Origin: an uncultured bacterium | GTDB lineage: Bacteria; Verrucomicrobiota; Kiritimatiellia; PWTM01 | DNA: 33,899 nucleotides | Direction: 5' to 3' | NCBI GenBank assembly: GCA_938010045.1 | Contig: CALLFZ010000046.1 | Coordinates: forward strand, 1-33,899 | In this document: positions 1 through 33,899 of the stretch, piece by piece | Layout of the letters: every line of letters begins with the position of its first letter | Position numbering within the stretch: position 1 is the first letter of the stretch | Position numbers and translations under genes: made by a program | The notes under the pieces: model-generated | Told to the model about the DNA's origin: nothing | What the model saw: only the letters and a program-made list of their open reading frames with translations | The model's database searches: none

Positions 1-498
1 TACGTGGTGCAGCCGGGTGAGTCGCTCTCGAAGATCGCGGCGAAGCACGGTGTGAGCACGCGGGAGCTGGCCGAGCTGAACCATATCACGGATCCGAACA
101 AGCTGCGTGCGGGCCAGAAACTGAAGTTACCTGTCGCCGCCAAGCCTTCGGAGCCGGCGCCCGCCGCGCGGCGGGAGATGCCGCCGCCTCCGGAGCCGGC
201 TCCAGCGGCCGCGGTCCCAGCGCTTCCGCTGCCCGCTCCGGCGCGGGAGTCGACGCCCCCGCCGGACCCGGCGCTCACGCCGACCCCGCCGGTGACGCCG
301 CCGCCGCCGGCCGCTCCGACGCCGACGCTCAGCAGCGCGGCTCAGCCGATCCGGTATCCGGTCGGCGCGGGTGAAACACTCGATTCGATCGCAAAGATCT
401 TTCTAGTCACGCCCGAGTCCATCCTGAAGCTGAACAATCTGCCCGACGCGTCGGCAGTGAAGCCGGGCATGACACTGCTGATTCCGATCTCGCCGTAG
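1..498 (+). CDS. LysM-domain protein, 5' end missing (cell-wall binding)
   Basis: The reading frame is open from the first base, so the true start lies left of the window. Two LysM modules are visible. The first runs from the edge to about nt 135 (YVVQPGESLSKIA, then ELNHI and LRAGQKLKLP). The second runs from about nt 355 to the stop (YPVGAGETLDSIA, LKLNNLP, VKPGMTLLIP). Between them lies a linker of some 70 residues dominated by Pro and Ala. LysM modules bind the glycan of peptidoglycan, so this is probably an exported or periplasmic wall-binding protein; any enzymatic domain would be upstream and cannot be seen. It ends 21 nt before ftsW in the same direction, which fits a cell-envelope operon. 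Confidence 0.85.
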   Translation, partial: YVVQPGESLSKIAAKHGVSTRELAELNHITDPNKLRAGQKLKLPVAAKPSEPAPAARREMPPPPEPAPAAAVPALPLPAPARESTPPPDPALTPTPPVTPPPPAAPTPTLSSAAQPIRYPVGAGETLDSIAKIFLVTPESILKLNNLPDASAVKPGMTLLIPISP

Positions 499-519
499 TC
501 GGCGGCGGGCGGGGCGCCC

Positions 520-1662
520 ATGAAGGCCGCGGTCAACGCGATCCTCGTATGTCTCGTGGTGGCGCTGACCGTGGGCGGGCTGCTTGTGCTCGGAAGCGCG
601 AGCGCGGCGTTCGCTGAGTTTCGGTTCAAGGACCCGGCCCACCTGTTGCAGCGGCAGATCCTGTGGGCGGTGATCGCGGCGGTGTCCGGAGTGTCGGCGG
701 CGATGGTGGACTACCACCGGTGGCGTCCATGGGTGATTCCGTTGCTCGTTGGATGCGCGGTGCTGCTGGTGCTCTGCCTGGTGCCGGGCATCGGGGTGCG
801 CCGCAACGGCGCCAGCCGATGGATTTCGATCGGGCCGGCTCTGTTTCAGCCCTCCGAACTGACGAAGTTCGCGATGGTGTTGTTTCTCGCTGCGTGGATC
901 CACCGAAACGAGCGGAGGCTGGCCGGACTTCGACACGGCATCGTGATCCCGATGGCGGTGATGGGAACGGTGCTCGGACTGGTTCTCATTGAGCCGGACT
1001 TCGGCACAACGATGCTGACGTTTGCGATCGGCATCGTGTTGCTTCTGCTCGGCGGTGCACATCTCGGGTACATCTCGGTGCTCGGGGCCCTGCTCTCGGG
1101 CGGGTTCGCGGTCATCATCTACTCGGACCGGGAGCGGTTGGAGCGGCTGTTGGCGTTCCTGCATCCCGAGCGGTACGCCGACGACGCTGCGCTGCAGCTC
1201 GTGGAGGCCATGCGCGCGTTCTCGCTCGGCGGGGTCGCGGGCGTCGGGCTCGACAACAGCGTGCAAAAACACTTTTGGCTGCCCGAGTCCCACACCGATT
1301 TCATTTTTCCCATCATTGGCGAGGAGCTCGGACTGTGGGCGACGCTGGCGTTCCTCGCCGCATATTTTGGAATTCTGTTGTGCGGCATGTGGATCGGGTG
1401 GCGCGCGCCGGACACCTTCGGGCGACTTTTGGCTTGGGGCATCACGCTCACGATCATCACCCAGGCGCTCTTGAACATCGCCGTGGTTACGGGCTGTCTG
1501 CCGACCAAGGGCATTGCGCTGCCCCTCGTCAGCTACGGCGGGTCCAGCCTCGCGGTCACGGGGCTGATGATCGGTGTGCTCGTCAACATCGGGCGGCATG
1601 CGAGCGGTTTGGTGCCGGATCCCGACACCCTCGCCATCAAGGACGGGCTTCGCCATGTCTGA
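520..1662 (+). CDS. ftsW: FtsW/RodA-family septal peptidoglycan polymerase
   Basis: This 380-residue polytopic membrane protein belongs to the SEDS family, whose members polymerise lipid II into glycan strands; FtsW acts with a class B PBP at the septum. Diagnostic family motifs are present: RNGASRWISIG followed by QPSELTKFAMV near residue 100, LPESHTDFIFPIIGEELG around 256-273, and PLVSYGGSS near the C-terminus. Asp260 in the HTDFIF motif corresponds to the catalytic Asp of RodA/FtsW. The N-terminal GSASAAFA stretch is more FtsW-like than RodA-like. The length is normal for the family. It follows the LysM gene by 21 nt and overlaps the next gene by 8 nt. No strong Shine-Dalgarno is visible before the ATG. 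No other mur/fts gene is in view, so FtsW rather than a paralogue is likely but not proven. Confidence 0.9.
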   Translation: MKAAVNAILVCLVVALTVGGLLVLGSASAAFAEFRFKDPAHLLQRQILWAVIAAVSGVSAAMVDYHRWRPWVIPLLVGCAVLLVLCLVPGIGVRRNGASRWISIGPALFQPSELTKFAMVLFLAAWIHRNERRLAGLRHGIVIPMAVMGTVLGLVLIEPDFGTTMLTFAIGIVLLLLGGAHLGYISVLGALLSGGFAVIIYSDRERLERLLAFLHPERYADDAALQLVEAMRAFSLGGVAGVGLDNSVQKHFWLPESHTDFIFPIIGEELGLWATLAFLAAYFGILLCGMWIGWRAPDTFGRLLAWGITLTIITQALLNIAVVTGCLPTKGIALPLVSYGGSSLAVTGLMIGVLVNIGRHASGLVPDPDTLAIKDGLRHV

Positions 1663-2266
1663 TCTCGGGGGCGGGGAGGGCCGTCCTGCGGGCCGCGCGT
1701 TGAGCGCTTCGGACGAGGGCAAGGTACGGGACGTGCATCTTCCGCTGGACGATGCCGGTTGGCGCGGACTGCGCGCTGGCGAACACGTGCGCTTGAGCGG
1801 CGAAGTCGTTGCGGCGCGCGACGCGGCGCATCGGCGGATGTGGGAGGCGCTCGATCGCGGCGAACCCCTCCCCTTCGACCTCCGCGGCGCGACCATCTAC
1901 TACGTCGGCCCCACGCCCGGCGGGCCGGACCGACCCGTGGGATCCGCCGGGCCGACGACCAGCGGGCGCATGGACGTATACACGCCGCGGCTCCTCGCGC
2001 TCGGCCTGCGCGGAATGATCGGGAAAGGCGAGCGAAGCGCGCCGGTGATCGAGGCCATGCGCCGCTACGGTGCGGTGTACTTTCTGGCCGTCGGCGGGGC
2101 GGGCGCGTTGCTCGGGCGGTGCGTCGTCGAGGCCGAGACGGTGGCCTACGATGACCTCGGACCGGAGGCGGTGCGGCGGCTGGTCCTCGTCGAATTCCCC
2201 GTGATCGTGGCGATCGACGCGCAGGGTCGCAGCGTCTGGGATCCCGGAGAGTCGCGGGTGGGATGA
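1655..2266 (+). CDS. Class I fumarate hydratase / tartrate dehydratase beta-type subunit
   Basis: This 203-residue protein matches the beta (C-terminal) domain of iron-sulfur hydro-lyases such as class I fumarase and L-tartrate dehydratase. Recognisable motifs are IYYVGPTPG, PVGSAGPTTSGRMD, and LGLRGMIGKGERS, with the later AVGGAGALL and LVEFPVIVAID segments. In the known enzymes this domain works with an alpha subunit that carries the [4Fe-4S] cluster, converting fumarate and malate. I chose ATG 1655, which overlaps the ftsW stop by 8 nt; the frame stays open upstream inside ftsW but homology begins after this ATG. No alpha subunit is adjacent on either side, although the two usually are neighbours. 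Substrate (fumarate or tartrate) cannot be decided from sequence alone. Confidence 0.85.
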   Translation: MSDLGGGEGRPAGRALSASDEGKVRDVHLPLDDAGWRGLRAGEHVRLSGEVVAARDAAHRRMWEALDRGEPLPFDLRGATIYYVGPTPGGPDRPVGSAGPTTSGRMDVYTPRLLALGLRGMIGKGERSAPVIEAMRRYGAVYFLAVGGAGALLGRCVVEAETVAYDDLGPEAVRRLVLVEFPVIVAIDAQGRSVWDPGESRVG

Positions 2267-2649
2267 GGCGCCGAATGGATGCGATCGTTCGCCGCCGACT
2301 GCGCGCGGCCGCCGCGGAGGAGGTCGAGCGCGTGCTGAACTCCTTGCCCCTGCCATTGCGGCAGCGCGCGCGAGAGATCCCCGTGGTCATCGAGGATCGG
2401 CCGTCCGTCGAACTGATCCGCGACGGATACGACGCCGATCTGCTGGGACTGTTCGTCGGCCGCGAGCACGCGGATGACGAGTCGGATCCGCTGCCGTCGG
2501 AAATTCTTCTGTTCGTCGAAAACCTCTGGGAGATCGCGGACGGCGATGCGGCGGAATTTCGCGAGGAGGTCCGCCGCACGCTTCTTCACGAACTGGGCCA
2601 CTATCTCGGGCTCGACGAGGATGCGCTGGCCGAGCGGGATCTCGACTGA
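2263..2649 (+). CDS. Small zincin-like metallopeptidase (PF06262-type, HExxH)
   Basis: This 128-residue protein has the minimal zincin signature HELGHYLGLDE at residues 109-119: His109, Glu110 and His113 form HExxH and Glu119 completes the zinc site in the HExxHxxGxxE pattern. Short proteins of this kind with the motif near the C-terminus belong to the possible zinc metallopeptidase family PF06262, whose substrate is unknown to me. The region before the motif (SEILLFVENLWEIA) also matches the family layout. No signal peptide is seen, so it is probably cytoplasmic. Its ATG overlaps the fumarase beta stop in an ATGA junction, indicating translational coupling. Confidence 0.8.
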   Translation: MRRRMDAIVRRRLRAAAAEEVERVLNSLPLPLRQRAREIPVVIEDRPSVELIRDGYDADLLGLFVGREHADDESDPLPSEILLFVENLWEIADGDAAEFREEVRRTLLHELGHYLGLDEDALAERDLD

Positions 2650-2718
2650 GCCCTGCGCCGCGCCAACCGCCGGTGAACCCCCGCGCGATGCCTCGTCCGT
2701 GTGGTACACTGAGCGGCC

Positions 2719-5061
2719 ATGAAGGGTTGGAGTCGCGTCTCGAAGATTCCGGCCGCCGTGGCGTGGCTCGCGGTTCAGCCGGCGAGGGCGCTCGGGCCGC
2801 ACGAGCTGCTCTTGATCGTCAATGAGCGGTCCCGCGAATCGTGGGAGATCGCGCGCGAGTACGCGGCGCGGCGGGGCGTGCCGCCGGAAAACATCGTCGG
2901 GGTGGACGTCCCCGAATCTGCGTTGCGGGCAGAGGCGGACATTTCTCTCGACGAGTTCGAGCGGCATATCCGTGCCCCGGCCGTCGCCGCGATGCGCGCT
3001 CGCGGCATTGACGACCACATCTTGGCGTGGGTGTATTCAGCGGACTTGCCCGCGCGCGTGCGTACGGACCCCATCGTCTCGCTGCACGGGGCGACGCTCG
3101 TGGGCGGGCGGCTGCCGGAGCCGGGGCTCATTGCCACGGGTCTGTGGATCTCCGCTCTATTCCGCGGCCCCTCCTCGCCGAGCGCCCCCGCACTGCCGTC
3201 GGCGTCGCTCGAGCAGTTGAAGCTGAATCCCGCGGCCCGTGCGCTGACGCCGGCGATGTCGCTGACCTGGTCGGGCGCGCGCGGACTCGACCGCGAGACG
3301 TCGCTCGCGCTGATTCGCCGGTCGGCCGCGGCCGGGCCCGCGTGGGCCTCGGGCACGGTGTACCTCGTCCAAGGCACCGACATTCGCGCTCAATGCCGAC
3401 AGTGGCAGTTCGACGCCGCCGCGCGCGAGATCACCGCGCTCGGCGTGCGGGCCGTCGTCACTTCGAACTTCCCCGTCGGCGCGCGCGATGTGTCGGGCAT
3501 CATGATGGGGCTCGCCTCGCCGGACCCGCGGCGCGTCGGCGCCTTTCTTCCCGGGGCGGTGGCCGACCACCTGACCAGCCTGGCGGCCGTGTTCCACGGC
3601 GCGGCTCAAACGAAGCTCACCGCGTGGCTCGACGCCGGCGCCTACGCGGCCGCGGGCACGGTCACCGAGCCATACTCGATTTGGACGAAGTTCCCTACGG
3701 CGCGGCTGTTTGCACATCTCGCGAACGGCTGCACCGTGCTTGAGGCCTACTACCAGTCCGTTGCGAGTCCGCTGCAACTGTTCATCGTCGGCGATCCCCT
3801 GATGGCGCCTCGCGCCGTTTCCCCCCGCGTGCAGTTGAAGCGCAAGGAGATCCGCGCCTCGGGCGTCCTGGAGTTTGAGGCCTCGGCGGAGCCGCCTGGG
3901 GACACTGTCGCGGTGATGTTTCTGCTGGATGGCCGCACGGTCGCGCTGCAGGCGTCGCCGCGTCTTCTGGTGGATGCATCATCCCTTGCGCCCGGATATC
4001 ACCGGTTGCGCGCGGTGGTGTACCGCGGCGGCGAAGTGCGCGTCCAGGGGTTCGCCGAAATTGGGTTCGAGGTCGGACCCGACCAGCGCCGCATACGAAT
4101 TCTGGCGCCCACGAACGGGGCGGAGGTGGACGAACGCCGCGGAACAACCGTCCGCATCCAGGCGAGTGGCAGGCCCCGTGCGATCGCACTGTTTGCGGGC
4201 GGCCGCAAGGTCGCCGAGGCGCCGGGCGACGCGCACGACCTTCGAGTGTCCGCCTGGCCCGGTGGACCGGGCCCGGTCGAAGTGCAGGCGGTTGCCGTGT
4301 ACGAAGACGGCGTCGCGGTGCGTTCGCCGCCGATCTATGTACGGGTCGCGTCAGTCAACCGGCCGCCCGTGCTCGGCCGATTGTCGGTGTCGGGCATGGG
4401 CGCCGAGCGGCGTTGGACGCTGCCGGCTAACGATCCGGACGGCGATGCGCTCGCGTGGAGCTGGTGGGTGCCGGTGGCCCCCAACAGGGTGCGCCTGCCC
4501 GACGAGGGACAGAACAGCGCCTCCAACAAAACCGCCCGGACGGAGCTTCTGCACGTGATCGCTCTGGCCGACGTTTCGCAGAGCCGGGCGGCGGCCGCCC
4601 TTTGGTCGCCCTCGGCTTCGCCCCCCGGCCCCGGAGTCACGGCGGCCGTGATCGGTTCCGATGGCGAAACGCTGTGGTGCTTCGGCTGGAGCGAAGACAA
4701 AAGCGCGTGGGTGCTCGGGCCCATCACCGCCACCAATCTCACGATCCGTGCCTCCCGCGGCCGCCCCGCGAGGCCCGCCGCGCCCACGCGCCTGATCCTT
4801 CGCCTCGCGAATGACGGCGCCCTGGAGGGGTGGACCGATGACATCCTTCAGTGCCGGTGGACGGGAGCGAACGCGACGCCGTTTCGACGCGTCGGAGTGG
4901 CCGCCGCGCCATCGCAGCCTCTGCCCGGCGAGTGCCTTGCCGAAGTGCCGGCGGAACGGCTCAAGGACGACGGACGCTCCGTGCTCGTTGGCGATGCTCA
5001 GGAATTGGTGGTGCGCGTCAGCGATAGTCTCACCTCCATTTGGAACAAGGTGTCGCAATGA
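2719..5061 (+). CDS. TIGR03790-family secreted protein with Ig-like C-terminal region
   Basis: This 780-residue protein starts with a signal peptide ending near ALG at about residue 26. The following segment (HELLLIVNERSRESWEIAREY, here cut to its key part LIVNERS, and ARRGVPPENIVGVDVP) is the hallmark start of the TIGR03790 family, found mainly in Planctomycetes and Verrucomicrobia and of unknown function. The family domain extends to about residue 365 (LYQSVASPLQLFIVGDPL-like end around nt 3750-3800). The remaining 400 residues look like beta-sandwich modules: a segment with FEVGPDQRRIRILAPTNGAEV, then RPPVLGRLSV, then DPDGDALAW typical of Ig/cadherin-like domains. The upstream TGTGGTACACT at 2699-2709 could be an extended -10 but is very near the ATG. 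It overlaps the next gene by 4 nt. Confidence 0.8.
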   Translation: MKGWSRVSKIPAAVAWLAVQPARALGPHELLLIVNERSRESWEIAREYAARRGVPPENIVGVDVPESALRAEADISLDEFERHIRAPAVAAMRARGIDDHILAWVYSADLPARVRTDPIVSLHGATLVGGRLPEPGLIATGLWISALFRGPSSPSAPALPSASLEQLKLNPAARALTPAMSLTWSGARGLDRETSLALIRRSAAAGPAWASGTVYLVQGTDIRAQCRQWQFDAAAREITALGVRAVVTSNFPVGARDVSGIMMGLASPDPRRVGAFLPGAVADHLTSLAAVFHGAAQTKLTAWLDAGAYAAAGTVTEPYSIWTKFPTARLFAHLANGCTVLEAYYQSVASPLQLFIVGDPLMAPRAVSPRVQLKRKEIRASGVLEFEASAEPPGDTVAVMFLLDGRTVALQASPRLLVDASSLAPGYHRLRAVVYRGGEVRVQGFAEIGFEVGPDQRRIRILAPTNGAEVDERRGTTVRIQASGRPRAIALFAGGRKVAEAPGDAHDLRVSAWPGGPGPVEVQAVAVYEDGVAVRSPPIYVRVASVNRPPVLGRLSVSGMGAERRWTLPANDPDGDALAWSWWVPVAPNRVRLPDEGQNSASNKTARTELLHVIALADVSQSRAAAALWSPSASPPGPGVTAAVIGSDGETLWCFGWSEDKSAWVLGPITATNLTIRASRGRPARPAAPTRLILRLANDGALEGWTDDILQCRWTGANATPFRRVGVAAAPSQPLPGECLAEVPAERLKDDGRSVLVGDAQELVVRVSDSLTSIWNKVSQ

Positions 5062-5618
5062 GCTCCCCCGCCGGACGGCCTGCGGTCTTTTTCGACCGCG
5101 ACGGCATCGTGAACGTCAGTCCCGGCCCCGGCTACGTCGAGCGCCCGGAGGACTTTCACTTGATCCCCGAGTTTCTCGATGCGCTGCGGGTGGTCCGGGA
5201 GCGCGGATATGCGGCCGTGATTGTGACCAATCAACGCGGCGTTGGTCTGGGCCGCGTCCCACGCGAGACTCTCGACAAGATCCATGCGCTTCTTCTGGAG
5301 CGCATCCGGGCCGAAGGGCTCGAACTGACGGATATTCTCGTCTGTACGGCCGTCACCGAGGAGGATCCTCGCCGGAAACCGAACCCCGGCATGTTGTTCG
5401 AAGCCGCGGAGCGGCACGGCCTCGATCTGAGCCGTTCGTGGATGATAGGCGACTCGCCAAAAGACATCGAAGCCGGTCGTCGCGCGGGGTGTGCGGTGAC
5501 CGTGAAAGTCGGTTGTACGACCGACACCGCCGGCGCGGATCGCTGTGTGCCGGATATGAGCGCGCTTGTGGAACTGCTGCGGCGCGAGGTGCCGCCCGCC
5601 GAGCCAGCGGGCCGATGA
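5058..5618 (+). CDS. HAD-IIIA phosphatase, GmhB/HisB-N-like
   Basis: This 186-residue protein has all HAD motifs: FDRDG with nucleophile Asp13 and acid/base Asp15, motif II in VTNQRGVGLG, the Lys of RRKPNPGM, and MIGDSPKDIEAG as motif III. The layout matches the D,D-heptose 1,7-bisphosphate 7-phosphatase (GmhB) and histidinol-phosphatase group. Those enzymes carry a zinc loop with several Cys before the RKP motif; here the loop is short (VCTAVTEEDPRRKPNP) and has a single Cys, so the zinc site is absent. Substrate is therefore uncertain. ATG 5058 overlaps the TIGR03790 stop (ATGA); an in-frame ATG at 5040 is inside the upstream gene and less likely. A nucleotide-sugar or heptose phosphatase role is inference. 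Confidence 0.8.
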   Translation: MSSPAGRPAVFFDRDGIVNVSPGPGYVERPEDFHLIPEFLDALRVVRERGYAAVIVTNQRGVGLGRVPRETLDKIHALLLERIRAEGLELTDILVCTAVTEEDPRRKPNPGMLFEAAERHGLDLSRSWMIGDSPKDIEAGRRAGCAVTVKVGCTTDTAGADRCVPDMSALVELLRREVPPAEPAGR

Positions 5619-5907
5619 GGCGATGCGAAGGGACTCCCTCCGGGACGAGGCCGACGCGGCCCGGTTGAGGGACAAAGACGGTTTCAGTCGGTTGGAGCCG
5701 AGCCTCCGCCGGCCGAGCCGACGACGCTGGGCATTGTTTGGAGGGGTCAGGCGAGGGGTCTGGATGGGGGGCGGAGCGCGCTGGTGCCTGTCCCCAATCT
5801 TGCCTTCGCCGACACTTCGAGGTCCAGCTGATTCCTCGCAGCGCAATCGACTCCGGCCGGCCGCCAGTCGGGTTGTCGGTTGGTCGCGAAGGGGTGATAT
5901 TGGTTGC
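5619..5907 (+). other. Intergenic gap with dispersed-repeat fragments
   Basis: No gene is supported here, although the frame of the next gene stays open through it. It holds three short sequences that recur elsewhere in the window: a 26-nt element at 5741-5766 (23/26 matching 21119-21144), a GTGCCTGTCCCCA motif at 5784-5796, and CGCAGCGCAATCG at 5837-5849 (the exact reverse complement of 21096-21108). It therefore looks like a repeat insertion site. Confidence 0.5.
5741..5766 (+). repeat. Dispersed 26-nt repeat, copy 1
   Basis: The element begins GAGGGGT, contains CGAGGGGTCTG, and ends ATG. A second copy at 21119-21144 differs at three positions. Both lie in non-coding DNA near CCTGTCCCC-type motifs. 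Confidence 0.5.
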
Positions 5908-8900
5908 ATGCATCGGCATTCCGGCTTCGGGCGTAGTCTGCGGGCGGTCGTGATCTTGGCTGCTCTTGGGTTCGGAGCATGTCCCTCCTTCGCCGGCGTT
6001 CGGATCAATGAGCTCATGGCCGCGCCCTCCGCCCGTCTTCTCCGAAGGGACACAAACGGTGTGCCGCGGCTAGGATCGGGCGTTTCGTGGATGGAGCCGC
6101 CGTTTGGGGCGACGGATTGGCTCGCCGCCACCGGTTCGTTCGGATTCGGCTCGACCGTGTTTGGCGTCAACAACGACGTTGCCGATCAGCTCAGCGGGGC
6201 CACGCTGACGATGTATCTGCGCGGCCAGTTCGTCGTGCCGCCGGCGGTGCTGGCCAGTGGAGGAACCGTGCGGCTCACCCTCGATTACGACAGCGGTTTC
6301 ATTGCCTACCTCAACGGCCGGGAAGTGGCGCGGCGCAATATGGGTCCGAGCAACACCTTCGCCTACTGTGACCAGCCCGCCTACAACTGGCGGCGCTCAG
6401 GTACGAACGAAACCTACGCACTCGGCGAAGCGACCAACCTGCTCGTGGCGGGAACGAACGTGCTGGCGGTGCAGGTTCACGGGTATACGAATGTGTCGTT
6501 CAAGGCCGCGCTGACGATGGACCTACTTTCCCCGACGGGTTCCGTCGCGCTGGTCCGCTCGAATCAGGCATGGCGGTGTTTCTTTGGCACGACCGAACCC
6601 TCCGGCGGGATTCCGGAGATCTCCGGGGTTCCCTCGACGCTGTGGGGGCTCGAGTGGACACTCGTGGACTTTCCGGACGATCCCTGGCTCGAGGGGCCGG
6701 GCGGCATCGGGTTTGGCGACAACGATGACGCGACGGACGTCTACGATCTCATGTTCGGCCGGGCGCTTTCGCTGTATCAACGCCGGCGGTTTGTGGTGGA
6801 TGAGGCCACTGCGGCCTCCACCAACGTCCTCGAGTTCCAAGTGGACTTTGATGATGGCTTCGTGGCGTATCTGAATGGGGTTGAGATTGCGCGCTCGAAC
6901 CTCGGGACGGTGGGGATGGTCGTGCCCTACAACATGCCGGCAACGCGCAGCCGCGAGGCCGGCACGCCCGTCATCTTCACGGTCGGGGTCGCGTCGAACG
7001 TTCTTGTGGCCGGCACGAACGTACTGGCGATCCAGACCCATAACGCTAGCCTGACCAGTTCCGACGTGTCGATGATTCCGTATCTGCGGTTTCGCGGAGG
7101 AGCGACGTTGGTCGCCGCGGGCGATCTCTGGCGCTACTTCGTGGGCGTGCGTTCGCCGCTGGCCAGCGAGGACGAGGAGGATCCCGAGGAGGACGCACCG
7201 GTGCTCGAGCCGGATTTCGCCGACTGGATCGAACTGTACAACGACGGCACCTCGCCCGTTTCGCTGTCCGGGTGGAGCCTGACCGACGATCCTCGCTCGC
7301 CCGCTCGGTGGACGTTCCCGTCGGGTGTGGTGCTGCCGGCCAACAGTTATCTTGTCGTGCTATGCACTGGCGCGAATCGGCGCGATCCGGCGAAGACGCT
7401 CCACACCAATTTCAAATTGAGCCGGAAGGGGGAGTACGTCGGACTCTATGATGCCGCGGGCAACGTCGTGAGCGAGATTTCGCCGGGTTTTCCGCCGCAG
7501 TCGCCGTTCTACAGCTTTGGCTGGAGTGAGTCCGAGGGCGCGTGGCGGTACTTCGAGGTCGCGACGCCCGGGGCGCGGAACGCGGGGCCGACGTGGCCGG
7601 CCATCGTCGAGCCGCCGGGCTTCGCGCTGCCCGCGGGTCTCTATACGAATAGCATCACCGTCGCCATCACGTCGGCCGTGCCCGGCGCGGCGATCCGGGT
7701 GACGCTGAACGGGGAGGAACCCAACCTCACGAACGGTTTCGCCTATACGGGTCCGTTTGTCCTCTCCACCACGGCCACGCTGCGCGCGCGCGCGTTCCGT
7801 GAGGGCTGGATCCCGTCGGTGACCGTTACGCGCTCGTATCTGGTCAACCCGCCCGCGTTGCTGCGGAACGTGCCCTCTGTGTTTCTCGCGGGATCGTGGA
7901 ACGACGCCTGGCACCAACCGAACGGCGTGATGTCGATCGTGGGGGGCGCCTGGAGCGGAGGGATTTGGTACGCGACTTCGCTCGACGACTACAACGTGCC
8001 GCTCAAGCGTGGGCGGCCGTATGAGCGTCCGATCTCGATCGAGCTGTTCGATCCGGCCAGTCATTCGGTCGCGCAGACCGACGCGGGCGTCCGGATTGCC
8101 GGCAGCAACCACGCGCGGCCCCGGTACGTGCTGCAGGCGATGAACGGGACGTGGTACGGCTCATGGACCGAAAAACCCCAGTTCAACGTCTACTTCCGTA
8201 GCATGTACGGGGAAGAGCCGTGGTCTGTGTCGCTGCAGTCCAGCCGGTGGCCCGTGCGCCCCTACGAGAGCCTGCGATTGCGGTCGGGCAAGAACGATTA
8301 TGACCGACCGTTCATCCGCGACGAGTTGATGCGCCGCCTCTACGCCGACACCGGCCAGCCGTCGAGTGTGGGCTCCATCGCAGCCCTCTATGTCAACGGC
8401 ATCTTCCGCTGTTACTATAACCCGGTCGAACGCTATGACGTCGGCTACCTGCAGTACTGGCACGGCGGCACGAGCACCTGGGACATCATCAGCCACGGCG
8501 GCGTGACCGAGGGAGACGCCGTTGCGTTGAACGCGCTGATCCAGCAGGCCACGAACACCGATCTCTCGGTCCTATCGAACTATCTGGCGATCCTGCAGAA
8601 GATCGACCCGACGAACCTGGCCGACTACATCCTCGCCAACGCCTATGGCGCGACGTGGGACTGGCCCCAGAACAACTACTACATGGCGCGTGAACGCTCT
8701 GCGCGCGGGCGGTTCCGCTTTTACATGTGGGACGCCGAGGGCGCGTTCGGTATGAACTTCAAGAACGACATCCGGTTCGACATCCTGTATGAGTGTATGA
8801 CGAACCGGAACAGCGCGGCGCGCGCGGCGATCCTCTATCGCTCACTCTGGCGGAGTCCGGAGTTTCGACTTCTTATGGCCGACCGCATCCACCGCCACTT

Positions 8901-11217
8901 TTTCAACCACGGCGCGTTCACGACGAACAACGTGATGCGCCGGTTCCTGGAGCTGAAGGACGAGGCCGATCCACTGATCACCTTCGTTCGCGGCAGTGGC
9001 ATCACGGGCACCTCCCTGACCGTGTTCACGAACTGGATCACCTACCGGCCCCCGCACTTGTTCACGCAGTTCGTGACCAACGGCGTTTGGCCGAGCACCG
9101 GCCCGCCGCTATTGCTGACGCCGCCGGGCACGGTTTCGAATGGGACCGTGGTGCAGATCGCGAACACGAACGGCACGGGCGACATCTATTACACGTTGAA
9201 CGGCGAGGATCCGCGCGCGCCCGGCGGCGCGGTCGCCGGCACGCTCTACACGAACGGCGTCGTGTTGAACGAGCCCGCGCTCCTGCTCGCGCGCGTGCGC
9301 TCGCCCTCGGGCGAATGGAGCGCGGTAACGGAAGGTCTGTACTCCACAGAGGATCCGCCCCCGATCTACATCACCGAGCTCATGTATCACCCGCCCGGAA
9401 ACGCGGCGTGGGAGTACGTCGAGCTCTACAACGCGGGCACTGAGCCGGTCGAGCTGTGGCCGCTCTCGTTCACCGTCGGCATCCAATTCTCCTTTGCGAC
9501 GGGCGCGGTGAGCCGGTTGGAGCCACGCCAGTACGTGCTGGTGGTGCAGGATCTCGCCGCGTTTGCCTCGCAGTTTAATACCAACGGCCTGCTCATCGCG
9601 GGCACATTCTCGGGGAGGCTCGATAACGCGGGCGAACGCCTCGAACTGCGCCATGCCTACTTCGGCGTGATCCACTCCTTCACCTACGACGACGCATGGT
9701 ATCCGCAGACCGACGGCGATGGCTTCGCACTCACGATCCGCGCCATCCATCCCGACCGTGAGATGTGGAACCTGCCGGAGTCCTGGAAGCCCAGCTCGAA
9801 GGTCGGCGGCAGCCCCGGCGGCCCCGACCTCGGCGAGGTGCCGCCGCCGGGCTCAGTCGTGATCAACGAACTGCTGGCTCACACCGACGCATCCCCGGTC
9901 GGAGACTGGATCGAATTGTACAACACGACGACCACCAACATTGACCTGAGCGGCTGGTGGTTGAGCGACAGCGAAGCCGAGCCCTACAAGTATCGCATTC
10001 CCGATGGCACGATTCTGCCTGGAGGCGGCTTCCTCGTGTTCAACACCACGAACCATTTTGGCGCACCGGGCCTCCCTACGGCATTTTCCTTTAGCGAGTA
10101 CGGCGAGCAGGCGGTGCTGTCCTCCGCCTGGGACGAATTCGGAAATCCCACGGGATATCGCGAGGTGCGCACGTTTGGGGCCTCCGACCGCGAGACGACC
10201 TTCGGTCGGCATGTCACCAGCGACGGCCGCGAGCTGTTTGTGATTCAGACATCGCCGACACCGGGCGGTCCGAATTCCGGACCTCGCGTGGGGCCGATCG
10301 TGATCTCGGAGGTGCTCTATGCGCCGACCGGATCGGTGCCCGAGCATGTCGAGTTCTATTGCCTTTCGCCGACCAATGTGCCCTTGTATGATCCCGCCGC
10401 GCCGACGAACTGCTGGCGGTTCCGGGGAGTGGGGACCTTCGTGTTTCCAAGTGGAGCGGTGGCGCGCGCATTCGACTCGTTCATTGTGACCGGTACCAAC
10501 CCGGCCGCATTCCGTCAGATGCGCGGCTTGCCCGAGGACTACCCTGTGTACGGCCCCTTCACGGGCCGCCTCGACAATGCCGGTGACCTGCTCCGGCTCG
10601 AACGGCCGCTGACCTTTGACCCCGCCGCACAGCCCTATGAGCTCGTGGACGCCGTCGAGTATCGGGCGCAATCGCCCTGGCCCGTGGTGCTGAACGGCGA
10701 GAGCATCCGGCGCGTGCGTCTGGCCGACTTCGGCAATGACCCCGCCAACTGGACTGCGGGCACCTCGGGCGGGCAGCCCGGCCCCAAGCCGCGCGAGGAC
10801 AGCGATGGCGACGGGATCCCCGATCGCTGGGAGGCCGCGCACGGGCGCTCGCCCACGGCCCCGGATCCCCCCTACACCGATCGCGATGGCGACGGCGTGC
10901 CGGACAGCGAGGAGTATGTCGCGGGCACGGATGCGGGAGATTCGAACGACCTGTTTCGCATCGCGATCACAGTGTCCAACGGCGTGCCCATCGTGGTGTT
11001 TTACAGCCGGGCGGCGGAGGGACCGGGATACGAGGGGCTTCTGCGCCGCTACGCGATTGAGACAGCTGGCGGTTGGCCAACCGGTGGATGGGGCTGTGTG
11101 GCCGGTTGTAGCCCTCTGATCGGCTCAAACCGGTGGGTGGCCGTGCCCGTGCCACCGCCGCCGACGAACGGCACGATCGGGGTGCAGCGAGCGCGGGTCT
11201 GGCTCGAAACTCCTTGA
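5908..11217 (+). CDS. Giant secreted lamin-tail / CotH-kinase surface protein
   Basis: This 1769-residue protein starts at ATG 5908, which gives a signal peptide (basic MHRHSGFGRSLR, hydrophobic core, cleavage near SFAGVRINE). Two homologous beta-sandwich modules come first, marked by DYDSGFIAYLNGREVARR (near residue 130) and DFDDGFVAYLNGVEIARS (near 315). A lamin-tail-like domain follows around 430-490 (DWIELYNDG, LSGWSLTD). CotH-like kinase homology spans about 670-990, including LRSGKNDYDRPFIRDEL and the YMWDAEGAFGMN motif near 937-948, where the acidic residue fits the metal-binding position of CotH. More lamin-tail-like units lie near 1155, 1318 and 1465, interspersed with chitobiase-like beta repeats (ITVAITSAVPGA; YYTLNGEDP). 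The end has calcium-binding type-3 repeats (DSDGDGIPDRWE; DRDGDGVPDSEE). No sorting signal is visible at the C-terminus. Such proteins are common in PVC bacteria; a surface role is inferred. Confidence 0.85.
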   Translation: MHRHSGFGRSLRAVVILAALGFGACPSFAGVRINELMAAPSARLLRRDTNGVPRLGSGVSWMEPPFGATDWLAATGSFGFGSTVFGVNNDVADQLSGATLTMYLRGQFVVPPAVLASGGTVRLTLDYDSGFIAYLNGREVARRNMGPSNTFAYCDQPAYNWRRSGTNETYALGEATNLLVAGTNVLAVQVHGYTNVSFKAALTMDLLSPTGSVALVRSNQAWRCFFGTTEPSGGIPEISGVPSTLWGLEWTLVDFPDDPWLEGPGGIGFGDNDDATDVYDLMFGRALSLYQRRRFVVDEATAASTNVLEFQVDFDDGFVAYLNGVEIARSNLGTVGMVVPYNMPATRSREAGTPVIFTVGVASNVLVAGTNVLAIQTHNASLTSSDVSMIPYLRFRGGATLVAAGDLWRYFVGVRSPLASEDEEDPEEDAPVLEPDFADWIELYNDGTSPVSLSGWSLTDDPRSPARWTFPSGVVLPANSYLVVLCTGANRRDPAKTLHTNFKLSRKGEYVGLYDAAGNVVSEISPGFPPQSPFYSFGWSESEGAWRYFEVATPGARNAGPTWPAIVEPPGFALPAGLYTNSITVAITSAVPGAAIRVTLNGEEPNLTNGFAYTGPFVLSTTATLRARAFREGWIPSVTVTRSYLVNPPALLRNVPSVFLAGSWNDAWHQPNGVMSIVGGAWSGGIWYATSLDDYNVPLKRGRPYERPISIELFDPASHSVAQTDAGVRIAGSNHARPRYVLQAMNGTWYGSWTEKPQFNVYFRSMYGEEPWSVSLQSSRWPVRPYESLRLRSGKNDYDRPFIRDELMRRLYADTGQPSSVGSIAALYVNGIFRCYYNPVERYDVGYLQYWHGGTSTWDIISHGGVTEGDAVALNALIQQATNTDLSVLSNYLAILQKIDPTNLADYILANAYGATWDWPQNNYYMARERSARGRFRFYMWDAEGAFGMNFKNDIRFDILYECMTNRNSAARAAILYRSLWRSPEFRLLMADRIHRHFFNHGAFTTNNVMRRFLELKDEADPLITFVRGSGITGTSLTVFTNWITYRPPHLFTQFVTNGVWPSTGPPLLLTPPGTVSNGTVVQIANTNGTGDIYYTLNGEDPRAPGGAVAGTLYTNGVVLNEPALLLARVRSPSGEWSAVTEGLYSTEDPPPIYITELMYHPPGNAAWEYVELYNAGTEPVELWPLSFTVGIQFSFATGAVSRLEPRQYVLVVQDLAAFASQFNTNGLLIAGTFSGRLDNAGERLELRHAYFGVIHSFTYDDAWYPQTDGDGFALTIRAIHPDREMWNLPESWKPSSKVGGSPGGPDLGEVPPPGSVVINELLAHTDASPVGDWIELYNTTTTNIDLSGWWLSDSEAEPYKYRIPDGTILPGGGFLVFNTTNHFGAPGLPTAFSFSEYGEQAVLSSAWDEFGNPTGYREVRTFGASDRETTFGRHVTSDGRELFVIQTSPTPGGPNSGPRVGPIVISEVLYAPTGSVPEHVEFYCLSPTNVPLYDPAAPTNCWRFRGVGTFVFPSGAVARAFDSFIVTGTNPAAFRQMRGLPEDYPVYGPFTGRLDNAGDLLRLERPLTFDPAAQPYELVDAVEYRAQSPWPVVLNGESIRRVRLADFGNDPANWTAGTSGGQPGPKPREDSDGDGIPDRWEAAHGRSPTAPDPPYTDRDGDGVPDSEEYVAGTDAGDSNDLFRIAITVSNGVPIVVFYSRAAEGPGYEGLLRRYAIETAGGWPTGGWGCVAGCSPLIGSNRWVAVPVPPPPTNGTIGVQRARVWLETP

Positions 11218-11712
11218 ACTCGCCGTAACGGCAGCGCCGCGGGGCGGGTGTGTCGGCTGTACGCTGCGCGTTCGCGGACGACCATGGCTCCTGACGCATC
11301 CCCGCCGAACCCTGCGCCGATGCGTCCGCGATGGCCTAGGCGGACGGCGCTCATCTTCTGTTGCCCTCGTTCTGCTCTGGAGCGAGCCGATTGGCCTGGA
11401 CCGAATTTCGGGAACCGCACATCGGGGATCGCCCCCAGCTACCGCCGAGTCTTCGGATCCAGCTGCCACTCCCCCGAACTCCTCAGGATGCCTGTCCTTA
11501 GCGGCGGGGTGTTGCGATGGTGTGACCGGACCTCCGAATGTCTCCCCGCCGCTGCCAGCCGCCTGCCCCATAGCCCCGGAGCTGAAGCGCAGAGGGCCGC
11601 GCAAACATCCGTGACCAGCCCCGGATGACCCAGCGCCCCGGCCTAGCCCCCGCTCAGACGCCGCCGCCCTGGATTGAGGTCTGGTCGTTGTGTGGCTGGA
11701 TGGCCTCGTGAC
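11218..11712. other. Intergenic region, no gene seen
   Basis: About half a kilobase between the CotH-type gene and the tRNA. Open frames here are short, have no recognisable motif and no ribosome binding site. A degenerate GCCTGTCCTTA at about 11490-11500 resembles the dispersed CCTGTCCCC motif. I see no terminator hairpin with a T-run after the upstream gene. Confidence 0.5.
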
Positions 11713-11742
11713 TTGACGCAAGGGGTGGCGCTGCCGAAGATA
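11713..11742 (+). promoter_or_regulatory. Possible sigma70-type promoter of tRNA-Arg
   Basis: A TTGACG at 11713-11718 resembles the -35 box. The best -10 candidate is AAGATA at 11737-11742, 18 nt further on and 11 nt before the mature tRNA end. The -10 match is weak. Confidence 0.35.
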
Positions 11743-11753
11743 CGTCAACACGC

Positions 11754-11830
11754 GTACCTGTAGCTCAATTGGACAGAGCACCAGACTACGGATCTGGGGG
11801 TTGCAGGTTCGACTCCTGCCAGGTACGCCA
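11754..11830 (+). tRNA. tRNA-Arg(ACG)
   Basis: A complete 77-nt cloverleaf. The acceptor strands GTACCTG (11754-11760) and CAGGTAC pair fully, the discriminator is G, and the 3' CCA is encoded (11828-11830). The D arm is GCTC...GAGC, the anticodon stem is CCAGA/TCTGG around loop CTACGGA, giving anticodon ACG. The T arm is GCAGG TTCGACT CCTGC. The wobble A should be deaminated to inosine so the tRNA reads CGU, CGC and CGA. Confidence 0.97.
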
Positions 11831-11910
11831 TTCAGTTTGCTTGGCCCCCCGAGCGGGTGAACATGGGAGGGTCGCGCGAGGTGCGCATGTTCTGCGCCTG
11901 GCGTTTGTGG

Positions 11911-12215
11911 ATGAGACGGCCGGCGGCGCTCGATCCTGCAGCCATTCTTCGAACCTCGAGTTTCGTGGCCGCCCAGAGCCCGGCGCCTCCCGCCAATGTC
12001 GTGGTCATCCTCTGCAACGATCAGAGCGTCGGCGACGTCGTCACTTTCGGCGCGGCCGACATCGGCGCGCCGGGCAGCGTCGGCTCGCGGCCCGACGATC
12101 GGGTCAAGCCTCCCGACAACGCGCAGGGCTTCGATGTTTCGTTCGGCCACAGGGGTGGTGGCTGCGACCACTGGTCACAGTCCGGCTTCGCGGCGCGCAC
12201 GGTGCACGGTTCGCG
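11911..12215 (+). pseudogene. Decayed sulfatase N-terminus (fragment)
   Basis: The frame starting at ATG 11911 reads a signal-peptide-like leader and then PPANVVVILCNDQSVGDVVTFGA, which resembles the formylglycine-sulfatase opening (xPNhhhIlxDDxgxGDxxxxGa). The match then continues in another frame (QRRLAARR near 12079, like the family's IDRLAxxG) and returns to the first frame (DRVKPPDNAQ near 12099). No CxPSR-type active site follows, and the sequence stops where the photolyase-related gene begins. I read this as a short frameshifted remnant; the match is by eye and could be chance. It sits directly after the tRNA, a common site for insertions and deletions. Confidence 0.4.
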
Positions 12216-12250
12216 AAGATGAGCGCTCAGCAAGCCGCGGAGACCCAGCG

Positions 12251-13789
12251 ATGAGGCGAGCCGCGCGCAGGGGGGCCGCCGGCGGGCCGCGCCTCGAAAC
12301 CGCGCACGTCGAGGCGGCGATCGTCTTTCCTCACCAGCTGTTTGAACGGCATCCGGCCGTCGCCCGCGGCCGGCTCATCGTGCTCATCGAGGACTCTCTG
12401 TTCTTCGGTGATCGCGACGCGCCGGCGCATATTCATCAGCAAAAGCTGGCGTTTCACCGGATCACGATGGGGCGCTGGGCTGAGCACCGCGGGCGCGAGG
12501 GACACGCGGTGCGGCTCGTGCGATACGAGCCGCGCGTCACGTCCGTCGAGGTCCTCGAGTCGCTCGCGCGGCAGGGGATCACGCGCTGGTGGATCGCCGA
12601 TCCGGTGGACGACTGGCTCGAGCGTCGCATACGCCGGGCGGCCGAGCGGACCGGCGCGCGTGTCCAATGGTTGGACAGTCCGGCCTTTCTCGTGTCCAAG
12701 GCTTGGAATGAGGCCTGGCTCGATGCACATCCGACGGCTCGCCTTGCCAACTATTACATCGCGCAGCGCCGCGAACGGGAGATTCTCCTCGATCGCAGCG
12801 GCGGGCCGCTCGGCGGGCGATGGAGTCTCGACGCGGAGAATCGCCGGCGATGGCCTCGCGGGCGCGTCCCTCCGCCGGCACCGCGTGCAGAGCTCTCGCC
12901 GGACGAGCGCGAGATGGCCGCCGAGGTCGCGCGGGAATTCGCATCCCACCCTGGTCACGCCCGCGACCTGTGGATCCCCACCGATACCGCGAGCGCGCGG
13001 CGATGGTTGGACGACTTCGTTCATCGGCGGTTGCCGGAGTTCGGACCGTATGAGGATGCGATCGCGGCGGAGCACGATGTGCTCTGCCACTCGGTCCTGT
13101 CGCCGCTGCTGAACGCTGGTCTGCTGCGGCCGGGCGAAGTGATTGAGGCGGTGCTCGATGCCGGACGCGACGGGCGAGCGCCGCTGAATTCGGTCGAGGG
13201 ATTCGTGCGCCAAGTGCTGGGCTGGCGCGAGTACGTGCGCGCGCTGTACCAGCGGCACGGCGTGGCGATGCGCACCGCAAACGTCTGGGGACATCGCCGA
13301 CCGATGCCGGCCGCGTTCTACACGGCCCAGACCGGTCTGCCGCCGCTGGACGGCGCGATCCGGCGGGTGTTGCGGCTCGGCTGGTGCCATCACATTGAAC
13401 GGCTCATGGTCATCGGCGCCGTGATGCTCATGCTGGAGCTGGATCCGAACGCCGTGTACCGCTGGTTCATGGAGCTCTTCCTCGACGCGTACGACTGGGT
13501 GATGGTTCCGAATGTGTATGGAATGAGCCAGTTTGCGGACGGTGGTCGGATGGCCACCAAGCCCTATCTGAGCGGCTCGGCGTACCTGCGCCGAATGAGC
13601 GACTTCGCGCCCGGTCCGTGGTGCGACGTGTGGGACGGACTGTTCTGGCGGTTCGTGGCCCGCCGACGCGAATTCTTCGCCGCCCATCCGCGGCTCGGCA
13701 TGCTCGTGCGGCAGCATGACCGCATGGGTTCGGCGCGCCGCCGGCAGATTCTCGATGCCGCCGCGCGGTGGGAGGCGTTGCTCGACTGA
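12251..13789 (+). CDS. Cryptochrome/photolyase-related protein (PhrB/DPRP family) without Fe-S cysteines
   Basis: This 512-residue protein matches the deoxyribodipyrimidine photolyase-related family (PF04244), the group of bacterial (6-4) photolyase PhrB. The N-terminal part (IVFPHQLFERHP, VLIEDSLFFGD) is the antenna-binding Rossmann half. The C-terminal FAD half shows HHIERLMVIGAVML, DAYDWVMVPNVYGMSQFADGG and TKPYLSGSAYLRRMSDF. In PhrB a [4Fe-4S] cluster is held by four Cys, one before the HHIxRLM motif and three after the MSDY motif. Here the first position reads LPPLDGAI and the later ones MSDFAPGPWCDVWDGLFW, so the ligand set is missing. I chose ATG 12251 because homology starts soon after. 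Light-driven DNA repair is likely, but a non-repair photoreceptor is possible. Confidence 0.88.
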   Translation: MRRAARRGAAGGPRLETAHVEAAIVFPHQLFERHPAVARGRLIVLIEDSLFFGDRDAPAHIHQQKLAFHRITMGRWAEHRGREGHAVRLVRYEPRVTSVEVLESLARQGITRWWIADPVDDWLERRIRRAAERTGARVQWLDSPAFLVSKAWNEAWLDAHPTARLANYYIAQRREREILLDRSGGPLGGRWSLDAENRRRWPRGRVPPPAPRAELSPDEREMAAEVAREFASHPGHARDLWIPTDTASARRWLDDFVHRRLPEFGPYEDAIAAEHDVLCHSVLSPLLNAGLLRPGEVIEAVLDAGRDGRAPLNSVEGFVRQVLGWREYVRALYQRHGVAMRTANVWGHRRPMPAAFYTAQTGLPPLDGAIRRVLRLGWCHHIERLMVIGAVMLMLELDPNAVYRWFMELFLDAYDWVMVPNVYGMSQFADGGRMATKPYLSGSAYLRRMSDFAPGPWCDVWDGLFWRFVARRREFFAAHPRLGMLVRQHDRMGSARRRQILDAAARWEALLD

Positions 13790-13887
13790 CGCGCGCCAGC
13801 GGCGTGGCGACCGGCTCGCGTGGTGGATCGGCCCGGCCCAAAATCACGGCCCGGATGCTTCACAATCAAGGACTCGGGATCTCGAAC

Positions 13888-15945
13888 ATGCGCGCGATCA
13901 GCCCGGCTCTTTGGGCGGCACTGGCGGCGGCCACCGGCGCCGCGTCGGGGCCGCTGAGGATGTACTACCTCGGCAACAGTCTCACCGACGAGCTCAAGTA
14001 CGAACGCTTCGTCGAGCTGGCCCGCGAAGGCGGCGCCGAACTCGTATGGGGCCGCCATATGATTCCCGGCGCGCCCATCCGCTGGCTGTGGAGCGCGACG
14101 AACGGGTTCAGCGAGCGACCGTACGGACCGTGGCCGACGGCGCTGCGGGAATACGAGTGGGACGTCGTCACGCTGCAGCCGTTCAATCCGTTCGACAGCG
14201 AATTCCCGCACGCGCGGCTGTTCTGCGCCGAGATTGCGAAACGAAGTCCGGCGGCGGAGGTGCTGATCTATGCGCAGTGGCCGGGCCGGGGGCGGGGCGC
14301 GGATTGGGAGCTCGCGTTTGCCGGTCGCACCGACGCCGGCCGGGCGGCCGGACCAGACTCGTATGCGGTCCGCGCGGCGGCGGTGCCCGCACCGTGGCGC
14401 GAGCGGCTGGCGGAGCGCTCACTTCGAAATGAGTATGAATTGATCGTCGTTTCACTCAACGCCGAGCGCGCGATGCCGCGGCCGGTGCGTCTCATTCCCG
14501 TCGGCCACGTGATGCAGTTGCTCGGGCAGAAGATGCGCGCGGGGCTCGTGCCCGGCTACCGTACGCCGTGGGACTTTTACTCCGACGGCATTCATGTCAA
14601 CAACGTCGGGTCCTACATCGTCGCCTGCACGTTTTACGCGACGATCTTCCGCCGGAGTCCGCTGGACCTGCCCCTGGCCGGCTATCAGGGGCGGCCGGGA
14701 GAGGGCGCGGATGGTGTCCACATCACGGCGGAGATGGCGCGGATGGTCCGCGAGAGCGTGTGGGAGGTGGTCGCCACGCATCCGCTCTGCGGCGTGACCT
14801 CCGGCGTACCCGTACGGATTGCCACGCCGGCCTTGGTGCCGGCGGTGGCGGGCGAGCCGTACCGCATGGAGCTGCTGCCGGCGTTTGGGTGCGGTCCGTA
14901 CGTGTGGTCGCACCTTGGTGCTTCACTGCCCGCGGGACTGGCGCTGAGTCCCGAGGGAGTGCTCGGCGGCACGTTGGCGGGCGGGGCGACGAATGTCGAG
15001 CTGGTGGTGCGCGTGACCGACGCGGCCGGCGGCTCGGCGACGGGTCGGTTTGCGCTGGCGATCGAGCCCGATCGCCCGCCGGTCATCCCGGACCAACCGC
15101 TGCCGCCGCTGGCGCTGGGTGAGTATGTGGAGCAGCAGCTGCGCAGCGAGTCGGGGAACGGCATTCACCGCTGGGCGGTCGCGGACGGCAGTCGGCTTCC
15201 GCCGGGCCTCAGCCTCGATCCGCACGGCCGATTGTGGGGTGCACCCGGCCGCGAGGGGCGGTTTGAATTTGTGCTGGCCGTGGACGATGGGGACGCGGGG
15301 CGGCCCGAGCGGGCGGAGCGAAGATTCGAGGCGATCGTTGGACCGGCGCGCCGCGACATTGCCCGGGCGCGGAGGCTGGCGAGCGTGCCGACGCCGGAGG
15401 CGCTCGTCTCGGAGGCGACGTGGGATCTGCGTCACCCGCTCCACAAGCTGGTCGAGGGCCCCATCGCGACGGTGTCCGGTCGGTTCGATGTCGCTTGGAC
15501 ACCGGAGACGCTGTACGTTGCGGTGCGCGTGGACGATCCCACCCATGATCCGTTCCGATGGAGCCGCTCGTTGACAGGGGACCACGTGATTCTCTGCCTC
15601 GACGCGTTCAACAACCGGGAGGCGACGTACAACGCGGATGACCGGTTTTTGCCGTATCCGCGCGGGCAGCGCTATCCGAACCATGGCGCGATGATTGGCC
15701 CCGCGCTGGGGCACGCGTGCCGACAGGCTGAGGTGCCCGGCGGTTATCTCGCGGTGTTCGAAGTGAGCTGGAACAGCCTGGGTTGGCCCTCGCCGATGGA
15801 GGCGGGCCGCGCGATCGGCCTCGATGTGATGATTGTCGATGGCGGCGGTGGCGAGGGGGGTGCGCGGTCGGTCGTGGTGTGGCAGGGCACACGCGAGAAC
15901 ACATCCGATCCCAGCCGCTTCGGAACGGTGGTGCTAGACGAATGA
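13888..15945 (+). CDS. Secreted SGNH-like hydrolase with Ig-like and CBM9-like domains
   Basis: This 685-residue protein starts with a signal peptide (MRAISPALWAALAAATGAAS). Residues 25-270 form an SGNH/GDSL-like domain: YYLGNSLTD contains the putative nucleophile Ser31, and SDGIHVNNVG contains Asp233 and His236 of the DxxH block. Two putative Ig (He_PIG-type) domains follow (LPAGLALSPEGVLGGTLAGG; LPPGLSLDPHGRLWGAPGREG). The last 200 residues look like a family 9 carbohydrate-binding module (DVAWTPETLYVAVRVDD, DHVILCLDAFNNRE, AVFEVSWNSLGW). The combination suggests an esterase or deacetylase acting on polysaccharide outside the cytoplasm; the substrate cannot be told. ATG 13888 is chosen because it alone gives a clean signal peptide; there is an in-frame ATG at 13855 upstream. 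Confidence 0.75.
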   Translation: MRAISPALWAALAAATGAASGPLRMYYLGNSLTDELKYERFVELAREGGAELVWGRHMIPGAPIRWLWSATNGFSERPYGPWPTALREYEWDVVTLQPFNPFDSEFPHARLFCAEIAKRSPAAEVLIYAQWPGRGRGADWELAFAGRTDAGRAAGPDSYAVRAAAVPAPWRERLAERSLRNEYELIVVSLNAERAMPRPVRLIPVGHVMQLLGQKMRAGLVPGYRTPWDFYSDGIHVNNVGSYIVACTFYATIFRRSPLDLPLAGYQGRPGEGADGVHITAEMARMVRESVWEVVATHPLCGVTSGVPVRIATPALVPAVAGEPYRMELLPAFGCGPYVWSHLGASLPAGLALSPEGVLGGTLAGGATNVELVVRVTDAAGGSATGRFALAIEPDRPPVIPDQPLPPLALGEYVEQQLRSESGNGIHRWAVADGSRLPPGLSLDPHGRLWGAPGREGRFEFVLAVDDGDAGRPERAERRFEAIVGPARRDIARARRLASVPTPEALVSEATWDLRHPLHKLVEGPIATVSGRFDVAWTPETLYVAVRVDDPTHDPFRWSRSLTGDHVILCLDAFNNREATYNADDRFLPYPRGQRYPNHGAMIGPALGHACRQAEVPGGYLAVFEVSWNSLGWPSPMEAGRAIGLDVMIVDGGGGEGGARSVVVWQGTRENTSDPSRFGTVVLDE

Positions 15946-15997
15946 GCGGCGAAGGAGTCGGTGAGATAAGCGGGCCACGGGCGAGACGGGACCGGCC

Positions 15998-17026
15998 GTG
16001 ACCGAGGGCCGCACATCAACGGTCGGCACACCGCTTACGTGGCGGTCGTGGTGGGGCTTATGGCTGGGCGGCCTGGTGGCGGCCGCGGCAGCGTTCTGGT
16101 TCGCCACGCGGCTGGGGCCGTTGGCGCTCGGGCCGGGCGTGCCGTGGGAGGATCCCATCTGGCGTTTGCGAGCGGCACGTGCGGCGGCGGCCGGCATTGT
16201 CGGCGGGGCATTGGGAATGGCCGGCGCGGCGATGCAGGGGCTCCTGCGCAATCCGCTCGGCGAACCCTATCTGCTGGGTATGTCGAGCGGCGCAGGCGTT
16301 GGTGTGCGGCTCGGCGGCCTGCTCGGATGGGGCGCGGGGTGGCTGGCGTGGCGCACGCCGCTGCTGGCGCTTGCGGGCGCGGTGGCCGCGGGCGCGATCG
16401 TCTACGCGGTGGCATGGCGCGGCGGGTGGCGGGATCCGTGGTCGCTGGTGCTGGCCGGTGTGATGATGAACGTCGTCAATGGCGCAATCATCATGGCGCT
16501 CTATTTGTGGACCGATCCGTGGCGGCTCGACGAGTTCGCCCGCTGGTCCATGGGAGAGATCCCGGAGGCGGTGGATCCGGTTCTGCTCGGCGCGGCGGGG
16601 CTGATGGCAACCGCCAGCGCTGTGGCTCTTTGCGGGCGCGCCGCTTCCTTGAATGCGATGGTCATGGGCGACGAGACCGCGCTGTCGGTCGGCGTGCCGG
16701 TGGCCGCCGTGCGCCGGTCGGTCGCGATTGCCTCCGGTCTTGCGACCGCCGCCGCGGTCTCGATCGCGGGGCCGGTCAGTTTCATCGGTTTGCTTGTTCC
16801 CCACCTCGGCCGCCGAGTCGTCGGGGCCGATCACCGGCGACTACTGCCGTGGTCGCTGTGGGCCGGCGCGGTCTGGATGATGCTGGCCGACGCGCTCTGC
16901 CGCACGGGTGGCGAACGTCTCGGCGTCGGGCGCCTGCCAGTGGGCCTCGTGATGGCGCTGATCGGTGCGCCGGTTTTTCTCGTCGTGCTGCGAGGTGCGA
17001 TCCGCGGGGACGGAGGCTTGCGGTGA
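15998..17026 (+). CDS. FecCD/BtuC-family ABC transporter permease
   Basis: This 342-residue protein is a polytopic permease of the iron-siderophore / heme / cobalamin importer type. Typical family segments are LRAARAAAAGIVGGALGMAG, the AMQGLLRNPLGEPYLLGMSSGAG block near residues 80-100 (shortened here: MQGLLRNPLGEPYLLG), WSMGEI, and the GPVSFIGLLVPHLGRR loop near 265-280 that contacts the ATPase. It starts with GTG 15998; no better start is visible. Its TGA overlaps the ATPase GTG. No substrate-binding protein or TonB receptor lies in the window, so the substrate (cobalamin, heme or Fe-siderophore) is open. Confidence 0.9.
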   Translation: MTEGRTSTVGTPLTWRSWWGLWLGGLVAAAAAFWFATRLGPLALGPGVPWEDPIWRLRAARAAAAGIVGGALGMAGAAMQGLLRNPLGEPYLLGMSSGAGVGVRLGGLLGWGAGWLAWRTPLLALAGAVAAGAIVYAVAWRGGWRDPWSLVLAGVMMNVVNGAIIMALYLWTDPWRLDEFARWSMGEIPEAVDPVLLGAAGLMATASAVALCGRAASLNAMVMGDETALSVGVPVAAVRRSVAIASGLATAAAVSIAGPVSFIGLLVPHLGRRVVGADHRRLLPWSLWAGAVWMMLADALCRTGGERLGVGRLPVGLVMALIGAPVFLVVLRGAIRGDGGLR

Positions 17027-17880
17027 GCGCGGCGATCGAGGCGCGCGAGGTCAGCGTGCGCGCGGGCGACGTCACGATCTTGGACACCGTGACATTTCGA
17101 ATGGAGGCCGGCGAGCTCGTCGCATTGCTGGGGCCCAATGGCGCGGGCAAAACGACGCTGCTGCGGTGCCTCGCCGGCTTGCGCACACCGACCTCCGGCG
17201 AGGTGCGGGTGGTCGCCCGTCCGCTGTCTCGTATCTCACGCGGCGAATTGGCGCGGGTGCTCGCCTACGTGCCGCAGGTGACGGTACCGGCGCCAGGGTT
17301 TCGCGCGCGCGACCTGGTGCTGCTGGGACGGCACGCGCGGATGGGTTGGTTGGGCGTGCCCGGGGAACCGGACCTCGCGGTGGTCACCGCGGCCATGGAG
17401 ATGACGGGCACCGCGGCGCTGGCCGATCGCCTGCTTGGGGAACTCTCGGCCGGCGAGCTGCAGCGCGTGGCGATCGCTCGCGCTCTCGCCCAACAGCCGG
17501 CCATCGTGTTGCTCGATGAGCCAACAAGCCATCTCGACCTGCGTCAACAGTTGCGCATCGGCGAGATGCTGCGGCGCGTCGCGCACGACTGGCCGCTCGC
17601 CGTGTTGGCGGTCATGCATGACCCCAACCTTGCGGCGCGGTTTGCCGACCGTGTACTGGTGCTCCACCACGGGCGCCGGGTTGCGGACGGCCCGGCCTCA
17701 GCAGCGTTAACGCCGGAACGGCTGCGCGAGGTCTATGGGGTTGAGGCCGAGGTTCAGCGCGGCGCGGAGGGCGAATCGCCGATCGTGGTTGTGCGCGGAC
17801 TCACGTCGCACGATGGTCATGACGGCTCGCCGGGGGAGGCGCCCCCGCGTCACTCGACCGGTGCATCGACCAGGCCGTAG
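17023..17880 (+). CDS. FecE/BtuD-type ABC transporter ATP-binding protein
   Basis: This 285-residue ATPase shows Walker A GPNGAGKT at residues 37-44, signature LSAGELQR, Walker B IVLLDEP with Asp165 and catalytic Glu166, and the H-loop VMHDPNLA. LGRHARMGWLG after the Q-loop region is characteristic of the iron/cobalamin importer subfamily. The start is the GTG of a GTGA junction with the permease, so the two are translationally coupled. The last 30 nt overlap the end of the convergent minus-strand gene. It energises import by the upstream permease. Confidence 0.9.
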   Translation: MSAAIEAREVSVRAGDVTILDTVTFRMEAGELVALLGPNGAGKTTLLRCLAGLRTPTSGEVRVVARPLSRISRGELARVLAYVPQVTVPAPGFRARDLVLLGRHARMGWLGVPGEPDLAVVTAAMEMTGTAALADRLLGELSAGELQRVAIARALAQQPAIVLLDEPTSHLDLRQQLRIGEMLRRVAHDWPLAVLAVMHDPNLAARFADRVLVLHHGRRVADGPASAALTPERLREVYGVEAEVQRGAEGESPIVVVRGLTSHDGHDGSPGEAPPRHSTGASTRP

Positions 17881-19301
17881 GCGCGACCGCTGTCCGCCCG
17901 GACGGCCCAGTGGGCGCCCTGCGAGCGCAACTTGAGGCCGGCGGCGGACGGCGTGGGGACGCCCGCCGCCGGGAAGGCCCCCGCCGCCTCGTCGAGGGAG
18001 GAGGGCAATCGTCCGTTCGTGAGCGCGTAGTGCCGTACGGCCAACACCCAACGCGTTGCCGCCGCCGCCTCGTCCATTTGCGAGGTTCGCTGCCGCACGG
18101 CGGTGAGTTCGGGCAGAAAGTTGCGCAACAGAAGTGTGGCAATGGGATCCTCGAAGACCGCTCGAGGTGAACGAACCATCCGTCGCAACTCCTCGTAGTG
18201 TGCGCCGGCCGCCGCCGGATCCTGGAACGCTGCGATGAGTAGCGACATCCCCGCAACGAGGCGGCGCTGTGTGGCGGAGGGCTCGCTGCCGAGGCGCGCC
18301 AGCAGACGGCGGTTCAGTTCCCGGATTGGGCCCGGCAGACGGGGTGCGCCCGGGACCGGCGGATGGCCGACCCAGAGCACCGAAAGAATCTGCTGCGCCG
18401 TGTTGAGCAGTACCACCGTTTCATAGCGCAGGCCTTCGCAGGCCGTCTCCGCAAACGGCTCCGCCGCGCCCAAGATGCGCAGGATCGCCTCGACGCCCTC
18501 AGGGCGCGCGGCCAGCCGCGCCAACCGGCGCCCGCACCGCAGCGCCTCCTCCGTTACCGCCCACCCGCTGAGCACCTGCGGCAGTGGACCTCCGCCCGAG
18601 AGCCCGCGACCAATCCGCGCCAGATCCTCTAGCGAGGCCATGGCCGCGTTGGTGCGGCCGCCGATCCATTCGATTTGGGCGCGGGCGGACTCGAGCGTTG
18701 CCATCGCGACCACCTCCGAGAGCCAGGTGGCCAGCCGCTCCGCGGGCTCATCGTCGCAGTAGATCCAGGGCGCCCGCGCCGCGCGGCTCCATGCGGAGCG
18801 GGCCGGATGGACCGCGCGCAGTGCCTCAATCCAGAGGATCGCACCGCTCCCGACGACGCCGTCGATCCGGAGGCGAGCTCGCTCGGATCGCGGAACGGAG
18901 GCGAGCGCTCGTTCGACGCCGTTCAGTGTGCGCAGCGTCGGCAGCGCCGAGTCCGGCGGCAGCGAGCGGCAACTGGCCGCGGGGGTGGCGGGCAAAACGT
19001 TCACGCCGGCGATCGGCTCCGGCCAATTGAACGGCTGCCGGACACGGTCGAGCACAAGGGTTGCAACCGCGAACGCGACCGCCACGACGACGCCGATGAG
19101 GCTGACGACGCGCGCGGCAGACCGCCGTTGAGTCGCCGGTGACGGTGGCCCGGCCATGGACAAGGTCGGCGGCAACGGCGGAGGAGATGGGGTGGGGGAC
19201 AGCGGCTCTTGCGACGTCAATTGCTGCAGCCGGCTGAGCGCGTCGTCATGCGGCCGGTCAACGCCCAACGGCGGCGGAACGCTGGGCGGGGGGATGTCCA
19301 T
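17850..19301 (-). CDS. Uncharacterised single-TM protein coupled to argH
   Basis: I do not recognise a named family. The 483-residue protein has a Pro-rich cytoplasmic N-terminus (residues 1-60), one membrane segment at about 64-85 (VVSLIGVVVAVAFAVATLVL), and a long, Ala/Arg-rich, probably helical extracytoplasmic part. The C-terminal segment AVRHYALTNGRLPSSLDEA followed by GVPTPSAAGLKLRSQG resembles the end of a family I associate with Planctomycetes/Verrucomicrobia (LALxxYxxxxGxxPxxLxxL ... vPxDP). Its ATG overlaps the argH stop (TGA at 19301-19303), so it is translationally coupled, although no arginine-related function is apparent. It ends convergently inside the ABC ATPase gene by 31 nt. 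Confidence 0.65.
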   Translation of the reverse strand: MDIPPPSVPPPLGVDRPHDDALSRLQQLTSQEPLSPTPSPPPLPPTLSMAGPPSPATQRRSAARVVSLIGVVVAVAFAVATLVLDRVRQPFNWPEPIAGVNVLPATPAASCRSLPPDSALPTLRTLNGVERALASVPRSERARLRIDGVVGSGAILWIEALRAVHPARSAWSRAARAPWIYCDDEPAERLATWLSEVVAMATLESARAQIEWIGGRTNAAMASLEDLARIGRGLSGGGPLPQVLSGWAVTEEALRCGRRLARLAARPEGVEAILRILGAAEPFAETACEGLRYETVVLLNTAQQILSVLWVGHPPVPGAPRLPGPIRELNRRLLARLGSEPSATQRRLVAGMSLLIAAFQDPAAAGAHYEELRRMVRSPRAVFEDPIATLLLRNFLPELTAVRQRTSQMDEAAAATRWVLAVRHYALTNGRLPSSLDEAAGAFPAAGVPTPSAAGLKLRSQGAHWAVRADSGRAYGLVDAPVE

Positions 19302-20698
19302 CAGCCGGGATCGGCCGCCGGCGGCCACCGCCGCCGCAATACGCGCGACCAGGCGCGGTACAGGGCCGCTTGTTCTCGGCGCGCCTCGTTGCGGGCGGCC
19401 GCGACGCGATGACGAAGCTCGTTCCAGTGAATGCCCGCCGGCGCCCCGAGATGGGTCTTGCGCGCAACTGCAACATCGGGATCTTCCGCCGCCAGCTCGC
19501 CGAGACGTGCGCGCACGGTGTGGTAGGCGTCGCGAAATGGCATGCCGCCGGCGACCAGCTCGAGCGCGCGGTCCGTAGCGAACACGTCCGGCGAAAACGC
19601 TCTCCGAAGCCGCTCGGGCCGCAGGCGTACCCCCCGCACCAGCGGCGTCATGATCCGCAGCGACGCGCGCGCTGTGGCCATCCCGCGCAGATACGGTTCT
19701 TTGGTCTCCTGCAAATCGCGCTGGTAGCCGGACGGAGCCGCGCGAAGCACCTCCAGAACGACGGCCGCGTCCGCCGCGACGCGCGCGGCGCGCGCGCGAA
19801 TCAGTTCGAGGACATCCGGGTTCCGCTTCTGCGGCATGATACTGCTGCCGGTGCAGAAGCCGTCCGGCAACTCGAAGTATCCGAACTCCGGCATCGAAAA
19901 TAGAACGAGATCCTCGGCAAGTCGCGAGAGTGTGACCATCGCCTGCGCGGCCGCGTGGAGCGCGAGCGCTTCGATCTTGCCGCGGGTGTGGTTCGCATAG
20001 AGCACGGTGTGGGTCGGCCGCGAAAAGCCCAGCAGCTCCGCGGTGCGTTCGCGTTCGATCGGCAGTGGCACGCCGTAGCTCGCGGCCGAACCGAGCGGAC
20101 ACTGGTCGGCGTGATCGGCCGCGTCGAGCGCGATCGCGGCATCGTCCGTCAGATCCTCCGCCCACGCGGCGGCCCACAGCCCCACCGAGGAGGGCATCGC
20201 GGGCTGCAGGTGCGTGCGGCCGACCATCGGCACGTCGCGGTGGGCCTCGCCCAGATCGAGCAGGGCGCCGGCCAGTGCGGTGGCATCGAGCGCCGCGCCG
20301 AGCAGGTGATCGCGCGTGTGCAGACGCAGCGCAGTGGCGACCTGGTCGTTGCGGCTGCGCCCCGTGTGAATGCGACGCCCCACCTCGCCGAGGCGCTCCG
20401 TGAGCCGCCGTTCGATCGCGAGGTGCCCGTCTTGGTCCTCCGGGCGAATCTCAAACCGGCCCGCCGCCGCCTCCGCCGCCAGGTCGCCGAGCGCGGCGAC
20501 GACGGCGCGCGCGTCCTCCCGGCGCAGCACCGGCGGCCGCACCTTCATCTCCGCCAGCATCGTGACATGTGCCGCGGTGCCGAGGCAGTCGTACACGACC
20601 AGCTCCCGGTCAAGCTCGGCATCGCGGCCCGCCGTGTAGGCGAGCACGTCCTCGCGAATACGACCCACCACGGTGCGTCGAACGTTCGATCGCCTCAT
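19301..20698 (-). CDS. argH: Argininosuccinate lyase
   Basis: This 465-residue enzyme of the fumarase/aspartase superfamily splits argininosuccinate into arginine and fumarate, the last step of arginine synthesis. It carries the signature loop TGSSIMPQKRNPDV with the catalytic Ser near residue 283, plus HTGRSRNDQVAT (near 110-121) and VGRTHLQPAMPSSVG. The usual N-terminal WGGRF motif is reduced to VVGRIREDVLAYTAGRD, so the N-terminus is somewhat divergent, and no strong ribosome binding site is visible at the ATG at 20698. Other arg genes are not in the window. Confidence 0.92.
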   Translation of the reverse strand: MRRSNVRRTVVGRIREDVLAYTAGRDAELDRELVVYDCLGTAAHVTMLAEMKVRPPVLRREDARAVVAALGDLAAEAAAGRFEIRPEDQDGHLAIERRLTERLGEVGRRIHTGRSRNDQVATALRLHTRDHLLGAALDATALAGALLDLGEAHRDVPMVGRTHLQPAMPSSVGLWAAAWAEDLTDDAAIALDAADHADQCPLGSAASYGVPLPIERERTAELLGFSRPTHTVLYANHTRGKIEALALHAAAQAMVTLSRLAEDLVLFSMPEFGYFELPDGFCTGSSIMPQKRNPDVLELIRARAARVAADAAVVLEVLRAAPSGYQRDLQETKEPYLRGMATARASLRIMTPLVRGVRLRPERLRRAFSPDVFATDRALELVAGGMPFRDAYHTVRARLGELAAEDPDVAVARKTHLGAPAGIHWNELRHRVAAARNEARREQAALYRAWSRVLRRRWPPAADPG

Positions 20699-21118
20699 GA
20701 AGCTCTCCGGCGTTGCGGCCGCCCGTACGATAGCGCCGTGGCGGCCTCATGGCGAGATCAGAAAAAGCCGACCGGCTAGTGGCACCATGACACAACGGCG
20801 CAAGGCCAGAACGATCGGCGAGCCCGAAGCCGGAAACTAAAGGGTCAATCTCGAACGAGCCCGCTGGAGTCGGACGGCGCCCGGGGAATGAACCGGATGT
20901 CCGCCCTGGAAGATTCGCGTTCGCCCGGCGCGAGGGCGGCGGCCGCCGCCGCAACGGAGGGGACGGACTGTGCTCTGCGGCGAGGAGCACCGGCGGTAGA
21001 TCGTGGCGATTCCCGCGCGACGCAGCGCTGCGGCGATTCCGCGCTGCGACGGCGGGGCTCAGCGTCGAGCCGCGACGTCTGCACCGCGCGGAAGCCGATT
21101 GCGCTGCGGACTCTTTCT

Positions 21119-21144
21119 GAGGGGTGAGCCGAGGGGTCTGAATG
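21119..21144 (+). repeat. Dispersed 26-nt repeat, copy 2
   Basis: Matches 5741-5766 at 23 of 26 positions (GAGGGGT...CGAGGGGTCTG...ATG). Confidence 0.5.
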
Positions 21145-21221
21145 CGGATAGGAGTGCACGTGTGCCGGTCCGGAATCGAACACTGCATACCACAAAAGAG
21201 GCTTCGCTGCTCGCGGGCTTC

Positions 21222-21245
21222 CTCTGAGAGCCGCTCTGAGAGCCG
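21222..21245 (+). repeat. 12-nt tandem duplication
   Basis: CTCTGAGAGCCG occurs twice back to back at 21222-21233 and 21234-21245. Confidence 0.6.
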
Positions 21246-21269
21246 CTCGCCATCGATCGCGGCTCCCAA

Positions 21270-21347
21270 TGGGGACAGGCACCCGACAAGAAGTTATAGT
21301 CGGCGGAACGCGAGATGGTTGCGTTCTTGCGCATGTGCCTGTCCCCA
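21270..21347. repeat. Inverted-repeat cassette 1 (TGGGGACAGGCAC ends)
   Basis: TGGGGACAGGCAC at 21270-21282 and its perfect reverse complement GTGCCTGTCCCCA at 21335-21347 enclose a 52-nt core. The motif occurs singly at 5784-5796 and, with one change or extension, at 31818-31830 and 31998-32010. The form resembles a small non-autonomous element or a REP-like pair; no transposase is in the window. Confidence 0.6.
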
Positions 21348-21449
21348 GTCGAGAACGGGGAGACAGGTACCGGACTTGTGGCCAGACGCCGACCGCCGCA
21401 CTCGGCTTGACGCCGGTGGGCCGCCACCCGGCGTACACGACCGGGCTCA

Positions 21450-21521
21450 ATGGGGACAGGCCGTTGGGCACACCCTTCGGTGACCTGCGCCCACTCTGCT
21501 GAGTAAGCTGCCTGTCCCCAT
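21450..21521. repeat. Inverted-repeat cassette 2 (ATGGGGACAGGC ends)
   Basis: ATGGGGACAGGC at 21450-21461 and GCCTGTCCCCAT at 21510-21521 form a perfect 12-nt inverted repeat around a 48-nt core. The core differs from that of cassette 1. Confidence 0.6.
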
Positions 21522-22079
21522 GGCGCTTGTGCCGGCGCTTGGGACTGTTCCCATGGCGGCTGAGGCGGGGCGACTGACGCGAGGTGATCGGCCGGCCCAA
21601 CGTGCCCGTCCCCACAGCCGTTTCCACAGCCCGAGACGTGTTTGTCCCCGGTGCCGCCCTAGGCCGTTGCATGTGCCAGTCCTCGGAGAGGCATAGACCT
21701 CGTTCGGCCGGGCCATAACGCGCTCAGACGCTTCGCGGCCGGCTAGGTCTGGACGAAGCGCCGGAGGGTTTCAACGAGAGAGACGTCGAGGCTCTTCCCA
21801 AACGAAGAGCAACGGAGTGGAGTCGGCGTTCATGCGGGTCCGATCGCGCGCAACCGCCAGCCGCGCGCGGGGCTGGATGGTCGCAACATTCGTGATATGC
21901 GGGGGAACGGCGAGATCCACGGGCAAATGGCGCGAGGACCTTGGGTTACACGATATTGCCATCCCTTCACCGACGTCGGTATGGGCCGATCATTTCCCAA
22001 CAACACAACAGCGCAATCGGCTCCTCGCGCGGGAGCGGAGCGCGAATCGGAAGAGGGACTGCCGAAGGGACATCGCTCG

Positions 22080-22825
22080 ACGCTCGTGAACGGCGACTGC
22101 GACGGCGTGACCAGCGCAAGCATGGAGCAGTTGCGCGCCGGTAAGCCGGTCGTCGCGGATCTGGAGATTGTCGCCGGCGTGGAGGCGCACGACGACGGCG
22201 ACTGGTTTGGGGTCCCGTTCACGCTCGCGCCCGGCGACCCGCCGCGCGCGAGGTCGCTGGTTGCACCGCATTGCGCCGGCGAAATCGAGCTGCCGGAAGA
22301 GGCCAACGACGTGTTGCGGCCGCCGGGATTGCCGACACAGACGGTTTGCAGGCGGTGCATGGCGCGATCTCAATCGTCACGGCGGGCGGAAAGGAGGGGT
22401 CGCTTCGCTTGCGCATTCGTTTCGGGTGCGGCCGATCGGCGCTGGTCGCGGCAAGGTTTGACGGGCCGCGGAGCGCGAGGTGCCGAAGCGCGATCTCGCG
22501 CTGGATGCGCGTTGGACCCCACCGATGCCGGCGGTGTTGGGAAGCGTTGGTGCGACCGTTGGTGCGACCGGTCACCTCGAGTTCTGCGCGCTTGTCACCT
22601 TGTCGGCCTACGGCGCTCGATCCAACGCGCCTCGGCGGGTGGTCCTCGCCGTGAAACGTTCGGGCTGGATGGAGGGCTGCCGATCCCGCCGACCCGGAGG
22701 GCGCTGGCGGCGTGCTTCGCCGCAGTTGGCCCATCGGACTCGTTGACAGTGGCGCTGCCCATACCGGCTCCCCCCGCCGCTCCGTTCCTCGCGGACGCGC
22801 CGCGCGCCCCTCACGGTGCGGCGCT
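22080..22825 (+). pseudogene. Possible frameshifted remnant of an unknown gene
   Basis: Successive plus-strand stretches have protein-like composition and G/C-rich third positions but lie in different frames: about 22086-22350 (GKPVVADLEIVAGVEAHDDG, then DWFGVPFTLAPGDPP), about 22345-22480 (GAISIVTAGGKEGSLRLRI), about 22480-22670 (DLALDARWTPPMPAVLGSVG), then a Pro/Ala-rich tail to 22830. Read together they could be one decayed coding sequence of about 240 codons with three frameshifts. I recognise no family. In high-GC DNA such patterns also arise by chance, so this is tentative. Confidence 0.25.
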
Positions 22826-24193
22826 TCAGCCGAGGTAGGCGCCTTGTTCGCGTAACAGTGCCTGGAGTTTCGAAATGTCCACTTGCCGGGGCTCGCAGTG
22901 GTCTTTGACCGCGAGCGCCGCCGCCGCGCCCGCCGCGTGTCCGGTCACGAGGCAGGCGGCGATGAGGCGCATGCTCTCGATCAGCTTCTCGTCTACGCTC
23001 ACGCACCGTCCGGCGGCGAGGAGACCGTCCAGCTTTTTCGGCACCAGCACGCCGTAGGGAATCGGCCACTCCGGTCCCCGGCCGTTGTCGGCGCCGCCCA
23101 CGCCGATGGTGTTCGGGAACCTCCGGCTCCGATTGGCGTCGGCGCGCGTGAGGGTTTCGACGCCGGCGAGGATGCGGCTGATCCGCACGCCGAGCTGCGG
23201 AGCCGTATCGAGGAGAACGAGCGATTCGCCGCCGGGCTTGCTGCGGAGCGTCTGCACGCGCTTCCAGATGGTGCGGCGGTGCTCGATCTCGAGGCGCGTC
23301 AGCTCGCGCACGTCGAGCGCGTTGGAGCTCGGGCCGCGCAGGTTCACCCATCGGACCGATGGGTGAGGCGTCAGACCGCCAAGGTTGGTGATCCCGGCCT
23401 TCTTCAGTTCTTCATGATCGGCCCGGTCCACATTGCCGAGACGATGAACCAACCCGATCGCGTGAAGGCGTTGCTCGTGCTCGGCACCGGCCGCCGCGAA
23501 AACGTCGCCATCGCCGGTGGCATCGACGAGAACCTTGCCCAGCACCGCGTGGCGGCCGGATTTGCCATCCACGACCACGCCGCAGGGGCGGTCGCCATCC
23601 ATCACCACATCGGTCGCCCAGCAGTGGAACAGCACGCGCACGCCAGCCTCCGTCACCAGCTCGTCCATCGCGATCTTCGTTGCCTCGGGGTCAGAGGTGG
23701 GGTTCGCGCGGTCGTCGGCGTGGTTGAGAATGGCGCCGTCCATGTTGGCGAGCCGGTTGAGCAGTTCGCCGCCGATGCCGCGCAGTGTGCGGCGGAGCTG
23801 GCCGTCCACGAGGGCATGCGTACCCATCACGAGCAGCACCATGCCGCCGCTCCAGAGCCCGCCGAAGAAGCCATAGCGCTCGATCAGCGTTGTGCGGACC
23901 CCAGCGCGCGCGGCGGCGACGGCGGCCGCCACCCCCGCCGAGCCGCCGCCGACGACGAGCACATCGGTCTCTTCGAGCGTGGGTAATGGTCGCGCGGGCT
24001 GAATGACGCCGTCCGCGGTTCGCTGGGCCGGATACCTCGGCCGGCTTTCGGGCGCGATGAGCTGCAGCTCTCGCGCGCCCTTTGCTGCGGCCTCTTCCTC
24101 GGCCACGACCCGCCGCGCAAACGGTGCGCCGAGCCCGGCGGCAGCCATCGAGAGCAGCACCTGGCGGCGGGATATGCGATTCAGCGAACTCAT
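22826..24193 (-). CDS. Tat-exported FAD-dependent oxidoreductase (PF12831-type)
   Basis: This 455-residue protein begins with a twin-arginine signal (ISRRQVLLSMAAAGLGAPFA), so it is probably exported folded with its cofactor. The FAD-binding motif DVLVVGGGSAGVAAAVAAA lies near residue 78-96, followed by TTLIERYGFFGGLWSGGMV, which is typical of the FAD-dependent oxidoreductase family PF12831. The second cofactor motif is VLVDATGDGDVFAAAG, and the C-terminal FAD site is LLAAGRCVSVDEKLIESMR with AAGAAAAL. The substrate is unknown; such proteins are abundant in Planctomycetes and Verrucomicrobia. A GGAGGT at 24200-24205 lies 6 nt upstream of the ATG and fixes the start. Confidence 0.85.
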   Translation of the reverse strand: MSSLNRISRRQVLLSMAAAGLGAPFARRVVAEEEAAAKGARELQLIAPESRPRYPAQRTADGVIQPARPLPTLEETDVLVVGGGSAGVAAAVAAARAGVRTTLIERYGFFGGLWSGGMVLLVMGTHALVDGQLRRTLRGIGGELLNRLANMDGAILNHADDRANPTSDPEATKIAMDELVTEAGVRVLFHCWATDVVMDGDRPCGVVVDGKSGRHAVLGKVLVDATGDGDVFAAAGAEHEQRLHAIGLVHRLGNVDRADHEELKKAGITNLGGLTPHPSVRWVNLRGPSSNALDVRELTRLEIEHRRTIWKRVQTLRSKPGGESLVLLDTAPQLGVRISRILAGVETLTRADANRSRRFPNTIGVGGADNGRGPEWPIPYGVLVPKKLDGLLAAGRCVSVDEKLIESMRLIAACLVTGHAAGAAAALAVKDHCEPRQVDISKLQALLREQGAYLG

Positions 24194-24199
24194 GCGGCG

Positions 24200-24205
24200 A
24201 CCTCC
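24200..24205 (-). promoter_or_regulatory. Shine-Dalgarno of the FAD oxidoreductase gene
   Basis: GGAGGT on the minus strand, 6 nt before the ATG at 24193. It supports that start codon. Confidence 0.75.
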
Positions 24206-24337
24206 ATGGTTCGTCGGATACCGAAGAAGACTACCCCGCCGCGCTGGATCGCATCAAGCGGCGGGGACGGCGAGGGGAGGGTCGGGGTGGCCTCTCCGCC
24301 CACCGCGCGGTCATGCCCGAGCTGTCCGACCGCTCGT

Positions 24338-25024
24338 TCAGATCCGGGACGCGGCGTCGCGGTCGAGCCAGAGCTCCACCGCGGGGTGTCCCAACGTCGC
24401 CGCGCCGGCGGGCAGCGAGCTTGGGTTCGCGATGAGCCGCGCGATGATCTCCGCCTTCTCGGCGCCCGTTACAATGAAGAGCAGTAGATCGATTCGCTGA
24501 AAAAGGAGCGGCGTGGTGCTGATCCGCTGGGGAGGAGCAGGGCGGAGGACCGGAACCGCCCAGCGTCCGGACTCTGTCGCGCGTGCGACGTCGTGGAGCG
24601 AAAATAGCGAGGCGGTGTGGCCATCCGCGCCAATGCCCAGTACGCCGAGAGACACCCTCACGCCGCGGGACAACATCGCATCGAGGTCCGCCGAGAATTC
24701 TGCAGCGGCCTCCTCAAGTGTGCTTGCGGTGTGCACGGTCACGAAGCGTTCGGACGGAAGCCCTGCGGCGCTGAGGCGCGGCAGGATGGTCCCTTGATTC
24801 GATTCGGGGGATTCCGACGGGACATGCCGCTCATCGCTGAGAAATGCGTAGGCTGGATTGGGGCCCACGCCGCCCACCTCCGCGAGCCGGCTGTAGGCGG
24901 CCAGCGGAGTGCGCCCACCGGCCAGCATCACGGCGTGGCTCGGGCCCTCGTGCAGCGCTTCGCGGAGCCGCCGAGCGAGCGCATCGGCCAAGACCGCCGA
25001 ATCGTGGAACACGCGCACGTCCAT
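24338..25024 (-). CDS. pgl: 6-phosphogluconolactonase
   Basis: This 228-residue cytosolic enzyme hydrolyses 6-phosphogluconolactone in the oxidative pentose phosphate pathway. Family motifs are present: MLAGGRTPLAAY, FLSDERHVP, and LGIGADGHTASLFS, in the standard order, with the ESNQGTIL segment between. I chose ATG 25024 (MDVRVFHDSAVLADALA) because the family begins there; a GTG at 25063 would add 13 residues without clear homology. No zwf or gnd is nearby. The gene lies in a minus-strand run with 107 nt to the receiver gene, so it may have its own promoter. Confidence 0.9.
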   Translation of the reverse strand: MDVRVFHDSAVLADALARRLREALHEGPSHAVMLAGGRTPLAAYSRLAEVGGVGPNPAYAFLSDERHVPSESPESNQGTILPRLSAAGLPSERFVTVHTASTLEEAAAEFSADLDAMLSRGVRVSLGVLGIGADGHTASLFSLHDVARATESGRWAVPVLRPAPPQRISTTPLLFQRIDLLLFIVTGAEKAEIIARLIANPSSLPAGAATLGHPAVELWLDRDAASRI

Positions 25025-25171
25025 GTGCTGCACTATGCCGCCGTTGGCCAGTTCGACCAGCACGACGGGTGAGGTTCAACCGCTAGCACACACCGGACTC
25101 GCCGAGACGCCGTCCCTCCGCACGCGGACCTCCGTCCAGGCGGGTTTCGGCTGAAGAGCGGAGCTGGCCGA

Positions 25172-25561
25172 TCAGGCATTCGTGTGCCTCGACGAAGGCG
25201 TACCCGACGGACGCTCAAAATAGCGGCGGACCGCGTCCAGGATCTCCTCCGGATAGAGGGGTTTGTGAAACAGCCGGCGGACGTTCGCGAATTGCTTCAT
25301 TTCCTCTTCGTCGAAATCGGGGTCCGCCGTCATCACGATGACCGGTCGTCGGATCCCTTCTGATTCCATCACCATGAGCAATTCCGCTCCGTTCATCCCG
25401 GGCATGTGGAAGTCGAGCAGGACGCCCTTACACTTCGGGTCGCGGAGATGCCGGTACGCCGACGCGCCTTCGTGCGCGACCCGCACCTCATACCCTTCCC
25501 CGATCAGCAGCTCCGCCAAAAGGGAGGTCAGCGTCCGATCGTCATCCACAACCAGAATCAT
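25172..25561 (-). CDS. Stand-alone CheY-like response regulator
   Basis: This 129-residue protein is a single receiver domain. Acidic pocket residues Asp6 and Asp7, phospho-acceptor Asp50 (LLDFHMPGM), Thr78 (VIVMTADPD) and Lys100 (FHKPL) are all in place. It has no output domain, so it must act by protein interaction or in a phosphorelay. No histidine kinase is in the window. The ATG overlaps the stop of the upstream basic protein gene in an ATGA junction, so expression of the two is coupled. Confidence 0.9.
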   Translation of the reverse strand: MILVVDDDRTLTSLLAELLIGEGYEVRVAHEGASAYRHLRDPKCKGVLLDFHMPGMNGAELLMVMESEGIRRPVIVMTADPDFDEEEMKQFANVRRLFHKPLYPEEILDAVRRYFERPSGTPSSRHTNA

Positions 25562-25899
25562 GCCGTGCCGTCCGGAGTCGGCGGTGGCGATGGATCCGCA
25601 GGGGCCTCGGGCGCGGGCGCCGGGGCCGGGGCCGCTGCCACGGGCTCCGAGACCGCCGGGGCTTCGGCGGTCGGAGCTGGCTCGGCGGCCGGAGGCGGCG
25701 CCGAGGTCACGACCTCGCGCTTCGCTGCCTCAGCGGTGGGCGGAGCCGCGGACGCCCGCGCCGACTTCGCCTCGGCGGTGCCCGAGGACTTGCGCGCCTT
25801 CACGGCAGCGGCCGCTTCCTTCCGTCGGCGTTCCACGAGCCGCTTGTAGTACCGTTTGCGGGCTTTTCGTTTGACCCGGATTCGAAGTTGCTGTCCCAT
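25558..25899 (-). CDS. Small protein with basic N-terminus and Ala/Pro-rich tail
   Basis: No family is assigned. Residues 1-37 are very basic and helix-prone (MGQQLRIRVKRKARKRYYKR, then a run of Lys/Arg/Ala), typical of RNA- or ribosome-binding segments. The remaining 75 residues are Ala/Pro/Glu-rich and likely disordered. The reading frame is clean over 113 residues, and its stop overlaps the start of the receiver gene, both of which argue that it is real. No Shine-Dalgarno is visible before the ATG. Confidence 0.6.
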   Translation of the reverse strand: MGQQLRIRVKRKARKRYYKRLVERRRKEAAAAVKARKSSGTAEAKSARASAAPPTAEAAKREVVTSAPPPAAEPAPTAEAPAVSEPVAAAPAPAPAPEAPADPSPPPTPDGTA

Positions 25900-25980
25900 G
25901 CCGACATGTTGACGTGCGGCGCCGCCTCCGTCAATTCAGGCGAGTGGTTGCGGCTCGGGCGGGGAGCTGGCCGGAGGAGG

Positions 25981-25997
25981 CGTCCAAGCCTTGGACG
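25981..25997. promoter_or_regulatory. 17-bp palindrome upstream of the basic protein gene
   Basis: CGTCCAAGCCTTGGACG is a perfect 8-bp inverted repeat around one base, about 80 bp upstream of the ATG at 25899. It could be an operator. There is no T-run, so it is not a terminator. Confidence 0.25.
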
Positions 25998-26104
25998 GCG
26001 TGCGGCCATGCTCGTTCAACGATTGGACGATCCGGCCACGGGGCTGAGCTGCGCGACGACGACCGCGGACCCTCCGGGTGGCAGTGTCGTGCGCCAGCCG
26101 CGGG

Positions 26105-26497
26105 CTACACGCTCAGGTCGCGGCAGTCATCGGCTTGTTTCTGGGTGTAACCGCTGTCTTGGCGCTCAAAGTTCCGCCGGTTCTTCTGCATATAGAGATC
26201 GTGGACGTCGCGCGCGCTCAAGCCCACGATCTGGGCGAGGGAAATCAGGAAGTGGAATAAGTCCACGATTTCCACTCTCGCATTCTGGCGGTCGTAGGTC
26301 TGGTACCGTGCCCACCACTTCCACGGCACGCTGTCCACGAGCTCGGCGGTCTCCTGCTGTAACGCGCGGCAGAAGTTCAGAATCCACTCGGGCTGGCGGT
26401 CCTCGGGCAGGGCGGTCGTGTCCACGCCGATCCGGCGGTTGAGCTCCGCTTGCATCCGGAACATCGCTTCCAGCATGTCGTCGCGCTCGTCGGGCAT
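26105..26497 (-). CDS. Dimeric all-alpha dUTPase-like NTP pyrophosphatase
   Basis: This 130-residue protein has the paired acidic motifs of the all-alpha NTP-PPase superfamily (dimeric dUTPase, MazG): Glu49 and Glu52 in QQETAEL and Glu76 and Asp79 in VEIVDLFHFLIS, which bind Mg2+. The segment KWW...YDRQNARVEIVDLFHF fits the dUTPase_2 (PF08761) subgroup better than classical MazG. It would hydrolyse a nucleoside triphosphate, possibly dUTP, to keep uracil out of DNA. ATG 26497 is chosen over an upstream in-frame start because of a GGAGGA 7 nt before it. Confidence 0.8.
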   Translation of the reverse strand: MPDERDDMLEAMFRMQAELNRRIGVDTTALPEDRQPEWILNFCRALQQETAELVDSVPWKWWARYQTYDRQNARVEIVDLFHFLISLAQIVGLSARDVHDLYMQKNRRNFERQDSGYTQKQADDCRDLSV

Positions 26498-26504
26498 CGT
26501 GAAG

Positions 26505-26510
26505 TCCTCC
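26505..26510 (-). promoter_or_regulatory. Shine-Dalgarno of the dUTPase-like gene
   Basis: GGAGGA on the minus strand, 7 nt before the ATG at 26497. A TATACT further upstream (26544-26549, minus strand) could be a -10 box, but no good -35 accompanies it. Confidence 0.65.
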
Positions 26511-26649
26511 GCGCCTGCGGCTGGCCGCATCGGCCGGCGGCTCAGTATAGCGCGCGAGCCGGGATCCTCGAAGCCACGCAGGTCATCCTCAGGTTCGTGT
26601 CCGACGCCGTCGGGTGGTGGGCGACGTCTCCGAGCCGTGTGGGCCGCGG

Positions 26650-29295
<2,646 letters not shown>

Positions 29296-29380
29296 CCTTA
29301 TCACCCCAAAAAATCTGGTTTCAACCTCTCCAAGCATCTTAAATGCCAGCTCGAAAACACCATCCTAAAAGAAACAAAGT

Positions 29381-29405
29381 CACACAAAAAGTGCCATTCT
29401 GGCAC
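29381..29405 (-). promoter_or_regulatory. clpB-side operator or promoter element
   Basis: GTGCCATTCTGGCAC at 29391-29405 is a perfect 6-bp inverted repeat with a 3-bp spacer. Read toward clpB, its outer arm continues as TGGCACTTTTTGTGTG, which matches the hsp20-side site at 13 of 16 positions. It lies about 95 bp before the clpB ATG in a locally AT-rich stretch. It does not match CIRCE or HAIR. Confidence 0.55.
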
Positions 29406-29440
29406 ATCTCGCACCAACAGAGCGCGATTCAGCACAGAAC

Positions 29441-29466
29441 AGTGTCAGATTGGCACTTATTTTATG
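29441..29466 (+). promoter_or_regulatory. hsp20-side operator or promoter element
   Basis: AGTGTCAGATTGGCACT at 29441-29457 is a 7-bp inverted repeat with one mismatch and the same 3-bp spacer. Its outer arm continues as TGGCACTTATTTTATG toward hsp20. The centres of the two sites are 51 bp apart, close to five helical turns. A TATATT at 29482-29487 downstream could be a -10 box, without a clear -35. Confidence 0.55.
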
Positions 29467-29586
29467 CGGTGATGCATGCAATATATTCATGGACAACATC
29501 TTGCAATTCCTTATTAGTGTTGGCATGCGTGATGCTGAGCTATGCGACGGCACCAAAACAATGGACGAAGAATGGAGGTGTCGGCG

Positions 29587-30012
29587 ATGAGAATGACGGA
29601 CATGCTGTGGGATCCGATGGTGGATCTGATGAGGTTCCAGCGCGAGATGAACCGCCTGCTAGACTCTTTTTGCCGTCCTACGGATGTCTTCCCGCGGATG
29701 AACGCTCGGGCGGACGACGAGGCGGCGGTGGTGCAGGTGGAGCTGCCGGGTGTCGACCCGGCCTCGGTGAAGGTCTCCGTGGCCGGCGATGTGCTGACGA
29801 TCGAAGGTGATCGGCCCTCGGTCGTGCCGGACAGCGCAAAGGAGGTCCATCGCCAGGAGCGGCCGGTAGGGCCGTTTGCGCGGTCGTTGCGGCTGCCCTG
29901 GGAGGTGGAGGCCGACAAGGTGTCGGCCACGCACAAGAACGGAATTCTGACCGTGAAACTGCCGCGGCGGGAGGCGACCAAACCGCGCGCGGTGGCGGTC
30001 ACGGCAGAGTAA
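29587..30012 (+). CDS. Hsp20 small heat-shock protein (first of three)
   Basis: This 141-residue protein is an alpha-crystallin-type holdase: a short N-terminal arm (MRMTDMLWDPMVDLMRFQRE), a core with VQVELPGVDPASVKVSVAGDVLTIEG, and the NGILTVKLPR strand that precedes the C-terminal tail. GGAGGT at 29574-29579, 7 nt before ATG 29587, fixes the start; an upstream ATG at 29542 lacks such a site. It would bind unfolding proteins so that ClpB can recover them. Confidence 0.92.
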   Translation: MRMTDMLWDPMVDLMRFQREMNRLLDSFCRPTDVFPRMNARADDEAAVVQVELPGVDPASVKVSVAGDVLTIEGDRPSVVPDSAKEVHRQERPVGPFARSLRLPWEVEADKVSATHKNGILTVKLPRREATKPRAVAVTAE

Positions 30013-30032
30013 GCGGATGAGGAGGTGTGACC

Positions 30033-30431
30033 ATGAGCGAGACCAGAGCCGTGTCAGTGACGAGCGCGGAACCCCGCGCAGTGGATGCGATTCGGGAGAG
30101 ACCGGTCGTGGCGCCGGCAGCGGACATCTACGAGACCGAGGAGGCGCTCGTGGTGGTGGCCGACCTGCCGGGACTGGACCAGTCGGCGGTGACCGTCGAG
30201 CTGGATAACGATGTGCTGCGGATCCGCGGCACGGTACCGGCCAGTCAACCGGAACTCGAGTCGCCAGACCTGCAGGAATTCTGCGCACGGGACTTTGAGC
30301 GGACGTTTGCGATTTCCGTGCCGGTGGATCGCGATCACGTCCGAGCTCAGATGAAGAACGGAGTTTTGACGGTGACGCTGCCGTTCGCGCCCGAGGTTCG
30401 GCCGAAGCCGATCAAGGTGGAAGCTGAATAG
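30033..30431 (+). CDS. Hsp20 small heat-shock protein (second of three)
   Basis: This 132-residue paralogue shows the alpha-crystallin core: PAADIYETEEALVVVADLPG, VTVELDNDVLRIRG and NGVLTVTLPF. Its N-terminal arm is Ala/Val/Arg-rich and lacks the DPF/W-type start seen in its neighbours, so its oligomer contacts may differ. GGAGGT at 30021-30026 lies 6 nt before ATG 30033. The gene follows the first hsp20 by 20 nt. Confidence 0.9.
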   Translation: MSETRAVSVTSAEPRAVDAIRERPVVAPAADIYETEEALVVVADLPGLDQSAVTVELDNDVLRIRGTVPASQPELESPDLQEFCARDFERTFAISVPVDRDHVRAQMKNGVLTVTLPFAPEVRPKPIKVEAE

Positions 30432-30489
30432 GAGCGGCGGCGGCGGCAACGACGAAAGGAACCAATCTCAACGAAAGGAGGTATGACCC

Positions 30490-30996
30490 ATGAGCCGTAG
30501 CCTGATTCCCTGGCGGCGCGGGCGCGGCGCGGCGCCGGCCCGAGCCGAGGAAAGTCCGTTCGACGCGCTGCATCGGGAGATGACCTCGCTGTTCGATAGC
30601 TTCTTCCGCGACGTGGAACAGACGTTCCGCGGTTGGCCCGCGTGGCGTGGCACTCCCGCGTTCGTCAGCCCGTCGGTCGAGGTATCGGAGACGGATGACG
30701 AACTGAGGGTGACGGCCGAGCTTCCGGGCCTCACGGAGAAGGATGTCGAGGTCTCGGTGGACAACGACGTCTTGATCCTGCGCGGCGAGAAGAAGCAGGA
30801 ACGCGAGGAGAAGAAGCGCAGCTATCACCTCGTCGAGCGGGCGTATGGGCGGTTCGAGCGAGAGATTCCGCTGCCGGCGGGTCTCGATCTCGACAAGGTC
30901 GAGGCGAAGTTCAAGAATGGCATCCTGACCGTGGTGCTGCCCAAAACGCCCGAGGCGAAGTCGCAGCGGCGCGTGGTTCCCGTGAAGGAAGTATAG
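30490..30996 (+). CDS. Hsp20 small heat-shock protein (third of three)
   Basis: This 168-residue protein is the most canonical of the three: DALHREMTSLFDSFFRDVEQ, then PSVEVSETDDELRVTAELPG, KDVEVSVDNDVLILRGEKK, the YGRFEREIPLP segment and NGILTVVLPK. It is longer because of the N-terminal arm and the charged KKQEREEKKRSY loop that dimerises in class A bacterial Hsp20. AAAGGAGGT just upstream (30474-30482), 7 nt from the ATG, is a perfect ribosome binding site. The gene ends before an intrinsic terminator. Confidence 0.95.
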   Translation: MSRSLIPWRRGRGAAPARAEESPFDALHREMTSLFDSFFRDVEQTFRGWPAWRGTPAFVSPSVEVSETDDELRVTAELPGLTEKDVEVSVDNDVLILRGEKKQEREEKKRSYHLVERAYGRFEREIPLPAGLDLDKVEAKFKNGILTVVLPKTPEAKSQRRVVPVKEV

Positions 30997-31017
30997 AGCG
31001 GCGCGAGTCGACGGGAG

Positions 31018-31047
31018 CGCGGGTCCGGTCAACCGGGTCCGCGTTTT
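31018..31047 (+). terminator. Rho-independent terminator of the hsp20 operon
   Basis: An 11-bp stem (31018-31028 with 31033-31043) including two G-U pairs closes a TCAA loop and is followed by TTTT (31044-31047). It lies 22 nt after the third hsp20 stop. Confidence 0.8.
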
Positions 31048-31860
31048 CTCGTTCTAGATCGGCGCTGAATGATCGGCGGCCGTCGCGGAAGGGCCGGTGC
31101 CGACGGTCCAACCAGCGTTGGCCGCATCAGACGCCACTGCCCATTTGTCCGGCAGGGTGCTGGCCGAACCGCCCCAGCCTGTTCCCAGCCACGATGCGGT
31201 GGGCGTTCGGAAAACCCCGTCTCTTTGCGCTTCGTACGCCGACACCGTGGGCGGTGGACCCTCCGGATACGACCACAATACGGATCCGGAATACGCCGGA
31301 TTCATTGCGGTCACTCACGTTCGTCGTACATGCGCGGAGACGACGGAGGACAAGTTGCCCGCGGCACGGTCCATCACTTCCCGCGAACACCGAGTACGGC
31401 CCGATAAGTCGCACGCGTTGCACTCGCCGCGGTTGTTGACCGTGGCCGTGTGAAGTACGGTGCTCCACAGAGGGGGACCCCCTCGGAGCCTGCCACGACT
31501 CACCTCGCCTAACGGCGCGAGGTGGCGCAAACCAGGTAGAGACGGCACGTGCTCGAGCGTGCCGTAAGCTTGGGCGCTAGGCAGCCGTCGGGTCGCGCCA
31601 ACGCGCTCATCCACCGAAGGCGTTGGCCGGAATGCGAGCGGCCTATCCGTAGTATTCGGCAGCGGCCAGGCGGAACTGCAGCGGCCCGCCCTGCCGCCGG
31701 CCGGCTGCGCAGGCGTTTGGGGAGGCTCGTGACGAAACGCTCCGCGGTTGTGGCCGCGACATCGTTTCCGAAGCGAGGCTGACGGAGCCTCGCTCCGGAG
31801 CCGATCCAGCTGCACTTGTGCCTGTCCCTACTCGAAGACCATTTGAGCAGCCTACAGAAC
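31048..31860. other. Region without a supported gene
   Basis: No frame has a recognised domain. A minus-strand frame at 31054-31314 (85 codons, GTG start, stop just upstream) has a protein-like composition (YSGSVLWSYPEGPPPTVSAY) but no ribosome binding site or family. A GTGCCTGTCCCTA motif at 31818-31830 belongs to the dispersed CCTGTCCCC family. Confidence 0.5.
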
Positions 31861-31982
31861 GCTGTAGTTCCGCCGGTCCCCCGGCGAAAGATATGGGCGG
31901 AAAAGCTCCGGCGGCAGAGCGCCGGAGCTACAGCAGAGCGCCGGAGCTACAGCGCTGTAGTTCCGCCGGTCCCCCGGCGGAA
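31861..31982. repeat. REP-like hairpin repeat cluster, left copy
   Basis: Two unit types share one tail. Type A (31861-31886, 31954-31982) reads GCTGTAGTTCCGCCGG, CCCCGGCGGA. Type B (31905-31934 and a partial unit 31935-31953) reads CTCCGGCG-GCAGAG-CGCCGGAG-CTACAGC. Each is a short GC hairpin with a CTACAGC tail; A and B face opposite ways, as in bipartite REP elements. A GATATGGGCGG-like linker separates them. Confidence 0.8.
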
Positions 31983-32558
31983 GAGGGAAAAAGCAGGTGC
32001 CTGTCCCCATTTGAGCCGTCCCGCCCCGATCTCACGAGCTTCTCGGCCGGCCGGGTCTACCATACGCGTCGGGGGTTCGGAGCACGGGCGAGTCGTCGAG
32101 GGAATCCCAACCGAAGAGCGAGGGGGAGGGGGGTGTAGCCGGAGCTCATGCTGTTCTTCTATACCGCACATCTCATACCCGCGGCAGGGGGCAGAGAGGT
32201 CAAAAGGCAGTGTTTTTGGGGCAGCGGCAAGAAACACCGGTGAATGTCACGGGCTCGTTGGCATACACGATGTTCGCCGCCCATTCGCCGACGACTGTAT
32301 GTCCAGCGATTCCCGACATCGCAATCGGCTCCACGATCCGCCCCGAGATTTGACAACTTATGACGACGGCGATATTGGTTACGGCGCCGTTTGAGCAAAG
32401 AGGTTCCCGTCGAGGCGCGAAAGCGGGGTCCCTGCGCCGGGCATCGCGGCGATGGCTGGATCGAGTTCTGGGGCGCGCGGACGGGCCGGTGTCTCCGCCG
32501 GGTGCTGCCTGCCGCCCTGACTGATCGTGGGGTGTTCTGTTGCAGAAGGGAGTCCGTG
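31983..32558. other. Region without a supported gene; dispersed motifs
   Basis: It contains GGTGCCTGTCCCCAT at 31996-32010 and GCAATCGGCTCC at 32321-32332, both shared with other intergenic regions here. A minus-strand frame ending at 32200 gives a protein-like stretch (VVISCQISGRIVEPIAMSG, then FTGVSCRCPKN), but part of it coincides with a dispersed motif and no gene is supported. Confidence 0.45.
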
Positions 32559-33587
32559 ATGAATCCGACTTGGCCATGGGTGGTTGGGGCGTCGGCGATG
32601 GCGGTGGTGGCGGCCGCCGGACCAGTGCCGATCGTGTTCGATACGGATATCGGCAATGACGTGGACGATGTACTGGCTCTCGGGATGCTGCATGCGCTGG
32701 AGTCGCGTGGCGAATGCCGTCTGATTGCGGTGACGATCACGAAGGACAACCCCTTGGCCGCCGCGTTCACCGACGCGGTGAACACGTTCTATGGCCGTGG
32801 CGACATCCCGATCGGCGTCGTGCGCGGCGGGGCCGAGCCGGGCCCCGGCAAATTTCTGAACCTCGCGGAACAACGCGACGGCGACCGGCTGCGATATCCG
32901 CATGATCTTCGAGGGGAGGACGCGCCCGAGGCGACCACGTTGTTGCGACGTATCCTCACGGCAGAATCGGACGGCTCGGTGGTGATCGTGCAGGTTGGCT
33001 TCTCGTCGAACCTCGCGCGGCTGCTGGACAGCCCGCCCGACGAGATTTCGCCGCTCTCGGGTCGAGACCTCGTGGCCCGGAAGGTTCGACTGCTGTCGGT
33101 CATGGCCGGCGCGTTCAAGCCCATCGGCGGCAAGCGGCATCTCGAGTACAACGTGATCAAGGATATTCCGGCCGCGAAGAAGGTGGCCACGGCGTGGCCA
33201 ACGCCGGTCGTCTGGAGCGGCTTCGAGATCGGCATCGCGCTGCCCTATCCGGCAATCAGCATCGAGCGGGACTACCGTTATGTTCCGCACCATCCGCTCG
33301 CCGAGGCCTACGTTCTGTACCAGCCGCCGCCGCACAACCGTCCCACGTGGGACCTGACCGCCGCGTTGTATGCGGTGCGCCCGGATCGCGGCTACTTCGA
33401 GCTGTCCGAGCCCGGACGCGTGATCGTCGAGGATGACGGTGAAACCCGATTTGAGCCGGCGCCGGATGGTCCGCACCGATATCTCGTATTGCGCCCAGAG
33501 ATGGCCGGTCGGGTCACCGAGGCACTCGTAATGCTGGCCAGCCAGCCGCCCGTACCAGCACCCCGCCAGCTAACTGCCCCGCGATGA
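32559..33587 (+). CDS. Secreted nucleoside hydrolase (IUNH family)
   Basis: This 342-residue protein has a short signal peptide or N-terminal anchor (WVVGASAMAVVAAAG, no obvious lipobox) and then FDTDIGNDVDDVLALGML at residues 27-44. That is the calcium-binding N-terminal signature of inosine-uridine nucleoside hydrolases, which cleave the N-glycosidic bond to free base and ribose; Asp28, Asp30, Asp36 and Asp37 are the likely metal ligands, with one residue more spacing than the textbook DxDPGxDD form. Later segments VVIVQVGFSSNLARLL and LEYNVIKDIPAAKKVA, with VVWSGFEIGIAL, fit the family. AAGGGAG just before ATG 32559 supports this start. The stop overlaps a kinase-like start (ATGA). Confidence 0.82.
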   Translation: MNPTWPWVVGASAMAVVAAAGPVPIVFDTDIGNDVDDVLALGMLHALESRGECRLIAVTITKDNPLAAAFTDAVNTFYGRGDIPIGVVRGGAEPGPGKFLNLAEQRDGDRLRYPHDLRGEDAPEATTLLRRILTAESDGSVVIVQVGFSSNLARLLDSPPDEISPLSGRDLVARKVRLLSVMAGAFKPIGGKRHLEYNVIKDIPAAKKVATAWPTPVVWSGFEIGIALPYPAISIERDYRYVPHHPLAEAYVLYQPPPHNRPTWDLTAALYAVRPDRGYFELSEPGRVIVEDDGETRFEPAPDGPHRYLVLRPEMAGRVTEALVMLASQPPVPAPRQLTAPR

Positions 33588-33712
33588 GCGCGACCGGCCG
33601 GACCAGGGTGGTGGTGACCGGAGCGGCGAACATGGATCTGAAAGCGTCGGTTCTACGTCTGCCCTGTGCCGCAGTGTTCTGCGGAGGCGTCTCCGCCTAC
33701 GGGACGCTGTAG
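33584..33712 (+). pseudogene. PfkB-family kinase start truncated by repeat insertion
   Basis: ATG 33584 overlaps the nucleoside hydrolase stop (ATGA). The first codons read MSATGRTRVVVTGAANMDLK, resembling the opening beta strand and substrate-contacting Asp of ribokinase/pseudouridine-kinase proteins (hhVhGxxNxDhxx). After about 27 codons (ending ASVLRLP) homology stops, and the frame runs into a hairpin repeat and terminates at the TAG within GCTGTAG (33710-33712). A kinase for the released ribose would fit the hydrolase next door. The match is short, so the family call is tentative. Confidence 0.45.
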
Positions 33713-33899
33713 TTCCGCCGGTCCCCCGGCGGAAAATATGGGCGAGAAAGCTCCGGCGGCAGAGCGCCGGAGCTACAGCGCTGTAGTTCCGCCGGTCCCC
33801 CGGCGGAAAATTTGGGGGGAAATCTCCGGCGGCCGAGCGCCGGAGCTACAGCAGAGCGCCGGAGCTACAGTGCTGTAGTTCCGCCGGTCCCCCGGCGGA
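33706..33899. repeat. REP-like hairpin repeat cluster, right copy (cut by window edge)
   Basis: Same units as at 31861-31982: type A at 33706-33733, 33780-33807 and 33872-33899; type B at 33750-33779 and 33824-33852, with a partial B at 33853-33870. Linkers AAAATATGGGCGAGAAA and AAAATTTGGGGGGAAAT vary while hairpins are conserved. A related hairpin, GCGGAGGCGTCTCCGC, precedes it at 33681-33696. The cluster runs off the right edge. Confidence 0.85.

Follow-up and report, generated by a model that had tools for sequence, protein, structure and literature searches.

In the window, a stretch of 33,899 nucleotides on contig CALLFZ010000046.1 from an uncultured member of the Verrucomicrobiota (Kiritimatiellia, PWTM01), positions 12251–13789 (+) form one open frame that translates into a photolyase of 512 aa followed by a stop codon (Table 1). 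The mechanical ORF of this gene reaches upstream to position 11996. A GGAGA sequence lies about 8 bases upstream of the ATG at 12251, the alignments of most relatives begin at about residue 16–24 of the 512-aa protein, and residues 1–16 of the predicted structure have low confidence. The gene is preceded by a tRNA-Arg (acg) gene (11754–11830) and followed by a gene for an unrelated CBM9/He_PIG protein; no functional hint was obtained from either neighbour. At 5566–11217, an ORF of 1883 aa encodes a large protein that matches lamin-tail three times and also has CotH kinase and Fn3-associated domains. Two genes downstream of the photolyase gene, a FecCD-type transporter permease is encoded at 15998–17026, and is overlapped by a frame, the second half of which resembles an ABC ATPase; the region 15998–17880 may serve the uptake of iron or cobalamin.

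Table 1. Features of the photolyase gene and the second photolyase gene of the same genome (positions refer to the window unless indicated).
Feature	Position	Strand	Evidence
Cluster-free prokaryotic (6-4)-type photolyase gene	12251..13789	+	translation, Pfam, alignment
N-terminal antenna-type domain (PF04244), ~residues 22–239	12314..12967	+	Pfam
Pro365, column of first Fe-S ligand (PhrB Cys350)	13343..13345	+	alignment
His380-His381 of CHHIERLM; His381 = PhrB His366 column	13388..13393	+	alignment
Tyr439 to Tyr445, with Tyr at the columns of PhrB Tyr424 and Tyr430	13565..13585	+	alignment
APGPWCDVWDG, residues 453–463, in place of CxxC...C ligand loop	13607..13639	+	alignment
Class-II-like photolyase	G000:C4:16450-16935 (L083:1483-3087), outside window	-	TIGR00591 525 bits

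Matches above cut-off were obtained with PF04244 (142.5 bits, cut-off 22.1; E 2.2e-41) and with FAD_binding_7, the FAD domain of photolyases (32.4, cut-off 27), which places the protein in the prokaryotic 6-4 photolyase family. With phmmer, it matched the solved Fe-S enzymes at E-values of 1.4e-77 to 2.6e-67, the closest being SePhrB (8ijy, E 1.4e-77) and the others those of Caulobacter (9hnk) and Vibrio (7ykn), CryB (3zxs) and PhrB (4dja). The PF04244 score and the phmmer matches thus bear out the assignment to the PhrB family made in the initial annotation. No match to the class II CPD model TIGR00591 was obtained for the 512-aa protein at E 1e-3, and NCBIfam class I photolyase models matched only far below their cut-offs. 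The predicted structure (mean pLDDT 92) superposed on PhrB (4dja) with a Z of 44.5 and an rmsd of 2.0 over 485 residues, while the best photolyase outside the prokaryotic 6-4 family reached a Z of 28.0. With the FeS-BCP enzymes (PhrB, CryB, SePhrB, Vibrio, Caulobacter), the protein shares the fold, the FAD domain and the HHI.RLM, KPY and Tyr445 motifs, with 31–33% identity when structurally aligned. CPD photolyases of classes I and II have the photolyase fold as well (Z ~25–28), but reach only 12–17% identity in such an alignment. A pseudogene was ruled out by the open frame, the retained catalytic residues and a same-genus copy of 73% identity. Short photolyase-like (SPL) proteins lack the N-terminal domain, and this identity was ruled out by the PF04244 match covering residues 24–239.

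When the protein is aligned with four Fe-S photolyases of solved structure, Pro365, Ala453, a gap and Asp459 stand in the columns of the [4Fe-4S] ligands, each of which is Cys in the solved enzymes. All Fe-S ligand positions are therefore missing, as had been proposed from the sequence stretches LPPLD (363–367) and APGPWCDVWDG, both of which lie where they had been placed. The ligand loop is about 10 residues shorter than that of the FeS-BCP enzymes. Only three Cys occur in the entire protein (279, 379 and 458), none of them at a ligand column, and a PhrB-type four-Cys cluster is impossible for this reason; of the four [4Fe-4S]-binding Cys that characterize FeS-BCP, it has 0/4. The initial annotation had also noted the structural importance of the cluster in PhrB, in agreement with the Cys mutants described in PMC4619345, which were insoluble or not expressed.

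We typed the ligand columns in 210 family members after removal of duplicates: 205 proteins from fetched loci (the best 30 per genome search), four chains of solved structure and the query itself. All four ligands were absent in 146 proteins, the query among them, a number that does not represent a natural frequency as the query served to retrieve the cluster-free set, and all four were present in 64; intermediates with one to three ligand Cys were not observed among the 210. Four further copies outside the 210, which are partial, low-scoring or broken (the second copy of G272, G409, G499 and G346), had 4/4 Cys as well. Since the same state occurs in 146 of 210 typed members, the absence of ligands is not due to chance and, beyond what had been noted before, characterizes a whole clade rather than a local oddity. 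Left out of the counts were copies of the query (L001, L082, L084), a frame without the C-terminal part (L119) and other photolyases without a match at 1e-20 (L083, L098–L104, L106); 26 duplicates were omitted from ligand typing, and L105 was omitted from a 134-row motif alignment. In the latter, the columns picked by motif for PhrB Asp179 and Asp254, which we take to be Mg2+ residues, were Asp in 134/134 rows. In L223 and L224 the HHI.RLM region reads SNHIERLM: Asn replaces the leading His of the pair, while the His366 equivalent is kept. A same-genus homologue, L086 (G002:C44:9704-11203), has one TGA within its match, and 32 N-terminal residues matched separately (L105), pointing to a possible upstream frame break.

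The two forms also differ in a set of residues at both ends of the former cluster site. Column 365 is Pro in 145/146 cluster-free proteins and Cys in 64/64 Fe-S proteins. Asp367 and Trp457 (each 145/146) correspond to mixed residues in the 64 Fe-S proteins, Trp461 (145/146) to Phe in 58/64, and Asp462 (144/146) to Asn in 37 or Thr in 26 of 64. Glu383 and Met418 are invariant in the cluster-free set (146/146), where Fe-S members have Gln in 52/64 and Glu in 29/64, respectively. The sole exception at columns 365, 367, 457 and 461 is L244, a divergent cluster-free copy with Leu for Pro365, Glu for Asp367 and Gly for Trp457, in which most of the signature is gone. At the former cluster site, helices 364–376 and 456–471 were predicted with high confidence (residues 441–480 at pLDDT 91–97 by ten-residue block). 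Judging from conservation and secondary structure, Pro365, Asp367, Trp457, Trp461 and Asp462 probably pack into the former place of the cluster.

To place the protein, trees were calculated. The first was built from 113 rows after deletion of the ligand columns and included, besides the query, 75 cluster-free rows out of 96 (mutually <70% identical); one branch with an SH-aLRT of 100 separated 76 cluster-free from 37 Fe-S rows. Alignment with PhrB and tree placement, both suggested by the initial annotation, yielded no ligand Cys and a fully supported cluster-free clade. This clade includes Synechococcus L053, PromaPL itself not being among the tree rows. Among named sequences, those closest to the query come from uncultured bacteria and Opitutaceae-like Verrucomicrobiota. 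Named carriers of the cluster-free form belong to the Bacteroidota, Verrucomicrobiota, Cyanobacteriota, Acidobacteriota, Planctomycetota, Spirochaetota, Nitrospirota and Ignavibacteriota. In a tree rooted with five other photolyases, four of class I and one of class II, 46 cluster-free rows formed a clade (SH-aLRT 100) nested inside the Fe-S rows, although the forks responsible reached only 88 and 92 and the outgroup branches were very long. This nesting weakly favours a single loss; most likely, the cluster disappeared once and early. In the rooted tree, the query falls into a 23-row set (SH-aLRT 97) together with copies of marine Synechococcus and small-genome cyanobacteria.

Matches occurred in 224 of 1026 genomes from four phylum samples, 69 with the cluster-free form and 155 with the other; the forms of unfetched copies were assigned by score, as typed loci of at least 350 bits were all cluster-free and those of at most 305 bits all Fe-S. 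None of the 224 genomes had both forms, where 12.7 would be expected if they were independent and kinship is ignored. Within the family of the query, the two forms reside in different genomes (G000–G002 and G008), and the same applies to one other genus of the phylum (G201 and G292); the different forms within this genus (L123 of G201, cluster-free, and L143 of G292, Fe-S) suggest gene exchange. Because the forms were not found together in any of the 224 genomes and yet occur in different genomes within a family or genus, they look like alternatives for one job, which would be the 6-4 repair carried out by the Fe-S form.

Related cluster-free sequences were already known, as the initial annotation had supposed: according to PMC9178010, the cluster-free PromaPL of Prochlorococcus marinus and 19 others form subgroup M of the prokaryotic 6-4 photolyases, with the four-Cys set missing in subgroup M and present in all members outside it. 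PMC9426592 identifies Phr2 as the equivalent of PromaPL and describes most picocyanobacterial Phr2 as lacking the cysteines; orthologues without them are also mentioned in PMC12082625, whereas PMC9649867 and PMC9498864 contributed no information about cluster-free proteins. The query is likewise a PF04244-type two-domain enzyme without the four Cys and has Phe and Met on the FAD side. It stems from a different phylum than PromaPL/Phr2, and shares 38–58% identity with cluster-free proteins from the cyanobacterial sample; the top values refer to the FAD domain only. Its FAD-side residues are Tyr357, Trp405, Phe406, Phe410 and Met418, of which the last three stand where PhrB has Tyr, Tyr and Glu (Glu403). 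This fits the pattern given in PMC9178010 for the non-ABG subgroups, including subgroup M, in which the PhrB electron-transfer chain is not intact and Met is often found near FAD N5. The query is most likely an ordinary additional sequence of the published cluster-free clade. In the antenna domain, FPHQLF replaces the LGDQL motif of Fe-S relatives. A DMRL synthase is encoded in the query genome, as in 14/14 control genomes, and no cofG match above cut-off was found there, which argues against an 8-HDF antenna.

In PhrB, His366, Tyr424 and Tyr430 are needed for repair or lesion binding according to PMC4619345, in which the primers provided the sequence context of these residues. Their equivalents, His381, Tyr439 and Tyr445, are kept in 210/210 typed proteins. 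A second PF04244 gene was not found in the query genome; its other photolyase matched best to TIGR00591 (class II CPD; below the curated cut-off of 550). Based on the conserved residues, the separate class-II-like CPD photolyase and the lack of genomes with both forms, the protein most likely repairs (6-4) photoproducts. Light would reduce and excite FAD, which would pass an electron to the photoproduct; His381 would protonate the lesion, and Tyr439 and Tyr445 would assist in its binding. Whereas the [4Fe-4S] cluster holds the roof subdomain in PhrB, this task would here fall to the shortened loop and helix 456–471, packed via Pro365, Asp367, Trp457, Trp461 and Asp462, and the enzyme would need no iron. 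We assign a probability of about 0.7 to this reading as a whole, that is, a subgroup M prokaryotic 6-4 photolyase that repairs (6-4) photoproducts, with protein packing in place of a cluster lost once and early.

The published substrate of the clade is in conflict with regard to this point. PMC9426592 proposes CPD repair for cluster-free Phr2 on the ground that the cluster is absent, and reports that Synechococcus survives UV-B less well once phr2 is lost and that phr2 raises light-dependent survival after UV-B nearly tenfold in E. coli without photolyase; these data do not separate the lesions. Cluster loss might thus have accompanied a change of substrate, with the clade repairing CPD alone or besides (6-4) photoproducts. 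We consider this unlikely, as PromaPL is termed a 6-4 photolyase in both PMC9178010 and PMC9426592, the three lesion-site residues are invariant, a class-II-like CPD enzyme already exists in the query genome and the two forms were not found together in any of the 224 genomes. A cryptochrome-like role in blue-light sensing, with repair weak or absent, would be in line with Phe406, Phe410 and Met418 and with RsCryB, a member of the same family that regulates gene expression (PMC9178010); the lesion-site residues, however, are fully kept and Pfam names no signalling domain in the scanned neighbours, which makes such a role quite improbable.

Least probable is a metal site on other Cys or His residues. 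Columns 379 and 395 are indeed Cys in 104/146 and 137/146 cluster-free members, the latter being mostly Ala or Leu in Fe-S members, and Cys379 is present in the query. Cys458 is located one column away from the last ligand, in a column that is Cys in 55/146 and Gln in 63/146 cluster-free members. However, the query has Leu395 (13433–13435) and three scattered Cys, and CxxC occurs anywhere in only 1/146 cluster-free proteins compared to 64/64 Fe-S proteins. Conserved alternative Cys ligands, which would have contradicted the initial annotation, were thus looked for and ruled out.

The cluster-free form is already known in print, and the (6-4) substrate is a candidate property across the clade. 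A bolder reading, somewhat doubtful at present, would be that a conserved Pro/Asp/Trp/Trp/Asp plug and a ten-residue loop deletion were exchanged for the [4Fe-4S] cluster in a single ancient all-or-none swap, with forms interchangeable between genomes. If true, the cluster would be scaffolding that evolution can replace by protein packing, and 6-4 repair would not need charge transfer through it. PMC12082625 describes the cluster's role in these prokaryotic enzymes as poorly understood. A natural cluster-free clade, to which the query adds one more sequence, is the obvious comparison and a natural test of this role, and the plug residues Pro365, Asp367, Trp457, Trp461 and Asp462 indicate substitutions worth trying.
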